DNA from: Alphaproteobacteria bacterium
Lineage (GTDB): Bacteria > Pseudomonadota > Alphaproteobacteria > Micropepsales > Micropepsaceae
Length of the DNA: 64,000 bases
Direction of reading: 5' to 3'
Assembly: GCA_947474565.1 (NCBI GenBank)
Contig: CANJIS010000002.1
Coordinates: 1-64,000 of the forward strand
Part shown: positions 1-64,000 of the stretch, piece after piece
Layout of the letters: every line of letters starts with the position of its first letter
Numbering within the stretch: position 1 is the stretch's first letter
Notes under the pieces: generated by a model
Seen by the model: the letters and a program-made list of their open reading frames with translations, nothing else
Databases searched by the model: none
Told to the model about the DNA's origin: nothing
Translations under genes and position numbers: made by a program

Positions 1-85
1 CCGCAACCGACCCGCCCTGCGAAAGCACAATCTCCGCCTCCCGCAGCTTGCCAATAACTTCATCAGGCTGATGCCTGCGGCCCAT
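1..85 (-). CDS. IS3-family transposase OrfA, N-terminal part (runs off the window)
   Basis: The minus-strand frame starting at base 85 reads MGRRHQPDEVIGKLREAEIV and continues for 28 codons to the window edge. This is the characteristic beginning of IS3-family (IS407-type) OrfA proteins, which carry a helix-turn-helix that binds the IS ends and are joined to the OrfB DDE integrase by programmed frameshifting. A purine-rich ribosome binding site (GGAGGGAG) lies just upstream of the ATG. The rest of OrfA and OrfB lie beyond the left edge, so I cannot judge whether the element is active. Confidence 0.8.
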   Translation of the reverse strand, partial: MGRRHQPDEVIGKLREAEIVLSQGGSVA

Positions 86-148
86 TCCAAATCTCCCTCC
101 AAGGTTCCAATATGATAGTCCCTGGACCACTTGGAAGGGGGCAGATCA
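1..148 (-). mobile_element. Terminal part of an IS3-family insertion sequence
   Basis: The first 85 bases encode, on the minus strand, the start of an IS3-family OrfA, and about 60 bases of non-coding IS end follow it. Read on the minus strand, the presumed terminus begins TGATCTGCCCCC near base 148, resembling the TGA-CTG-CCCC type ends of IS407-group elements. The flanking sequence from about 149 onward is fliP coding sequence, so the element appears to have inserted into fliP. The boundary is inferred from the loss of FliP similarity; the other IS end and any target-site duplication lie outside the window. Confidence 0.7.
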
Positions 149-561
149 AGCCCATGATGGCCAACCAGGTCACCACCGAGCAGGGCTTCACGGCCGCCAT
201 GGTGCCGATGAAGAAATTCATGTCCGGCCATGTCCGCAAGGCTGACTTGAACCTGTTTCTGGACATGAGCAAAACCAAAGCGCCTGCCAATCCCACCGAT
301 GTGGCGCTGACCACCCTGGCGCCGGCCTTCATGCTGTCGGAGCTCAAGCCCGCCTTTGAAATTGGCTTCCTGATTTTCGTGCCGTTCCTGATCATCGACA
401 TGGCGGTAGCGTCCATCCTGATGAGCATGGGCATGATGATGCTGCCGCCGGTGATCATCTACCTGCCCTTCAAGCTGATCTTCTTTGTGCTGGTGGATGG
501 CTGGCGGCTGATTTCCGGCTCACTGATCCAGTCCTATATGCACGGCCCGCCGCCGGGCTGA
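149..561 (+). pseudogene. fliP: fliP 3' fragment (flagellar type III export gate), cut by the IS
   Basis: About 137 codons match the C-terminal half of FliP, a membrane protein of the flagellar export gate (FliP5-FliQ4-FliR1). Visible hallmarks are the segment SELKPAFEIGFLIFVPFLII, the following DMAVASILMSMGMMMLPP and the end LPFKLIFFVLVDGWRLISGS, which are two transmembrane helices and a hydrophobic tail. FliP is normally about 245 residues with a cleaved signal peptide; the N-terminal part is missing because the open frame runs into IS sequence at about base 148. An internal ATG at 154 could in principle start a short peptide, but it would lack the first membrane helices. No other flagellar gene follows, so this was probably the last gene of its operon. 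Confidence 0.8.
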
Positions 562-562
562 A

Positions 563-583
563 AATGCCCGATTTTTCGGCATT
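563..583 (+). terminator. Weak hairpin after the fliP fragment
   Basis: AATGCC and GGCATT face each other around a T-rich loop immediately after the fliP stop codon. There is no U-run after the stem, so terminator function is uncertain. Confidence 0.3.
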
Positions 584-660
584 AGTGTAACTTGACGGCC
601 CCCTGCCCGCGTTAGAGGATCGTCCCATTGCCGCGATTGAGACGGCATTGGGAGGACTTC

Positions 661-2301
661 ATGACGCGCGCATCCCGTTCACGGCTTCTGGCTTTTGCAT
701 CCGTCTTCGCGCTGCTTCCGGTGCTGGCGCTGGACAATCACGCCGGCGAGGCGATGGCCGCCGACCGCGATGACGCGGCAGCGTGCAAGGCGATGACCGG
801 CAAGAGCCTCGGCGGCGGCACGATCACCAGCGCCGAATATAATTCCAACGGCGCGACCATCGAGAAAACCAACGTAAGGGGCGCGTTCTGCCGCATCGTC
901 GGTGTGGCCGCACCCAGTGCGGATTCGCATGTCGGTTTTGAAGTCTGGCTGCCGCCGGCTTCCAAGTGGAACGGCAAGTATCAGCAGATGGGCTCGGGCG
1001 GGTCGTCCGGCAGCATCGGCTGGGGCTCGCTGGTCGAGCCGCTGGACGCGGGCTATGCGACGCTGGCCACCGACAACGGCCATATCACCGACGCCACGGC
1101 GCCCGAAGGCGGCAGCGAAAATCGCTGGGCCGTGGGCCATCCCGAGAAGATGATCGATTTCGCCCATCGCGCCGTGCATGTCAGCGCCGTCGCGGCCAAG
1201 GCGATTGTGGATCAGTATTACGGCAAGAAGGCTTCGCAATCTTATTTCGTCGGTTGCTCAACCGGCGGCCGCCAGGCGCTGGTGGAAGCGACGCGCTATC
1301 CTGAGGATTTCGACGGCATTCTGGCGGGCGCACCGGCCTGGCACTGGACCAACCAGATGACCAACGCGATCTGGAATACCCAGGCGGCCTTTAAAGATCC
1401 CAGCGCCATCACCGAACAGAGCGTGCAGATTCTGCACAAGGCGGTGATGAACCAGTGTGATGCGATGGACGGGGTGAAGGACGGCGTGATTTCCGATCCG
1501 CGCCGCTGCACGTTCGAGCCCAAGACCATTCAGTGCAAACCGGGCCAGAGCGATCAATGCCTGACGCCGGTGCAGGTGGATGCCGCTGAACGTATTTATG
1601 GCGGCTCGCACCGTTCCGATGGAACGCGCATTTTCCAGGGCTATGCCAAGGGCAGCGAGTTGAACTGGCCACGCATCTGGGCCGGCAAGACGCCGGGTGG
1701 CTCATCCTGGGAATTTTGGCGCAAGGCCGTATCGCAGGACATGAATGCCACCAGCACCGCGTTCGATTTCGACAAAGATGCCGACAAGATGCTGAACGGA
1801 AAGCTGGGCAATGAAACCCTTTCCCAAGCTTATAACGCCAAGACCGACCTGACCGCCTTCGAGGCGCGTGGCGGCAAGATCATTCAGTATCACGGCTGGG
1901 CCGATCAGCAGATCAGCCCCTATGCCAGCATCGATTATTACCATCAGACGGTGGGCAAGATGAGCGCAGCCGACCGCGACAGCTTCTACCGGCTTTATAT
2001 GCTGCCGGGCATCTATCACTGCTCCGGCGGGCCGGGCACTGGCAATATCGGCGATTCCTCGACGGCTGCCAGCCACGATGCCGAGCATGACCTGGTGGTA
2101 GCGATCGATGAATGGGTGACCAAGAACAAGGCACCCACCGTGCTGATCGGCGCCCACCTGGATGAAAACAAGAAAGCGGACCGTACGCGCCCGCTTTGCC
2201 CCTATCCGCAGGAAGCGGCTTACAAGGGAACCGGCGACAGCAATGACGCCAAGAACTTTGTCTGCCGCGCGCCGGGCACGCTTCCCACCGGGCCGATGTG
2301 A
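661..2301 (+). CDS. Secreted tannase/feruloyl esterase family protein
   Basis: A 546-residue protein of the tannase/feruloyl esterase family, serine esterases that split ester bonds of plant phenolics such as gallate or ferulate esters. The nucleophile elbow GCSTGG lies near residues 198-203, a Ca-site-like segment DGVKDGVISDPRRC near 270-283, and the catalytic His region YHCSGG near 452. Multiple cysteines fit the disulphides of the family. I start at ATG 661 because a GGGAGG ribosome site sits 5 bases upstream and the first 25 residues form a signal peptide; a TTG at 628 would extend past it. It stands alone, so the substrate is unknown. The family assignment is firm; tannase versus feruloyl esterase versus another aryl ester cannot be decided from sequence. 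Confidence 0.85.
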   Translation: MTRASRSRLLAFASVFALLPVLALDNHAGEAMAADRDDAAACKAMTGKSLGGGTITSAEYNSNGATIEKTNVRGAFCRIVGVAAPSADSHVGFEVWLPPASKWNGKYQQMGSGGSSGSIGWGSLVEPLDAGYATLATDNGHITDATAPEGGSENRWAVGHPEKMIDFAHRAVHVSAVAAKAIVDQYYGKKASQSYFVGCSTGGRQALVEATRYPEDFDGILAGAPAWHWTNQMTNAIWNTQAAFKDPSAITEQSVQILHKAVMNQCDAMDGVKDGVISDPRRCTFEPKTIQCKPGQSDQCLTPVQVDAAERIYGGSHRSDGTRIFQGYAKGSELNWPRIWAGKTPGGSSWEFWRKAVSQDMNATSTAFDFDKDADKMLNGKLGNETLSQAYNAKTDLTAFEARGGKIIQYHGWADQQISPYASIDYYHQTVGKMSAADRDSFYRLYMLPGIYHCSGGPGTGNIGDSSTAASHDAEHDLVVAIDEWVTKNKAPTVLIGAHLDENKKADRTRPLCPYPQEAAYKGTGDSNDAKNFVCRAPGTLPTGPM

Positions 2302-2351
2302 GCAGCCGTTATTAAGCTGAAATTGTCCTGACGCGGGGTTACACTGGCGCC

Positions 2352-3338
2352 ATGACGGTTCATCACGACCACGCGCACGATCATCACGCCGGGCATGTTC
2401 ACGATCATGCCGAGGCGCATGACCATGGCGAATGGACCAAGGACCATGTCTTTCTGGGCGCAGGCCATGGCCGCTCCGAAAGCAGAGCCAGGCTGGCGGC
2501 GCTGGTCACCGCACTGTTCATGGTGGTGGAGGTTGCCTGCGGCCTGGCGTTCCATTCCATGGCGCTGCTGGCCGATGGTGTGCACATGGCGACCCATGTC
2601 GGGGCGCTGGGCCTGGCGGCGGGCGCTTATTGGCTGGCGCGGCGGCATGCCGGCAATGCCCGCTTTACCTTCGGCTCCGGCAAGTTCGGCGACCTGGCGG
2701 CTTTCGCCAGCGCCATCATTCTGGGCATCACCGCAATAGCGGTAGCGGTTGAATCCTTCCAGCGGCTGATCGCGCCCGCCGATATCCGGTATGGCAGCGC
2801 CTTATTGGTCGCGGCCATCGGGCTTGGCGTCAATCTGATCAGCGCCCTGATCTTGAAGGATGACCACAGCCATCACGGCCATGACCATGCGCACGGCCAT
2901 CACCACGACAACAATATGCGCGCCGCTTACCTGCATGTGCTGGCCGATGCCGCCACCAGTGTGCTGGCGATTGCGGCGCTGGCCAGTGGCTATTTCTTCG
3001 GGCTTCAGTTTCTGGATCCGCTGGCGGCGCTGGTAGGCGCGGCGGTCATCGCCTCCTGGTCCTATGGGCTGATCCGCGACAGCGCCATGGTGCTGCTGGA
3101 TGCTGATTCCAATCCCACGCGCTCGCGCGCCATCAAGGAAACGATTGAGCGGGAAATGAATGCGCGGGTGGCCGACCTGCATTTGTGGCGGCTGGGGCCG
3201 GGGCATGAGGGGCTTATTGTGTCGCTGGTCTCGCCGGACCAAACTTCAGCCGAGCAGATCAAGGCGGCCCTGCGCCAACATTACCCTGACCTCAGCCATG
3301 TGACGGTGGAAGTCGCTGTTTGTGCTGACTGTACTTAA
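2352..3338 (+). CDS. dmeF: Cation diffusion facilitator, DmeF-like Co/Ni/Zn efflux transporter
   Basis: A 328-residue inner-membrane cation/proton antiporter of the CDF family. The first 35 residues contain a dense histidine cluster (HHDHAHDHH, then HDHAEAHDHG), typical of DmeF-type Co/Ni exporters. The core shows LADGVHMATHVGAL in TM2 (the first metal-site HxxxD/H pair) and a second His-rich cytoplasmic loop (DDHSHHGHDHAHGHHHDN) at about residues 172-190, followed by LADAATSVLAI in TM5 with the second pair. The C-terminal 80 residues form the cytoplasmic ferredoxin-like metal-sensing domain. It has no obvious metal-responsive repressor gene beside it (DmeR would be expected), so the metal is inferred from family resemblance only. 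Confidence 0.88.
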   Translation: MTVHHDHAHDHHAGHVHDHAEAHDHGEWTKDHVFLGAGHGRSESRARLAALVTALFMVVEVACGLAFHSMALLADGVHMATHVGALGLAAGAYWLARRHAGNARFTFGSGKFGDLAAFASAIILGITAIAVAVESFQRLIAPADIRYGSALLVAAIGLGVNLISALILKDDHSHHGHDHAHGHHHDNNMRAAYLHVLADAATSVLAIAALASGYFFGLQFLDPLAALVGAAVIASWSYGLIRDSAMVLLDADSNPTRSRAIKETIEREMNARVADLHLWRLGPGHEGLIVSLVSPDQTSAEQIKAALRQHYPDLSHVTVEVAVCADCT

Positions 3339-3380
3339 AACCGTCTTGTTGGCGGGCGAAGTCGGCCCTACATAAGGCCC

Positions 3381-3566
3381 ATGTTCTGGCGCCGGAAAAA
3401 GAAGTTCAGCGAAGACCTGAAATCCGTGGCCGAAGTGGCCGGGGAGCAAATTGCGCCGGGCGCCGGAACCCTGATGCTGGTTCTGGGCGCTGCCGCCTTG
3501 GTGGGCGTCACCGCCTATGTCGTGCAGCAGAAGCGCAAGAGCAAAGCCCAGCCCCGCGACCAATAA
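3381..3566 (+). CDS. Small single-pass membrane protein, unknown function
   Basis: A 61-residue protein starting MFWRRKKKFSEDLK, with a basic N-terminus, one hydrophobic helix (about residues 29-49, LMLVLGAAALVGVTAYVV) and a basic C-terminal tail. The arrangement fits a small inner-membrane protein with both ends positively charged. It lies 42 bp after dmeF and directly before a strong terminator, so it may be the last gene of that transcript. I do not recognise the family. Confidence 0.6.
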   Translation: MFWRRKKKFSEDLKSVAEVAGEQIAPGAGTLMLVLGAAALVGVTAYVVQQKRKSKAQPRDQ

Positions 3567-3597
3567 AAAAGCCGCCCAGTAAGGGCGGCTTTTTTTC
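3566..3597 (+). terminator. Rho-independent terminator
   Basis: AGCCGCCC-AGTAA-GGGCGGCT followed by seven T, preceded by six A. It terminates the small-protein transcript and, by symmetry, could also act toward the left. Confidence 0.92.
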
Positions 3598-3618
3598 GGC
3601 TCGCTTCGCTCGCACTGG

Positions 3619-3638
3619 ATTCCCGCCTTCGCGGGAAT
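3619..3638. repeat. REP-like palindrome, copy 1
   Basis: ATTCCCGC-CTTC-GCGGGAAT, within the longer unit CACTGGATTCCCGC...GCGGGAATGAC. The same unit recurs at 8192-8211 and a diverged version at 5253-5289. It sits between two convergent genes. Confidence 0.75.
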
Positions 3639-3649
3639 GACAGGGAGGG

Positions 3650-3862
3650 TTAGCGCGGCAACAGCCCTTCACGCTGCAGGCGCTTGCGCTGGAGCTTGCG
3701 GTAGCGGCGGACGGCTTCCGCACGTTCGCGGGCGCGCTTTTCGCTGGGCTTCTCATAGGCGCCGCGCAGCTTCATCTCCCGGAAGATACCTTCGCGCTGC
3801 ATCTTCTTCTTCAGCGCCTTGAGCGCCTGGTCGATATTGTTGTCGCGGACTATGATCTGCAA
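3650..3862 (-). CDS. rpsU: 30S ribosomal protein S21
   Basis: A 70-residue basic protein beginning [20 protein letters not shown], the typical S21 start, with the conserved [11 protein letters not shown] segment and an Arg/Lys-rich C-terminal helix ([19 protein letters not shown]). S21 binds near the anti-Shine-Dalgarno end of 16S rRNA and takes part in initiation. Length and sequence are ordinary for alphaproteobacteria. It is transcribed alone; the divergent peptide deformylase gene begins about 125 bp away. Confidence 0.95.
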
Positions 3863-3987
3863 AAGAGGCTCCTAACCGGGATTTTTGAAGGCCGGGGTAG
3901 ATAACAGAAGGCATTTCCCCTGTCTACCTGCGGGTTTAACGCTTTTTGGTCTTGGCCAGTGCCATCCCCAGCCCCATATTCTTGGCC

Positions 3988-4542
3988 ATGGCTATCCTGA
4001 AAATCGCCCGTATGGGCCACCCTGTCCTGGCCCAGGTCGCCCGCCCCGTTGCCGACCCCACGGCCCCGGAAATTCGCTATTTGGTCAATGACATGGTGGA
4101 AACCATGATGGACGCCAACGGAGCGGGCCTGGCCGCCCCCCAGGTCCACATCCCCCTGAGGTTGGTCATCTTCCAGGCCCCCGGTGAACGGTCCGATCCG
4201 GGCCTGGCCGAGGACGAAATATTCGACCACACCGCCCCCCTGACCTGCCTGGTCAATCCCGAAATCACGGTGCTGGATGCCGCCACCGAAGGCGGCTGGG
4301 AGGGTTGCCTGTCGGTGCCGGGGCTGCGCGGCTTTGTCGAGCGGCCGGCCCATATCCGCTATCGCGGCTTCGGGCTGGACGGAAAACTGATCGAGCGCAC
4401 GGCGCGGGGTTTCCATGCCCGGGTGGTGCAGCATGAAGTCGATCATCTGGACGGCAAGCTTTATCCCAGCCGGATGGGCGACCTCTCCCGGCTGATCTTT
4501 GAAAGCGAGATTCGCCATTTCGCCAAGACCGAGGAAGCGTGA
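3988..4542 (+). CDS. def: Peptide deformylase
   Basis: A 184-residue metallo-enzyme that removes the N-formyl group from nascent proteins. All three catalytic motifs are present: GAGLAAPQV (about residues 46-54), EGCLSVPGL (about 105-113, metal-binding Cys) and QHEVDHLDG (about 148-156, HExxH-type with two metal-binding His and the catalytic Glu). I chose ATG 3988, giving MAILKIARMGHPVL, the usual start; an ATG at 3946 would add 14 residues with no family support. Its stop overlaps the start of the next gene (TGATG), so the two are translationally coupled. Confidence 0.93.
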   Translation: MAILKIARMGHPVLAQVARPVADPTAPEIRYLVNDMVETMMDANGAGLAAPQVHIPLRLVIFQAPGERSDPGLAEDEIFDHTAPLTCLVNPEITVLDAATEGGWEGCLSVPGLRGFVERPAHIRYRGFGLDGKLIERTARGFHARVVQHEVDHLDGKLYPSRMGDLSRLIFESEIRHFAKTEEA

Positions 4543-5192
4543 TGGCCAAGGCGAAGAAAAGCGGCGATGCGGCGCTAAAGCAGAAGGTGGTGGAAGCCGC
4601 CTTGCCCAATGCCGCCTTTGACGGCTTTACCGATGCGGTGCTGGCCAAGGCAGGTGGCGCGGCGGGCCTTGAGAAAGCAGAACTGGAGCGGCTGTTTCCC
4701 GAAGGCGCCCGATCCCTGATCGAAGCCTATTCCGTATCGGTGGATATCGAGATGGAAGAGCTGCTGGGGAAAATGGAGCTTTCGAAAATGAAGATCCGCC
4801 AGCGCATCGCCGCTGCGGTGCTGGCGCGGCTTTCGATTTTAAAGCCGCATAAGGAAGCGGCGCGGCGTGCCGCCGCCACCTTGACCTTGCCCATGCATGC
4901 GGCGCTTGGCGCCAAGCTGATGTATCAGACCGTGGATGCGATGTGGCGCGCGGCTGGCGATACCGCCACCGATTTCAATTTCTACAGCAAGCGGGGAATT
5001 CTGGCGGGCGTGTATGGCGCGACCCTGGTGCGCTGGTTCAACGACACCAGCGCCGGCGAACAGGTGACGCGGGATTTCCTGGCGGCCCGGATCGAGAATG
5101 TGATGCAGTTCGAGAAGATTAAAGGCCAGGCGAAGAAGGCTTTTGCGAACTTCCCCGATCTGTCGAGCTGGATGAAGCCGAAGGGGAAATAG
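4542..5192 (+). CDS. coq9: COQ9 family ubiquinone-biosynthesis protein
   Basis: A 216-residue all-helical protein of the COQ9 family, lipid-binding proteins (TetR-like fold without the DNA-binding role) that help COQ7-type hydroxylation in ubiquinone synthesis. The signature regions are the central helix LSILKPHKEAARRAAATLTLP and the DFNFYSKRGILAGVYGATLVRWFND segment at about residues 145-168, which forms the lipid pocket. The ATG at 4542 overlaps the def stop by one base. COQ9-type proteins are common in alphaproteobacteria; the exact step assisted is inferred from the family. Confidence 0.85.
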   Translation: MAKAKKSGDAALKQKVVEAALPNAAFDGFTDAVLAKAGGAAGLEKAELERLFPEGARSLIEAYSVSVDIEMEELLGKMELSKMKIRQRIAAAVLARLSILKPHKEAARRAAATLTLPMHAALGAKLMYQTVDAMWRAAGDTATDFNFYSKRGILAGVYGATLVRWFNDTSAGEQVTRDFLAARIENVMQFEKIKGQAKKAFANFPDLSSWMKPKGK

Positions 5193-5193
5193 G

Positions 5194-5228
5194 CTCACCC
5201 TTCAGCGAGTTCAGCGTGAGGGCTTTTT
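5194..5228 (+). terminator. Probable terminator after coq9
   Basis: Arms CTCACCCT and AGCGTGAG pair with one mismatch and are followed closely by GGCTTTTTG. A plausible but imperfect intrinsic terminator. Confidence 0.5.
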
Positions 5229-5252
5229 GTTGGCTCGCTAAGTTCGCACTGG

Positions 5253-5289
5253 ATCCCCCTCCCTCGGCACTACGCGCCTCGCCGGGGAT
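5253..5289. repeat. Diverged REP-like palindrome, copy 2
   Basis: CACTGGATCCCC ... GGGGATGACA: the same outer words as the 3619 and 8192 copies (CACTGGAT, ATGAC) but a longer, different loop. It again lies between convergent genes (coq9 and purK). Confidence 0.6.
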
Positions 5290-5294
5290 GACAA

Positions 5295-6374
5295 TCAGGT
5301 CTTTGGTTTTAACCGGGTTACGTGGCCCATTTTGCGGCCGAGTTTGGCTTCCTGCTTGCCATATAGATGCAGCGCGCCGCTTTTGGCGAGGCTTTCCCAG
5401 GCATCGGCTTCGGCACCGATGATATTTTCCATCACCGCATCGGCATGACGGCTGGCATCACCCAGCGGCCAGCCGGCCACGGCGCGGATATGCTGTTCGA
5501 ACTGCGAGCATTGGCAGGCTTCGATGGTCCAATGGCCGGAATTGTGCACCCGGGGCGCGATTTCATTGACCAGAAGCGATCCGTCTTTGGTCACAAACAA
5601 TTCCACCGCCAGCACGCCGATATAGTCCAGTGCCTCGGCGATTTTTCGCGCCATCGCCTTGGCTTCTTCATTTTGGGCCCTGGTCAGTCGGCCCGGCACG
5701 GTGGAGCGGCGCAGGATATGGTTCTCATGCTCATTCTCCGGCGGATCGTAAGCGGCAAAAGAACCATCGGCGCCGCGCGCCGCAATCACCGAAGCTTCAA
5801 AGGAAAAATCGATCAGGCCTTCCAGAATGGCGGGCGCATTTTTGAAATTGTCGAAGGCGCTGGCTGCCTGATCGGCGCTGGTGACTTTGGCCTGGCCCTT
5901 GCCGTCATAGCCGAAGCGGCGGGTTTTCAGGATGCCACCGCCGTTCAATTTTGAAAACGCAGCGCGGGCCTGGTCGGCACTGGTGACATCGAAAAAGGGC
6001 GCGGTGGCGAGGCCCAACGACGCGACGAACGTTTTTTCGATAAAACGATCCTGGGTCTGGCTGAGCGCCTTGGCGCCGGGATGGACCGGCTTCAAGGCGG
6101 ACAGAAATTCGATGGTGGCGGACGGAATATTCTCAAATTCAAACGTGATGACGTCGCAGATTTCGGCAAAGCCCCGCAGCATGTTCTGGTCTTCGTACGA
6201 CGCAGCCACCTGGAGCGGTGTCACCTGAAACGCGGGGGCGTGGTTCTCGTCATTATAGATGCAGGTCTTCAGGCCCAGCCTGCTCGCGGCCAGCGCCAGC
6301 ATGCGGCCCAACTGGCCGCCGCCGATAATGCCGATCACGCCGCCGGGTTTGACCGGTGCATCCAAAGTTTTCAT
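5295..6374 (-). CDS. purK: 5-(carboxyamino)imidazole ribonucleotide synthase
   Basis: A 359-residue ATP-grasp enzyme that carboxylates AIR with bicarbonate and ATP to N5-CAIR in purine synthesis. The N-terminal PurK motif GIIGGGQLGRMLALAA is clear, followed by the ITFEFENIP segment, the ATP-grasp lysine region ILKTRRFGYDGKGQ (about residues 150-163) and the metal-binding NEIAPRVHNSGHWTIEAC (about 267-284). It lies 13 bp downstream of purE, forming a purEK operon. Length and motifs are normal. Confidence 0.95.
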   Translation of the reverse strand: MKTLDAPVKPGGVIGIIGGGQLGRMLALAASRLGLKTCIYNDENHAPAFQVTPLQVAASYEDQNMLRGFAEICDVITFEFENIPSATIEFLSALKPVHPGAKALSQTQDRFIEKTFVASLGLATAPFFDVTSADQARAAFSKLNGGGILKTRRFGYDGKGQAKVTSADQAASAFDNFKNAPAILEGLIDFSFEASVIAARGADGSFAAYDPPENEHENHILRRSTVPGRLTRAQNEEAKAMARKIAEALDYIGVLAVELFVTKDGSLLVNEIAPRVHNSGHWTIEACQCSQFEQHIRAVAGWPLGDASRHADAVMENIIGAEADAWESLAKSGALHLYGKQEAKLGRKMGHVTRLKPKT

Positions 6375-6387
6375 TTCGGCGACTTAT

Positions 6388-6906
6388 TCATTTCGGAGAT
6401 TGGGCCACGGATTTGGTCTGTTTGGCGCGCCAGGCTTTCAGGCGCTTGTCCAGGCCTGCATCCGACAACGCCAGAATGGCCGCGGCCTGAAGCGCCGCGT
6501 TCTTGGCGCCGGCTTCGCCGATCGCGAAGGTCGCCACCGGCACGCCGCCCGGCATCTGGGCGATGGAGAGAAGCGAGTCCAATCCCTTCAGGGTTCGGCT
6601 TTCCACCGGCACGCCCAGCACCGGCAAGGTGGTCATGCTGGCGACCATGCCCGGCAGATGCGCCGCGCCGCCCGCGCCCGCGATAATCACCTTGATGCCG
6701 CGCTTGGCCGCGCCCTTGGCATAGGCGCTCATCCGGTCGGGTGTGCGGTGGGCCGAGACGATGCGCGTCTCATGGCCGACGCCGAGCTCAGTCAGAATGG
6801 CCGACGCCTTTTCGAGCGTGGGCCAGTCGGACTGGCTGCCCATGATAATTCCGACCCAGGGCGCCGATGCGCCCCTCTTTTTTTTATGGACCAGTTTTGC
6901 GGGCAT
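6388..6906 (-). CDS. purE: N5-carboxyaminoimidazole ribonucleotide mutase
   Basis: A 172-residue class I PurE, which moves the carboxyl group of N5-CAIR to C4. Visible motifs are [16 protein letters not shown] near the N-terminus, the catalytic [10 protein letters not shown] (His about residue 52) and [15 protein letters not shown]. The product feeds the PurC reaction encoded at about 18.9 kb. It is the promoter-proximal gene of purEK. Confidence 0.95.
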
Positions 6907-7088
6907 GCTTCGAATCGCCTTGGGCCGTAGGGGTGGCCCGGTTCAGGAAGCGGCGCAGTATAGGCAGCAAAAACACCGTGGAAAGGGGCGTTTTAACGCC
7001 TGTTAACCATTTCTTCGCACTCATAAACGTAAGTTTAAGGCCTTCCCGCCATTCTGGGCGGACCGTTTGAAGGGCAGAAAGCCGCAAA

Positions 7089-7817
7089 ATGAAGATCGAA
7101 CGCACCAGCGCCTCGCGGGCCGCACGCCCGGTCGCCGCCGCTGCCTATGCCCGGCGGATCGAGGCGTCGAGCCAGATCGAACCGGTGGATCAGATCGTGC
7201 CCGCTTCTGTGCTGGGCATTCCCGAAGCTGAACTCACCCCGCGCGTGCGCGACGCCATCATGGGATTGATGGGCGAAGTGGACAATCTTCGCCGCGAGCT
7301 GACCCAGACGCGTGCCCGCCTGGACGAAGCGGAGAAGACCGCCGATCAGGACCAGCTTCTGCCGCTGCTGAACCGCCGCGCCTTTGTGCGTGAGCTGACG
7401 CGCTACATTGCCTTTACCGGCCGTTACAACACGCCGGCGTCGCTGATCTATTTCGACCTGAATCACTTCAAGCTGATCAACGACACGTACGGCCATGCCG
7501 GCGGCGATGCCGCCCTAAAACATTTCGCAGAGACTCTGCTGGCCCATGTGCGCGACAGCGACTGTGTCGGGCGGCTGGGCGGCGATGAGTTCGGCGTACT
7601 GCTGACCCATGCCGACCAGAACAACGCTTTGAAGAAAGCCGATGTGCTGGCCCAGGCGCTGCACAATTCGCCCACCATATGGGATGGCAAGCAGATTCCT
7701 GTCAGCTTTTCCTATGGCGCGTTTGAACTGAAGTCGGGCGACAATGCCGATCTGGCGATGGCGCGGGCGGATGAAGCCATGTATGCGCAGAAGCGCGCGG
7801 CGCGAGCAGCGGAATAA
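7089..7817 (+). CDS. Diguanylate cyclase with GGDEF domain and I-site
   Basis: A 242-residue soluble protein. Residues 1-60 are low in homology, about 60-90 form a coiled coil (MGEVDNLRRELTQTRARLDEAEK), and the rest is a GGDEF domain that makes cyclic di-GMP from two GTP. The active-site loop reads GGDEF exactly (residues 164-168), and an inhibitory I-site RDSD precedes it by five residues, so activity with product inhibition is expected. FDLNHFKLINDTYGHAGGD matches the substrate-binding region. There is no recognisable sensor domain or membrane segment; the coiled coil probably controls dimerisation. Confidence 0.88.
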   Translation: MKIERTSASRAARPVAAAAYARRIEASSQIEPVDQIVPASVLGIPEAELTPRVRDAIMGLMGEVDNLRRELTQTRARLDEAEKTADQDQLLPLLNRRAFVRELTRYIAFTGRYNTPASLIYFDLNHFKLINDTYGHAGGDAALKHFAETLLAHVRDSDCVGRLGGDEFGVLLTHADQNNALKKADVLAQALHNSPTIWDGKQIPVSFSYGAFELKSGDNADLAMARADEAMYAQKRAARAAE

Positions 7818-7823
7818 TTCGAC

Positions 7824-8147
7824 GTGACCGAGCGGAACGATCCGTTCGAGCGTTTGACGGCTTTGCAGAAATTTGGTTGCGGCTTAATCGTCATGGGAAC
7901 AATCATGGCGTGGATTGTTGGCCGCATTGTCATACTTGCCAACGGCTCTCCTGTGTCCCGGGTAGAACTGGGGCAAACCCACGCCATTCAACTGGGCCGG
8001 TTCGAACCGCGCCATACCGTTTATCTCGACACCACGCATTTGGTTATCAGTTGGGTTCTACAAGCACCGCTATATCTCTTTGTTGCCATGTGCGCGGGGT
8101 ACACTGTTTATTTCATCGGCCGACGAATTTCCGGCAACAGAAAATGA
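7824..8147 (+). CDS. Two-helix membrane protein, unknown function
   Basis: A 107-residue protein from a GTG start six bases after the diguanylate cyclase stop. It has two hydrophobic segments (about residues 20-40 and 75-97) with a roughly 35-residue loop between them. Spacing and orientation suggest co-transcription with the GGDEF gene, so a role as a partner is possible, but I recognise no family. Confidence 0.55.
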   Translation: MTERNDPFERLTALQKFGCGLIVMGTIMAWIVGRIVILANGSPVSRVELGQTHAIQLGRFEPRHTVYLDTTHLVISWVLQAPLYLFVAMCAGYTVYFIGRRISGNRK

Positions 8148-8180
8148 AAAAGGCCGGCGTTTCCTCCGGCCTTTTCTTTT
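8146..8180 (+). terminator. Rho-independent terminator
   Basis: AAAAGGCCGG ... CCGGCCTTTT followed by CTTTTT, directly after the stop codon of the membrane-protein gene. It is symmetrical enough to serve the convergent icd transcript as well. Confidence 0.9.
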
Positions 8181-8191
8181 TGGGTCACTGG

Positions 8192-8211
8192 ATTCCCGCT
8201 TTCGCGGGAAT
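8192..8211. repeat. REP-like palindrome, copy 3
   Basis: ATTCCCGC-TTTC-GCGGGAAT inside CACTGG...ATGACA, nearly identical to the copy at 3619. It is located between convergent genes. Confidence 0.75.
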
Positions 8212-8222
8212 GACAAGCGAGT

Positions 8223-9434
8223 TTATGACATCGCCTTTTGCAGGTTTTCGTCAACCTTATCCAGGAAGCCCTCGGTGGTGAGCCACTTCTGGTCCGGGCC
8301 GACGAGCAGCGCCAGATCCTTGGTCATGTAGCCGGCTTCCACCGTGTCGATGCAGACCTTTTCCAGCGTGTCGGCGAACTTCTTCAGTTTCGCGTTGTCG
8401 TCCAGCTTGGCGCGATGGGCCAGGCCACGCGTCCAGGCGAAGACCGACGCGATGGAGTTGGTGGAGGTGGACTTGCCCTTTTGATGCTCGCGGTAATGGC
8501 GGGTCACGGTGCCATGCGCGGCTTCGGCTTCCACGATCTTGCCATCGGGCGTCATCAGCACGGAGGTCATCAGGCCCAGCGAGCCGAAGCCCTGCGCCAC
8601 CGTGTCGGACTGCACGTCACCGTCATAGTTCTTGCACGCCCAGACATAGCCACCGCTCCACTTCATGGCAGAGGCCACCATGTCGTCGATCAGGCGGTGT
8701 TCATAGGTGATGCCGGCGTCCTTGAACTGGGGCGCGAATTCCACGTCGAACACTTCCTGGAACAGGTCCTTGAAGCGGCCGTCATAGGCCTTGAGGATGG
8801 TGTTCTTGGTGGACAAATAGACCGGGTACTTGCGGTTGAGGCCGTAATTCATCGAGGCGCGGGCGAAATCGCGGATCGAGTCATCCAGATTGTACATCGC
8901 CATCGCCACGCCCGCGCTGGGGGCCTTGAACACTTCGTGTTCGATCACCTTGCCGTCATCGCCGACAAACTTGATGGTGAGGGTACCGGCGGAGGGGAAC
9001 CTGAAATCGGTGGCGCGGTACTGGTCTCCGAAAGCGTGACGGCCAATAACAATAGGCTGAGTCCATCCAGGAACAAGCCGCGGCACGTTGGAGCAGATGA
9101 TGGGTTCGCGGAAAATCACGCCGCCCAGGATGTTGCGGATGGTGCCGTTGGGCGACTTCCACATTTTCTTGAGCTTGAATTCTTCCACCCGCGCTTCGTC
9201 GGGGGTGATGGTGGCGCACTTGACGCCGACGCCGTATTTCTTGATCGCCTCGGCGCTGTCCACCGTGACCTTGTCGTCGGTCTTGTCGCGGTATTCGACC
9301 GACAGGTCGTAATAGTGCAGGTCCACGTCCAGGTAAGGCAGGATGAGCTTTTTCTTGATGAGGTCCCAGATGATGCGGGTCATCTCATCGCCGTCGAGTT
9401 CGACAACCGGGTTGGCGACCTTGATCTTGTCCAT
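8223..9434 (-). CDS. icd: NADP-dependent isocitrate dehydrogenase
   Basis: A 403-residue TCA-cycle enzyme converting isocitrate to 2-oxoglutarate. It is of the homodimeric type shared by alphaproteobacteria and eukaryotic IDH1/2: [14 protein letters not shown] at the N-terminus, [13 protein letters not shown] (substrate loop), [20 protein letters not shown] and [17 protein letters not shown] (NADP-binding). I start at ATG 9434 ([15 protein letters not shown]); the frame is open 25 codons further upstream but those residues have no family support. It is monocistronic, and its 3' end faces a terminator and a REP-like repeat. Confidence 0.95.
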
Positions 9435-9517
9435 GACTTTTCCTCGAAAAATGTGGCGGGAGGGTCTATAGCGGGGCTCCCAATAGCCCGCCCGGCACCC
9501 AGCCGTCAAAGGTGCGA

Positions 9518-10261
9518 ATGACCGCCCCGGCCATCATCCTGTCCCAGCCCCAGATAGGGGAAAATATCGGCGCCACCGCCCGGGCGATGAAGAATTTCGG
9601 GCTGACGGAATTGCGTCTGGTGGCGCCCCAGTGCCGCTGGCCCAATGACCGGGCCGAGGCCCTGGCCGCAGGCGCGGGCGACATTCTGGCGGCGGCCAAA
9701 GTTTATCCCGACATGGCCAGCGGCCTGGCGGGGATAAGGCTGGTGCTGGCCACCACGGCGCGGGACCGGGACACGTTGCGGGAAATTCTGACGCCGGAAT
9801 CGGCGGCCTCGCGGCTCAGGGACGCGCAATCCAACGGGGTGTCTTCGGCCATCCTGTTCGGGGGGGAGCGGGCCGGTCTCAGCAACGACGAATTGTCGCT
9901 GGCCGATGCGGTGATCACCATTCCCACCGCCGAATTCTCGTCCCTCAACCTGGGCCAGGCGGTGCTTCTGCTGGGCTATGAATGGCTGAAATCCGCCGAC
10001 CGCACGCCGGCCAGCCGCATGCGCAAGACCATCGCGGTGCCCGCCCTGCGCCAGGAACTGGTAGAGTTGTTCGAGCATCTGGAACGTGAACTGGATGCGG
10101 GCGGCTTTTTCTTTCCCGCCGCCAAGAAGGAAGCCATGGCGCGCAACATACGGGCGATGATATTGCGCTCTCATCTGAGCGACCAGGAAGTGCGCACCAT
10201 CCGCGGCATGATCGTGGCCCTGGTGAAGAACAAGTATCGCGGCCCTGCTAAAACGACATAA
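9518..10261 (+). CDS. trmJ: tRNA (cytidine/uridine-32-2'-O-)-methyltransferase, TrmJ-like
   Basis: A 247-residue SPOUT-class RNA methyltransferase. The knotted SAM site is visible as [19 protein letters not shown] near the start, [15 protein letters not shown] (about residues 110-124) and [19 protein letters not shown] (about 139-157). The C-terminal extension of about 80 residues, with [29 protein letters not shown], is typical of TrmJ. TrmJ methylates position 32 of the anticodon loop. ATG 9518 is preferred; a GTG two codons earlier is possible. It is divergent from icd, with about 80 bp between. Confidence 0.85.
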
Positions 10262-10276
10262 GAAAAAGGAAGAGAC

Positions 10277-11149
10277 GTGATCGCCGTTCCGTTCATCGGT
10301 TTTGCCGTGGTAGCCTTCGCCGCCATCGGCTTCGCCACCTTCGCGCTGCTGCGGCGCAATGCCAAAGGCGGCACGGTGCTGGCGACCGCCATCGCGCTGT
10401 TCATGCTGGGCGTGGGCGGCGGCACCTATTGGATGGTGGGACGGCCGATGATGGCCACCCGCGATGCGCAAGGCCTGGCCACGCATGATGTCAACGGATT
10501 GGTGCCGTATCTGATCAAGCGGGTGCGGCAGCAACCGGGTGATCTGCAAGCCTGGGTCTACCTGGCGCGCGCTTACATCACCGCGAATGATCCGGTGAAT
10601 GCCGCCAAGGCCTATGGCCGCGCCGTCACGGTCGCGCGGCTGCAGCACAAGGAAGACGCGGATCTGAATGCCGCGTATGGCCAGACGCTGGTTGCCGCCA
10701 GCGGCCAAGTCACCGATGAAGCGGTGGCGGCATTCAACGCCGCGCTGAAGCTTGAGCCCAGGAATGAGCCGGCGCAGTATTATCTTGGCCAGGCCAAGAT
10801 GGAGCGCGGCGACAAGCGCGGCGCGCTGGCGGCGTGGCAGACACTGATGGCGCAGGTGCCGGAGAATTCGCCTTTGCATCAGGCGCTGGTGGACCGTATC
10901 GCCATGCTCACCTCGCAAAATGGCGGTGGTGCACCCGATCCCAAAGCGATGGTGGCCAGGCTGGCGGCGCGGCTGAAAGACAATCCCAATGACGCGGGCG
11001 GCTGGCAGCGGCTGATCCGCGCTTACAGCGTGCTGGGCCAGCAGACGGAGGCGCAGAGCGCGCTTGATGCCGCACGCAAGACCTTCGCGACGGATCGGGA
11101 CATTATGGGCGCGCTGGAGTCGGAACGGAAAGAGTTGAAATTGAATTGA
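10277..11149 (+). CDS. TPR protein of the CcmI/CycH type (cytochrome c maturation)
   Basis: A 290-residue protein from a GTG start. Two N-terminal transmembrane helices (about residues 3-24 and 36-56) are followed by a periplasmic TPR region; the repeats GDLQAWVYLARAYITANDPVNAAKAYGRAV, NEPAQYYLGQAKMERGDKRGALAAW and DAGGWQRLIRAYSVLGQQTEAQSALDAA (in parts) are clear. This resembles the TPR half of CcmI, which presents apocytochrome c to the heme ligation machinery. No other ccm genes are adjacent, so a ccmI symbol is not justified. It lies 15 bp after trmJ and is probably in the same operon. Confidence 0.65.
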   Translation: MIAVPFIGFAVVAFAAIGFATFALLRRNAKGGTVLATAIALFMLGVGGGTYWMVGRPMMATRDAQGLATHDVNGLVPYLIKRVRQQPGDLQAWVYLARAYITANDPVNAAKAYGRAVTVARLQHKEDADLNAAYGQTLVAASGQVTDEAVAAFNAALKLEPRNEPAQYYLGQAKMERGDKRGALAAWQTLMAQVPENSPLHQALVDRIAMLTSQNGGGAPDPKAMVARLAARLKDNPNDAGGWQRLIRAYSVLGQQTEAQSALDAARKTFATDRDIMGALESERKELKLN

Positions 11150-11156
11150 AGTTGGA

Positions 11157-11212
11157 TGGCCGGGTCGGTTCGTACGCGGTTGCTACGAACCACTTCGCTC
11201 GCTGCCCGGCCA
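11157..11212. repeat. Nested palindrome between convergent genes
   Basis: Outer arms TGGCCGGG/CCCGGCCA (11157-11164, 11205-11212) enclose inner arms GGTTCGTA/TACGAACC (11167-11174, 11184-11191). It ends in CATGACAAA, echoing the ATGAC end of the REP-like copies. It could form a two-step hairpin or bidirectional terminator for the flanking genes. Confidence 0.65.
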
Positions 11213-11221
11213 TGACAAATT

Positions 11222-11977
11222 CTAAAGTCGTTCGAAGCGGACGGCTTTTTCGCGCAGCATGGCTTCAATCGCCGACGCCGCGCCTTCCACGATTTGCACA
11301 TCGCGCCCGCGTGCCACCAGCTGCGTTCCGGGACCGGCCTCGCTGTAAAACGGATAAGAACCAATCGAGACGGTGGGGTTGGCTTTCTGGATGGCGGCAA
11401 GGGTTTCGGCAATCGCGCCTTCGGGTATCTGCGCCGAGATCGTCACGGAGGTCACGGTAACGCCACGCGGCATTTCCGGCGCGATGGCTTCCAGCATGGC
11501 GCGCATCACCATGGGCACGCCGGCCATGACATAGACATTGCCGATATGGAATCCCGGCGCCACGGAGACTGTGTTTTTGATCAAGGACGCGCCATGGGGA
11601 ATGCGCGCCATGCGCTTGCGCATATCGTTGAAGTCGCCGGGCGGATAGCGCGCTTCCAGCAAGGCATAGGCTTCCGAATGATAGCCGATGTCCACGCCGA
11701 ATGCCTTGGCCACCGCATCGGCGGTGATGTCGTCATGGGTGGGGCCGATGCCGCCACTGGTGAAAACAAAATCATAGCGGGTGCGCAAGGCATTCAGCCC
11801 GGCCACGATTTCAGCCTGGTCGTCGGAGACGACGCGGATTTCCTTGAGGTCGATGCCGAACCCCATCAGGAACCGGGCGATGGCGCCCGAATTGGTGTCC
11901 TGGGTGCGGCCGGACAGGATTTCGTCGCCGATTACCAGAACTGCTGCGGTCTTTACGGGGCTTTGGGGGGCTTCCAT
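11222..11977 (-). CDS. CinA-like molybdopterin-binding-domain protein
   Basis: A 251-residue protein with the MoCF/CinA N-terminal domain: VLVIGDEILSGRTQDTNSG (about residues 13-31), VVSDD, and FTSGGIGPTHDDITADAVAKA (about 72-92). It is about 160 residues shorter than full CinA and lacks the C-terminal NMN-deamidase domain, a form that occurs as a stand-alone competence/damage-inducible protein A in alphaproteobacteria. I use ATG 11977; an ATG at 11998 is also possible. The biochemical role of the stand-alone domain (ADP-ribose pyrophosphatase in some CinA proteins) cannot be settled from sequence. Confidence 0.8.
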   Translation of the reverse strand: MEAPQSPVKTAAVLVIGDEILSGRTQDTNSGAIARFLMGFGIDLKEIRVVSDDQAEIVAGLNALRTRYDFVFTSGGIGPTHDDITADAVAKAFGVDIGYHSEAYALLEARYPPGDFNDMRKRMARIPHGASLIKNTVSVAPGFHIGNVYVMAGVPMVMRAMLEAIAPEMPRGVTVTSVTISAQIPEGAIAETLAAIQKANPTVSIGSYPFYSEAGPGTQLVARGRDVQIVEGAASAIEAMLREKAVRFERL

Positions 11978-12042
11978 GTTCCGTTCACTGTTCCACATTA
12001 TGAAGGGGTGGAAAACCGCAAGATTTCGCCTAAATTGGTCAC

Positions 12043-12876
12043 ATGACCATCATCCCCGACACCGAAATCTTCGAAGCCGCCCGCAAGGCCCATTTCACCG
12101 TCACCGTGCACCAGCCGGAAGACTTTGAAGGCATGCGCCGGGCCGGAAGGCTGGCCGCCGAGGTGCTGGATCTGATGGTGCCGCTGGTCAAGCCGGGCGT
12201 CACCACCGCGCAGCTGGACAAGGTGGCGTATGATTACGTGATTGCCCACGGCGCCATTCCGGCCTGCCTGGGCTATCGCGGTTATCGCCACACCGTCTGC
12301 ACCTCGATCAATCATGTCGTGTGTCACGGCATTCCGGGCGACAAGCCCCTGCGCGATGGCGATATCGTCAATATCGATGTCACCGTTATTCTGGATGGCT
12401 GGCATGGCGACACCTCGCGCATGTATCAGGTGGGCGAGATCAAGCTGAAGTCTCAGCGCCTGATCGACATCACGTATGAATCCATGATGCGCGGCATTGC
12501 CCAGGTGAAGCCCGGCAACACCACCGGCGATATCGGCCATGCCATCCAGGTTTATGCCGAAGGCCAGGAACGCTGCGCCGTGGTGCGGGATTTCTGCGGC
12601 CATGGCCTGGGACGGATTTTCCATGCCCTGCCGAATGTGGTTCACTATGGCAAGCCGGGGACCGGCATCAAGCTGACGCCCGGCATGTTCTTCACCGTTG
12701 AGCCCATGATCAATCTGGGCGCTTATGGGGTGAAGGTGCTGAACGATGGCTGGACGGCGGTGACGCGCGACCGCTCGCTTTCGGCCCAGTTCGAGCATTC
12801 GATTGGGGTGACGGAGAATGGCGTTGAGATTTTCACGCTTTCGCCCAAGGGCCTGGATAAACCGCCTTATAGCTGA
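12043..12876 (+). CDS. map: Methionine aminopeptidase, type I
   Basis: A 277-residue metallo-peptidase that removes the initiator methionine after deformylation. The five metal ligands are visible: Asp in VNIDVTVI, Asp in WHGDTSRMY, His in GHGLGRIFH, Glu in FTVEPMI and Glu in FEHSIGV; the substrate His lies in SINHVVCHGIPG. The N-terminal 25 residues are a short extension. It is followed 9 bp later by radC, suggesting one transcript. Confidence 0.95.
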   Translation: MTIIPDTEIFEAARKAHFTVTVHQPEDFEGMRRAGRLAAEVLDLMVPLVKPGVTTAQLDKVAYDYVIAHGAIPACLGYRGYRHTVCTSINHVVCHGIPGDKPLRDGDIVNIDVTVILDGWHGDTSRMYQVGEIKLKSQRLIDITYESMMRGIAQVKPGNTTGDIGHAIQVYAEGQERCAVVRDFCGHGLGRIFHALPNVVHYGKPGTGIKLTPGMFFTVEPMINLGAYGVKVLNDGWTAVTRDRSLSAQFEHSIGVTENGVEIFTLSPKGLDKPPYS

Positions 12877-12885
12877 CGCTTCTCA

Positions 12886-13569
12886 ATGAAGACGCCGCCA
12901 TCGCCTCATGCTGGACATAGGGAGCGGTTGCGGACACGCTTCCTGAAGGGCGGCGCCGATGCCATGCCCGATTATGAACTGCTGGAGCTGACGCTGTTCG
13001 CCGCCGTGCCGCGGCGCGACACCAAGCCCCTGGCCAAAGCCTTGCTCGCCCGTTTCGGATCTTTCGCCGAAGTGATCGCCGCCAAGCGTGAGCGCCTGAT
13101 GGAAGTGGAAGGCGTGGGCGATGCGGTGGTCAATCAGCTCAAGATCACCGAAGCCGCGGCGCAACGCCTGGCGAAAGGCAAAGTGATCGGGCGTCCGGCT
13201 TTGTCATCCTGGGCCGCGCTGCTGGATTACTGCATGGCGGCGATGGCGCGGAGCCAAACGGAAGAATTCCGGGTGCTGTTCATGGATCGCAAGAATGTGC
13301 TGGTGGCCGATGAAGTGCAGTCGCGCGGCACGGTGGATCATGCCCCGGTCTATCCGCGCGAGATTGTGCGCCGGGCGCTGGAGCATGGCGCGTCTGCCAT
13401 TATCCTGGTGCACAACCATCCCAGCGGCGACCCCACGCCGTCGCGGGCCGATATCGACATGACCCGCAATATCGCCGCCGCCGCCAAAGCCCTGAAGATC
13501 ACCGTGCATGACCATCTGGTGATTGGGCGCGGCGGTCATGCCAGCTTTAAATCGCTGGGATTGCTGTAA
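12886..13569 (+). CDS. radC: RadC family JAB-domain protein
   Basis: A 227-residue protein. The N-terminal third has a helix-hairpin-helix-like region ([20 protein letters not shown]), and the C-terminal part is a JAB/MPN metalloprotease-like domain with the signature [16 protein letters not shown] (about residues 177-192) and an upstream catalytic-type Glu. RadC proteins were once linked to recombinational repair, but that role is doubtful; the JAB site suggests a hydrolase. Length and motifs are typical. Its location after map is common in alphaproteobacteria. Confidence 0.92.
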
Positions 13570-13662
13570 AAAAGGACAAGTTCCTCGGGTCTGACAAAAT
13601 TGCAATAAAGGACAAAACCGGCTATCCCCTTCTCACACAGCTATTATTAAGTGGGGCACGAA

Positions 13663-14868
13663 ATGTCCGCTGGCGGAACAGTAATCGCGAAGCGCGTGTA
13701 TCCGGCGGATATGCCGATCCGGCGCGGCGGCATTGCCAGCGGGCTGGTGCCGGCGATTTGCGATGTCTAGGTCACCAATGCCTGCAACGCCACCTGCAGC
13801 TTCTGCTCCTATGCCCATGACAAGGGCTTCGTCACCGATCGCAAATGGCTCGACGCCGACAAGTTCGCAGCTGCCATGCCGATCCTGTATGAGCGCGGCG
13901 TCCGCTATGTGAATTTTCAGGGCGGCGAACCCTTGCTGCATCCGGCCATCGCCAATCTGGTGGCCGCTGTGCGCGAAGCGAACATGCAGCCCGCCATGAT
14001 CACCAATGGCTGGCTGCTGCCCGACAAGCTTCAGGGCATCATTGATGCCGGCCTTTCTACGCTTCTGGTCTCGCTGGACGCCGACACGGTGGAAAAGCAT
14101 GAAAAGAACCGCGGCCTGAAAGGCCTGTGCGAGCGCATCCGCAAGGGCGTCGCCATCGCCAAGGACAATGGCGTTACCGCCATTACCGTGGTCACCGTCA
14201 ATCATCTGGTGAATTTCGAGAACCTGCCCAACCTTCTCAAAGACCTGGGCTTCGACGCCGTCAGCTTTTCCTATCCGCGCAAGGAGCCGTTCGGTTCTTC
14301 CTCGCTGGTGTTCAGCCCGGATTCGGAGCTGGTGGATTTCACGCCCGATCAGCTGATCACGGCGATGGACGCCATCAAGCTCCTGAAGAAGGAATTTCCG
14401 GTGATGAACCCCAGCGGTGCGCTGGAAGACATCAAGCGCGCCGCCCGCAATGAGCCGCAGCTGATCGGCTGTGTCGGCGGCCACAAATATTTCTATCACG
14501 ACTGGAATCTGCAAATCTGGCGCTGCGAAGCCTGGCATGAGCCGATGGGCTCGGTGTTCGATCTGAACAAGATTCCCGACTATCGCGACCGCTGCACCGC
14601 CTGCATGCAGAATTGCTATCGCGACACCAGCACCCTGATGCATGCCGGCGTGCAGGTGGCCGATGCCGTGGACGACGCCTCGAAGGGCCACCTGGTCAAA
14701 GCTGCCGGACAGATTTTCCGGCGCAGCGTCGCCAAGTCGCTTAAATCGGTGGTGGAAGAAGCCAACGTCATCCGAAAGTTGGCGCGCAGTGGGTCCAAGC
14801 CCCGCCGGGAAATCGAAGTGATGCCGGCGGCGCCGAAAAAGAAGCCCTGGCAGAACGCCGCCGAATAA
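13663..14868 (+). pseudogene. Radical SAM/SPASM-like protein interrupted by an in-frame TAG
   Basis: From ATG 13663 the frame encodes 35 residues, then a TAG at 13768-13770, then 365 uninterrupted codons. The radical SAM cluster motif CNATCSFC (CxxxCxxC) starts only five codons after the TAG, and FQGGEPLLHP follows, so the interrupted part includes residues needed for folding ahead of the [4Fe-4S] site. The C-terminus has a Cys group (CTACMQNC) like SPASM or twitch auxiliary-cluster regions. An internal start could only be ATG 13876, which would lose the cluster motif, so no functional product is expected without readthrough. The rest shows no decay, so the lesion is recent or a sequencing error. 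Substrate unknown. Confidence 0.8.
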
Positions 14869-14876
14869 CTGACGCC

Positions 14877-16793
14877 TTAGCCGATTTTCGTTCGCTGATT
14901 GTCGATCAGCGCCGTGAGCTTTTGCGCGGCGTCTGGTGAAACGGCAGACGGCAAAGCGGCGGACAGATTTTTCAGCGCTTCCTGCGATTTGGCCCCATCG
15001 CCCGCTTCCACAGCGCGGAATGCGGCGAGATAGCGATCTAGCAAAGCCGTGCGTTGCTCTTTGGCGTCTTTGACAAACGATTTGTCATCCAGCTTGGCGA
15101 TGGCCGATTTGAGTTCGCCCCAGCCCAGATCAATCACCTTGGGATCGACCCGCATCAGATCGCCCGCGATCTGGGACAGGCCACCGATCTGGGCGCGGAA
15201 ATAATCCTTGTCGAAACCGGCAAGCCCGGCCTCGGTATCGAATTGGGAATAGGTCTGGGTCCAGCCGCCGGGCCAATCGCCCGCCAGGCCGATGCCGGGA
15301 ATCTTGAACTCGCGGCCTTTGTTCATTGGACTGCGGACGCGCGCCTGCCGCCCGCCATTGAGGCCGGGCCCGGCATCACCGGATTTCACATCCACCCGCA
15401 CCCAATGATTGTCGGTAGCGGCGCGCGCCACCGTATCCACCAGCCAGGCATTGTTGTTGTTGACGTCAATCAGGCTGGTGATGACGCCGCCGTCTTCGGG
15501 GCGCTCAGGTGAATAAGCGTAGGTATTTCCGCCTTCGCCGGTCTCGATGGTCTGGCGGCCACCCATATGCTCCATGCCCATGGTTGCCACCACCGGTGTC
15601 AGTTTCTCCTTATGGATGTTGTAGTAGTCGAATTGCGGCCAGCTGGCTTCGGCGCCCGGCATGAAATGGCGGCAGTCGAAATAAAAGGCGAGCGTGCGTT
15701 CGCGGCTATTGCGCGGGATATGGCTGAAATAATTCATCAACCCGATCATGCCGAGGCCGCCATTATCCTCGACCAGCGACATGGCGTCGGTGTGGGTGGC
15801 GATCATGATGTGCCGGTCGCGGGGCGTGCCGTAATCCCTGCCCGGCAGGAAGGCGATGGTGGATTTGGCGATGGTGCGCTGAAAGCGGGCCCGCAGAGTG
15901 AGGGTCGCGTTCTTCCCAGCTTTCGCATCGCTGAGAACCTTGGCGCCATTGACGCGGTCCAAAGTCAGTGTCGGGCAGTTGGTATATTGGGCCCCCAGGC
16001 TGGCCTTCCCATCCGGGGTGTAAACACTGCGCTGAACCAGGCCGAACGCTGCGCGCTGTGACAGATCATAGACCACCACGATGCCGGCGGCATTGTTCTT
16101 GATGCCGATGGCGGCGAAGGCATTCAACTGACTGAACACCCAGCGCGTATGATAGGAGCTCATCACGCTGGCCGGCGGCGGGGCAAACAGCGGTGGCCAT
16201 TTGCCGGGTGAACGCCATTCGTAATCGGTGGGCGTATAGCTGTCGATGAAGGCGCCATCATAAGGCGCCGCCGGATAGGGCGCGGTGGCAAACACCAGAA
16301 TCTTGCCGGCCATCTGTGCTGCCGCCGGCGGATTGGCCGGATCGACATGGAGCATTTGCGCCGCGACGCCTTCCTGCGGCGTCGAGCCGGACGTCATGCC
16401 GTAGGACGCCACCACCGGCACCGGCGTGCCGTCACTCACCAGTTTTTCGATCGCGACGCCGGACTCATATTGATGGGCGCCACGGTCGGGCCAGTCTTCG
16501 ACGATGTAGCGGTCATAGGGAATTTCGACATAGTCGAAATCCACGGCGCCGAATTTCTGGGCCTGATCCGTCAGAAAATCCGTGTAATCGGTCCAGCCTC
16601 TGCTGCCGGCATAGGTGGGGCCGCATTCCGCCTTGAATTTATTCCAGGCCAATCCCTGATCAGCGGTGATCAGGAATTTGGGATCAATCTTGAAAGCGTT
16701 GGCGGCGCGGGCGGGCGCGAACGGAACGCCAAATGCGGTAACCGCGGATGCGCCCGCGGCGCGTTGCAAAAAGGAACGCCTGGATTGAGACAT
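14877..16793 (-). CDS. Tat-exported M28-like metallopeptidase family protein
   Basis: A 638-residue periplasmic protein. The N-terminus SQSRRSFLQRAAGASAVTAF is a twin-arginine signal. The central region resembles an M28 aminopeptidase fold: IMIATHTDAMSLVEDNGGLGMIGLMNYF (about residues 325-352) has the HxD and the following Asp/Asn of the metal site, but where M28 enzymes have a Glu-Glu pair the sequence reads FYFDCRHFMPGAEASW, so catalysis is uncertain. The segment ahead of it (about residues 125-300) resembles a PA-type insert. The C-terminal 100 residues are helical. It is convergent with the radical SAM gene, 8 bp apart. Confidence 0.6.
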   Translation of the reverse strand: MSQSRRSFLQRAAGASAVTAFGVPFAPARAANAFKIDPKFLITADQGLAWNKFKAECGPTYAGSRGWTDYTDFLTDQAQKFGAVDFDYVEIPYDRYIVEDWPDRGAHQYESGVAIEKLVSDGTPVPVVASYGMTSGSTPQEGVAAQMLHVDPANPPAAAQMAGKILVFATAPYPAAPYDGAFIDSYTPTDYEWRSPGKWPPLFAPPPASVMSSYHTRWVFSQLNAFAAIGIKNNAAGIVVVYDLSQRAAFGLVQRSVYTPDGKASLGAQYTNCPTLTLDRVNGAKVLSDAKAGKNATLTLRARFQRTIAKSTIAFLPGRDYGTPRDRHIMIATHTDAMSLVEDNGGLGMIGLMNYFSHIPRNSRERTLAFYFDCRHFMPGAEASWPQFDYYNIHKEKLTPVVATMGMEHMGGRQTIETGEGGNTYAYSPERPEDGGVITSLIDVNNNNAWLVDTVARAATDNHWVRVDVKSGDAGPGLNGGRQARVRSPMNKGREFKIPGIGLAGDWPGGWTQTYSQFDTEAGLAGFDKDYFRAQIGGLSQIAGDLMRVDPKVIDLGWGELKSAIAKLDDKSFVKDAKEQRTALLDRYLAAFRAVEAGDGAKSQEALKNLSAALPSAVSPDAAQKLTALIDNQRTKIG

Positions 16794-16844
16794 GCTTTCC
16801 CCGTCTATTTTATTTTGGCCGGGTTATAGCATGAAAACGCCCGC

Positions 16845-17327
16845 TTAGCTGGCAAACGCCTTTTCGAGGGTTGCGAGGTCCAGTTTGACCATGGTCATCA
16901 TGGCTTCGCTGGCGCGCTTGGAAGCGTTGCGGTCAGGGCTTTTCATCATCTCCATCAGACGGCGCGGGGTGATCTGCCACGACACGCCCCATTTGTCGGC
17001 CAGCCACCCGCAAGCCTGCTCCTTGCCGCCATTGTCGAGATGCGCCTTCCACAGACGGTCCAATTCCTCCTGGGTGTCGCACAGGATCATGAAGGAAATC
17101 GCATTGTTGAAGGCGTCATGCCGCCCCGCATTCATGGCAAAAAAGGCTTCGCCCTGGAGGGTGAATTCCACCACCTGGACACTGCCCCGGGGACCGGAGG
17201 GCGAATCCGCCGCCATGGCGGTGACATTATCCACCCGGGAATTGGGCAGCAGCGAAACGTAAAAGCGGGCGGCCGTTTCGGCGTCTTTTTCGAACCAGAG
17301 GAAGGGCGTGACTTTGGAGATGGTCAT
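16845..17327 (-). CDS. VOC-superfamily protein (PhnB/3-demethylubiquinone methyltransferase-like)
   Basis: A 160-residue protein of the glyoxalase/bleomycin-resistance fold, PhnB-like subgroup: ITPFLWF-type start (TPFLWFEKDAETAARFYVSL), FFAMNAGRHDAFNNAISFMI, and WGVSWQITPRRLMEMM near the C-terminus. These proteins are often annotated as 3-demethylubiquinone methyltransferases, but none of the SAM motifs are present, so that name would mislead. I start at ATG 17327. Function unknown; no pathway partner lies next to it. Confidence 0.8.
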   Translation of the reverse strand: MTISKVTPFLWFEKDAETAARFYVSLLPNSRVDNVTAMAADSPSGPRGSVQVVEFTLQGEAFFAMNAGRHDAFNNAISFMILCDTQEELDRLWKAHLDNGGKEQACGWLADKWGVSWQITPRRLMEMMKSPDRNASKRASEAMMTMVKLDLATLEKAFAS

Positions 17328-17448
17328 GGTGTCGTTCCTTGTGCATAGCAGCCCTGTTTTCATGCTCTGAAATGCCCGCGCGCGTGTCAATTGCTTGGCC
17401 CCGCGGAAAGCTTCTGTTAGAAACAGCCGCAACCCTTTGGGCCTTCCC

Positions 17449-18756
17449 ATGATCCCCCGTTATGCCCGCGAACAGATGGTTTCAATCTGGTCGCCTGAAA
17501 CCAAATTCCGCATCTGGTTCGAGATCGAGGCGCATGCCACCGACGCGCTGGCGGAGCTTGGCGTGGTGCCGAAAGACGCCGCCAAGATTGTCTGGGAAAA
17601 AGGCAAAAACGCGAAATTCGATGTGGCGCGGATTGATGAGATCGAGCGCGAGGTCAAGCATGACGTTATCGCCTTTCTGACCCATCTGTCGGAGATCGTG
17701 GGCCCGGAAGCGCGCTTTGTGCATCAGGGCATGACCAGCTCGGACGTGCTCGATACTTGCCTGAATGTACAGTTGGCCCGCGCCGCCGACCTGCTGATTG
17801 CTGATACCGATGCCTTGCTGGCGGCGCTGAAGAAGCGCGCTTTTGAATTCAAGAAGACACCCACCATCGGCCGCAGCCACGGCATTCATGCCGAACCCAC
17901 CACCTTCGGCGTCAAGCTGGCGGCCTTTTATGCCGAGTTTGAACGCGCCCGCGCCCGGCTGGTGACGGCGCGCGCCGAAATCGCCACGTGCGCCATTTCC
18001 GGCGCCGTTGGCACCTTCGCCAATATCGATCCGCGCGTCGAAGAACATGTCGCCAAGGCAATGGGACTTTCCGTCGAGCCGGTTTCGACTCAAGTAATTC
18101 CGCGTGATCGCCATGCCGCGTATTTCGCGGCCTTGGGCGTGGTGGCGTCTTCGCTGGAGCGTTTGGCAGTGGAAATACGCCATCTGCAGCGTACCGAAGT
18201 GCTGGAAGCCGAAGAATATTTTTCGCCGGGCCAGAAGGGCTCATCCGCGATGCCGCATAAGCGCAATCCCGTGCTGACGGAAAATGTGACCGGGCTGGCG
18301 CGCATGGTGCGCGCTTACGTCCTGCCCGCCATGGAGAATGTGGCGCTGTGGCACGAGCGGGATATTTCGCACTCCTCCGTCGAGCGTTACATCGGCCCCG
18401 ATGCCACGATTACTTTGGACTTCGCGCTGGCGCGCATGACCGGCGTGATGGAAAAGCTGGTGGTCTATCCCGAGCGGATGCAGGCCAATCTGGATAAGAC
18501 CCAGGGGCTGGTGCACAGCCAGCGCGTTTTGCTGGCATTGACCCAGGCCGGAATCGCCCGCGAGGACGCCTATCGGCTGGTGCAGAAGAACGCCATGCGC
18601 ACCTGGAATGGCGAAGGGCCGCTGCTGGATTTGCTCAAAGCCGATGCGGAAATTTCCGGGAAAATCGCGCCTGAAAAACTCAGCGCCATGTTCGATCTGG
18701 ATTACCACCTCAAACAGGTGGACACGATCTTCAAACGGGTCTTCGGCCAGGCCTAG
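17449..18756 (+). CDS. purB: Adenylosuccinate lyase
   Basis: A 435-residue fumarase/aspartase-superfamily enzyme acting twice in purine synthesis (SAICAR to AICAR, adenylosuccinate to AMP). The signature loop GSSAMPHKRNP lies at about residues 264-274; TSSDVLDTCLN and the catalytic His region GRSHGIHAEPTTFG are present. ATG 17449 (MIPRYAREQMV) matches the family start. It is followed after 150 bp by purC, with no terminator seen between, so the pur genes may be expressed together. Confidence 0.96.
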   Translation: MIPRYAREQMVSIWSPETKFRIWFEIEAHATDALAELGVVPKDAAKIVWEKGKNAKFDVARIDEIEREVKHDVIAFLTHLSEIVGPEARFVHQGMTSSDVLDTCLNVQLARAADLLIADTDALLAALKKRAFEFKKTPTIGRSHGIHAEPTTFGVKLAAFYAEFERARARLVTARAEIATCAISGAVGTFANIDPRVEEHVAKAMGLSVEPVSTQVIPRDRHAAYFAALGVVASSLERLAVEIRHLQRTEVLEAEEYFSPGQKGSSAMPHKRNPVLTENVTGLARMVRAYVLPAMENVALWHERDISHSSVERYIGPDATITLDFALARMTGVMEKLVVYPERMQANLDKTQGLVHSQRVLLALTQAGIAREDAYRLVQKNAMRTWNGEGPLLDLLKADAEISGKIAPEKLSAMFDLDYHLKQVDTIFKRVFGQA

Positions 18757-18907
18757 ACAGGCCACTAACCCATTGATTTCAAACAATCCTGTGGACGGGA
18801 ACCTGTTATGTCCCCGGTGCGGCCACGGCAACATTGCGAGTGCCGCCTCCCATCCCTAAATTCAGGCTCCGCCCGGATTATTTCAGGCGGTCCCAAGGAC
18901 AAACGCC

Positions 18908-19672
18908 ATGAAGCGCCGCCGCGTTATCTACGAAGGCAAAGCCAAGATCCTTTACGAAGGCACCGAGCCGGGCACCGTCATCCAGTATTTCAAGGATGAC
19001 GCCACCGCCGGCAATGGCGCCAAGAAGGACACGATTGAGGGCAAAGGCGTCCTCAACAACCGCATCAGCGAATATCTGATGACCCAGCTGGCCGGGATCG
19101 GCGTGCCCACCCATTTCGTGCGCCGCCTGAACATGCGCGAGCAGCTGATCAAGGAAGTGGAGATCATTCCGCTTGAGGTCGTGGTGCGCAACGTCGCCGC
19201 CGGATCCATGTCCAAGCGGCTGGGGATCGAGGAAGGCACGGCCCTGCCCCGCTCCATCATCGAATATTACTACAAGAATGACGCGCTGAATGACCCCTGG
19301 GTCAGCGAAGAACACATCACCGCGTTCGGCTGGGCCAGCCCGCAAGACCTGGACGACATGGTGAACCTGACCATTCGCATCAATGATTTTCTCTCCGGCC
19401 TGTTCCTGGGCGCCGGCATCAAGCTGGTGGATTTCAAGCTGGAATTTGGCCGCCTGTGGGAAAACGACTTTATGCGCATCGTGCTGGCGGACGAAATCAG
19501 CCCGGACAATTGCCGGCTGTGGGACGTCACCACCAACGAGAAGCTGGACAAGGATCGTTTCCGCCGCGATATGGGCGGTGTGGTTGAAGCGTATTCCGAA
19601 GTGGCGCGCCGTCTGGGCATCATGCCGGAATCCATTCAGGGCGAGAATAAGGGCCCGGTTTTAGTCAAATGA
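18908..19672 (+). CDS. purC: SAICAR synthetase
   Basis: A 254-residue enzyme that joins aspartate to CAIR. Typical features are the start [15 protein letters not shown] (ATP-binding glycine-free loop), [30 protein letters not shown] and [11 protein letters not shown] followed by [14 protein letters not shown]. Its stop overlaps the purS start by four bases (ATGA), so purC-purS-purQ-purL is one translationally coupled set. Confidence 0.97.
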
Positions 19673-19908
19673 AAGCCCGCGTTTTTGTGACTCTTAAGAA
19701 CGGCGTCCTTGACCCCCAGGGCAAGGCGATTGGCCATGCCCTGAACGGGCTGGGTTTCGCCTCGGTCGGCGATGTGCGCCAGGGCAAGGTGATTGACCTG
19801 GAGCTTTCTGAAACCGATGCGGCCAAGGCCAAGGAAACCGTGAAGGCGATGTGCGAGAAGCTGCTCGCCAATACGGTCATCGAGAAGTACGAGATCGAAC
19901 TGAAATGA
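19669..19908 (+). CDS. purS: FGAM synthase subunit PurS
   Basis: A 79-residue protein starting [18 protein letters not shown], the standard PurS opening. A PurS dimer bridges PurQ and PurL in the three-part formylglycinamidine synthase complex. It overlaps purC at its start and purQ at its end, both by ATGA. Confidence 0.95.
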
Positions 19909-20567
19909 AGTCCGCCGTCATCGTTTTTCCCGCTTCCAATTGCGACCGCGATGCGGCCACCGCGCTGGAGCAGATGACCGGCCAGAAGACACATATGGTC
20001 TGGCATCAGGACAGCGAATTGCCCGATGTCGATCTAGTGGTGCTGCCCGGCGGTTTTTCCTATGGCGATTATTTGCGCTGCGGCGCCATGGCCAACCAGT
20101 CAAAAATCATGGGCGCGATCAAGAAGCATGCGGATAAAGGCGGCGCAGTGCTGGGCATCTGCAACGGCTTTCAGGTACTGGCGGAAGCCGGGCTGGTGCC
20201 CGGTGTGTTGATGCGCAATGCCGGTCTGAAATTCGTCTGCAAGCCGGTGGCGCTGACCGTGGAAGAAACCCAGTCCACCTTTACCCGCAAATACAGCGCC
20301 GGCCAGACCGTCACGTTCCCGGTGGCGCATGGCGAAGGCAATTACTACGCCGACAAGGACACGCTGGACCGCCTGGAAGGCGAAGGCCGGGTGATGTTCC
20401 GCTATCAGAACAACCCCAACGGCTCGGCCCGCAATATCGCCGGTATCCTGAACGAAAAGCGCAATGTGCTGGGCCTGATGCCCCACCCCGAGCGGGTGGT
20501 GGACCCATTGAATGGCGGCACAGACGGGCGCGCCCTGTTCCAGAGCCTGATCGAAACACTTTCCTAG
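19905..20567 (+). CDS. purQ: FGAM synthase glutaminase subunit PurQ
   Basis: A 220-residue class I glutamine amidotransferase delivering ammonia to PurL. The nucleophile region [17 protein letters not shown] contains the catalytic Cys, and [11 protein letters not shown] near the C-terminus has the His-x-Glu of the triad. [14 protein letters not shown] at the N-terminus is typical. ATG 19905 overlaps the purS stop. Confidence 0.96.
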
Positions 20568-20579
20568 ACTGAAAGCGGC

Positions 20580-22784
20580 ATGACCAAGATCACTCCAGAA
20601 ATGGTCCGCGAGCATGGCATTTCGGATTCCGAATACGCCATCGTTCTGAAATTGCTGGGCCGTGAGCCCAGCTTTGTGGAATTGGGCATTTTCAGCGTGA
20701 TGTGGAGCGAGCATTGCTCCTACAAATCCACCCGCGTGCATCTGAAGAAGCTGCCGACCAAGGCACCCTGGGTAATTCAGGGGCCCGGCGAGAATGCCGG
20801 CGTGATCGACATTGGCGATGGCGATGCCTGCATCTTCAAAATGGAATCGCACAACCATCCCAGCTTTATCGAGCCCTATCAGGGCGCGGCCACCGGCGTG
20901 GGCGGCATCATGCGCGATGTCTTCACCATGGGCGCGCGCCCCATCGCCATGATGAACGCCCTGCGCTTTGGTGAGCCGTCGCACCCCAAGACGCGGCACC
21001 TGGTGTCGGGCGTGGTGTCGGGCATCGGCGGTTATGGCAACTGCATGGGCGTGCCCACGGTGGGCGGCGAAATCAATTTCCACAAAAGCTATAACGGCAA
21101 CATTCTGGTCAACGCCATGTGCGTGGGCCTGGCGCGCCAGGACAAGATTTTCCTTTCGGCGGCCAAAGGCGCGGGCAATCCCGTCGTCTATGTCGGCTCC
21201 AAGACCGGGCGTGATGGCATTCACGGCGCCACCATGGCGTCGGCAGAATTCGATGATGCTTCGGAAGAAAAGCGCCCCACGGTGCAGGTGGGCGATCCCT
21301 TCACGGAAAAGCTGCTGTTGGAAGCCTGCCTGGAATTGATGGCGACGGATGCCATTATCGCCATTCAGGACATGGGCGCCGCAGGCCTGACGTCATCGTC
21401 TGCCGAGATGGGCGACAAGGGTGGCAGCGGCATCGAGCTTGATCTCGACAAGGTGCCCCAGCGCGAAGCCAACATGACGGCCTATGAGATGATGCTGTCG
21501 GAAAGCCAGGAGCGCATGCTGGCCGTGCTCAAGCCCGGCCGCGAAGAGCAGGCGCGCAAGATTTTCGAAAAGTGGGAACTGGATTTCGCGGTGATCGGGG
21601 TCACCACCGACACCAATCGCCTGGTCATCAAGCACAAGGGCAAGGTGGAAGCCGACATGCCCATCACCGCTTTGTCGGACGCAGCCCCCATCTATGAGCG
21701 GCCCTTTACAAAACGCGCGCCCGTCACCGGCGTGCCTGCGTTTGACACCAAAAAGCCGGTGCTGGCGTCGCTGGAAAAGATCATTGCCGCGCCCGACATG
21801 GCCAGCCGCCGCTGGGTGTGGGAGCAGTATGACAACAGCGTGATGAACGACACGACACAGCATCCGGGCGGCGACGCCGCCGTGGTGCGGGTGCATGGCA
21901 CCAAGAAGGCGCTCGCCATCACCACCGATGTCACGCCGCGCTATTGCCGTCCCGATCCGTTTGAAGGCGGCAAGCAGGCGGTCGCCGAAGCCTGGCGCAA
22001 CCTGACCGCGGTGGGCGCAACGCCGCTGGCGGTGACCGACAACCTCAATTACGGCAATCCCCAGAAGCCGGAAATCATGTGGGAAATCGTGGCCGGGATT
22101 GACGGCATCGGTGCAGCCTGCCGGGCGCTGGACTTTCCCGTCATCGGCGGCAACTGCTCGCTTTACAATGAGACCAATGGCGAAGGCATTCTGCCCACGC
22201 CCGCCATCGGCGGTGTCGGTCTTCTGAAAGACGTCACCAAAATGGCGACGGTGGCGTTCAAGCGCCAGAACGATGTCGTGATCCTGATCGGCGAGACCAA
22301 GGGCCATCTGGGCCAATCCATCTACTTGCGCGAAATCGAAGGCAAGGAAGAGGGCGCGTCACCGCCCGTGGATCTGGCCATGGAAAAGAAGAATGGCGAT
22401 TTCGTGCGCGGGCTGATCGAAGCCGGCCGCGTGGATACGGTGCATGACCTGTCCGATGGTGGGTTGCTGGTGGCGATTGCCGAGATGGCGATGGCCTCGG
22501 GCATCGGCGCCAGTGTGGGACAAGCGGAAATCGCGGGCGCTGTTCCCTTCTGGTTCGGCGAAGACCAGGCGCGTTACCTGATCACCGCGCCGTTCGCGGA
22601 AGCCGAGAAGATCGTGGCCGAAGCGCGCGCTGCCGCGATCATTGTCGCCGAGCTGGGCAAGACCGGCGGCGAGACGCTGATGATCGACGACAAGGCCAGC
22701 ATCAAGATCGCCAAACTGCGTAGCCTGCACGAAGCCTGGTTCCCCCGCTTCATGGCAGGCGAAGAAATCCCCGTTACCAACTAG
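20580..22784 (+). CDS. purL: FGAM synthase synthetase subunit PurL (small type)
   Basis: A 734-residue ATP-dependent enzyme that converts FGAR to FGAM with ammonia from PurQ. The small PurL form is confirmed by the separate purS and purQ. Motifs include [12 protein letters not shown] near the N-terminus, [23 protein letters not shown] (catalytic His and ATP site) and the duplicated synthetase half with [14 protein letters not shown] and [10 protein letters not shown]. It starts 12 bp after purQ. Length is normal. Confidence 0.97.
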
Positions 22785-22810
22785 AGGCCCCCTTGGAGGG
22801 ATTAAGTTCT

Positions 22811-23044
22811 ATGGGCATGAAAGCCGCCGACATCGAGAAATTCATCAAGGACGCCTTCCCCGACGCGGAGGTGGAAATCCGCGACCTGGCGGGGGATGAA
22901 AACCATTACGCCGCCACGGTGAAATCGGCCGCCTTTCAGGGCAAAAGCCGCGTGGCCCAGCATCAGATGGTGTATGCCGCCCTGAAGGGCAATATGGGCG
23001 GGGTGCTGCATGCCCTGCAGCTCAATACGAGCCCCAAGGGTTAA
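22811..23044 (+). CDS. BolA/IbaG family protein
   Basis: A 77-residue BolA-like protein with the family KH-like fold: SAAFQGKSRVAQHQMVYAAL contains the invariant His that ligates a shared [2Fe-2S] cluster with a monothiol glutaredoxin. A GGAGG site sits 11 bases before ATG 22811. The next gene encodes exactly such a glutaredoxin, and the BolA-Grx4 pair is a known Fe-S trafficking complex, so co-function is likely. Confidence 0.9.
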   Translation: MGMKAADIEKFIKDAFPDAEVEIRDLAGDENHYAATVKSAAFQGKSRVAQHQMVYAALKGNMGGVLHALQLNTSPKG

Positions 23045-23111
23045 ATAAGCGGAACCTTGATTCCACTGTCACCGGGGCTTAAGTCAGGCCCCTCGCCTTA
23101 AGGAGCGACCC

Positions 23112-23444
23112 ATGTCCGACGCCCAGACCCGCATCGCCGATGCCGTCAAAACCAATGATGTGCTGCTTTACATGAAGGGCACGCCGGTTTTCCCGCAATG
23201 CGGCTTCTCAGCCATGGCGGTGCAGATCCTCAATCATCTGGGCGTGAAGTTCGCGTCGGTGGACGTGCTGGCAGACCCGGAGGTGCGCGAAGACATCAAG
23301 GCTTTCTCCAACTGGCCCACCATTCCCCAGCTCTATGTCAAAAGCGAATTTGTCGGCGGCGCCGATATCATGCGCGAGATGTTTGAAAGCGGCGAACTGA
23401 AGACCCTTATGGCCGACAAGGGTGTCGCGGCTGAGACCGCCTGA
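23112..23444 (+). CDS. grxD: Monothiol glutaredoxin, Grx4 type
   Basis: A 110-residue protein with the CGFS active site (PQCGFSAMAVQIL, about residues 31-43), the KGTP loop (YMKGTPVFPQ) before it, WPTIPQLY and the glutathione-binding GGADIMREM. Such proteins carry a [2Fe-2S] cluster bound by CGFS and glutathione and work with BolA proteins. Placement directly after the BolA gene supports that. It is followed by a strong terminator. Confidence 0.95.
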   Translation: MSDAQTRIADAVKTNDVLLYMKGTPVFPQCGFSAMAVQILNHLGVKFASVDVLADPEVREDIKAFSNWPTIPQLYVKSEFVGGADIMREMFESGELKTLMADKGVAAETA

Positions 23445-23464
23445 ACAGTTTGCCTCGCGGAAAT

Positions 23465-23495
23465 AAAAAAGCCCGCTCGTGAGAGCGGGCTTTTT
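23465..23495 (+). terminator. Rho-independent terminator
   Basis: AAAAAAGCCCGCTC-GTGA-GAGCGGGCTTTTT. It ends the pur/bolA/grxD side and faces the convergent rpsD gene. Confidence 0.93.
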
Positions 23496-23545
23496 GTTTG
23501 AGTATCGCGTTGAATTGGCGCGAATAGAATTCGCCCCCTCGCGCT

Positions 23546-24163
23546 TTAGCGCGAGTAAAATTCAACAATCAGGTGCGGTTCCATCTTCACGGCATAGGGA
23601 ACGTCGGCCAGCTTGGGGACGCGCACCAGCTTGGTGGTCATCTTGCCATGATTGACTTCCAGGAAGTCGGGCGTGTCGCGCTCAGCGCTTTTGCTGGCTT
23701 CCAGCACCAGCGCCATGTCCTTGGCCTTGGGGCCCAGTTCTATCACATCCTTGCCGGTGACGTGGTAGGAGGCGATGGTGACCTTGCGGCCATTGACGCG
23801 CACATGGCCATGGCTGACCAGCTGGCGGGCGGCAAACGGCGTGGGCACGAATTTGCTGCGATAGACCACAGTATCGAGACGGGTCTCCAGCAGGCCGATC
23901 ATGTTCTCGCCGGTATCGCCGGGACGGCGCGAGGCGTCCTGGTAGTATTTGCGGAACTGACGCTCGGTGATGTTGCCGTAGTAGCCTTTCAGCTTCTGCT
24001 TGGCCTGAAGCTGGGTGCCATAGTCGGAGAGCTTCTTGGCGCGGCGCTGGCCATGCTGGCCCGGACCATAAGAGCGCTTGTTCACCGGGGACTTGGGACG
24101 GCCCCAGATATTCTCGCCCATGCGGCGATCTAATTTGTACTTGGCGTTGGCGCGCTTGGTCAT
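23546..24163 (-). CDS. rpsD: 30S ribosomal protein S4
   Basis: A 205-residue primary 16S rRNA-binding protein, also a translational repressor in enterobacteria. [21 protein letters not shown] is the usual alphaproteobacterial start; the S4 RNA-binding domain reads [34 protein letters not shown] (in parts) and the end HLIVEFYSR is typical. I start at ATG 24163; the frame is open further upstream but without homology. It stands alone, as often in alphaproteobacteria. Confidence 0.96.
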
Positions 24164-24556
24164 CGGACTCTTTCGGTTTGAATTAGAGGCCGCCCTCGGC
24201 TTTCGCCTCGGTGCGGGCCAAGCTTTTCTAGTCTTCGACAAGAAAATCTAAGGCAAAGGCCGCGCACTATATGCAGCGAAGTCTGCGAGTCAAACGACTG
24301 CAATCATGGGTTGAGTGATGTCTTTCAACATCATTATTTTCAATGTCTTAGACTGTTAGTGCCCTACCTTTTGGCACTGGTACAGGTTCAAATAAACCGG
24401 GGTTGAGGACGGGGCTAGGGTCTGTTCGGGCCCTTGGGACCGGGGCCTCCCGTACACAGACCGGCAGGTTGCGCGGGGTTAATTGCGCGATGCAGCCGTA
24501 ACAAGTTCCAGAAAACACGCCGCCGCCGCGATGTTTCTCGGGCCATGTTGCGCTGC
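24164..24556. other. Intergenic region between rpsD and the first hydroxylase gene
   Basis: About 390 bases without a supportable gene. It should hold the rpsD promoter. A short hairpin (AGTGCC ... GGCACT, about 24359-24379) and an AT-rich stretch around 24320-24355 are visible. No known small RNA or riboswitch is recognised. Confidence 0.4.
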
Positions 24557-24609
24557 ACATAACCATTTTTATTTCAGCTATTTGTGGCTTGCAGAACCAG
24601 TTCTAATAT
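24557..24609 (+). promoter_or_regulatory. Promoter/operator element, copy A, upstream of hydroxylase 1
   Basis: The block ATAACCATTTTTATTTCAGC continues TATTTGTGGC and ends GAACCAGTTCTAA. It is nearly the same as copy B at 25732. A sigma70-like pair TTGTGG (24582) and TAATAT (24604), 16 bases apart, lies inside, and the near-palindrome GAACCAGTTC overlaps the spacer, a typical operator position. The start codon is 54 bases downstream. Confidence 0.65.
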
Positions 24610-24662
24610 TCCCTTATCACGACACGAATATCGAGAACGCGAAAAGACATAAGGGAGCGACC

Positions 24663-25628
24663 ATGCTGGCCAAATTACGGAATTATGTTCCTTACTTGAT
24701 GTTCCCGCTGCTGGGACTTGCGTTTGAGGGCTTTGGTTATGTGATGAAAGGCGGCGTCGTCGCCAAGGCGTTCCCTTACTGGCATAGCTTTGTGGTCCTG
24801 TTCGTCATGATCACGATGGAACGCTTCTGGACCTATCGCCGTGCGGTGTCGCAGCGGCATGTGATCTGGCGGGACCTGACCTCCACCATGGTGCAGACCT
24901 TCCTGGTGGGCGGTATTTTCGGCGCCATGTTCCTGCCGATCCTGCACTATTTCCCGGAAACCTTCCTGGGCCGCCGTTTGCTGTTTGGGCTTTCCAATCA
25001 GCTGGGCCCGCTGTGGATGCAGATCATCGCGGTGTTCCTGTTCACCAGCTTCTGGGGCTACTGGGTGCACCGCTTCGAGCATTACAATAATTTTCTCTGG
25101 AAGCTGCACGGCTATCACCACAGCGTGACCAACGTGCAGGTTTCCAACGTGCTGGTATCCAATCCGCTGGATTACGCGCTGCGCAACGTGATGGGCGGTT
25201 TGGTGCTGAGCATTATCGGCTTCAATCCGGTTGCCATCGGGCTCGCCAGCCTGATCGACCTGAACTATGGCAACTTCTCCCATAGCGGCACGAGCTTCAA
25301 AGGCGGCTGGTTGAACTACATCTTCAACGGCCCGGAAGTGCATCGTTGGCACCATGCGACGAAGCTGCCTGATGATCCCAGGTTCCGTTATGGCGCCAAT
25401 TTCGGCGTGTCCACGACGTTCTGGGACCAGTTGTTCGGCACCTTCTGCTTGCCCAAGGATGAGAAAGGCGAGGTGCTGGCGCCCGCCGCGATTGGCCATC
25501 CAGAAGGTTATCCGGATGAACCCAACTATCTGAAGATGCTGTTCGCGGTGCGGGCTTTCCCTTCTCTGGAACGCTTCTTCGACAGAAAGCCAAAAGAAGA
25601 CGAAGCCTTCACCGTGCCGGCGGAATAA
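24663..25628 (+). CDS. Sterol desaturase/fatty acid hydroxylase family protein, paralog 1
   Basis: A 321-residue integral membrane di-iron oxygenase family member. The histidine boxes are WVHRFEH (HX3H, about residues 137-143), LHGYHHS (HXXHH, about 152-158) and VHRWHHA (HXXHH, about 225-231). Several hydrophobic segments (about 8-22, 38-56, 78-96, 118-137, 178-198) fit a membrane enzyme hydroxylating or desaturating a lipid. The start is ATG 24663, with GGGAG 10 bases ahead. The next gene is a close paralog, and both have the same promoter element. The substrate (sterol, hopanoid, fatty acyl or carotenoid) cannot be read from sequence. Confidence 0.88.
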   Translation: MLAKLRNYVPYLMFPLLGLAFEGFGYVMKGGVVAKAFPYWHSFVVLFVMITMERFWTYRRAVSQRHVIWRDLTSTMVQTFLVGGIFGAMFLPILHYFPETFLGRRLLFGLSNQLGPLWMQIIAVFLFTSFWGYWVHRFEHYNNFLWKLHGYHHSVTNVQVSNVLVSNPLDYALRNVMGGLVLSIIGFNPVAIGLASLIDLNYGNFSHSGTSFKGGWLNYIFNGPEVHRWHHATKLPDDPRFRYGANFGVSTTFWDQLFGTFCLPKDEKGEVLAPAAIGHPEGYPDEPNYLKMLFAVRAFPSLERFFDRKPKEDEAFTVPAE

Positions 25629-25649
25629 GAAACGCAGGGCTGAAAATCG

Positions 25650-25680
25650 CGGCGCCGGCACATTGCCGGCGCCGTTTTTT
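25650..25680 (+). terminator. Strong Rho-independent terminator between the hydroxylase paralogs
   Basis: CGGCGCCGGCA-CAT-TGCCGGCGCCG followed by six T. It separates paralog 1 from paralog 2, so each has its own transcript. Confidence 0.93.
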
Positions 25681-25731
25681 AATGGCGCGCCGGGGTTGAT
25701 AAGAAAGCCTCGCAACTGCGTGTGCCCTGCA

Positions 25732-25783
25732 AATAACCATTTTTATTTTAGCTATTTGCGGCGCGACGAACCGGTTCTAACTT
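25732..25783 (+). promoter_or_regulatory. Promoter/operator element, copy B, upstream of hydroxylase 2
   Basis: ATAACCATTTTTATTTTAGC then TATTTGCGGC, ending in the perfect 10-bp palindrome GAACCGGTTC and CTAAC. It has the same architecture as copy A: TTGCGG (25756) and TAACTT (25778) 16 bases apart. Downstream sequence up to the start codon diverges, so the block itself is conserved. Confidence 0.65.
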
Positions 25784-25839
25784 CCTTACTTATCGCGGCC
25801 GAATTTGAAGCAGACATAACGACAATAGGGGAAACTTAC

Positions 25840-26808
25840 ATGGACAGTAAATTACTGACTTACTCTCGTTACGCGATGCTACCCGGGCTTGGGATTGCTT
25901 TTGCAGCCATCAACATGGCGACGCGCGGCTCGGACTTATCGACGTCGTTCCCCTACTTCCGAACCTTCATCCTCTTTTTCGTCTTGATCACGCTGGAGCG
26001 GATCTGGTCCTATCGCCACGCGAAGTCGCAGCGGCACATGATCTGGCGCGATCTGACGTCCACCGCGGTGCAGACCTTCGTCGCCGCCGGCATCATGGGC
26101 GCCATTGTACTGCCGATCCTGCACTATCTGCCGGAGACGTTCCTGGGACGGCGCTTCCTGTTCGGGCTTTCCGACCAGCTGGGCCCGCTGTGGGTGCAGG
26201 TGGGGGCGGTTTTCCTGCTTTCCAGCTTCTGGCAGTACTGGGTACACCGCTTCGAGCACACCAATGACTTTCTGTGGAAGCTGCACGGCTATCACCACAG
26301 CGTGACCCATATTCAGATTTCCAATGTGCTGGTTTCTAATCCACTGGATTGGGCGCTGCGCAACGCGCTGGGCGGGTTGGTGATGGGCATTGTCGGCTTC
26401 AATCCGTATGCAATCGTACTGGGGGGTGCGATCGCCTTGAGTTATGGCGATTTGTCCCATTGCGGCGCCGATGTGAAAGGTGGCTGGCTGAACTACATTT
26501 ACAACGGCCCGGAAGTGCATCGCTGGCACCATTCCACGGAATTTCCCGACGATCCAAAATTTCGCTATGGCTGCAATTTCGGCGTGTCAGTGACCTTCTG
26601 GGACATCCTGTTCGGCACCTTCTATTTGCCCAAGGATGAGAAGGGCAATGTGCTCGCGCCCAAAGCCTTGGGTCACCCGGAGGGTTATCCCGACGAACCC
26701 AACTACCTGAAAATTCTGTTCGCGACGCGATGCTTCCCGTCCCTAGAGCGCTTCTTCGACAGCAAGGCGAAGAATAATGACGATCCCGTTACGATTGCCG
26801 CAGAATGA
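25840..26808 (+). CDS. Sterol desaturase/fatty acid hydroxylase family protein, paralog 2
   Basis: A 322-residue paralog of the previous gene, colinear throughout. All three histidine boxes are kept: WVHRFEH, LHGYHHS and VHRWHHS, with the C-terminal [35 protein letters not shown] (in parts) almost the same in both. The N-terminal 30 residues and the membrane segments have diverged most. ATG 25840 is preceded by AGGGGAAA. The stop overlaps the next start by ATGA, coupling it to the CDGSH protein. Either enzyme might act in sequence with the other or on a different chain; I cannot tell which. Confidence 0.88.
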
Positions 26809-27059
26809 GCAGCCCAGAAAAAATAGAGCCGGCCGTCGCCCAGAAGGGCCCTTACGCCGTCAATGTCGTGGAAGGAAAAACCTATTGGTGGTGCTCTTGC
26901 GGGCTGTCCAAGAAACAGCCTCTTTGCGACGGCTCACACAAAGGCACGGGTCATGAACCCATGCCCTACAAGGCCACCGAAACCGGAACGATAGAATTTT
27001 GCGGCTGCAAGCAGACGGTCACCAAGCCCTTATGCGACGGCAGTCATGAGAATCTGTAA
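26805..27059 (+). CDS. Double CDGSH iron-sulfur domain protein
   Basis: An 84-residue protein with two CDGSH zinc-finger-like [2Fe-2S] motifs: [16 protein letters not shown] (about residues 30-45) and [16 protein letters not shown] (about 66-81). Each supplies three Cys and one His to a redox-active cluster, as in mitoNEET relatives. There is no membrane segment, so it is cytoplasmic. Overlap with the hydroxylase stop implies co-translation; since di-iron membrane oxygenases need an electron donor, it could be the electron carrier. That link is inference. Confidence 0.88.
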
Positions 27060-27074
27060 AGGAGGGCTTTCATA

Positions 27075-27245
27075 ATGAATTTCATTCGTAAGAAGTGGCC
27101 CTATTTCCTCGGCTTCGCCATCATTGAAATCGGCATGTATTACTTCAACGGAGCACGGGGGAATCTGACCACCGGCTTCCCGGGAATCTTCGCTATCTAT
27201 ATGTACTACAGCTGGATGACCCGGCATCACGCCGAGGGGCCTTAG
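27075..27245 (+). CDS. Small membrane protein downstream of the CDGSH gene
   Basis: A 56-residue protein, MNFIRKKWPYFLGFAIIEIG..., with two hydrophobic stretches (about residues 8-24 and 32-48) joined by a short polar turn, and a basic/His end (TRHHAEGP). A GGAGGG ribosome site lies 9 bases before the ATG and 1 base after the CDGSH stop, so it is the third gene of the operon. Its TAG overlaps the TAA of the convergent helicase gene by two bases. No family recognised. Confidence 0.6.
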   Translation: MNFIRKKWPYFLGFAIIEIGMYYFNGARGNLTTGFPGIFAIYMYYSWMTRHHAEGP

Positions 27246-29173
27246 CCTGGTTTTTTCTTGTCGAATTTTCTGGGGCCTGACTTCTTGCCCCAGAATTTCT
27301 TCTTTCCGTCCTTGCCGCCAAATTTCTTTCCCTGAAATCCTGGCTTGCGCGGCGGTTCGCCGCCCGGTTCGTCACCGGGTTTAGCGCCCTGCACCGGCTC
27401 GGCACGCGGCCGTGCGTGGGATTCGCCACTCTGGTCCAGCGCCGGCGAAATGCGAACGCCGCCCTTTTTGCGTTCACTGACCAAGGTGGCAAATTTCGGC
27501 GCGACATCGCCTGACACCTGGAACAGGGTTTCCATATCAAACACGCGGATGGCGCCGATATCCTTTTTGGTCAGCTCGCCCTGGCGGCAGATTTCCGGCA
27601 GAAGCCATTTGGGATCGGCATTGCGCTCGCGCCCGACATTCAGCCGAAACCACACGCCATTCTGCATGTCGCCTTCGCGGGGCGGCCGTGGGCCGTCGTG
27701 ACGCGCGTGATCGCGCGGCTCGCGTGCTCCGTGCTCACGAGGACCATGTTCGCGCGGGCCCCGCGGCTTATGATCGAAATCCTTGTGCGACCGCTCCTTA
27801 TTGCCGTGCGGTTTGCCCTCTCGCGGCTCGCGCGGCTCGCGCTTCTGGAATGGCACCTCTTCGTCAATATCTTCGGGCGCGGGCAGCCCGGCGCGATAGA
27901 TTTTTACAAAAGCGGCCGCAACGGTGCGCGCATCGCGCGACTGCAGCAACTGGTCCGCCATGGCCAAGTCGTCTTCGCTCGGCGCTTCGGTCAGCATCGG
28001 ATTTTCCAGCAGCCGCTGCTGGTCGAGCTGGCGGATTTCCGCCGCCGAAGGCGGCTCACCCCAGGTGGCGGTGACGCGTGCTTTACCCAGCATCTCTTCC
28101 ACCCGGCGGCGGCGTGACGGCGGCACCAGAAGAACACTGATGCCCTTCTTGCCGGCGCGGCCAGTGCGGCCGCTGCGATGCTGCAGCACAGAGGCATCGT
28201 TCGGCAGATCGGCATGGATCACCAACACCAAACTGGGCAGGTCAATGCCACGCGCCGCCACATCGGTCGCCACACAGACGCGGGCGCGGCCATCGCGCAA
28301 AGCCTGCAGTGCATGATTGCGTTCGCTCTGGGACAGTTCGCCCGACATCGCCACCGCGGCAAAACCGCGTTCCGTCAACTGCGCCGCCATGTGGCGCACC
28401 CGTTCGCGCGTGCCACAAAAAACCAGCGCGCCGGGCGGATCCAGAAAGCGCAGCAGATTGACCACGCCCCGTTCGATCTTGTTACCGGCGATCCTGAGGG
28501 CGCGGTATTCGATATCGGCATGCCCCGAGGCCGCGCCCCGGGTGGCGATACGCAAGGCATCCTTCTGGTAATGCGCCGCCAGGGTGACGATGGCCTTGGG
28601 CAGGGTCGCGGAAAACAGCAGGGTGCGGCGCGAAGCCGGGGTTGTTTCGAGGATGAATTGCAGGTCTTCGCGAAAGCCCATATCGAGCATCTCGTCGGCC
28701 TCATCCAGCACCGCGGCTTTCAGGGATGAAACGTTGAGAGCACGGCGTTCCAAATGATCGCGCAGCCGCCCCGGCGTGCCCACAACAATATGGGCGCCCG
28801 CGGATAGTTCGCGGCGCTCGCGGCCGGGGTCCATGCCACCGACACAGGAAACAATGCGCGCGCCGGCATATTGATAGAGCCAGCTCAATTCGCGCTGCAC
28901 CTGCAGCGCCAGTTCGCGGGTGGGCGCGATGATAAGCGCCAGGGGATCGCGGGCGGGGCCGAATGTGGCAGCGCCTTCCAGCAGGGTATCGGCAAAGGCC
29001 ATACCGAACGCGATGGTTTTGCCCGAGCCGGTCTGGGCCGAGACCAGCAAGTCGCGGCGTTCAGCGTCTGGCTCCAGCACCGCCAACTGAACGGGGGTCG
29101 GGACTGTGTAATTGCGCTCGGCGAGCGCACGGGTCAGGGCGGGATGGGTGTCGGGGAAGGCCGGATCGGACAA
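27242..29173 (-). CDS. DEAD-box RNA helicase with basic tail and DbpA-like RNA-binding domain
   Basis: A 643-residue helicase. Motifs in order: TPVQ (Q motif), SAQTGSGKT (I), PTRELALQ (Ia), TPGRL (Ib), LDEADEMLDMGF (II), FSATL (III), VCVATDVAARGID (V) and HRSGRTGRAG (VI). After the core comes an Arg/Glu/His-rich low-complexity linker (about residues 435-495, REPREG/REHGPREHG repeats), then a DbpA-type RNA-binding fold (GVWFRLNVGR ... ICRQGELTKKDIGAIRVFDMETLFQV) and a Lys/Gly-rich tail. Such CsdA/DbpA-like proteins remodel ribosomal or mRNA structures, often in the cold. The order of domains is typical for alphaproteobacteria. Confidence 0.9.
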   Translation of the reverse strand: MSDPAFPDTHPALTRALAERNYTVPTPVQLAVLEPDAERRDLLVSAQTGSGKTIAFGMAFADTLLEGAATFGPARDPLALIIAPTRELALQVQRELSWLYQYAGARIVSCVGGMDPGRERRELSAGAHIVVGTPGRLRDHLERRALNVSSLKAAVLDEADEMLDMGFREDLQFILETTPASRRTLLFSATLPKAIVTLAAHYQKDALRIATRGAASGHADIEYRALRIAGNKIERGVVNLLRFLDPPGALVFCGTRERVRHMAAQLTERGFAAVAMSGELSQSERNHALQALRDGRARVCVATDVAARGIDLPSLVLVIHADLPNDASVLQHRSGRTGRAGKKGISVLLVPPSRRRRVEEMLGKARVTATWGEPPSAAEIRQLDQQRLLENPMLTEAPSEDDLAMADQLLQSRDARTVAAAFVKIYRAGLPAPEDIDEEVPFQKREPREPREGKPHGNKERSHKDFDHKPRGPREHGPREHGAREPRDHARHDGPRPPREGDMQNGVWFRLNVGRERNADPKWLLPEICRQGELTKKDIGAIRVFDMETLFQVSGDVAPKFATLVSERKKGGVRISPALDQSGESHARPRAEPVQGAKPGDEPGGEPPRKPGFQGKKFGGKDGKKKFWGKKSGPRKFDKKKPG

Positions 29174-29243
29174 GGCGGGAACTTTCGGGGGCGAATTTCG
29201 GCCCCTCTTTAGTCCTATCCGCCAAAAAAGATAGAGAAACGCG

Positions 29244-29561
29244 TCAGCGCGTCATGCCGATGCGGGCCATCATCTGGCGGTCCTTGTTGGACTGCATCAG
29301 TTGGGAAAAGCCCGCAATTGTGCCCAGTCCCAGCCCGCCCGGCATGCCGTCTTCGTCGGCTGTAATCTTGGAGTAGCTCTCACCGGCGACCTTCTCCCAT
29401 TTCCCGGCCGGCTTCTTGATTTCGACCTGGGCCATGGTGGCTTTCAGCACCAGCCGCACGATGGCGGGGTGCGGGGCGCTGGGCTTGGTCAGGCTGGGAA
29501 AGCCATCGATCATGCTCCAGCCATTGGCCAGCGCCCATTGGGTGATTTCGTCTTTGGTCAT
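29244..29561 (-). CDS. Conserved-looking small soluble protein, unknown function
   Basis: A 105-residue protein starting MTKDEITQWALANGWSMIDGFPSL, with no signal peptide or membrane helix. The middle part (VRLVLKATMAQVEIKKPAGKWEKVAGESYSKI, in parts) looks like a small beta-rich domain and the end is Met/Gln-rich. It lies 70 bp before the helicase start on the same strand. I do not recognise the family. Confidence 0.6.
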   Translation of the reverse strand: MTKDEITQWALANGWSMIDGFPSLTKPSAPHPAIVRLVLKATMAQVEIKKPAGKWEKVAGESYSKITADEDGMPGGLGLGTIAGFSQLMQSNKDRQMMARIGMTR

Positions 29562-29650
29562 GACGGTATTAGAGCAGAATTCGGCTCAGTTGTCCTGGAA
29601 TATGCCGCCCTCTTGCCCTGTTATGCTCCGCTCAGTATCTGGTTGACCAA

Positions 29651-29739
29651 GGCCCCGTGGCGGAACTGGTAGACGCACCGGACTTAAAATCCGTTGATCC
29701 GAAAGGGTCGTGTTGGTTCAAGTCCAACCGGGGCCACCA
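29651..29739 (+). tRNA. tRNA-Leu, anticodon TAA
   Basis: An 89-nt class II tRNA including an encoded CCA. The acceptor stem is GGCCCCG/CGGGGCC with discriminator A; the anticodon loop CTTAAAA gives anticodon TAA, reading TTA/TTG; the T-arm is GTTGG-TTCAAGT-CCAAC, and there is a long variable arm (TGATCCGAAAGGGTCG). All features fit tRNA-Leu. Its 3' end is 6 bases from a truncated gene, so the region downstream may be a rearrangement or integration hotspot. Confidence 0.95.
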
Positions 29740-29745
29740 GCAATT

Positions 29746-30062
29746 CTATCGCAGTCTTTCCTTCAAGAATGCCACGACCTTGGGCCAGCCATCGGCGTGT
29801 GCAGCCGCGATGCCAGCGGGCGTACCACCCAAGCCGCCCAGATGTGCGTAATGCGGGTCCGATTGGGAAATGGGTAAGCCGAACACTTCATGTCCAGCGC
29901 CGGCATAGCGCAGTATCTGGGGCATGGGCTTGCCGAATTGCGTGCGCCGGGCGGCAATCTGATCCGCCATCGGACAAGACGGCCACAGACTGTCAGCTTC
30001 GCCGCATACCAGAAGAATGGGCGCGTCGATGCGTTCGACCGGAATGACGGCATCCGGGTGTT
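29746..30062 (-). pseudogene. BAAT/acyl-CoA thioester hydrolase C-terminal fragment
   Basis: About 105 codons match the C-terminal part of alpha/beta hydrolases of the acyl-CoA thioester hydrolase/BAAT C-terminal family: IPVERIDAPILLVCGEADSLWPS (acid residue region), a catalytic-type His in YAGAGHEVFGLP, and GGTPAGIAAAHADGWPKVVAFL. The nucleophile Ser half is missing. Upstream of about 30062 the frame enters sequence that belongs, on the other strand, to a different gene, so the 5' two thirds have been lost. Confidence 0.7.
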
Positions 30063-30370
30063 GGGGCGACCTGAAAGAGATCGATGTGATCGGCACCGGC
30101 AGGGTTGTGCTGCGGCATCTGTCCCGCGACAAGCTCACGATCAATGTCTCCGGCGCAGGCCGGCTTACCGCCGACGGCCATGTCGGGGATTTGACTTTGA
30201 ATGTATCCGGCGCGGGGCGGGCGCAGCTGGGCAAGCTCAGTGCGGACAAGGTGAAAGCGGAGCTTGATGGCGCCGCCCGGGCCAAGATCGCGCCCGGCGA
30301 CAGCGCCGATATCACCATTCGCGGCGTCGGCCGCGCGATACTGGCGACCAAGCCGAAAAGCCTGACATAA
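30063..30370 (+). pseudogene. DUF2807 (GIN-domain) protein C-terminal fragment
   Basis: About 100 codons of beta-helix-like repeats: DKLTINVSGAGRL, DLTLNVSGAGRA, DKVKAELDGAARA and ADITIRGVGRA, the pattern of DUF2807/head-GIN envelope proteins. These normally exceed 200 residues with a signal peptide, and the start is missing. The left edge meets the BAAT fragment head to head. Just after the stop, an out-of-frame run of seven Asp codons (about 30403-30423) is a further oddity. Confidence 0.65.
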
Positions 30371-30429
30371 AACGTTTCAAGCTATGGCAAGCTCGTCCAG
30401 CGCGACGACGATGACGATGATGACTAGCC

Positions 30430-30458
30430 AAATGTAATTCGCGCAGCGAATTACATTT
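30430..30458. terminator. Perfect 13-bp inverted repeat overlapping the lpdA stop codon
   Basis: AAATGTAATTCGC-GCA-GCGAATTACATTT. The lpdA stop (30451-30453) lies in one arm. It lacks a U-run in either direction, so it may be a processing/stability hairpin or a weak bidirectional terminator. Confidence 0.6.
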
Positions 30459-31854
30459 GCATGGTCCAGCCTTCAACACCCATGGACGCCTGACGCACGG
30501 CTTCGCTCAAGGTCGGATGGGAATGGCAGGTGCGGGCGATATCTTCCGAAGACGCGCCGAATTCCATCGCCAGCACCACTTCTGCCAGCAGGTTGCCGGC
30601 TTCCGGCCCGATAATGGCGCAGCCCAGCACCTTGTCAGTCTTGGCGTCGGCCAGGATTTTCACAAAACCGTCCGTGGCCATGATGGTCTTGGCGCGGGCA
30701 TTGGCGGTGAAGGGAAACTTGCCGACCTTGTAAGCCACGCCTTCGGCCTTGAGGTCTTCTTCTGATTTCCCCACCACGGCAACTTCGGGGAAGGTGTAGA
30801 TCACCGAAGGAATGGCATCGTAATTCACATGACCCGCCTTGCCGGCGATCAGTTCGGCGCAGGCCACCGCTTCGTCTTCGGCTTTGTGCGCCAGCATCGG
30901 GCCTTCGCGGCAATCGCCGACGGCATAGATGCCCATCACATTGCTGCGGTAATGCTTGTCGGTGATGACACGGCCGCGTTTGTCCAGCTGCACGCCGACA
31001 CCGTCCAGGCCGAGATTGTCGGTGTAGGGACGCCGGCCGATACAGACCAGCATGACATCAGCTTCGATTGTGCTTTTGCTGCCGCCCGCCGCCGCTTCGA
31101 CCGTCACGGCGAGACCGGTCTTGGTTTTTTCGACGCCGGTGACCTTGGTGGAAAGCTGGAAGGTCATGCCCTGCTTGGTGAGAATGCGCTGAAAGGCCTT
31201 GGCCACTTCCAGGTCGATGCCCGGCGTGACGCGATCCAGGAATTCCACGACATGGACTTCGCTGCCCAGCCGTTTCCACACCGAACCTAATTCCAAGCCG
31301 ATCACGCCCGCGCCCACCACCAGCAGCTTCTTGGGCACTGACGTCAGCGACAGCGCGCCGGTAGAAGACACGATTTGTTTTTCGTCGATGGTTACGCCCG
31401 GCAAGGGCGCGATGTCGGAGCCGGTGGCAATGATGATGTGCTTGGCGGTGAGGCTGCGGACCTTGCCATCCGGGGTTTTCACTTCGACTTTGCCGGGAGC
31501 CAGAATGCGGCCCTCGCCGACAATGCCTTCGACCTTGTTCTTCTTGAACAGGAATTCGACGCCCTTGGTGAGCTCACTCACCACCTTCGTCTTCTGCGCC
31601 ATCATGGCGGGCAGATCGAGTTCGATCTTGGCCTTGATGCCAAGCTTGGCGAAATCATTGTGCGCTTCATGGAAGCGCTCGCTGGCATGCAGCAGCGCCT
31701 TGGAAGGAATGCAGCCGACATTCAGGCAGGTGCCGCCGAACGCGCCACGCTTGTCCACGCAGGCGGCACTGAGGCCGAGCTGGCCCAACCGGATGGCGGC
31801 GTTATAGCCGCCGGGGCCGCCGCCAATGACAATCGCGTCAAAAGAATCCGCCAT
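30451..31854 (-). CDS. lpdA: Dihydrolipoyl dehydrogenase (E3)
   Basis: A 467-residue FAD disulphide oxidoreductase, the E3 component of 2-oxo-acid dehydrogenase complexes. FAD motif [17 protein letters not shown], redox-active [16 protein letters not shown], the NAD motif [33 protein letters not shown] and the C-terminal catalytic His-Glu [11 protein letters not shown] are all present. No E1/E2 genes lie in the window, though in many alphaproteobacteria lpdA follows odhAB. It is probably the last gene of an operon extending to the right; however, the next upstream gene is a degraded kinase, so it may have its own promoter. Confidence 0.96.
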
Positions 31855-31954
31855 GGACAGCCCGCCAACCTTGAATCCGCGCCGCTGATATAGGGATAAA
31901 AAGGGCGGAAAACCATGCCTTTTTAGAGGGCACGCCCGGCTTTTCGCAGGAGGT

Positions 31955-32756
31955 TCAGGCCGGCGCCGCTTCCGGCTTCCTGGCCGGGGCCTCGTCCTTG
32001 TGGGCCGGGTCGGGGAAGACCAGCGACACCACCGTGCCCTGGCCCTCTTTCGAGGTCACAGAGGCCACGCCGCCCAGCTGGGCGCCAAAGGTGCGGATCA
32101 GGCGCGAACCCACGCTCTTGCCCTTCTCATCCATGCGGAAACCCACGCCGTCATCGGCGATGGCGAGCGTGCCGTCGAAACTGCCGTCCGGCTTGTGCAG
32201 CGACACCTGGGAGCCGATCACTTTGAGGCCGGTGGCCCGGCTGGTGAGCAGCGTTCCAACAATCAGCGTGTCGCTTTTGCGCGCGCCCTGAAACTGAGGC
32301 TGTGCGCTGATATTGATGCCTTTGGCAAGCGGCAGCGCCGAGCAGACGATAGTGCCGTCAGCGGTCGCCCGCGACAGGTTGGTGAAATAACTCACTCCGA
32401 TCATGGCGTCGGACAGGATGGTGTCGCAATTGCCGGTCATGGCGCGGACATCGGCAATGCTGCCCACCGCGCGCGTGATCTGTTCGCCGGAGACAAAGAC
32501 GCTCTGATAATCCTCGGCGGCGGCGCGGGCAGATTGGCTGAGCTGGGCGCGCACATCGCCGACGTCGCGCTGCATCCGCCCGGCCGCCCTGGAAAATACT
32601 GACCACGACAATGGGGATAAGCGCGATAGTAACGATCAGGAGAAGCCGGCGGCGAAGCGTGCTCCAACCATGGGGCAGGGCTTCAGGCGCAGGAATCTCG
32701 TGAACGCTATTTCGGGCGGCGTTTTCCACCTGGAGCCCCGGTATCGGGCGTGGCAA
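31955..32756 (-). pseudogene. General-stress sensor histidine kinase remnant, frameshifted and internally deleted
   Basis: The N-terminal part (from ATG 32756) gives a cytoplasmic stub and a membrane helix (RRRLLLIVTIALIPIVVVSIFQG). Near 32575-32592 the frame shifts; the periplasmic sensor-like part continues in the next frame (RMQRDVGDVRAQLSQSARAAAEDYQSV ... SALPLAKGINISAQPQFQ, in parts). Near HKPDGSFDGTLAI it jumps directly into an HATPase G1 box (ADDGVGF) and the end of the ATPase domain ([21 protein letters not shown]). The second membrane helix and the HWE/HisKA_2 phospho-His region are absent, so no kinase is expected. Position after ecfG matches the usual cluster of PhyR-activating kinases. 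Confidence 0.75.
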
Positions 32757-33337
32757 GCCTGTCTAATTGCGCCATGATTTTACGTGCGGCGTCCCCTCCA
32801 GCCGAGCGCGTAACATCGGCCAGCGTATCATTGCCGTCCAATATTTCTATCAGCGCCTTGCGGGCGCGCGCCACGCGGCTTTTGACCGTGCCGACCGCGC
32901 ATTTGCAGATTCCCGCCGCGTCTTCATAAGAAAAGCCGCCCGCGCCGACCAGAATCAGGGCTTCGCGTTGCTCATCGGACAAGACGCGCAGGGCGCGCAC
33001 CGTGTCAGAGAGCTGGGCGGAGAACACTTGATCTTCGCCGCCGCATGGAATGCGTTCGGCCGCTTCCTGATCCCACGGCGCCTGACGCCAGGCGCGCCGG
33101 CGATCGGAATAGAATTGATTGCGCAGGATGGTGAACAGCCAGGCCTTCAGATTCGTGCCGGGGATAAAGGTGGCACGGCTTTGCCAAGCCTTCACCAGCG
33201 TCTCCTGGGCAAGGTTCATCGGCATTTTCCTGATTGCCGGTCAGCGAGCGGGCAAAGGCGCTCAAAAAAGGGACCAGCGCCAGCAGCTAGGTTTTGAACT
33301 CGCCATCCTCGGGACGGTCATTGGTGCGGTTGTTCAT
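32707..33337 (-). pseudogene. ecfG: EcfG sigma factor gene with an in-frame TAG and a 1-base frameshift
   Basis: From ATG 33337 the frame reads MNNRTNDRPEDGEFKT, then TAG (33287-33289), then LLALVPFLSAFARSLTGNQENAD, which is the start of EcfG region sigma2. At 33215-33216 an extra base (plus-strand TT where one T would keep the frame) moves the rest, NLAQETLVKAWQSR, into another frame that stays open to 32707. Sigma4 is intact (QREALILVGAGGFSYEDAA ... CAVGTVKSRVARARK). A start at about 33225 would give a protein lacking most of sigma2.1, unlikely to work. It is preceded 20 bp upstream by nepR, as in intact loci. Confidence 0.85.
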
Positions 33338-33357
33338 TTGGGGAGCGGGGGCCGGCA

Positions 33358-33567
33358 TTACGACACCTTTCTTTCCGCCTTTGGAGCCTTCCGCTTCGTC
33401 GATCTTGCGATCAGGTCCATAAAGTCATCGGGGACGGGCTCCTGGGCCACGTCGTCGTACATCCGGCGCAATTCGCGCCCGATAGCCCGTTGGCGGGCAC
33501 GGATGGCGCGCGCCTTTTCGTTAGGCTTTTCCTCGTTCGACACGGTCGTTTCCCATTGCTGCGTCAT
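33358..33567 (-). CDS. nepR: NepR anti-sigma factor
   Basis: A 69-residue protein whose core KARAIRARQRAIGRELRRMYDDVAQEPVPDDFMDLIARS (in parts) matches NepR, which binds EcfG and is captured by phosphorylated PhyR. Both helices around the conserved RELRRM..V..EPVPDDF motif are complete, so nepR appears functional. A GGAAC-N16-CGTT promoter lies about 90 bp upstream. It is the only core regulator of this locus without a visible lesion. Confidence 0.88.
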   Translation of the reverse strand: MTQQWETTVSNEEKPNEKARAIRARQRAIGRELRRMYDDVAQEPVPDDFMDLIARSTKRKAPKAERKVS

Positions 33568-33658
33568 GACAGTCGAGCCATAATCCGTAGCGGTTTCAAC
33601 GGGGAAGCCCCGTCTTAGACATCCAATTTCCGCCCCGTATTCTGCCCTTCGAAACCCA

Positions 33659-33683
33659 AACGCCCCCCTTTTGGAAAGGTTCC
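33659..33683 (-). promoter_or_regulatory. EcfG-type promoter for nepR-ecfG
   Basis: On the minus strand GGAAC is followed by 16 bases and CGTT, the alphaproteobacterial general-stress promoter consensus. It is divergent from the phyR promoter. Confidence 0.75.
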
Positions 33684-33692
33684 GGTTATTAT

Positions 33693-33717
33693 GGAACTTT
33701 TTCGGCTGGCGTCAGTT
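33693..33717 (+). promoter_or_regulatory. EcfG-type promoter for phyR
   Basis: GGAAC-N17-GTT with the start codon about 40 bases downstream and AAGGAG as ribosome site. The spacing to the final TT is the same as at the nepR site. Confidence 0.65.
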
Positions 33718-33756
33718 CCCAATTCGCGCTTTCCTACTTCCAAGGAGCCTTTTCTC

Positions 33757-34422
33757 ATGAGCATGACGCAAACCCTTGCGCCGCATCTGCCCTATCTGCG
33801 CCGCTATGCCCGCGCCCTGACCGGGTCGCAGCAATCGGGAGATGCCCATGTCCGGGCCGCTTTGCAGGCCCTTTTGACCGGGGATGAATCCCTGACCGAG
33901 GGGGTACCCCCCCGGGTCGGCCTTTACCGGCTTTTCCATGCCATCTGGCAGAGCGGGGCCGAGCATTATGACGAGGCCAGCGAACCCGCCTCCATCGGCG
34001 CCAAAAGCCCGGAAGCCCAGAAGACCATCGACAGCCAATTGGCCAGCCGGGTGATGATCATCGAGGGCGAACCGATTATCGCCATGGACCTGGAAAACCT
34101 GGTGACGGAGCTGGGCCACAAGGTGGTGGCGGTGGCTTCCACCAAGGACGAGGCGGTCGCCAAGGCGCATTCTGAGCGGCCCGGCCTGGTTCTGGCCGAC
34201 ATCAACCTGGGCGAAGGCCGCTCAGGTATCGATGCGGTGAGCGAGATTCTGGCGGCCTTCGATATTCCGGTGATTTTCATCACCGCCTATCCGGAAAAGC
34301 TGCTCACCGGCGAGCGGCCGGAACCCACCTATCTGATCGCCAAGCCTTTCCTGCCGGAAACCGTGCAGGCCACGGTGGGCCAGGCGCTGTTCTTCCATCC
34401 GGTGGCGAAACAGGCTGCATAA
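33757..34422 (+). CDS. phyR: PhyR-like response regulator lacking most of its sigma4-like region
   Basis: A 221-residue protein: an N-terminal sigma2-like part (LAPHLPYLRRYARALTGSQQ) and a C-terminal receiver with phospho-acceptor Asp148 (LADINLG), Thr176 (FITAYPE) and Lys196 (AKPF). PhyR proteins are usually about 265 residues; the region normally carrying sigma4 (a segment like LTPLSRQALLLT...EGF) is absent, and the sequence runs from LYRLFHAIWQS through a short linker into EAQKTIDSQLASRVMIIE. In addition the receiver acidic pair reads EGE (residues 103-105) where PhyR has EDE. The missing part is needed to bind NepR, so this protein is probably unable to release EcfG. The frame is open, so it may still be made. 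Confidence 0.85.
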   Translation: MSMTQTLAPHLPYLRRYARALTGSQQSGDAHVRAALQALLTGDESLTEGVPPRVGLYRLFHAIWQSGAEHYDEASEPASIGAKSPEAQKTIDSQLASRVMIIEGEPIIAMDLENLVTELGHKVVAVASTKDEAVAKAHSERPGLVLADINLGEGRSGIDAVSEILAAFDIPVIFITAYPEKLLTGERPEPTYLIAKPFLPETVQATVGQALFFHPVAKQAA

Positions 34423-34475
34423 CAAGCCTTATTTCCCAATTGTGCGTTTGATGCTTGTGCGTTTTGGAGATTGTC

Positions 34476-34841
34476 ATGGCTGCCAGGAAAAAAAATTCCG
34501 TGTCCACGGTTGATACCCGCCTCGCCGCGTTGCGCGAGGATTTTGCAGCACTGCAGGCTGACCTGAAGGGTCTGGCCGGTGATGTCGGTGCTGCCGCCTC
34601 GGAACGCGGCAAGATCGCGCTGCGCGGCGCGGAAGATGTTGCCGACCGCGCCATGCGGCTGGCGGAAGAAGCGGCCCGCGAAGCCAAGGTGGCGGCGGGC
34701 GAATTTCGCGATGATGCCGAGGAATGGGCTCAGGAAAATGCCGAGACGCTGCGCGTCCAGGTGCGTGAGAAGCCCATCACCTCGCTTCTGATCGCCGGCG
34801 GCATCGGCGCTTTTCTGGGCGCGATTTTCCTTCGCCGTTGA
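34476..34841 (+). CDS. DUF883/ElaB-type membrane-anchored coiled-coil protein
   Basis: A 121-residue protein with a long charged amphipathic helix (residues about 15-95, rich in Ala/Glu/Arg) and one C-terminal membrane helix with glycines (SLLIAGGIGAFLGAIFL) ending in RR. This is the layout of ElaB/YqjD/DUF883 proteins, inner-membrane stress or stationary-phase proteins in enterobacteria, some of which bind ribosomes. The next gene resembles the YqjE-type partner. Its place next to phyR suggests a stress-regulon member. Confidence 0.75.
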   Translation: MAARKKNSVSTVDTRLAALREDFAALQADLKGLAGDVGAAASERGKIALRGAEDVADRAMRLAEEAAREAKVAAGEFRDDAEEWAQENAETLRVQVREKPITSLLIAGGIGAFLGAIFLRR

Positions 34842-34896
34842 GAGCCGCTTCCACCCCTGATAAAGCTGGGTTTAGGGTAATTCCGTTGGGGGTTTC

Positions 34897-35238
34897 ATGT
34901 TCGCGCGTCTGAGCGCAAAGGCGATGCTATTGGCGGCTCTGGCCGCCATGGTGTTCTTTGGCATTGGCCTTGTCGGGCTGGCAACTGCCACCTGGCTTGC
35001 GACCCAATTCGGCGTTGCGGGCGGCTATCTGATGGCCGGCGGACTGCTGATCCTGATCCCAATCCTGTGGATACTTTTGATGGCGGCCTCGCGGCCGCGA
35101 AAGAAGCCGGAAGAGAAAGATTTCACCACCATCCTGTTCACTGCCATGGCGCGGGAAGCGCCCTGGGTCGCGGTGCTGGGCGCCGGCCTGGTCGGGGTGG
35201 CCAACCTGTTCCTGAGCCGCAACAAGAACAAAAAATGA
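34897..35238 (+). CDS. Membrane protein, YqjE/holin-like
   Basis: A 113-residue protein with two to three hydrophobic segments (about residues 10-35, 42-62, 85-105) and a charged loop (SRPRKKPEEKDFTT) between. It follows the ElaB-like gene with a 55-bp gap, as YqjE follows YqjD in enterobacteria, but sequence similarity is too low for a firm name. Confidence 0.55.
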   Translation: MFARLSAKAMLLAALAAMVFFGIGLVGLATATWLATQFGVAGGYLMAGGLLILIPILWILLMAASRPRKKPEEKDFTTILFTAMAREAPWVAVLGAGLVGVANLFLSRNKNKK

Positions 35239-35257
35239 CGTCGCCCCAGCAGGGCCG

Positions 35258-35282
35258 GGAACTTTCACGTCGTCGCCGTGTT
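35258..35282 (+). promoter_or_regulatory. EcfG-type promoter for the DUF1328 gene
   Basis: GGAAC-N17-GTT, ending 23 bases before the ATG of the DUF1328 gene, which has a GACGGAGGAAAG ribosome site. Confidence 0.6.
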
Positions 35283-35305
35283 TTTCCTCCTGACGGAGGA
35301 AAGTC

Positions 35306-35458
35306 ATGCTTGGTTGGGCACTTACGTTTCTGATCCTGGCGCTGGTCGCTGGCTATATGGGCTTTTTCGGCCTGGCGGGCCTTGCGGCCACCATCGCCAA
35401 ATTGCTGTTGATCGTCAGCGCATTTTCCGGTGCGCTAGGCGGGCGTCCGCCCATCTAA
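35306..35458 (+). CDS. DUF1328 family small membrane protein
   Basis: A 50-residue protein [20 protein letters not shown]..., the typical DUF1328 opening, with two membrane helices and a short tail ending GGRPPI. These small proteins are widespread and often part of stress regulons; the GGAAC-N17-GTT promoter just upstream supports that here. Confidence 0.85.
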
Positions 35459-35470
35459 GAGGTGGTTCCC

Positions 35471-35617
35471 ATGCGTCTGCCCGCTCCCATTTTGGAACAT
35501 CCCATCGAAGCGATGATCGCCCGCCTGTTGCTGGTGGCGTTGTTGTTTGTTTCCGCCGATCCGCAGCCTGCCGCGGCCCCAGCGGTGAAGGTCACAGCCG
35601 TCGCCGAAAAAATGTGA
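35471..35617 (+). CDS. Small hydrophobic protein after the DUF1328 gene
   Basis: A 48-residue protein, MRLPAPILEHPIEAMIARLL..., with one hydrophobic helix (about residues 13-28) followed by an Ala/Pro-rich tail. It lies 12 bp after the DUF1328 stop with AAGAGGTGG ahead of the ATG, so it should be co-transcribed. No family recognised. Confidence 0.5.
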   Translation: MRLPAPILEHPIEAMIARLLLVALLFVSADPQPAAAPAVKVTAVAEKM

Positions 35618-35635
35618 AAATTTTGGGGGTCCCCG

Positions 35636-35660
35636 GGAACGAACGTTTGGGCTCCCGGTT
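35636..35660 (+). promoter_or_regulatory. EcfG-type promoter without a gene
   Basis: GGAAC-N17-GTT located 11 bases before the left 61-bp repeat. No coding sequence follows in the expected distance; the repeat-bounded segment begins instead. Confidence 0.45.
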
Positions 35661-35670
35661 ATTATCAACG

Positions 35671-35731
35671 AGCGGACGTCTGATCCGGAACGCCCCCGGC
35701 CCCTTCGACAGCCCGCCTCGGGTGTCCGCTC
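35671..35731. repeat. 61-bp direct repeat, left copy
   Basis: AGCGGACGTCTGATCCGGAA ... GGTGTCCGCTC. The ends (GAGCGGAC/GTCCGCTC) are inverted repeats of each other. The copy at 39375-39435 has the same 61 bases with one difference. The two flank a 3.6-kb segment with a broken integrase. Confidence 0.9.
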
Positions 35732-35843
35732 AATCTTTCCCAATATATATATGCATTATTGGGATGTTCTGTCCCCAAGCGTCCATTGATGTCCGCCCTA
35801 ATCCGCCTATCATTTGTAGGATAGTTTGTGGGAAGGATTTGGC

Positions 35844-36106
35844 ATGGGACACGCACGCGAAAAGCTCAATGCCCTGACGGTAGAGCGGATTTCCAAGAAA
35901 CCCGGTCTGCATAACGACGGAGGCGGTCTTTGCCTTCGTGTGACGTCGCCCACAGCCCGGTCATGGGTGCTGCGCTACATGCTGGACGGCAAAGCCCGCG
36001 AAATGGGCATGGGAGCCTACCCAGACACATCCCTTGCCGACGCCCGCCTCATCGCCTCTGAAGCCCGTAAGCTTAAGGCCCAAGGCAAGGATCCTATTGC
36101 CGTGCG
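35844..36106 (+). pseudogene. Tyrosine recombinase (P4-type integrase) N-terminal fragment
   Basis: About 87 codons match the DUF4102 arm-binding domain of P4-like integrases: LNALTVERISKKPGLHNDGGGLCLRV, SWVLRYMLDGKAREMGMGAYPDTSLADAR (in parts) and LKAQGKDPIAVR. Normal enzymes are about 400 residues with the catalytic RHRHY domain; here similarity ends at about 36106, where a Sel1-protein fragment on the opposite strand begins. The gene is therefore a stump that can no longer recombine DNA. Confidence 0.8.
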
Positions 36107-36381
36107 TAATTCACTACATAGTCTTGCGCTACGCCAAGACCATCCTGATACATAGTGCCTAGCCACCACTGCGCCACGGCATCGCCCCGCGCCACCAATG
36201 CAGGAAGCAGTCTGAGTTGTGTGGTGTAATCCTTGCGACGGTTAGCAGCAAAAATCGCATCCCAAGGATCAAACACCTTAGCCTGTGCGGGCTTAGGTTT
36301 CGACGTCTGAGCCACAGCCACACCACCACATCCCAGCGTGAGCGTTATGGCGAGCAGAGCTGATGTGAGCGAGCGGTTCAT
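36094..36381 (-). pseudogene. Sel1-repeat secreted protein, C-terminally truncated
   Basis: A 95-codon frame: a signal peptide (SLTSALLAITLTLGCGGVAVAQ), a linker, and the first Sel1-like repeat (AVAQWWLGTMYQDGLGVAQDYV). It stops soon after entering sequence shared with the truncated integrase, so further repeats are missing. It may be made as a short secreted peptide, but it looks like the product of a deletion joining two genes tail to tail. Confidence 0.6.
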
Positions 36382-36434
36382 GGCAGTTCCTGATCAGGCT
36401 ATTTCAAAACAGTAGGGGTTATTTGAACAGCGCA

Positions 36435-36647
36435 TCATCTGTTGCGTACACACCAGTCACCATCACCATGCCAGCCTGGTCCGCAACCAACTTCACCGGG
36501 CTGCCTCAATCGAATTTCGGGGGACTGTGCGTTATTAGGGATGCAACTATCCCTTCCGTCACTATGCCAGCCCATTGGGCAACCAGCTGCACTCGCAACC
36601 GTAATGCTGGAAAGTAACAATGCAATTCCAAGTGCCACTACGCGCAT
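36435..36647 (-). CDS. Small secreted Cys-rich protein with duplicated CxxGWHxDG motif
   Basis: A 70-residue protein with a signal peptide (first about 20 residues, ALLLSSITVASAA) and a mature part of two similar units: CPMGWHSDGRDSC and CGPGWHGDGDWC. Each has a Cys, Gly-Trp-His, an Asp-Gly and a closing Cys; the pattern fits a disulphide-stabilised or metal-binding mini-domain. It lies in the repeat-bounded segment beside a Sel1 fragment. No family recognised. Confidence 0.6.
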   Translation of the reverse strand: MRVVALGIALLLSSITVASAAGCPMGWHSDGRDSCIPNNAQSPEIRLRQPGEVGCGPGWHGDGDWCVRNR

Positions 36648-36989
36648 ACTAGCCTCCGTCTAGGCCCATCGCATGAGCCAAGCAGCGCCCCGCATGGAAC
36701 GCCATGGCATGAGCCTATGCTCATCGCAAAGAATATAAAGGGGCGACATTCAGTCAATTTTCGAGGCCCCTTTCACCCGCCTTCTGTATCCCGGCCGGAT
36801 GGCTCGCCGGGCTGATCTAGGCTAGGGTTTGGGCGGATTAGCCGGGGCGGGCCATGTCATTAAGCACCATGAACCGGAAGCGCGGGCTGCTAAGGCTTTG
36901 GGCATTGCAGCCGCACCACAGGGGCAGCTTAGCGGTCGAACGTCGAACGGTTTTAAGAAGCTCCAGATCAGCAAGTTAGGACAAATCGA
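36648..36989. other. Upstream region of pckG
   Basis: About 340 bases with no convincing gene. It contains a perfect hairpin ATGAGC-CTAT-GCTCAT (36709-36724) followed by an AT-rich stretch (AAAGAATATAAAG) that could be a -10 region. pckG is often catabolite or growth-phase controlled, but no known operator is recognised here. Confidence 0.35.
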
Positions 36990-38795
36990 ATGGTCACCAA
37001 GAACAAGAAACTCCTCGCCTGGGTCGACGAACAAGCGAAGCTCTGCCAGCCCGACGGCATCTATTGGTGCGATGGCACCGACGCTGAGTTCGATCGCATC
37101 TGCGCGGAGTTGGTGGCCAACGGCACGTTCATCAAGCTGAACCCGGCGAAGCGTCCCAATTCCTATCTCGCGCGTTCCGATGCATCCGATGTGGCGCGCG
37201 TCGAAGACCGCACCTTCATCTGCTCGGAAAAACAAGAAGATGCCGGCCCGACCAACAATTGGATCGCGCCCGCCGAAATGCGCACCAAGCTAAAAAACCT
37301 TTTCACCGGTTGCATGAGGGGCCGCACGATGTATGTCGTGCCCTTCAGCATGGGCCCCTTGGGCTCGCCGATCTCGCATATCGGCGTGCAGCTGACCGAC
37401 TCGCCCTATGTTGTCGCCTCGATGAAGGTCATGACGCGCATGGGCCGGGCGCCGCGCGACCTGCTGGGCGAGAATGGCGATTTCGTGCCGTGCATGCATT
37501 CGGTCGGCGCGCCACTCAAGCCCGGCGAAAAAGACGTCGCCTGGCCGTCGAACCCGGTCGACAAATACATCGTCCACTTCCCGGAAGATCACTCGATCGT
37601 TTCCTACGGCTCGGGCTATGGCGGCAACGCGCTGCTCGGCAAAAAATGTTTCTCGCTGCGCATCGCGTCGCTGATGGGCAAGGAGCAGGGCTGGCTCGCC
37701 GAGCACATGCTGATCCTGGGCGTTGAGGATCCGCAGGGCGAAAAGACCTATGTCGCCGCCGCGTTTCCGTCGGCTTGCGGCAAGACGAATTTCTCGATGC
37801 TGGTGCCGCCCGACGGCTTCGACGGCTGGAAGGTCTCGACCATCGGCGACGACATCGCCTGGATCAAACCGCGTCCCGACGGCACGTTCCGCGCCATCAA
37901 TCCCGAATATGGCTTCTTCGGCGTCGCGCCGGGGACATCCATCCACTCGAACCCGAACGCGGTGGCGATGCTGGGCCGCGACGTCGTCTTCACCAATTGC
38001 GCGCTGACCGATGACGGCGATGTGTGGTGGGAAGGCCTGAGCGAAACGCCGCCCACCCATCTCATCGATTGGCAGGGCAAGGATTGGACGCCGGCCTCAA
38101 ACACCAAAGCCGCGCATCCCAATTCGCGCTTCGCGGTGCTGGCGCGCGCCTGCCCGAGCTTCGATCCGGTGGCCGACGATCCGGAAGGCGTGCCTATCTC
38201 GGCCTTCATCTTCGGCGGCCGTCTGTCGAAGACCTTCCCTCTCGTCTACGAAGCGTTCAATTGGCAGAACGGCGTCTATGCCGCCGCCACCATGGGGTCC
38301 GAAGCGACGGCAGCAGCCGTTGGCCAGGCCGCCATCCGCCGCGATCCTTTCGCGATGCTGCCGTTCTGCGGCTACAACATGGCCGATTATTGGAACCACT
38401 GGCTGAACATCAAGAACAAGGTCACCAAGCTGCCGCGCATCTATCGCGTCAATTGGTTCCGCAAGGACGAGGCCGGCAAGTTCATGTGGCCGGGCTTTGG
38501 CCAGAATATGCGCGTCCTCAAATGGATCGTCGATCGCGTGCATGGCCGCGCCACGAGCGCCGTCGAAAGCGCGTTCGGCTACATGCCGCATTACGAAGAC
38601 CTGAACTGGAAGGGTCTCGACTTCTCGAAGGACAAATTCCTGAAGATCATGCACATCGATCAAAAGGAAGCTGCCGCCGAGGCCGACGCTCAGGGCGAAT
38701 ATTTCCAGATCTTCGGCAGCCGCCTGCCGGCCGCGATGGAAGAGGAACGCAAGAACCTCAAGCAGCGTCTGCAGCCCGCCGAAACCGCGGAATAA
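36990..38795 (+). CDS. pckG: Phosphoenolpyruvate carboxykinase (GTP)
   Basis: A 601-residue GTP-dependent PEPCK converting oxaloacetate to PEP in gluconeogenesis. The active-site Cys loop [13 protein letters not shown] (P-loop) at about residues 255-267, the metal-binding [18 protein letters not shown], and the late NWFRKDE and [11 protein letters not shown] motifs are clear. Most alphaproteobacteria use the ATP-type PckA, so the GTP type is notable. The gene lies within the 61-bp-repeat-bounded segment beside a broken integrase. Its Ser/Leu codons (frequent TCG, CTC) look somewhat unlike neighbours; this is an impression, not a computed value. Confidence 0.93.
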
Positions 38796-38829
38796 ATCTT
38801 CGCGCTTCGTTGGAATAAAAAGGCACGCT

Positions 38830-39111
38830 TCACGCCCCGCGCCAAGAAACAATAAGCTCAAGCGGCTCGCTTTCACCTTCTGTGCCAATCGCCAAGCTGG
38901 GACGCCCCCAAGCTCGATTGAGCAAAGCCTCGCTGGCGGCAACGCGAGCCGATGCCGGTGCTGTCAGGTCGACGGCTATGCCGCGCAGGGCTTCGATGGC
39001 GTCCGCTGTGTGAACGCGGGCTAGATCCCGGATTTCGCCAACTTCGCGTGGCCTGCCGCCGGGGTTGCCGGACTGGCCCTTCATGAAGCCCCCAGCTCCA
39101 GTTCGGTTCAT
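38830..39111 (-). CDS. DUF5681-type protein
   Basis: A 93-residue protein whose start MNRTGAGGFMKGQSGNPGGRPR carries the GFxxGxSGNPxGRP motif of DUF5681, found in phage and mobile-element proteins. The remainder is an Ala-rich helical region (AIEALRGIAVDLTAPASARVAASEALLNRAWGRP, in parts). ATG 39111 is preceded by AGGA. Its presence supports a mobile origin of the segment. Confidence 0.7.
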   Translation of the reverse strand: MNRTGAGGFMKGQSGNPGGRPREVGEIRDLARVHTADAIEALRGIAVDLTAPASARVAASEALLNRAWGRPSLAIGTEGESEPLELIVSWRGA

Positions 39112-39374
39112 CTTGCATCGTCCTGTTTTCAAGCTCGCCTAATATATACACTTGAATGTGTGTATTTAATAGCCAGCAGGGTCGAGCCTAAAATTCAGGC
39201 CCATTTACATGGCGGGTCTATGTGGATGTGGACCCCACCCCGTCGAAGGCGAAGGGGGGTGGGGGTAGTCGACGAGACAGGCCCAGCGAATTTCTATTTG
39301 TTGGATGGATTGTGGGATCGATTATCCGACTGCATAAAAGTATCAACTATATCAATATGTTATAGTTGTTATAT
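39112..39374. other. AT-rich intergenic stretch ahead of the right repeat
   Basis: No gene is supported. It contains ATACAC-TTGAAT-GTGTGTAT-type inverted words near 39150 and a perfect 8-bp inverted repeat CAACTATA ... TATAGTTG (39344-39368). It is much more AT-rich than the rest of the window, consistent with foreign DNA. Confidence 0.45.
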
Positions 39375-39435
39375 AGCGGACGTCTGATCCGGAACGCCCC
39401 CAGCCCCTTCGACAGCCCGCCTCGGGTGTCCGCTC
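39375..39435. repeat. 61-bp direct repeat, right copy
   Basis: The same 61 bases as 35671-35731 apart from one G/A difference in the C-rich middle. It marks the right end of the 3.6-kb segment. Confidence 0.9.
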
Positions 39436-39457
39436 TCTTCCCCAAAAACCTGAAACT

Positions 39458-40894
39458 TCAAGGCATGCGGCCCAAAACGGGGCCTTTTGGCGTTTCCACC
39501 AGATAGATCTGATAGCGGGCGAGTTCCACCTTGTTGCGGGCAATCTGAAGTTCCGTGACGAAGGAAATCTTGGAAAAGCTCTGCTGCACCCGGTCTCGCC
39601 GGTCGCGTTTTTTTTCCACGACATAGAGCCAGGGCCCGGTCTGGCCGGCAGCAGGCGCGGTGGGATAGCGGTCGAGCTCGCCTAGCTGCACCACTTTGGC
39701 GCCGGGCTCATACCAGCGCAGCCAGGCGGTGGTTTCATAATCGGTGGTGAGCAAGGTTTGCCCATTGCGGATAGCGGTGGCGGCGACGCCATCCATCGCC
39801 GGACGAAAGCCCGCACCGAAAAGCCGCGCCAGGGGATCGCCCTTGCCCAAGGGGATGATGCCGGTAAGCGCCTGGGTATAGACGAGGGCCAGAAAAAGCG
39901 CGGCCACCGGCGCCGCCAGCTTCGCACACCATTTGCGCCAACCGGTATCAGCGAAAGCTGAAACCGCAAGGATCGCGAAGGCGGGATAGAGGAAGGCGGG
40001 CCAATTGCCTTGCACCCGGTCATGCAGGGCATGAACGAAGAAATAGACCACCGCCAGCCACATCAGCATCGCGGGCAAAAACAGATCGCTGTTCCGCCGC
40101 GCTTTGACCAGACCGATCACGCCCAGCACGAACAGCAACGGGGAAGCCATGCCGAGCTGGGCGCCCAAAAATTCGAAAATGAATCGCGCCGTGATTTGGT
40201 GGCCCGCAACGCGGCTGAACTGAAAGACAAACGTCGCCCAGTGATGCGTGGTCTGCCAATAAAGATTGGGCAGGAAGATCAGCAGCGCCAGCCCGGCCCC
40301 AGCCCAGGGCCACATCGTTCGCAGCCATGGCCGGGCACGCGGCGATAGCAGCAGCCACAGGAAGGCGCCCGCGATCAGGAACAGGGCAGAATATTTGGAC
40401 AGCAACGACAACCCGGCCGCCACGCCCGCCCATAGCCACCAGCGTCCGTTGCCGCTTTGCTGCAGCCGGACAAGACAGAAAAGAAATCCTGCCGCGGTGA
40501 CGGTAGAAGGCATGTCCGGCGTCGCCGCCAGCAGCTCTATGTTCGCCATCAAGGTCAGGTTGAACAACAGCGCCGCGGCGACGGCGCGGCCTTCGCTTTT
40601 CAAAAGGATGCGCGCAGATTCGAAAATGAAAAATGTCGCCAGCCCGGACAGCAGAACGCCACTGGCGCGCACCCCGAAAGCCGTGTCGCCAAACAAAAGC
40701 GTTCCAGCACGGATCAGAAAGGCGATGGCAGGCGGATGATCGAGATAGCCCAGGCCCAGATGTTTGGACCATAGCCAGTAATAGGCTTCATCGGCGGTCA
40801 GCGGCAAAAGTCCCGCCATGATCGCCCGCGCGAATATCAGAAAATGAACGGAGTAACGGGAGCGCCACGGCACAGGCATGGCGGCCGCGCTCAT
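39458..40894 (-). CDS. GT39/ArnT-like membrane glycosyltransferase
   Basis: A 478-residue polytopic membrane protein of the dolichyl-phosphate-mannose-protein mannosyltransferase/ArnT superfamily. The periplasmic catalytic loop shows TADEAYYWLWSKHLGLGYLDHPP (acidic pair Asp-Glu, about residues 33-55). About 11 hydrophobic helices follow, with a C-terminal periplasmic domain (LLTTDYETTAWLRWYEPGAKVVQ). Such enzymes move a sugar from a polyprenyl-phosphate carrier to lipid A or another envelope target. It overlaps the upstream GT2 gene by ATGA. Confidence 0.85.
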   Translation of the reverse strand: MSAAAMPVPWRSRYSVHFLIFARAIMAGLLPLTADEAYYWLWSKHLGLGYLDHPPAIAFLIRAGTLLFGDTAFGVRASGVLLSGLATFFIFESARILLKSEGRAVAAALLFNLTLMANIELLAATPDMPSTVTAAGFLFCLVRLQQSGNGRWWLWAGVAAGLSLLSKYSALFLIAGAFLWLLLSPRARPWLRTMWPWAGAGLALLIFLPNLYWQTTHHWATFVFQFSRVAGHQITARFIFEFLGAQLGMASPLLFVLGVIGLVKARRNSDLFLPAMLMWLAVVYFFVHALHDRVQGNWPAFLYPAFAILAVSAFADTGWRKWCAKLAAPVAALFLALVYTQALTGIIPLGKGDPLARLFGAGFRPAMDGVAATAIRNGQTLLTTDYETTAWLRWYEPGAKVVQLGELDRYPTAPAAGQTGPWLYVVEKKRDRRDRVQQSFSKISFVTELQIARNKVELARYQIYLVETPKGPVLGRMP

Positions 40895-42009
40895 CGCGCC
40901 CGCCACACAAACAGAGTGGACATGGCGTAATTCCACAACGCGCCCATGATCGCACCGGCGGCGCCCGCCAGCCACCAGACGGAGCGGCCGGCATAAAGCC
41001 AGGAGGCGAGGTCTACATTCGCCAACGCGCCGGCCGAGCAGAGCAGACAGAACAACAGATAGCCGCGCAGCGCGGAAAAACCCTTCAGCCGCCGGTCACG
41101 ATAGGTGAGTTCATTGTTGAGCAGGAAGTTGCTGGTCATGGCCACGAACGTGGCGATCACCTGCGAGACCTGGAAAAGATCGGCGCCCGACGCAGGCAAA
41201 GACGGTGCCGAAAGGAAGGCCAGGCACAGTTTCAGCACGATCAAATGCACGATCAGGCCCAGCGTGCCGACGATGGCGAAAAAGATGAACCGCGGATCCA
41301 CCAGATCGCCCGTCATCTTGGCGAGCAGAAGCCCCAGAAATTCGACGCCGATCTGGACATTGAATTTGGATTCGCCGGCAAAGCGCTCGCTGAACTGATA
41401 GGGCTGTTCGGCGATCTTGAGCCGGTCGCCGGCGGTGGCGGCGATGTCGAGCAGGATCTTGAAGCCCACCGGCGATAATTTGGGCGCCACCTCTTCCAGG
41501 CGGTCGCGGCGCATCATGAAGAAGCCCGACATGGGATCGCTGAGCGGCGTGCCCACCAGCCGCTGGGTCAGGTGTGTCGCAAGGCGCGAAATTGCGCCGC
41601 GCTTTTCGGACAGGCCGCCCGTGCTGCTGCCGCCTTCGACATAGCGCGTCGCCGCTACCAGATCGGCTTCCCCGCTTTCCAGATGGGCCAGCATGTTTGG
41701 CAGAATCTTTTCATCGTGCTGGAGGTCGGCGTCTATGACCGCAACGTAAGGCGCAGCGGACGAGAGCATGCCTTCGATACAGGCCCCCGCCAGTCCGCGC
41801 CGTCCCACCCGGCGGATGCAACGCACGCGGCTGTCATTGGCCGCGATGTCCTTTACCGCGCCAGCGGTGCCGTCAGGCGAATTGTCGTCGACGAAAATAG
41901 CTTCCCAGGCGATGCCCGCAAGCGCCAGATCCAGCCGCCGCACAAGTTCAGCGACGTTGCCCCGTTCCTTATAGGTGGGCACGACAATGGAAAGCTTGGC
42001 ACTGTGCAA
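40891..42009 (-). CDS. Polyprenyl-phosphate glycosyltransferase fused to a GtrA domain
   Basis: A 372-residue protein. Residues 1-220 are a GT2 domain like dolichol-phosphate mannosyltransferase: LSIVVPTYKERGNVAEL, FVDDNSPDGTA, VAVIDADLQHDE and SDPMSGFFMMRRD. Residues about 240-370 form a GtrA domain of four membrane helices (DPRFIFFAIVGTLGLIVHLI ... NFLLNNELTYRDR), which helps flip lipid-linked sugars. With the GT39 gene it forms a two-step unit: load a sugar on the polyprenyl carrier, then transfer it in the periplasm. Confidence 0.88.
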   Translation of the reverse strand: MHSAKLSIVVPTYKERGNVAELVRRLDLALAGIAWEAIFVDDNSPDGTAGAVKDIAANDSRVRCIRRVGRRGLAGACIEGMLSSAAPYVAVIDADLQHDEKILPNMLAHLESGEADLVAATRYVEGGSSTGGLSEKRGAISRLATHLTQRLVGTPLSDPMSGFFMMRRDRLEEVAPKLSPVGFKILLDIAATAGDRLKIAEQPYQFSERFAGESKFNVQIGVEFLGLLLAKMTGDLVDPRFIFFAIVGTLGLIVHLIVLKLCLAFLSAPSLPASGADLFQVSQVIATFVAMTSNFLLNNELTYRDRRLKGFSALRGYLLFCLLCSAGALANVDLASWLYAGRSVWWLAGAAGAIMGALWNYAMSTLFVWRAR

Positions 42010-42173
42010 GCGGGTGGAACCCCAGAAACAAGGTTCCTAGGTGACGGGACCGCGCTGCCCCGTCAAGGGCAAACTGATGCGCTGGGAAATCACCTGGCGC
42101 GCGCCCGCTCAAGACGCTGTCGCGCGCGGGCGCTTGCCAATTGATCCGCCGGGGCGAAACCCCGGCAGATCAA

Positions 42174-42332
42174 TTAATGGAAGAAGTTGGCATAGCTGAA
42201 ATAGATAGCCACGCCGGCAAGTACCGCCAGACCCAGGCTGATACGCAACACCCAGCGCACGGTGCCAAGTTTTTTACCCTGGCGCGCATCCTGGGTGCTC
42301 AAGTCGTGGGAATGATCTTCTACGGTAGCCAT
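42174..42332 (-). CDS. Small membrane protein, 52 aa
   Basis: A protein beginning MATVEDHSHDLSTQDARQGK with one membrane helix near the C-terminus (VLRISLGLAVLAGVAIYFSYA) and ending NFFH. A GGAGAGACAG sequence lies ahead of the ATG. The next upstream gene is on the same strand, 9 bp away. A GC-rich imperfect hairpin (42140-42173) follows the stop. Family not recognised. Confidence 0.55.
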   Translation of the reverse strand: MATVEDHSHDLSTQDARQGKKLGTVRWVLRISLGLAVLAGVAIYFSYANFFH

Positions 42333-42341
42333 CTGTCTCTC

Positions 42342-42572
42342 CTATTCTGCCGCATGGTCGGCCGCGTGGGCCGGCATGCGGGCTGTCAGTTCATCAATTA
42401 CGGTCAGAATTTGCGGCTTGAGCGGTTCGGCGTCCGGATCAGCGAGCCAGGCATGGAGGATCTCCAGCCTTTCGCCATCAGCAAAGCGGCGGTCGCGCAT
42501 CACATCACCGGGCAGGCGATAGAAGCGCGCCGGTTTCAACTTGATGTCTTCGAGCAGCTTTTTCTTAGCCAT
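42342..42572 (-). CDS. Small soluble protein, 76 aa
   Basis: Begins MAKKKLLEDIKLKPARFYRL, with PGDVMRDRRFADGERLEILHAWLADPDA following and an Ala/His-rich end. There is no membrane segment. The central motif (RF.DGERLEIL.AW) suggests a short helical domain seen in other small alphaproteobacterial proteins, but no function is known to me. An ATG one codon earlier is possible. Confidence 0.55.
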   Translation of the reverse strand: MAKKKLLEDIKLKPARFYRLPGDVMRDRRFADGERLEILHAWLADPDAEPLKPQILTVIDELTARMPAHAADHAAE

Positions 42573-42584
42573 CAACGCACCCGG

Positions 42585-42737
42585 TCAAACACATCCCATC
42601 AGTGCCAGAACCAGCACAATCACCAGCACCAGACCCAGGCCACCCGAGGGGTAGTAACCCCAGTCACGGCTATGCGGCCAAGACGGCCAGGCGCCCAGAA
42701 GAAGCAGAAGCAAAACGATGATTAAAATAGTTCCCAT
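42585..42737 (-). CDS. DUF3309 family small membrane protein
   Basis: A 50-residue protein MGTILIIVLLLLLLGAWPSW..., with the Trp/Tyr/Gly-rich middle (WGYYPSGGLG) and a second helix, the DUF3309 pattern. These proteins are common in stress regulons. The ribosome site GAAGGAAA and a GGAAC-N17-GTT promoter lie upstream. Confidence 0.85.
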   Translation of the reverse strand: MGTILIIVLLLLLLGAWPSWPHSRDWGYYPSGGLGLVLVIVLVLALMGCV

Positions 42738-42767
42738 GGAAATTTCCTTCTTCAATTCTGGTTTGTG

Positions 42768-42792
42768 AACTCCCCGGCGGGGTCGGAGTTCC
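42768..42792 (-). promoter_or_regulatory. EcfG-type promoter for the DUF3309 gene
   Basis: On the minus strand GGAAC-N17-GTT, 30 bases before the start codon. A divergent GGAAC-N16-GTT (42816-42839) could serve the frameshifted gene at 42885. Confidence 0.6.
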
Positions 42793-42884
42793 GGGCGAAC
42801 CAGGTTCCGGGTCAAGGAACGTCAGGCGGGAGAGCCGTTTTCTACAGGCTTTGGAAATGGAGTTTGCCATGAACAGGCGGTTTG

Positions 42885-43227
42885 ATGCGACTGTTCAACG
42901 CAATGACTCCGCTGCTGCTGGAAAGGTCGGCTGTCGCCGCCGCAGCCGGCCCGATCAGGAACGCACCGGAAAGAATAAGCGCGCCTTCCACCACCCTTGC
43001 CCTCGGCCACTGTGGCGGACGCCAATGGGATTCTGGTTGGCGGGGTTCAAAAGGTCGTTCTGGACACCAGCGGCAAGCCGCAAACTGTGGAAGTGGCGTT
43101 GCTGGGTTCGCACGCGGTGGTGGTGATCGACGCGGCGCGATTCAACTATGACCAGGGCCATAATGTCCTGATGGCGCAGATGGAAGCGCATGAGATCGCC
43201 GCCGCCCCGATTGCCCCGCCCGGCTGA
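42885..43227 (+). pseudogene. Small secreted PRC-barrel-like protein, probably frameshifted
   Basis: One frame from ATG 42885 gives a signal-peptide-like start (MRLFNAMTPLLLERSAVAAAAG), and a second frame gives a coherent C-terminal part (TVADANGILVGGVQKVVLD ... VVVIDAARFNYDQGHNVLMAQM) ending at 43227. The change of frame lies between about 42960 and 43010. The second half resembles a PRC-barrel-type small domain. Neither frame alone makes sense as a gene. Confidence 0.4.
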
Positions 43228-43349
43228 GAAACACTCTCAACGCTAAGTCTTTGATCGGCTTGGGACGCTTTTGCTGATCCGCCCGCCAGCCTGCTACGTA
43301 TCTATTGGGTGAGAACCGAAAAAGATATAAACAGGCGGGGGGATTAGTT

Positions 43350-44516
43350 ATGAGCATCATTCCTTCGTCTTTTATCGCCGCCAAATGGCGTGCCGCCATC
43401 GCGCGCATTGAGACCGGCACGCTGACATTCGTCGCGCCCGATGGCGAAGTTACCGTCGTTAAGGGCGCAAAGCCCGGTCCCGAAGCGCGCTTTGCCATTT
43501 CCGATTGGGATGTGATCCGCCGGATTTTGGCCAGGGGCGATATCGGGCTGGGCGAGGAATTTATCGCGGGCAGCTGGAGCACCGACGATGTGGAGCAACT
43601 GATCATCCTGTTCCTGCTCAACCTGGAGCAGTTGGAAGGGTTCTCCGACGGCAATTTCATCAACCGTCTTGGCTTTGTGATTCATAACGCCCTAGTGCGG
43701 CGCAATTCCGTCGCCGGATCGGCCCGCAATATCAAAGAGCATTACGATGTCGGCAATGACTTCTACAGGCTGTGGCTGGATGAAAGCATGACCTATTCCT
43801 CGGCGCTGTATGCCGGGACCGACCAGCTTTATCGCGCCCAACAGAATAAGTATGAGCGCATCCTGTCCAAATTCGAAAAACGAAATGCCGACGTGTTGGA
43901 GATCGGTTGCGGCTGGGGTGGTTTTGCCGAGCGCGCCGCGGCGGACAACCATCACGTCACCGGCTTGACCATTTCACCGGCCCAGCATGGCTTTGCCACA
44001 AAACGGTTGTCCGGAAAGGCTGAGATAAGGCTGGAAGATTATCGGCGCTGCAAAGGCACTTTCGACAATATCGTCTCCATCGAAATGTTCGAAGCCGTTG
44101 GCGAACATTACTGGCCGCAATATTTCGCTTGTGTCGCCGAACGCTTGAAGCGTGGCGGGCGGGCCGTGATCCAGACCATCACCATTCGTGATGAATTGTT
44201 CGCAGGCTATCGCACGCGTTCGGACTTCGTCCGCCACTATGTCTTTCCCGGCGGCATGCTGCCCTCACTGGCGCGCTTCCGCGAAGAGGCGGAAAATGCA
44301 GGCTTGAAAGTCGCAGGCGCCTTCTCCTTCGGCAAGGATTATGCCCGCACCTTGCGGGAATGGTCGGCGCGCATGCAGAGCAGAAGCGACGAGATCAAGG
44401 CGCTTGGCCATGACGACCGCTTCCTGCGCAACTGGCAATTCTATCTGGGGATGTGCGCCGCCGCCTTCAACGTCGCACGCACCGATGTAGTGCAGGTCGA
44501 ACTGGTCAACGCTTAG
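43350..44516 (+). CDS. cfa: Cyclopropane-fatty-acyl-phospholipid synthase family methyltransferase
   Basis: A 388-residue SAM-dependent enzyme of the CFA synthase family, which adds a methylene to double bonds of membrane phospholipid acyl chains. NIKEHYDVGNDFYRLWLDESMTYSSA is the family hallmark, VLEIGCGWGGFAERAA is SAM motif I, and the C-terminal WQFYLGMCAAAFNVARTDVVQVEL (in parts) is typical. ATG 43350 follows a GGCGGGGGG stretch. Its last 11 bases overlap the convergent MFS gene. Confidence 0.92.
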   Translation: MSIIPSSFIAAKWRAAIARIETGTLTFVAPDGEVTVVKGAKPGPEARFAISDWDVIRRILARGDIGLGEEFIAGSWSTDDVEQLIILFLLNLEQLEGFSDGNFINRLGFVIHNALVRRNSVAGSARNIKEHYDVGNDFYRLWLDESMTYSSALYAGTDQLYRAQQNKYERILSKFEKRNADVLEIGCGWGGFAERAAADNHHVTGLTISPAQHGFATKRLSGKAEIRLEDYRRCKGTFDNIVSIEMFEAVGEHYWPQYFACVAERLKRGGRAVIQTITIRDELFAGYRTRSDFVRHYVFPGGMLPSLARFREEAENAGLKVAGAFSFGKDYARTLREWSARMQSRSDEIKALGHDDRFLRNWQFYLGMCAAAFNVARTDVVQVELVNA

Positions 44517-46014
44517 CAGCGCGTATCAACGGCACCGTCAGCAGCGCCAGCAGGAACAAGCCGGCGAGCAGGAACCAGCCTTCATTGAGCGACTGCGTGA
44601 GCGCCGCCCGCTCCACCAGCGGCCGGACCATGACGCGGGTGATCGGATCCACCGGCCCCATGTCATGGCCCAGGAAGGTGGCGGTGGGCAGGCCCACAAA
44701 TCTGGCCATGGCGGCATCACCGGCCTGAAGCCGGGCGCCGATGGCGGCGGCGTGACCTTCGGTGCGCGACTGCATCAGGGTGTCGATCAAGGCGATGCCG
44801 ATGGCGCCGCCGAGATTGCGCATCAGGTTGAACAGGGCGCTGGCATCGGCGACATCGCTTTTATCCCAGCTATCCAGCGCCAGCCTTGTGGCGGGCAGGA
44901 TGCACAGCATCACCGCGCTGCCGCGCAACATCTGCGGCCAGAACAGACCCCAGAATTCACTGCGGGGATTTTCCAGCCCATTGGCGGCAAGCCCCAATCC
45001 AAAAAACAGAAAGCCCGTGGCGGCCAGAATACGGGCATCGATCTTGATCTCGGCCCATGCCGCCACCGGCGCCATCAGAAGCTGGGCGGCACCGGAAACC
45101 ACCATGATCTCGCCGATAATTAAAGGGGAATGCCCGCGCACCAGCCCCAAGAACAGCGCCAGGATATAGGTGGAGCCGTAAAGGCCGGCACCGAAAATGA
45201 AAGAGAGAAAACATCCCAGCGAGAAATCGCGGCGGCGAAAGCGGCGAAGATCAACAAAGGGCGCGGCGTGACTGAGCGCGCGCCATACACCGGCCACCGC
45301 GGACAGCACACAGACAGAAGCTGTGACAAAAACAAATACGCCCTGCCAATGGCGGGCGGGCGATTCACTGAGAAGTAGTTGGAGACTGCCCAGAAAAATC
45401 GCCGCCAGGATCAAGGTGGCATAGTCCAGACGGCGCAAGACTTTGGCATCGGCTTCGCCCGCCTTGACGCAGAACGCCACCACCAGCGCGACCAGAAGGC
45501 CGGCAGGAATATTGATCAGGAAAATCCAGTGCCAGGAGAAATGCTCGGTGACGTAGCCGCCGACAAACGGCCCGATGGTGGGCGCGATCATGGCGAACAG
45601 GCCGGCCAGGGTGGTGGCCAGAACTTCCTTGTCCTTGGGGATCATCACAAAGATGGAGGTGAACACCGCCGGGATCAGCATGCCGCCGCAGAAACCCTGC
45701 ACCACCCGAAGCGCGATCAGCATGGTGACACTGGTGGACAGGGCACAGCCCAGGCTTGCCAGGGTGAAGGCAAGCGTGGCGGTGACGAACATCCAGCGCA
45801 GTGACCAGGCGCGGGTGAGAACGCCGGTAAGCGGAATGGCAATCACTTCCGCCATCAGATAGCCGGTTTGAATCCAGCCCAGCCGCGCCGGTTCAATATC
45901 GAGCGATGCACCAATATTGGTGAGCGCGCTGGCCACCACCTGGATGTCCAGCACCGCCATGAACAGGCCCAGGCACATGGCGATAAAGCCCAGCCAGAGC
46001 TTGAAGGAACTCAT
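44506..46014 (-). CDS. DHA2-type (EmrB/QacA) multidrug-efflux MFS transporter
   Basis: A 502-residue, 14-helix MFS exporter. LDIQVVASALTNIGASL in helix 1 (motif D1 type), the loop with LTRAWSLRWMFV, and the antiporter motif C region IGPFVGGYVTEHFSW are visible. It is the third gene of an operon with a type III PKS and an ICMT-like methyltransferase, overlapping the latter by ATGA, so it may export or secure tolerance to the phenolic product. No EmrA-type partner is present. Confidence 0.88.
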   Translation of the reverse strand: MSSFKLWLGFIAMCLGLFMAVLDIQVVASALTNIGASLDIEPARLGWIQTGYLMAEVIAIPLTGVLTRAWSLRWMFVTATLAFTLASLGCALSTSVTMLIALRVVQGFCGGMLIPAVFTSIFVMIPKDKEVLATTLAGLFAMIAPTIGPFVGGYVTEHFSWHWIFLINIPAGLLVALVVAFCVKAGEADAKVLRRLDYATLILAAIFLGSLQLLLSESPARHWQGVFVFVTASVCVLSAVAGVWRALSHAAPFVDLRRFRRRDFSLGCFLSFIFGAGLYGSTYILALFLGLVRGHSPLIIGEIMVVSGAAQLLMAPVAAWAEIKIDARILAATGFLFFGLGLAANGLENPRSEFWGLFWPQMLRGSAVMLCILPATRLALDSWDKSDVADASALFNLMRNLGGAIGIALIDTLMQSRTEGHAAAIGARLQAGDAAMARFVGLPTATFLGHDMGPVDPITRVMVRPLVERAALTQSLNEGWFLLAGLFLLALLTVPLIRAAKR

Positions 46015-46523
46015 GGTGGCGCCCGCCGGGTGGAGAGCGCGGCGTCTTCTTCCCGGATGCGCCACAACAGCAGGCCAGCATTAAGGATGGAGAAAATAAT
46101 CGCCACCATCCATTCCCCGAATGCCAGCGGCAGAAACAGAATCTCGCCCGCTACCGCCAGATAATTGGGATGGCGCAGATAACGGAAAGGCCCCGTAGTC
46201 ACCAACGGTGCGCCGGGCACGGATATAATGCGGGTGGTCCAGAACACGCCCAGCGCCCGGATTACCCAAAGGCGCAATAGCTGAAACAGCGCGAAGACCG
46301 CCAGCAATGGCCAGTAAAATGGCGTGGGATGGGGCAGGAACACCACGATCGCCGCCAGCCACAGGACATGCAGGCCGACGATCAAGGGATAATGGCCAGC
46401 GCCAGTCTCAACCGCGCCCCGGGCCCTGAGGGCTTTGGTGTTGCGGGCAGACAGCGGCAACTCGCTCAGCCTTTGCAGCGCCACCAGCGCCAGCACGGCA
46501 TAGGCGAGGGCCGTCGCGCTCAC
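46011..46523 (-). CDS. Isoprenylcysteine carboxyl methyltransferase-like protein
   Basis: A 170-residue membrane methyltransferase. The C-terminal motif VTTGPFRYLRHPNYLAVAGEILFLPLAFG is the SAM-binding signature of the ICMT/PEMT family, with about four membrane helices. Next to type III PKS genes such enzymes methylate the phenolic lipid product (as shown for Streptomyces alkylresorcinols). It overlaps the PKS by four bases, so product O-methylation is a reasonable inference. Confidence 0.88.
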   Translation of the reverse strand: MSATALAYAVLALVALQRLSELPLSARNTKALRARGAVETGAGHYPLIVGLHVLWLAAIVVFLPHPTPFYWPLLAVFALFQLLRLWVIRALGVFWTTRIISVPGAPLVTTGPFRYLRHPNYLAVAGEILFLPLAFGEWMVAIIFSILNAGLLLWRIREEDAALSTRRAPP

Positions 46524-47551
46524 CGCCCGTCCAGCATCAGGAAGACGGCGCTGAATCCGGGGCCCAGCGCGGTGAGCAAAGTCTGCTGGCCCATCAGGCG
46601 CATGCGTTCGGCCACAAACAGCACCGTCACGGCCGACATATTGCCGAACTGCCGCAGCACATCGCGGCTTTCCTTGAGATCGCCGCGCTGCAAATCCATG
46701 GCGTCTTCCAGCGCATCCAGCACCTTGGCGCCGCCGGGATGGCAGGCAAACGCGTCTATCTCGTTGCGCGGAATATGATGACGGGCAAGGAATTCATCCA
46801 GAAGCTTGCGGAAATCGTTGGCGACCAGGCTGGGAATGCTTTTGGCGAAGCGCGCCTGCAGCCCGTCTTCCGCCATGTCCCAGCCCATCACATCCAGAGA
46901 GTCGGGCCAGGTATATTCGCCCGCCGGTCCAACCTTGGGGCCTTCACCTTCCGTGGAAAGAATGGCGCCGGCCGCGCCGTCGCCGAACAGGGCGCTGGCG
47001 ATGATATTGCTTTTGGACAAGTCGTTTTTGCGGAAGGTGAGCGCGCACAGCTCGACCGCCAGATAGAGGATCTTGGCGCCGGGTTGGACCTGGGCAAGCT
47101 GCGCGGCGCGGGTAAGCCCAATCACGCCGCCGGCACAGCCAAGACCGAAAATGGGAAGCCGCTGAATATCGCGGCGCAGCTGCATCCGCTCGATCAGGAG
47201 CGCATCCAGGCTTGGCGTGGCGACACCGGTGGTGGACACCAGCACAATGCCGTCCAACTGATCCTTGGTCAGGCCGGTCTGCTTCAAGAGCTTGAGCGTC
47301 ACCTGCTCCAGCAGATCGACGGCGTTGGAAATATACAGGTCGGTCCGGTCAACCCAGCCGTGATCGTCCAGATACCAGTCTATCGGCACGCAGGAATAAC
47401 GGCGGTCAATGCCGGTATTGGCAAAGACGGGCAGCATGCGGGCAATTTCAGCGACGCCGCCAAACAGCTTCTGGGCATAAAGCGCCGCGTCACTTTGTTT
47501 GATGACAAATGGCGGCACGGCTGACTGGAGGCCTAGAAGACGGGCAGGCAT
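46520..47551 (-). CDS. Type III polyketide synthase (alkylresorcinol/alkylpyrone type)
   Basis: A 343-residue chalcone-synthase-family enzyme. The catalytic triad is visible: Cys in FGLGCAGGVIGLTRAA, His in FACHPGGAKVLDA and Asn in RQFGNMSAVTVLF; GDGAAGAI is the family loop. Such bacterial enzymes condense a long acyl starter with malonyl-CoA to alkylresorcinols or alkylpyrones. I start at ATG 47551 (MPARLLGLQSAV); another ATG lies 15 codons earlier. It leads the PKS-methyltransferase-exporter operon. Confidence 0.9.
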   Translation of the reverse strand: MPARLLGLQSAVPPFVIKQSDAALYAQKLFGGVAEIARMLPVFANTGIDRRYSCVPIDWYLDDHGWVDRTDLYISNAVDLLEQVTLKLLKQTGLTKDQLDGIVLVSTTGVATPSLDALLIERMQLRRDIQRLPIFGLGCAGGVIGLTRAAQLAQVQPGAKILYLAVELCALTFRKNDLSKSNIIASALFGDGAAGAILSTEGEGPKVGPAGEYTWPDSLDVMGWDMAEDGLQARFAKSIPSLVANDFRKLLDEFLARHHIPRNEIDAFACHPGGAKVLDALEDAMDLQRGDLKESRDVLRQFGNMSAVTVLFVAERMRLMGQQTLLTALGPGFSAVFLMLDGR

Positions 47552-47766
47552 TGGGCCTCTTATGTCCTTGAAATAGCGCGCGGGCAGCGGGGGCATAATG
47601 CATGCTTCAGACCCATGCGCCAGTCCCGCCGGACATCTCTATTTTAAGCCGCCAGCAAGGTCGCAATGTGTTGGAATTGCGGCGTTTGAACCCGTTGCGA
47701 AGCCCTGCCCGAACATGCGAAACTGGTGTGGTTGAGGGGCCAAACAAAAAGACGGAATTCCATAAG

Positions 47767-48156
47767 ATGCGTATCTCGGCTGTCGTGGCGACTGTCACCC
47801 TTGTGGCGTGCAGCGCTGTTTCAAATCTCGCTTATGCTCAAGATGCCCCCGGTGATCCGGTGGCGGGCAAGACCGTGTTTGCGCGCTGCGCCATCTGCCA
47901 CAAGGTCGTGGCCGGTCAGCCCAGCCTGGTGGGCCCCAACCTGTTCGGCGTCGCCGGCCGCAAAGCCGCGAGCATGCCGGGCTTTAATTATTCCGGGCCG
48001 CTGAAGGGCGCCAACATCACCTGGTCGGACGACAAGCTGTCCGAATGGGTCTCTGGTCCCGCCAAGATGGTTCCGGGCACCAAGATGGCGTTCCCCGGCA
48101 TCACCAGCAAAGGTCAGGTTCGCGATGTTGTCGCCTACCTGAACACGCTGAAGTAG
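47767..48156 (+). CDS. Periplasmic class I cytochrome c
   Basis: A 129-residue protein with a signal peptide (first about 25 residues ending AYA), one heme motif CAICH (about residues 42-46), the VGPNLFGVAGRKA loop and the distal Met in PGTKMAFPG. This is the mitochondrial-type cytochrome c552/c2 pattern, an electron carrier to terminal oxidases. It is monocistronic. ATG 47767 gives a proper signal peptide; the frame is open further upstream without homology. Confidence 0.92.
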   Translation: MRISAVVATVTLVACSAVSNLAYAQDAPGDPVAGKTVFARCAICHKVVAGQPSLVGPNLFGVAGRKAASMPGFNYSGPLKGANITWSDDKLSEWVSGPAKMVPGTKMAFPGITSKGQVRDVVAYLNTLK

Positions 48157-48323
48157 CTCGGGCCTCGGCACCCACTAATCCTTGTGGCAGAGTGACGCAC
48201 ACGGACCTGTCCTGTGCGCGCGCTGCCGCTTGCGTTCGTTGACAGCCAGCAACCGTCGCGCCTAAATTTTTGCACTGCACAACAAACGGCCGCTAGGCGC
48301 GCCTCTTGGGATCCGACAACAGC

Positions 48324-49070
48324 ATGAAGGTTCTGGTGCCCGTAAAGCGGGTGGTCGACTTTAACGTCAAGGTCCGCGTCAAGTCGGACCAGAGCGGCAT
48401 CGACCTCGCCAATGTCAAAATGTCCATGAATCCGTTCGACGAGATCGCGGTCGAGGAAGCGGTCCGCCTGAAGGAAAAGGGCAAAGTGAAAGAGATCGTG
48501 GCGATCTCGATTGGGCCTGCTCAAGCAGCAGAGACCATCCGCACCGCCCTCGCCATGGGCGCCGATCGCGGCATCCTGGTGAAGACCGATGGTGAGGTTG
48601 AGCCGCTGGTGGTGGCGAAAATCCTGAAAGCGATTTGCGAGGCCGAGAAACCCGATCTGGTGTTCACCGGCAAGCAGGCGATTGACGACGATTCCAACCA
48701 GACCGGCCAGATGCTGGCGGCGCTGCTGGGCTGGGGCCAAGGCACCTTCGCCCATAGCCTGGAGCTGACCGATGCATCGGCCAAGGTCGCGCGCGAAATC
48801 GATGGCGGCTTGCAGACCGTGGAATTGAAATTGCCGGCGGTGGTGACCACCGATCTGCGGCTGAACGAGCCGCGCTATGCCTCGTTGCCCAACATCATGA
48901 AGGCCAAGAAAAAGCCGCTCGAGGAAAAGACGCCGGCTGATTATGGCGTGGACGCCACGCCCCGGCTGAAAGTTTTGAAAGTCAGCGAGCCGCCCAAGCG
49001 CGGCCCCGGCATCAAGGTCAAAAGCGTTTCCGAACTTCTGGACAAGCTGAAAGAAGCGGGGGCGATCTGA
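48324..49070 (+). CDS. etfB: Electron transfer flavoprotein, beta subunit
   Basis: A 248-residue AMP-binding subunit of ETF, which takes electrons from acyl-CoA dehydrogenases. [45 protein letters not shown] (AMP loop) and the signature [34 protein letters not shown] (in parts) are all standard. The ATG at 48324 is preferred over an ATG six codons earlier. Its TGA overlaps the etfA ATG. Confidence 0.96.
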
Positions 49071-50011
49071 TGGCCGCGCTGGTTATTGCTGAACACAACA
49101 ATCAAACCCTGAACGAGCAGACCGCCAAGACGGTGACGGCCGCGGCGCTGGTTTCCACGCCCGTGCATGTGCTGGTGGCAGGTGAAAACTGCAAAGCCGT
49201 TGCCGAAGCGGCGGCGAAAATCGCCGGCGTGGAAAAAGTTCTGCTGGCCGACAACGCGCTCTATGCCCGCATGCTGGCGGAAAACATGGAGACGCTGATC
49301 CTGTCGGTGGCGGAAAAATATGACGCCATCCTGGCGCCGGCTTCCACCAGCGGAAAAAATTACCTGCCTCGCGTCGCCGCCAAGCTGGATGTGCCGCAGA
49401 TTTCCGAAATCCTGAAAGTGGTGAGCGCCGATACGTTTGAGCGCCCGATCTATGCCGGCAACGCCATCCAGACGGTGCAGTCGCCGGCGGGAAAGAAAAT
49501 CATCACCGTGCGCACAACCGGGTTCAAGGCGGCGGCGGAAGGCGGCAGTGCGGTGATTGAAAACCTGGCGGCCACCGCCGATGCAGGACTTTCCAAATTC
49601 GACAGCGAGGCTTTGTCCAAGTCGGAGCGGCCGGAGCTGACCTCGGCCAAGATCGTGATTTCGGGCGGCCGCGGATTGGGATCGGCGGAGAACTTCAAGC
49701 TGATCGACAAGATCGCCGACCGGCTGCACGCCGCCGTGGGCGCCAGCCGCGCCGCGGTGGATGCCGGCTATGTGCCCAATGACTATCAGGTGGGCCAGAC
49801 CGGCAAGATCGTGGCCCCGAACCTGTATCTGGCGGTGGGCATTTCCGGCGCTATCCAGCATCTGGCGGGAATGAAAGATTCCAAGGTCATCGCCGCCATC
49901 AACAAAGACGAAGAGTCGCCGATTTTCCAGGTCGCGGATTTTGGCCTGGCGGCGGATTTGTTCCAGGCGTTGCCGGAACTTGACCAGGAACTGGCCAAGC
50001 GCGGGTATTGA
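49070..50011 (+). CDS. etfA: Electron transfer flavoprotein, alpha subunit
   Basis: A 313-residue FAD-binding ETF subunit. The C-terminal FAD domain begins near [13 protein letters not shown] and includes [27 protein letters not shown] and [30 protein letters not shown] (in parts). With etfB it forms the soluble heterodimer that passes electrons to ETF-quinone oxidoreductase. Confidence 0.96.
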
Positions 50012-50023
50012 AGGAAAACGAGT

Positions 50024-50899
50024 ATGACACTTTCGAAAATCGGCATTATCGGCGCGGGACAGATGGGCACCGGCATCGCCCATGTGATGGCGCTGGCAGG
50101 CTATGACGTCGTGCTGGATGACCTCAACAAGGACGCACTGGGCAAGGCGCTGGACCGCATCGAAAAGAACATGCAGCGCCAGGCGGCCAAAGGCATGATC
50201 GAAGAAGCCGCGATCAAGCCGGCATTGGCGCTTATCCGCGTTACCCAGACGCTGGACGATCTGAAAGACCGCGATCTGGTGATCGAGGCGGCCACCGAAG
50301 ATGAAGCGATCAAGAAGAAGATTTTTCAGGAACTGTCGCCGCGGCTGAACGACAAGGCGATGATCGCAACCAACACCTCATCCATTTCTGTGACGCGGCT
50401 GGCGGCGGCGACCGACCGGCCGGAGCGTTTCATCGGCCTGCATTTCATGAATCCGGTGCCGCTGATGCAGCTGGTGGAAGTAATCCGCGGCATCGCCACA
50501 GACGACGCCACTTTTCAGGCGGCGCTGGAGATTGTGCGCAAGGTCGGCAAGACCGCCGCCTATGCCGAAGATTTTCCGGCCTTCATCGTCAACCGCATCA
50601 TCATGCCGATGATCAATGAAGCGGTGTACACGCTGTATGAAGGCGTGGGGAATGTGGACGCGATCGATACCGCGATGCGGCTGGGCGCCAACCATCCGAT
50701 GGGGCCGCTGCAACTGGCCGACTTTATCGGCCTCGATACATGTTTGGCGGTGATGCAGGTGCTTTACGAAGGCCTGGCGGACTCCAAGTACCGCCCCTGC
50801 CCGCTGATGGTGAAGTATGTCGAAGCGGGTTGGCTTGGTAAGAAAACCGGCCGTGGCTTCTATGATTACCGCGGGGAACATCCTGTTCCCACGCGGTAA
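50024..50899 (+). CDS. hbd: 3-hydroxybutyryl-CoA dehydrogenase
   Basis: A 291-residue NAD(P)-dependent enzyme of fatty-acid/PHB metabolism. [19 protein letters not shown] is the NAD motif, [13 protein letters not shown] and [19 protein letters not shown] contain the catalytic Ser/His and partner residues, and [12 protein letters not shown] and [18 protein letters not shown] mark the C-terminal dimer domain. It lies 12 bp behind etfA; this etfBA-hbd order is usual in alphaproteobacteria and links beta-oxidation electrons to ETF. Confidence 0.95.
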
Positions 50900-50944
50900 C
50901 AGAATATAAGGGTCGCTACGGCTTCGCCGACGCGCTGACCGACG

Positions 50945-51466
50945 TCAGCTCTTCAAGCTTTTGAAATAGGCGATGGTGTCGGGGGCAGCCCATTCGGCAG
51001 GGCCTTCGGCGCGGCCAACGACATTACCCTTCGGATCAATCAGCACCGTGGTCGGCAGGCCAAAGGCGCCGAAGCTGCGCATCAGGGCGATATCGGTATC
51101 CCGCAGCGAGCCCAAATTGGCGGCATTGTGCGATTTGAGGAATGCGGCGGCATCCACCTTGCCCCGGTCCATATTGACCGCCAGCACGGTGAGGTTGGGC
51201 GCTGCCGCCTGAAGCTTGTTCAGGGCCGGCAGTTCGGCGACGCAGGGCACGCACCAGGTGGCCCACATATTCAGCAGGACATATTTGCCCTTATAGGCGC
51301 TGAGCGCATGGCGGGTGCCCGCCGCGTCGGTGAAGCTGACCGCAGGCGCGGATTTGACCGGTTTCGGGGCCACCATCGGCTTGGGCATGGCGGGGGCCGC
51401 GTGGACAGGGGCCGCCACGGTGCCATATACGAGGGCCAGGGCCAGTATGGTCTTGTTCAGCTTCAT
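50945..51466 (-). CDS. TlpA-like periplasmic thiol-disulfide oxidoreductase
   Basis: A 173-residue thioredoxin-fold protein. The N-terminal 23 residues are a signal peptide, followed by a Pro/Lys-rich linker; the active site [15 protein letters not shown] (CxxC, about residues 72-75) and the cis-Pro in [13 protein letters not shown] are present. Such proteins keep periplasmic cysteines reduced, for example for cytochrome c or oxidase assembly. The lipoprotein Cys seen in some relatives is absent. It is divergent from argH by 21 bp. Confidence 0.88.
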
Positions 51467-51487
51467 TTCTGTCTTCCGGTTGTGACC

Positions 51488-52870
51488 ATGAATTCAAACA
51501 AAATGTGGGGCGGGCGGTTCGATGCCGGTCCTGCGGCCATTATGGGGGAGATTACCCCCTCTATCGATTTCGACAAGCGCCTGGCGGGCGAAGACCTGGC
51601 CGGATCCAAGGCGCATGTGCGGATGCTGTCCAACGAAGGCATCATTTCCAAGGATGACGGCCAGTCCATCCTGGCCGGGCTGGAACAGATCGAAAAAGAA
51701 ATCGCCGCTGGCGCGTTCGTGTTCAAGCGGGAATTGGAAGACATTCACCTGAATATCGAGGCCCGGCTGGCCGAGATTATCGGCCCGGCGGCGGGACGGC
51801 TGCACACCGCACGTTCGCGCAACGACCAGGTGGTGACGGATTTCCGGCTTTGGGTGCGTAGCGCCTGCGAGCGGGCCGATCATGGTCTTTTGGCGTTGCA
51901 GCGGGCGTTGTTGGTGCAAGCCGGGAACCATGTCGAAACCGTGATGCCGGGCTTTACCCATATGCAGGTCGCCCAGCCGGTCACGTTTGGCCATCACATG
52001 CTGGCCTATGTCGAAATGTTCGCCCGCGACCGGGGCCGCTTCGAGGATGCACGCAAGCGGCTGAATGAATCGCCCTTGGGCGCAGCGGCGCTGGCGGGAA
52101 CGCCCTATCCGATTGACCGCGACTTCACGGCCAAGGCGCTGGGCTTCGCCCGGCCAATGCGCAATTCCATGGACGCGATTTCGGCGCGCGACTTCGCGCT
52201 GGAATATCTGGCGGCAGCGACGATCCTGGCCACCAACCTGTCGCGGCTGGCGGGGGAGCTGGTGCAATGGTCCACGCCGCAATTCGCCTTTGTGAAATTG
52301 TCGGACGCGTTCACCACCGGCTCTTCCATCATGCCGCAAAAGCGCAATCCCGATGCGGCGGAGCTGATCCGCGGCAAGACAGGCCGGGTGCTGGGCGATT
52401 TCGTGGCGCTGGCGACGGTGGTCAAAGGCCTGGTGCTGACCTATGGCACCGACCTGCAGGAAGACAAGGAACGTGTGTTCGACGCCGCCGACACGATTGA
52501 AGTGTCGCTGGCGGCGATGGCCGGCATGGTGGCCGACATGACCGCCAATCCCGAAAAGATGCGCGCCGCCGCCGAACCCGGCTATCCCACTGCCACCGAT
52601 CTGGCCGACTGGCTGGTGCGTGTCTTGAAGAAGCCGTTCCGCGAGGCACACCACATCGCCGGCAGCATTGTGAAGAAGGCGGAAGACGCAGGCGTCACGC
52701 TGGACAAATTGCCCCTTACCGATATGCAAGCGGTTGAACCGGGCATCACCCAGGACGCGCTGGCGGCGGTGTCGCTGGATGCATCGGTGAATGCACGTAT
52801 GAGCCTTGGCGGCACGGCGCCGGCACGGGTGAAGGAACAGATTGCCTTCTGGCGGAGCCATCTGAAATGA
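51488..52870 (+). CDS. argH: Argininosuccinate lyase
   Basis: A 460-residue enzyme splitting argininosuccinate into arginine and fumarate. [16 protein letters not shown] is the usual start, [15 protein letters not shown] and [10 protein letters not shown] contain catalytic residues, and [20 protein letters not shown] is the superfamily signature with the catalytic Ser. ATG 51488 is chosen although the frame is open far upstream. The stop overlaps the lptM-like gene by ATGA. Confidence 0.96.
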
Positions 52871-53016
52871 AAACCCGAACTGTCTTGCTGATCGTGGTGT
52901 TGGCACTTGGCGTCCAAGCCTGCGGCGTGAAAAACCAGCTTGTCACGCCGAACGGCAAGGAACAGGCCCGCGACCAGCCCAACCCGTCCCAACCGCGCTA
53001 TCCCATCGGCCGTTGA
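52867..53016 (+). CDS. lptM: Small lipoprotein, LptM-like
   Basis: A 49-residue lipoprotein with a lipobox LGVQAC (Cys about residue 19) followed by GVKNQLVTP, comparable to the CGxKG/TP pattern of LptM (YifL). The argH/lptM/lysA setting is the conserved location of lptM, whose product supports LptD disulphide maturation in enterobacteria. The rest is a short polar Pro/Gln-rich tail. Identification rests on position and lipobox more than on similarity. Confidence 0.75.
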
Positions 53017-53020
53017 TCGC

Positions 53021-54289
53021 ATGAATTATTTTTCTTACCAGAACGGTGTTCTCAGCGCCGAAAGCGTGTCGCTGGAAACCCTGGCGCGCGAAGTCGGCAC
53101 ACCTTTCTATTGCTATTCCAGCGAGACTTTGACGCTGCATTACAAAGTCTTTTCTGAAGCGGTGCCGAAGGATTCGCTGATCGCTTTTTCCGTCAAGGCC
53201 AATGGCAATCTGGCAGTGTTGAAAACGCTGGGTGATCTGGGCGCGGGTGCCGATGTGGTGTCGGGCGGCGAGTTGAAGAAGGCGCGGGCGGCAGGAATTC
53301 CGGCGGAGCGGATCGTGTTTTCCGGCGTCGGCAAGACGCGCGCCGAGATGAAGCTGGCGCTGAGCGAGCGCATCTATCAATTCAATGTCGAGAGCGAGCC
53401 GGAACTGGAGCTGCTGAATATCGTGGCGCTGGAGATGAAGACCTGCGCGCCGGTCTGCGTGCGCATCAACCCCGATGTCGATGCCAAGACTCACGCCAAG
53501 ATCACCACCGGCACGGCGGAAACAAAATTCGGCATTCCGTTCGTGCATGCGCGCGAAATTTATAAAAAGGCCGCAAGCCTGAAGGGCATCGAGATTGTCG
53601 GCGTCGATGTCCATATCGGCAGCCAAATTACCGACCTAGAACCGTTCGGCGCCGCCTTCGCGCGCGTGGCCGAACTGGTCAAGGATTTGCGCATTGATGG
53701 GCATGCGATTTCCCGGCTCGATCTGGGTGGCGGACTGGGCGTGCCCTATGAGCGCAACAACGAACCGCCGCCCGATCCGGAGGCTTATGGCCGCATCGTG
53801 AAACACGCGACCGCGACATTGGGCTGCCGCTTGGTTTTCGAGCCGGGCCGGCTGATCGCCGCCAATGCCGGCGTGCTGGTATCGGAAGTGATTTACGTCA
53901 AGCAGGGCGACGCCAAGACGTTCCTGATCATTGACGCGGGCATGAACGATTTGATCCGCCCTGCGATGTATGACGCCTATCACGAGATTGTCCCGGTCCG
54001 GGAACCGGCGCCCGGCGCCCCGCGTATCGCCTATGATGTGGTCGGGCCGGTGTGTGAAACCTCGGATCTTTTTGCGGCGGACCGGTCCCTGCCCCAGCTC
54101 AAATCCGGTGATTTGGTGGCGATTCTGACGGCCGGGGCTTACGGCGCCACCATGTCCTCGGCTTACAATGCCCGCCCCCCCGCCCCGGAGGTCTTGGTCA
54201 AGGGCGATGAGTGGGGCATTGTACGGGCCAGACAGGATCATGACGACCTTATCGCCCGAGACCATCTCCCAGGCTGGCTCACCAGCTGA
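53021..54289 (+). CDS. lysA: Diaminopimelate decarboxylase
   Basis: A 422-residue PLP enzyme giving lysine from meso-DAP. The PLP Lys is in LIAFSVKANGNLAVLK, HIGSQI and LGGGLGVPYERNNEPP bind phosphate/substrate, EPGRLIAANAGVLV and CETSDLFAADR (catalytic Cys, Asp) complete the site, and AYGATMSSAYNARP is the C-terminal hallmark. It starts 4 bp after the lptM stop. The last 50 bases overlap the next gene. Confidence 0.96.
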   Translation: MNYFSYQNGVLSAESVSLETLAREVGTPFYCYSSETLTLHYKVFSEAVPKDSLIAFSVKANGNLAVLKTLGDLGAGADVVSGGELKKARAAGIPAERIVFSGVGKTRAEMKLALSERIYQFNVESEPELELLNIVALEMKTCAPVCVRINPDVDAKTHAKITTGTAETKFGIPFVHAREIYKKAASLKGIEIVGVDVHIGSQITDLEPFGAAFARVAELVKDLRIDGHAISRLDLGGGLGVPYERNNEPPPDPEAYGRIVKHATATLGCRLVFEPGRLIAANAGVLVSEVIYVKQGDAKTFLIIDAGMNDLIRPAMYDAYHEIVPVREPAPGAPRIAYDVVGPVCETSDLFAADRSLPQLKSGDLVAILTAGAYGATMSSAYNARPPAPEVLVKGDEWGIVRARQDHDDLIARDHLPGWLTS

Positions 54290-56615
54290 ACGTCTGACGC
54301 GAATTTCGCGCCTGATCCTGTTGGCGCGCGCCTCTGTTGCGCTGGAACGTTTTCTTCCCGGTCTGTGGCCTGCTCTGGGTTTCGCCGCCGTCTATCTGAG
54401 CGCTGCGCTGTTCGGCGTGTTCGCCTTCGTGCCCTGGATTTTGCAGGCGCTGATTTTGGCCGTCACCATCACCGCCATCGGTCTTTCGCTGGCCTTCGGC
54501 TTTGAGCATTTCGCGTGGGCCACCTGGAAAGACGGCGCCCGGCGGCTGGAAGAGAAGAGCGGACTGAAGCATCGCCCGATTTCCGAAGGCCAGGACAAGC
54601 TTATCGGCGAAGACCCGTTCGCTGTGATGTTGTGGAAGGTGCATCAGGCGCGCGCGCTGGCCTTCACCACATTGAGCGCGGGTTGGCCAAAGCCCGATCT
54701 GTCGGCGCGCGATCCGCGTTATTTGCGCTATGGCGCGTTGCTGCTGCTGGCAGCCGCGCTGGCCTTTGCCGGACCCAATTGGAAAAACCATTTGTTCCGC
54801 GGCTTCGACAGCGGCGCAGGCATGGCGGTGAGCCTGGATGCCTGGGTGGACCCGCCGCCTTACACCGGACTGGCGCCGGTCTATCTGGCGCCGGGCGACA
54901 AGAATGTGATTCCTGTGCCGGCGGGATCGGTGCTCAATCTGCGCGCCCACAACGCGCCGCATGCACCGGGGCTTTCGCTGGGCGGCGCGTTCTCGCTACA
55001 CAATCCGCCGCGCTTCATCGGCGGCAATGGCGAATATGCCGACAGCGCCAAGCTGACCCATGACGCGCGGGTGAAGGTGCGGGCCAACGGTCATGTGATC
55101 GGCGACTGGCGCGTTCACGCTATTGCCGATGCGGCGCCCGTGATCGCCTTTGACGGCGTGCCCAGTGCCACCGAGCGGCAGGCGATGAAAGTCGCCATCA
55201 AGGCCAGCGACGATTATGGCGTGGCGACAGCCAAGCTGGTGATCGTGCCGCATGGCAAAGCCGGAGCCGCGCCGCTGGTAACCGACATTCCGCTGGCGCC
55301 GGGCAAGCGCATCGCCCAGACCAACTATTTCGATCTCACGGCGCATCCCTATGCCGGGCTGGTGGTGGATGCGCATCTAGAAGCGCGCGACGCCGCCGGC
55401 AACACCGGCCAGAGCAAAGTGGTCAGCTTCAAGCTGCCGGCGCGGGTCTTCACCGATCCACTGGCGCGCGCGTTGATCGAACAGCGGCAGAATCTGGCGA
55501 CCAGTGACAAGGAAGGACAGCGGCGCGTGGTTCGGGCGCTGGACGCGCTGGCGATTGCGCCGGAAGCTTTTTATGCCAACAAGACCAACCTTTATATGGG
55601 CCTGCGCAGCGCCTACTGGGGCGTGCGCACGGCGCGCGAGCCCGCCGATATCGTCCATGTCGAGGAGCTGCTGTGGCAGATCGCGGTCAGCCTGGAACAG
55701 CAAGGCTTGCTGGAAGCGGCCGCCCAGTTGCGCCAGCTGCAATCGCAGATCAACCAGGCCCTTTCCCAGCATGCGCCGCAGGACGTGATTGATGAATTGA
55801 TGAAGCGCTATGGCGAAGCGATGCAGAAATATACCCAGGCCCTGCAGAACAATCACGGTGCACAGCAGGGCCAGCAGCAAAAGCCGATGCAAGGCCAGAA
55901 TTCCAAGACCATCACCCAGAAGGATTTGGATGATTTGCTGAAGGCGATCCAGCAGATGGCGGCGGCGGGCAACCGCGAAGGCGCAGCGCAGATGATGGCG
56001 ACGCTGCAGAACATGCTGGAAAACATGAAAGTATCGCGCGAACAGGGCGGTCAAGGCGGCCAGCAGAACAAAGCGCTGAACGACGCCATTCAGAAATTCG
56101 GCGACATGATGGGCCAGCAGCGCAGCCTGCTGGACAAGACCATGCGCCAGCAACAGGGCAATGGCGACCCGAAGGATGGTGGCGCGCAGGGCCTGGCCGG
56201 ACAGCAGCAGAAGTTGCATCAGGATTTGAACAAGCTGATGCAATCGCTTGATCCCAAGACCGCTGCCCAATTGGGCAAGGCGGGCGAGGCCATGGACAAG
56301 GCGCAGCAATCGCTGAACCAGAAAAATCTCAGCAACGCGTCCAACGAACAGAAGAAGGTTCTGGAAGAGCTGCGCCAGGGCGCCAACGCCCTGGCCAAGC
56401 AAGCCAAGGACAATGAGACTTCCAAGACCGGCGAAGTGGATGACGATCCGTTGGGCCGGTCGCGCGGCGCCAATGGCAACAATGTGAAGATTCCAGACGC
56501 CAGTGATATGGCGCGGGCGCGCGAGATTCTGCAGGAATTGCGCAAGCGGGCTGGGGAGCGCGGCCGTCCACAGCAGGAATTGGAATATTACGACCGGCTG
56601 CTGAAGGAATTTTAA
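54240..56615 (+). CDS. DUF4175 (TIGR02302) envelope protein
   Basis: A 791-residue protein found in most alphaproteobacteria behind lysA. Three hydrophobic helices (about residues 38-60, 62-85, 160-178) are followed by a periplasmic, beta-rich region (DAWVDPPPYTGLAPVYLAPGDKN, in parts) and a very long Gln/Ala/Asn/Lys-rich coiled coil (about 505-770) with MQKYTQALQNN, GQQQKPMQGQNSK and similar runs. The function is unknown, probably in the envelope. It overlaps lysA by 50 bases and is preceded by no clear ribosome site, so translation may be coupled. Confidence 0.85.
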   Translation: MTTLSPETISQAGSPAERLTRISRLILLARASVALERFLPGLWPALGFAAVYLSAALFGVFAFVPWILQALILAVTITAIGLSLAFGFEHFAWATWKDGARRLEEKSGLKHRPISEGQDKLIGEDPFAVMLWKVHQARALAFTTLSAGWPKPDLSARDPRYLRYGALLLLAAALAFAGPNWKNHLFRGFDSGAGMAVSLDAWVDPPPYTGLAPVYLAPGDKNVIPVPAGSVLNLRAHNAPHAPGLSLGGAFSLHNPPRFIGGNGEYADSAKLTHDARVKVRANGHVIGDWRVHAIADAAPVIAFDGVPSATERQAMKVAIKASDDYGVATAKLVIVPHGKAGAAPLVTDIPLAPGKRIAQTNYFDLTAHPYAGLVVDAHLEARDAAGNTGQSKVVSFKLPARVFTDPLARALIEQRQNLATSDKEGQRRVVRALDALAIAPEAFYANKTNLYMGLRSAYWGVRTAREPADIVHVEELLWQIAVSLEQQGLLEAAAQLRQLQSQINQALSQHAPQDVIDELMKRYGEAMQKYTQALQNNHGAQQGQQQKPMQGQNSKTITQKDLDDLLKAIQQMAAAGNREGAAQMMATLQNMLENMKVSREQGGQGGQQNKALNDAIQKFGDMMGQQRSLLDKTMRQQQGNGDPKDGGAQGLAGQQQKLHQDLNKLMQSLDPKTAAQLGKAGEAMDKAQQSLNQKNLSNASNEQKKVLEELRQGANALAKQAKDNETSKTGEVDDDPLGRSRGANGNNVKIPDASDMARAREILQELRKRAGERGRPQQELEYYDRLLKEF

Positions 56616-56616
56616 T

Positions 56617-56651
56617 CTCACCCTTCGACAAACTCAGGGTGAGGATTTTTT
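56617..56651 (+). terminator. Terminator/dispersed palindrome after the DUF4175 gene
   Basis: CTCACCCT ... AGGGTGAG followed by GATTTTTT. The unit CTCACCCTTCGACAAACTCA resembles a palindromic repeat widespread in alphaproteobacterial genomes, used here as an intrinsic terminator. A related, weaker copy lies at 5194. Confidence 0.7.
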
Positions 56652-56662
56652 GAGGGGTCATA

Positions 56663-57607
56663 ATGAAGATGTTTGGCTTTGAGACCACCACCGATGAGGT
56701 GCTGGAAGGCATAGACCTGCGCGGCAAGCGTGTGCTGGTCACGGGTGTTTCTGCGGGGTTGGGCGTGGAAACGGCGCGGGCTCTGGCCGCCCATGGCGCG
56801 GAAGTCGTGGGCGCGGCGCGCGATCTGAACAAAGCGAAGCGCGCCACGGAAAGCGTCAAGGGTGCGCTGGAGCTGGTGGAGCTGGACCTGGGCTCGCTGA
56901 AGAGCGTGCGCGCCTGCGCCGATGGGCTGAACAAGGCGGGAAAATCCTTCGATCTGGCTATCGCCAATGCCGGTGTGATGGCCTGCCCAAAAAGCACCAC
57001 GGCGGATGGCTTTGAAACCCAGTTCGGCACCAATCATCTGGGGCACTTCGTGCTGATGAACCGGATCGCGCCGCTGCTGAGGCCGGGCGGCCGGCTGGTC
57101 AATCTATCGTCCGCAGGGCATCGCTACGCCGATGTCGATCTGGACGATCCCAATTTCGAGCACACGCCCTATGCCGAGTTTACCGCCTATGGCCGCTCCA
57201 AGACCGCCAATATTCTGTTCTCGGTGGCATTTGATGCCCGCCACAAAGGGCGCGGCGTGCGAGCGACTGCCGTGCATCCCGGCGTCATTCATACCGAACT
57301 CAGCCGCTACATGACGGCGGAAAAACTTCAGGAGTTGATCGACAATCTGAACAAGAATCAGCCGGCGGGAATGCCGCCTGTGAAGTTCAAGTCCATCCCC
57401 CAAGGCGCTGCGACGTCAATTTGGTCCGGCGTTGTCGCCAAGGCGGAAGATGTCGGCGGGCGCTATTGCGAAGACTGCCATGTGGCGGAAACCGTCAATG
57501 CCACCGATCCCAATATTCGCCACGGCGTGCGGCCTTATGCGGTGGACCCCAAGCACGCAGAGGCGCTGTGGGCACTGAGCGAAAAGATGGTGGGAGAGAA
57601 ATTCTGA
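56663..57607 (+). CDS. Short-chain dehydrogenase/reductase
   Basis: A 314-residue oxidoreductase of the SDR family, retinol dehydrogenase/WWOX-like branch. Cofactor motif VLVTGVSAGLGVETARALA, NAGVMACP, catalytic Ser in LVNLSSAGHR and YGRSKTANILF (YxxxK) are all present. The extra C-terminal region with YCEDCHVAETV has a Cys pair. The substrate is unknown. Its stop overlaps the start region of the next gene. Confidence 0.9.
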   Translation: MKMFGFETTTDEVLEGIDLRGKRVLVTGVSAGLGVETARALAAHGAEVVGAARDLNKAKRATESVKGALELVELDLGSLKSVRACADGLNKAGKSFDLAIANAGVMACPKSTTADGFETQFGTNHLGHFVLMNRIAPLLRPGGRLVNLSSAGHRYADVDLDDPNFEHTPYAEFTAYGRSKTANILFSVAFDARHKGRGVRATAVHPGVIHTELSRYMTAEKLQELIDNLNKNQPAGMPPVKFKSIPQGAATSIWSGVVAKAEDVGGRYCEDCHVAETVNATDPNIRHGVRPYAVDPKHAEALWALSEKMVGEKF

Positions 57608-58116
57608 GCCCGGCGAAACCCTTTCTGCTTGCGGCCGCGCTGCTGATGCCGTTCAGTCAAAGCGCCAGCGCCCAGTCATCACCCAGTACCCAAGCATCAC
57701 AAAGAGTGAAGCTGCCGGCAGGCGTCATTCTCAAGAATGTGATCCTGTCCTGGGAGGGGCGGAAACTGATCCTCCACGCCATCTTCAACCAGTACGGCCA
57801 TGAGATGCCGATCTATCTGCGATGCAATTCGGCAAACGGCCAAAGCGAAATCGCCGAGATCGACACCATCGAACAGTTCGGCCGTGACATGTGGCTGGAA
57901 GTGACGTTGATCACCCTGGAGAAAAGCCCCTCCGGTCAGGCCATCGTCTGGATGGGCCACCCCGCCCCCAATACGCTCAGGCTGGACGGCAATGACGCGG
58001 TAAACCTGTCGGGGCACCTCATCATGACCAATGACGATGTCGGCAGCACCGACGAGTATGACTTTACGCTGTCGGCTGACGGTGATGCGCTGCCGCGGAT
58101 TTCGGCTTCTAAGTGA
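57604..58116 (+). CDS. Secreted protein of unknown function with a non-ATG start
   Basis: About 170 residues: a signal peptide (PFLLAAALLMPFSQSASAQ) and a beta-rich mature domain (KLPAGVILKNVILSWEGRKLILHAIFNQYG, in parts; DTIEQFGRDMWLEVTLITLE; ending ALPRISASK). In this frame no ATG, GTG or TTG precedes the signal peptide; CTG at 57604 (or ATT at 57601) lies 4-7 bases after GGGAGAGA, so initiation at a rare codon coupled to the SDR stop (57605-57607) is likely. The last 8 bases overlap the convergent phosphoribosyltransferase gene. Family not recognised. Confidence 0.6.
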   Translation: MSPAKPFLLAAALLMPFSQSASAQSSPSTQASQRVKLPAGVILKNVILSWEGRKLILHAIFNQYGHEMPIYLRCNSANGQSEIAEIDTIEQFGRDMWLEVTLITLEKSPSGQAIVWMGHPAPNTLRLDGNDAVNLSGHLIMTNDDVGSTDEYDFTLSADGDALPRISASK

Positions 58117-58621
58117 CTTTGCCGATATAGGGCAGCGAGCGGAATTTTCCCGCGTCATCCATGCCATAGCCGATCACAAAGTCATTGCCGGTTTCGAAGG
58201 CGACAAAATCGGCCTTGGCCACGGCATCGGGGCGTTTCTTGTCCAGCGCCACCGCCACCTGAACGCCTGCGGCGCCCGCCGCTTCGATCAGCGCCACCGC
58301 CTTCTTGATGGTGCGGCCGAAATCCAGCACGCCATCGATCACCAGCACATGACGGCCAGCAATCTGTTCTGAAGGCCCCGCGATAATGGACACGGCGCTG
58401 GCGGCGCGCTTGTCGCCATAGGAGCGCAGCCACAGCATTTCGATTTCCAGATCCACGCCCTGACGGGACAGCGCCCGCACCAGATCGGCGGCAAAAATAA
58501 AACCGCCCACCAGGATCGGCATGGCGATATTGGGCAACAGCGGCGCGCGAGCAATTTTCTTGGCGGTCGCTTCGACCCGGGCGGCGATGTCTTCCTGGGT
58601 GAAAAGAACGTCCTTGCTCAC
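58109..58621 (-). CDS. Phosphoribosyltransferase, hypoxanthine-guanine type
   Basis: A 170-residue PRTase of the HPRT-like family. The PRPP loop is HVLVIDGVLDFGRTIKKAVALI (about residues 91-112), related to VDDILDTGRT of Hpt but with Gly and Phe at usually Asp and Thr positions. The N-terminal VGGFIFAADLVRAL and FVIGYGMDDAGKFRSLPYIG at the end match Hpt. It likely salvages hypoxanthine/guanine, beside de novo synthesis elsewhere in the window; the loop changes leave specificity open. Confidence 0.8.
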   Translation of the reverse strand: MSKDVLFTQEDIAARVEATAKKIARAPLLPNIAMPILVGGFIFAADLVRALSRQGVDLEIEMLWLRSYGDKRAASAVSIIAGPSEQIAGRHVLVIDGVLDFGRTIKKAVALIEAAGAAGVQVAVALDKKRPDAVAKADFVAFETGNDFVIGYGMDDAGKFRSLPYIGKVT

Positions 58622-58622
58622 T

Positions 58623-59402
58623 TTATTTTTCGCCTTCCGGCTTTTCGTTTTCCGCCTTCTTGTCTTCAGCGCCGCCCTTGTCGAAACGCACTTCCAGATG
58701 ACGGGCGGCGGCGGGCGGACTGGACAGGCGCGTGAGGAACGGCGCGGACTGGCCGGGGCGCAGGGTCTGCACCTCAGGCGTGAAATTCCAGTGATAGAGT
58801 TCCTTGTTGCCGCTATCGCTCAAGGTGACGCGCACGGTTTGGGGCACGGGCAATTCGCGGACGCCATCGTTGACGATCCGGCCGGTGACCGCCAACACCA
58901 CCTGGCTGTCCTCGCTTTCGCGGCGATAGGTGACATCGGTGAAATCAATGCCGTCGGTTTTCACCGGCATGCCCAGACGGGAATAGACCCCGGCCGATTG
59001 CGGCCAGATCACCGTGATCTCCTGGCGGTAGCGCACCGCCGACAGGCCGATCAGCAGCACCACCGCAATCAGGCCGACCCAGCCCAGCGCCACGCCCAGC
59101 ATGGGCAGGATCGCCATGCGCTGTTTGGGTGTGGATGGCTGCGCGACGGGCGCGCGGGGACGCGGCATCGCGGGTTCTGCCCAGGCCTGCTCGGCGGGCT
59201 TTTCGGCTTCCGGCGCGGCCACGATTTCAGCCGCGACAGGCGTCGCTACGGGCGCGGGCTCCGGCGCGAAGGATTCGGGTTCGGGGCCCGGCTGATGCCA
59301 GGCATTGCCGCATTTGGCGCAACGGACCTTGCGGCCCTGAGGCGGAAATTTCGCCGCATCGGCCTCATAGCGCGTGGCGCAGGCGGGACAGGTGAGAATC
59401 AT
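58623..59402 (-). CDS. MJ0042-type zinc-ribbon/DUF3426 membrane protein
   Basis: A 259-residue protein. The N-terminal zinc ribbon MILTCPACATRYEADAAKFP ... VRCAKCGNAWHQ (two CxxC) is the MJ0042/zinc_ribbon_5 type, followed by an Ala/Pro/Glu linker, one membrane helix (about residues 98-120) and a periplasmic DUF3426-like domain. It stands divergently beside ftsE, its usual place in alphaproteobacteria. Function unknown. Confidence 0.85.
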   Translation of the reverse strand: MILTCPACATRYEADAAKFPPQGRKVRCAKCGNAWHQPGPEPESFAPEPAPVATPVAAEIVAAPEAEKPAEQAWAEPAMPRPRAPVAQPSTPKQRMAILPMLGVALGWVGLIAVVLLIGLSAVRYRQEITVIWPQSAGVYSRLGMPVKTDGIDFTDVTYRRESEDSQVVLAVTGRIVNDGVRELPVPQTVRVTLSDSGNKELYHWNFTPEVQTLRPGQSAPFLTRLSSPPAAARHLEVRFDKGGAEDKKAENEKPEGEK

Positions 59403-59482
59403 GCGGGGATATAAGCCCTTTCTGCGAAAATAAGAGCCAATAAAGATGACCGCAAGGCGGCAGGGACGCTAATGTCCCCGCC

Positions 59483-60148
59483 ATGGTCCGCTTTGAAAAT
59501 GTCGGCATGCGCTATGGCTCGGGCCCTGAGGTGCTGCGCGACGTCACCTTTTTCCTGGAAGGCGGTTCTTTTACCTTTCTCACCGGCCTGTCGGGCGCGG
59601 GCAAGACCACCCTGCTCAAGCTGATCTATCTGGCCGAGCCGCCATCGCGCGGGCTGATCACCCTGTTCGGCCGGGATCTGGCCACCGCCAAGCGCACCGC
59701 CCTGCCCGGCCTCCGGCGCCGCATCGGGGTGGTGTTTCAGGATTTCCGGCTGCTGGATCACCTGTCGGCTTTCGACAATGTGGCCCTGCCGCTGCGGCTG
59801 GCGGGCAAACGGGTGTCCGATTACGCCCATGACGTGGAGGAGCTTCTGTCCTGGGTAGGACTGGGCGACCGCATGAATGCGCCGCCGCCCACCCTTTCGG
59901 GCGGCGAGCAGCAGCGTGTCGCCATCGCCCGCGCCGTGGTGGGCAGGCCCGATCTTCTGATCGCCGATGAGCCCACCGGCAATGTCGATCCCGAAATGGG
60001 GGCGCGGCTGATCCGGCTGTTCGGAGAATTGAACCGGCTGGGCACCACCGTGTTGATCGCCACCCATGACCGCGCCCTGATCGAAGCCACCCGCGCCCGC
60101 GAAATGCGGCTGGTGGATGGCCGGCTGGTGGAATTGCGGGCGGCATGA
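59483..60148 (+). CDS. ftsE: Cell division ATP-binding protein FtsE
   Basis: A 221-residue ABC ATPase. Walker A GLSGAGKTTLLKL, Q-loop VFQDFRLLDHLSAFDNVALPL, signature LSGGEQQRVAIARA, Walker B LLIADEPTGNVDP and H-loop THD are all complete. FtsEX regulates peptidoglycan hydrolases at the septum. The stop overlaps ftsX by ATGA. Confidence 0.95.
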   Translation: MVRFENVGMRYGSGPEVLRDVTFFLEGGSFTFLTGLSGAGKTTLLKLIYLAEPPSRGLITLFGRDLATAKRTALPGLRRRIGVVFQDFRLLDHLSAFDNVALPLRLAGKRVSDYAHDVEELLSWVGLGDRMNAPPPTLSGGEQQRVAIARAVVGRPDLLIADEPTGNVDPEMGARLIRLFGELNRLGTTVLIATHDRALIEATRAREMRLVDGRLVELRAA

Positions 60149-61041
60149 ACATGAACGCGGGCGCGCATGTCTTGCCGCGCGACAAGGGCGCTGCGCCGCT
60201 GGATTTTGTGATCGCGGTGATGGCGTTCCTGGCGGCGCTGGCGCTGGGCGCATCGCTGATCGCAGACCGCGCCGCACAAGGCTGGCAAGCGGGACTGGCG
60301 GCGAAATTGACGGTGCAGGTGCTGCCGCCGGAAAGCGGCGATCCGCGCGCCGGACTGGAACAGCAAGTGCAAGCGGCATTGGATGTGTTGAATGCCACGC
60401 CTGGCATCGCCCATGCCGCGCTGATATCCGACACCGACACCGAGGCGCTGGTCGAACCCTGGATCGGCAAAAACAATCTGGTGACGGATATTCCCTTGCC
60501 GCGACTGATCGACGCCACCATCACGCCCGGCAGCCACATGGATATCACGGCGCTGAACGAGAAATTGAAACAGGCCGCGCCACAGGCCTTGCTGGACGAT
60601 CATCGCCGCTGGATTTCGCGGCTGGGCGCCCTGGCCGACACGGTGCGCTATTCGGCGTATGGCATTCTGCTGTTGATCGCCGGCGCCACGGCGGCGGCGG
60701 TGTCCTTCGCCACCCGCGCCGGGCTTTCGGCGCATCATGACATGGTGGAATTGCTGCATCAGATGGGGGCGCTGCCCAGCTTCATCGCCCGCACCGTGGA
60801 ATGGCATTATTTCATTTCGGCGCTGCTGGCGGCCGCGACCGGCACATTGTTCGCCGCCGCCCTGTTCCTGGCCGCGGGCGGGCTGGAGGTTTTTGGCGTC
60901 GAGGCCGTGCCTTTTCTGCCGCCTTTGTCGCTGCGCTGGAGCGAAATACCCTGGTTGCTGGCGGTTCCGCTGGCAACCAGCGTGATTGCCTGGGCGACGG
61001 CCCGCATCTCAGTGCTTTCGGTGGTCAAGGCCATCTACTAG
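60145..61041 (+). CDS. ftsX: Cell division permease-like protein FtsX
   Basis: A 298-residue membrane protein: N-terminal helix (about residues 17-40), a periplasmic loop to about 160, then three helices, the FtsX topology. The C-terminal segment with IPWLLAVPLATSVIAWATARISVLSVV is typical. Sequence similarity of FtsX proteins is low in alphaproteobacteria; coupling to ftsE gives the assignment. Confidence 0.88.
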   Translation: MNMNAGAHVLPRDKGAAPLDFVIAVMAFLAALALGASLIADRAAQGWQAGLAAKLTVQVLPPESGDPRAGLEQQVQAALDVLNATPGIAHAALISDTDTEALVEPWIGKNNLVTDIPLPRLIDATITPGSHMDITALNEKLKQAAPQALLDDHRRWISRLGALADTVRYSAYGILLLIAGATAAAVSFATRAGLSAHHDMVELLHQMGALPSFIARTVEWHYFISALLAAATGTLFAAALFLAAGGLEVFGVEAVPFLPPLSLRWSEIPWLLAVPLATSVIAWATARISVLSVVKAIY

Positions 61042-61050
61042 ACTCATCCC

Positions 61051-61617
61051 ATGATGCGCTTTCTGGCAGCAATGATCCTGGTGGCGCTGGCCTATGGCCT
61101 GGCGTTTTTCGTCTGGGTTTCAACCCTGCCGTCCCCCCCTGACATCAAGCCCGAGGCCGATGGCATTGTGGCGCTGACCGGCGGCGCGCCCCGGCTGGAC
61201 ACCGCCGTGGCGCTGTTTGAAAGCGGCGTGGGCAAACGGCTTTTGATCAGCGGCGTCGGTCAGGTCACCACCCGGGAGAGTTTGAAGAACGTCACCGACG
61301 GCGGATCGCGGTTCGATTGCTGCGCCGATATCGGTTATGCTGCGCAGGACACGCGCGGCAATGCCCAGGAAGCCGCGGAGTGGGCGCACAGACATCAATT
61401 TCACAGCCTGGTGGTGGTGACGAGCCGCTATCACATGCCCCGCGCCATGCAGGAATTTTCCAGAGCGCTGCCCGATATCACCTTGCTGCCCTATCCGGTG
61501 GATCAGGAGAATGTTGATCTGGCCGGCTGGTGGACGCATCCCCAGACCGCGCAATTGCTGCACCGGGAATACATCAAATATCTCGCCAGCGTGGCGGCGG
61601 GCCTGATACCGCGATGA
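61051..61617 (+). CDS. YdcF/DUF218 family membrane protein
   Basis: A 188-residue protein with an N-terminal membrane helix (about residues 3-25) and a DUF218 domain: DGIVALTGGAPRLDTAVALFESG, RLLISGV, VVVTSRYHMPRAMQEF. Relatives (ElyC, SanA) influence envelope integrity and undecaprenyl-phosphate use. The stop overlaps plsC by ATGA, as is often seen in this ftsEX-DUF218-plsC string. Confidence 0.88.
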   Translation: MMRFLAAMILVALAYGLAFFVWVSTLPSPPDIKPEADGIVALTGGAPRLDTAVALFESGVGKRLLISGVGQVTTRESLKNVTDGGSRFDCCADIGYAAQDTRGNAQEAAEWAHRHQFHSLVVVTSRYHMPRAMQEFSRALPDITLLPYPVDQENVDLAGWWTHPQTAQLLHREYIKYLASVAAGLIPR

Positions 61618-62306
61618 ATTTTCTGCGGTCGCTTCTGTTCATGGTGTGGTTTCTGGCCGTGACCATCGTCATGTCCATCCTGTTCCTGCCGCTGTTGGCC
61701 GGGCCTCGAAAATTGTGTGTGGCCATGGCGAGAGGCTGGGCCGGCGCGACGCTGTGGGGGTTGGAAATATTTGCCGGCACCGGCATGCGGGTTCTCGGCA
61801 CGCCGCCGGAAGGCGCTGTGCTGGTGGCATCCAAGCATATGAGCATGTGGGACACGCTGGCGCTGTATCTGCTGCTGGACGATCCGGGCATTGTGCTCAA
61901 GCGCGAATTGCTGCGCATTCCCTTTTACGGCTGGTATCTCAAGAAATGTTGCGCGATTGCGATTGACCGCGGCGCGGGCGCCGATGCCATGCGGCGCATG
62001 ACCCGTGACGCGATGCGTGTGTTCGATGAAGACCGGCCGATTCTGATCTTCCCCGAAGGCACCCGCAAAAAGCCGGGCGCGGCCCCCGACTACAAGCCGG
62101 GCGTGGCCGGGCTGTATGCCATCCTGAAAAGGCCCTGCGTGCCGGTGGCGCTGAATTCGGGTTTGTTCTGGCGCGGCTTTTTCAAATATCCCGGACGGAT
62201 CACGATCGCCTTCCTGGAGCAGATTTCCCCCGGCCTGAAGCGGGGTGAATTCATGGCCATGCTGGAAAGCCGCATCGAGCAGGGCACCGACGCCCTGTTG
62301 CCCTAA
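61614..62306 (+). CDS. plsC: 1-acyl-sn-glycerol-3-phosphate acyltransferase
   Basis: A 230-residue membrane acyltransferase making phosphatidic acid. HX4D motif is SKHMSMWDT (about residues 70-78), KRELLRIPFYGWYLK is block II and FPEGTRKKPG is block III; an N-terminal helix anchors it. ATG 61614 (MNFLRSLLFM) is used. It ends a four-gene operon ftsE-ftsX-DUF218-plsC. Confidence 0.92.
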   Translation: MNFLRSLLFMVWFLAVTIVMSILFLPLLAGPRKLCVAMARGWAGATLWGLEIFAGTGMRVLGTPPEGAVLVASKHMSMWDTLALYLLLDDPGIVLKRELLRIPFYGWYLKKCCAIAIDRGAGADAMRRMTRDAMRVFDEDRPILIFPEGTRKKPGAAPDYKPGVAGLYAILKRPCVPVALNSGLFWRGFFKYPGRITIAFLEQISPGLKRGEFMAMLESRIEQGTDALLP

Positions 62307-62347
62307 AACGCTGCATTAAGGCTGTTTTTGGCGCGAAACCACCTCTG

Positions 62348-62362
62348 GAACGTTTGCAGAAC
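62348..62362 (+). promoter_or_regulatory. Probable LexA (SOS) box upstream of nrdJ
   Basis: GAAC-GTTTGCA-GAAC, i.e. the alphaproteobacterial SOS box GTTC-N7-GTTC read on the other strand, 58 bases ahead of the nrdJ ATG. It implies induction of ribonucleotide reduction by DNA damage. Confidence 0.65.
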
Positions 62363-62419
62363 ATTTGCCATATTAGGGCGGTAGCGGAACCCCTATTGGA
62401 CGTGATTGGTACTGTGTTG

Positions 62420-64000
62420 ATGAGCGAGATTTCCCGCCAGATCTGGGACATGAAATACCGCTTCAAGGCGCCAGAAGGCTTTGAAGGTGGCGGCGACCGC
62501 GATGTCGCCGACAGCTGGACCCGCGTGGCCTATGCCCTGAGCCTGGCCGAAAAGCCGGCGGCGCGCCTGACCCATGCCAAGGACTTCGCGTCTGCCCTGG
62601 CGGGTCACAAATTTCTGCCGGCGGGACGCATTCTGGCGGGCGCGGGCACGGGGCGCGCCGTCACCCTGTTCAACTGTTTTGTGATGGGCGCCATCCCTGA
62701 TTCCATGGATGGGATTTTCGGAAGCCTGCGCGAGGCCGCTCTTACCCTGCAGCAGGGCGGCGGCATCGGTTATGACTTTTCCACGCTGCGGCCCAAGGGC
62801 GCGCTGGTGAAAGGCGTGGGCGCGGATGCGTCCGGTCCCGTTTCCTTCATGGACGTATGGGACGCCATGTGCCGCACCATCATGAGTGCGGGCGCACGGC
62901 GCGGCGCGATGATGGCGACCTTGCGCATCGACCATCCCGACATCGAGGAGTTCATCGACGCCAAGCGGACGAGCGGGCGGCTTTCCAATTTCAACCTGTC
63001 GGTGCTGGTGCCCAACACCTTCATGGAAGCGGTGAAGGCCGACCGCGACTGGAAGCTGCAATTCGGCGGCCGGGTTTTTTCTACCGTCAAGGCGCGGGCG
63101 TTGTGGGAGCGCATCATGCGCTCCACCTATGACTATGCCGAGCCGGGCGTGATTTTCATCGACCGCATCAACCAGGAAAACAATCTTTCCTATTGCGAGA
63201 GCATTCACGCCACCAATCCTTGCGGTGAACAGCCCTTGCCGCCTTATGGCGCCTGCCTGCTGGGTTCGATCAATCTGGCCAAGCTGGTGCGCAATGTTTT
63301 TGAAGACGGCGCATATCTGGACCTGGATGAGCTGGAGCGGCTGGTCACCATTGCCGTGCGTATGATGGATGACGCCATCGACGTGTCGCGCTTTCCGCTG
63401 GACGAACAGCGGCAGGAAGCTATTGCCAAGCGGCGGGTCGGGCTGGGCGTCACAGGCCTGGCCGACGCCCTGATCTTCTGCAAGACCCGGTATGGTTCGC
63501 CGGACAGCATTGCGCTGATCGAGCAATGGCTGTCAGCACTCAGTCACGCCGCCTATCGCGCTTCGGCGGCGCTGGCGGAGGAAAAGGGCGCCTTTCCCCT
63601 GTTCGAGCGCGAAGCCTATCTGGCGCGGCCGCATATCCAGGCCCTGCCGCGCGATATCCGTGATGCCATCGCCGCGCATGGGATCCGCAACGGGCTTCTC
63701 ACCTCCATCGCCCCCACCGGCACGATTTCGCTGTTCGCCGACAATGTCTCCAGCGGTATCGAGCCGGTCTTTGCCTTGAGCTACAGCCGCAAGGTACTGC
63801 AGCCGGATGGAGCCAAGCTTGAGGAAAGCGTGGAGGATTACGCGCTGCGCAAATTCCGGGCGCAGTTCGGCGCGGAAGCGGAACTGCCGGATTATTTCGT
63901 CACCGCCCAGACCATAAGCCCCGATGATCATTTGGCGGTGCAGGCGGCCTGCCAGCCCTTTATCGATTCGGCAATTTCCAAAACCATCAACGTGCCGCGC
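62420..64000 (+). CDS. nrdJ: Adenosylcobalamin-dependent ribonucleotide reductase (3' end outside window)
   Basis: The first 527 residues of a class II RNR, making dNTP precursors without a separate radical subunit. Features: GHKFLPAGRILAGAGTGRAVTLFNCFVMG (first redox Cys), LQQGGGIGYDFSTLRPKGALV (in parts), the active site ESIHATNPCGEQPLPPYGACLLGSINLA with the thiyl Cys in NPCGEQ, and SIAPTGTISLFADNVSSGIEP. ATG 62420 is chosen; GTG 62402 and TTG 62417 are in-frame alternatives. The gene runs off the window, so the B12 domain end and C-terminal Cys pair are not seen. A LexA box lies upstream. Confidence 0.92.
   Translation, partial: MSEISRQIWDMKYRFKAPEGFEGGGDRDVADSWTRVAYALSLAEKPAARLTHAKDFASALAGHKFLPAGRILAGAGTGRAVTLFNCFVMGAIPDSMDGIFGSLREAALTLQQGGGIGYDFSTLRPKGALVKGVGADASGPVSFMDVWDAMCRTIMSAGARRGAMMATLRIDHPDIEEFIDAKRTSGRLSNFNLSVLVPNTFMEAVKADRDWKLQFGGRVFSTVKARALWERIMRSTYDYAEPGVIFIDRINQENNLSYCESIHATNPCGEQPLPPYGACLLGSINLAKLVRNVFEDGAYLDLDELERLVTIAVRMMDDAIDVSRFPLDEQRQEAIAKRRVGLGVTGLADALIFCKTRYGSPDSIALIEQWLSALSHAAYRASAALAEEKGAFPLFEREAYLARPHIQALPRDIRDAIAAHGIRNGLLTSIAPTGTISLFADNVSSGIEPVFALSYSRKVLQPDGAKLEESVEDYALRKFRAQFGAEAELPDYFVTAQTISPDDHLAVQAACQPFIDSAISKTINVPR

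Follow-up and report, generated by a model that had tools for sequence, protein, structure and literature searches.

A master stress sigma factor has been lost before, in Escherichia coli: rpoS loss-of-function there is explained by a trade-off between stress and nutrition. The E. coli factor belongs to another sigma family, and in the genus described here it is the whole cascade that decays between species. According to PMC3892343, essentially every free-living alphaproteobacterium has the general stress response (GSR). Rhodobacter sphaeroides retains a GSR locus (RSP_1274) with a reduced general role; according to an excerpt of PMC5830050 its PhyR defends against membrane stress, whereas the genes described below are broken. 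The kind of event is already known, and its repetition inside one genus is the point of interest here; among the titles listed in a literature search, none reported repeated GSR loss of this kind.

The GSR locus of the window

We analysed a stretch of 64,000 nucleotides (the window) from G000, a small-genome environmental alphaproteobacterium whose record comprises 39 contigs with a stated completeness of 99.84%. Titles of related records name palsa and groundwater samples, and other related records are presumably of lake origin. Most of the named relatives are metagenome-assembled genomes (MAGs). G009 and the isolate RH-23may17-509 served as reference relatives for alignments, and 39 related loci were collected, 35 of which were used for a survey of open frames.

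The window shares with the canonical PhyR–NepR–EcfG GSR the order kinase–ecfG–nepR with a divergent phyR, the families PF18557, PF22029 and sigma70 regions 2 and 4, and a GGAAC-N16-CGTT promoter, and intact relatives have a PhyK-like kinase. Unlike the canonical system, the window holds no full-length EcfG, complete PhyR or kinase core. It carries the canonical kinase–ecfG–nepR/phyR set with all four genes damaged. Seven lesions were found across the four adjacent genes, two in ecfG and five in its neighbours, so that every gene of the module is affected. The features are as follows.

30451–31854, minus strand: lpd-like gene, by eye a dihydrolipoyl dehydrogenase; an intact syntenic flank and tree marker
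31955–32729, minus strand: remnant of a PhyK-like HisKA_2/HWE sensor kinase, which has gained one base near 32585 and lost 993 bp at about 32159
32707–33358, minus strand: ecfG pseudogene (GSR ECF sigma factor), from frame analysis, tblastn and DNA alignment
33215–33216, minus strand: one extra base (frameshift) in ecfG, from DNA alignment with relatives
33287–33289, minus strand: in-frame TAG in ecfG, where 18 of 20 relatives encode Glu
33358–33567, minus strand: nepR (anti-sigma), still open but damaged, with one base missing at 33411/33412 and one extra near 33370
33659–33683, minus strand: intact EcfG-type promoter GGAAC-N16-CGTT upstream of nepR–ecfG, by sequence match
33757–34422, plus strand: phyR (anti-anti-sigma response regulator), 221 aa, with a 44-codon in-frame deletion at 34014/34015 and D146G
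34455–34841, plus strand: small conserved ORF, intact syntenic flank

The small ORF at the right flank, which we take to be DUF883-like, had no Pfam match.

A stop codon and a frameshift in ecfG

The list of ORFs by itself contains just a 172-aa remainder of ecfG, which begins at an internal ATG (33225) and in which region 2 is missing its N-terminal part. In the minus-strand frame that starts with the ATG at 33358, the translation reads ...RPEDGEFKT-stop-LLALVPFLSAFARSLTGNQENAD, with the stop at 33287–33289, and the segment NLAQETLVKAW..., which runs to the stop at 32707, is readable solely in another frame. EcfG of G009 used as a tblastn query gave a single stop-free frame in 35 of 35 related loci but two frames in the window, with the junction at 33215/33216. 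All 20 relatives have a sense codon at the position of the TAG (Glu in 18, Asp and Gly in one each). These results confirm the in-frame TAG and the extra base at 33215–33216 reported in the first-pass annotation, the latter both by DNA alignment and by the split of the tblastn match. The interval of 32707–33337 given there for ecfG holds at the stop and is slightly short at the other end, because the start is most likely 33358 rather than the second in-frame ATG at 33337. EcfG proteins match sigma70 regions 2 and 4; these two regions are not in one open frame in the window, where linkage of ecfG to nepR and phyR is present. Full-length EcfG is thus predicted to be abolished by the stop and the frameshift.

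Damage to the kinase, nepR and phyR

The five lesions in neighbouring genes go beyond the first-pass annotation, which had left the meaning of the ecfG lesions open. The 993-bp deletion in the kinase sits between the near-identical repeats CTCGCCATC and CTGGCCATC and takes out the HisKA_2 core; HisKA_2 is absent from the remnant, which therefore no longer combines HisKA_2 with an ATPase domain in a single frame. The intact kinase of G009 contains HisKA_2 and HATPase, and its best model is PhyK, with a score below the curated cut-off of that model. In nepR, the stretch between the missing and the extra base reads out of frame, which alters the C-terminal stretch while the ORF is kept; the PF18557 match covers positions 1–30 of 35.

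The phyR deletion removed 44 codons (132 bp) between SPE and AQK, and with them the sigma4-like domain. PF22233, which represents this domain, is present in PhyR of G015 and absent from window PhyR, which matches PF22029 and the receiver and hence lacks one of the three domains (sigma2-like, sigma4-like and receiver). The D146G change (G009 numbering) lies in the receiver and affects an Asp that is invariant in 20 relatives; we take this residue to be part of the metal-binding acidic pocket of the receiver. Structures of full-length PhyR relatives have been solved (3n0r, 4g97).

In the 35 related loci, nepR was in one stop-free frame in 35 and phyR in 34; a kinase match was present in 28, of which 27 had one such frame. 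The kinase stop is in locus L115, where it corresponds to residue 10 in the reading of G009 and probably precedes the gene's own start. The phyR break is in G014 (L111, around 5329–5348), at a run of nine C with one C too many, and could be an error or a further loss of PhyR.

The GGAAC-N16-CGTT motif, which we assume to be the EcfG target, precedes nepR with the same spacing in 20 of the 20 relatives examined, and the letters of the spacer vary. A genome-wide search for GGAAC-N15-19-CGTT gave 65 sites compared to 163 in a reversed control, an uninformative count. A near-palindromic GGAAC-N16-AGTTCC at 33693–33719, between nepR and phyR, is also found in RH-23may17-509, and one of its boxes is lost in G009. 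This element could serve both directions.

Decay of the complete module and its age

The locus shows several disabling changes without counterpart in relatives, as in a decaying operon. We are confident that the complete canonical module has genuinely, and probably recently, been pseudogenised. The stop and the frameshift would leave the cell with no full-length EcfG sigma factor, the kinase would lack its HisKA_2 core, PhyR would lack the receiver Asp as well as the sigma4-like domain, which belongs to the region that docks NepR, and the C-terminal stretch of NepR would be abnormal. The partner switch from kinase through PhyR~P and NepR to EcfG should fail, because EcfG, PhyR and the kinase are incomplete and the C-terminus of NepR is altered. 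We infer that all GSR remnants are non-functional. For annotation, ecfG, the kinase and phyR of the window should be flagged as broken and nepR as altered.

The surviving codons of ecfG gave dN/dS values of 0.11 against G009 and 0.10 against RH-23may17-509, compared to 0.06–0.09 in six close relatives and 0.12–0.22 in six more distant ones. The corresponding values for the remainder of phyR were 0.08 and 0.06, which are not raised. As the ecfG values are just slightly raised and those of phyR are not, decay would be recent or the remnants partly constrained. It looks as if selection acted along most of the G000 branch; the intact promoter and the apparent constraint on the remaining codons indicate that the loss is probably recent, which is a weak dating. 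Against full decay, nepR and phyR remain open and the promoter is unbroken. Moreover, neither long deletion shifts the frame and the two nepR indels compensate each other, a combination expected by chance roughly 1 time in 18, and phyR and nepR could have been kept open for a reason.

Repeated losses in the genus

The same lpd locus has decayed in at least two other lineages. In G015, G006 and G068, different deletions removed ecfG and nepR. G015 has a complete PhyR ORF and a C-terminal kinase fragment with one stop, PhyR is the sole remaining GSR gene in G068, and G006 retains the last 52 PhyR residues together with a kinase fragment that is split over two frames. The sequence separating these two (L185, 8996–9094) resembles a mobile-element remnant by eye and is unmatched to GSR genes; the loss in G006 may have been driven by such an element. 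In G083 (L191, 6751–7461), PhyR lacks 24 residues of the sigma4 region with the same AQK right-hand junction, and ecfG, nepR and the kinase are open. The G065 locus was left out of the count of losses because its contig breaks off within the kinase fragment that it shows.

The lpd tree contained 37 rows; G065 and ten outer rows were set aside and the other 26 counted. Rows were treated as intact when EcfG, NepR and PhyR matches were found, which includes G083 and G014; the kinase was checked in some rows. The four decayed loci (G000, G015, G006 and G068) require four changes among the 26 rows. Approximately unbiased (AU) tests rejected single clades of G000 with G015 (p = 3.3e-4), of G000 with G006 and G068 (p = 1.1e-9) and of G015 with G006 and G068 (p = 7.1e-7). 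Clades of G006 with G068 (p = 0.22) and of G065 with G015 (p = 0.094) were not rejected, and therefore the losses within each of these pairs may be shared. As the tests reject three groupings but not G006 with G068, at least three of the four losses are independent on this tree, barring regain of intact clusters by transfer.

NepR was not found in 9 of the 51 genomes of the genus that are at least 90% complete, nor in 14 of 60 when no completeness limit was applied. Genome size was associated with NepR absence among the 51 genomes (Mann–Whitney p = 0.038; 0.010 with G000 added; 0.002 with G083 added as well), and genomes of up to 2.5 Mb differed from larger ones (Fisher p = 0.010, G000 counted as damaged and G083 not). 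The link between small genome size and GSR loss is suggestive, because the threshold was picked post hoc and species are non-independent; against it, NepR and a full-length PhyR match are both present in G089 (2.2 Mb) and G088 (2.6 Mb). A relaxed need for the GSR, perhaps strongest in the small-genome members, is the likeliest reading. The lineage of the window would no longer need the GSR, whether through a small genome, relaxed selection or a trade-off between growth and stress. A genus with repeated GSR loss, including a species apparently in mid-decay beside intact relatives, constitutes a natural series that could show at what stage a master stress response can be dispensed with, and the sequence in which its parts disappear.

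A second EcfG-like gene in G000

A search of the G000 genome found a single NepR, at the window locus, and no PhyR elsewhere. The first-pass annotation had proposed looking for a second ecfG, and one was found on another contig.

Contig C5, 113164–113784: EcfG2, second EcfG-like gene, 206 aa, open, with sigma2 and sigma4 matches

EcfG2 is 55% identical to EcfG of G009. Its neighbour is an ORF that is GroEL-like by eye, and no NepR or PhyR match lies beside it on C5. In 72% of 200 bootstrap trees it is placed on one side of the tree together with seven further second EcfG copies of the genus, on a long branch whose placement is insecure. At E 1e-55, matches to EcfG2 were obtained in 4 of 386 class-sampled genomes, all from the same genus.

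A take-over by EcfG2 in G000 is possible: as a stress sigma factor independent of PhyR and NepR, it would have made the canonical module redundant and let it decay. This is a cause for the decay and overlaps with the pseudogenisation inferred above. The open frame and both sigma matches of EcfG2 are consistent with such a role. In the relevant part of PMC3892343, the secondary EcfG of R. etli is described as acting largely independently of the canonical one, and work on C. crescentus and Sphingomonas cited there found no NepR–EcfG2 interaction. On the other hand, the stress-sigma activity of this long-branched, insecurely placed protein is putative, and an EcfG2 query at E 1e-45 gave no match in G006, G015 or G068, all without NepR, which argues that replacement is not required for loss. 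We consider replacement by EcfG2 rather unlikely as the cause. An extension, in which the GSR was rewired as well as lost, is more doubtful still: here EcfG2, free of NepR and PhyR, would run the remaining regulon of G000, including the intact nepR promoter, and the short PhyR proteins of G000 and G083 would be kept for another role.

Sequencing error and recoding

The stop and indels might also be artefacts of a metagenome-type assembly. The G000 record may be a binned assembly, as suggested by its 39 contigs and by the many MAGs among its named relatives, and the one-base break in the C run of G014 phyR could be such an artefact. The first-pass annotation argued that a single sequencing error can hardly account for both ecfG lesions. 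This view gains support from the damage to the neighbouring genes, since deletions of 993 and 132 bp are not of the base-calling type. The extra bases in ecfG and the kinase are outside long homopolymers, and the high stated completeness likewise speaks against a faulty assembly.

For a survey of the flanks, stop-to-stop stretches of at least 120 aa were taken from four relatives (949 in all) and matched to the window. Among the 45 best-matched window stretches, 31 (28,635 bp) were clean and 14 were flagged. Three flagged stretches are the GSR genes, ten were inspected and one weak match was left over. None of the ten had a lesion in its coding part; the flags came from stops or second frames before the start, or from antisense or out-of-frame matches. 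The flag at 34912–35729 is explained by plus-strand ORFs conserved in G009. The weak match at 42526–42758 (82 bits, two frames) is Q/N-rich and looks non-coding. The small lesions cluster in one locus of about 2.5 kb. Sequencing error as the sole cause was rejected because the deletions are long and the flanks are clean where checked, and we regard an explanation by assembly or base-calling error as very improbable.

Recoding, in which programmed frameshifting and readthrough of the TAG would make EcfG, accounts for the EcfG similarity on both sides of each lesion and is nevertheless hardly credible, as none of the 35 related loci has a comparable break (a recoding site would not be conserved), TAG is an ordinary stop that ends 9 of 36 conserved window stretches in a crude script count at stretch ends, and the kinase and phyR deletions are left unexplained. 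Nonsense suppression, put forward for checking in the first pass, found no support from the same count, and it would leave the frameshift uncured.

About 1.4 kb from phyR, the plus strand carries a 109-aa ORF (35826–36155) whose sole match is Arm-DNA-bind_3 (PF13356). This ORF is likely a fragment of a tyrosine integrase.
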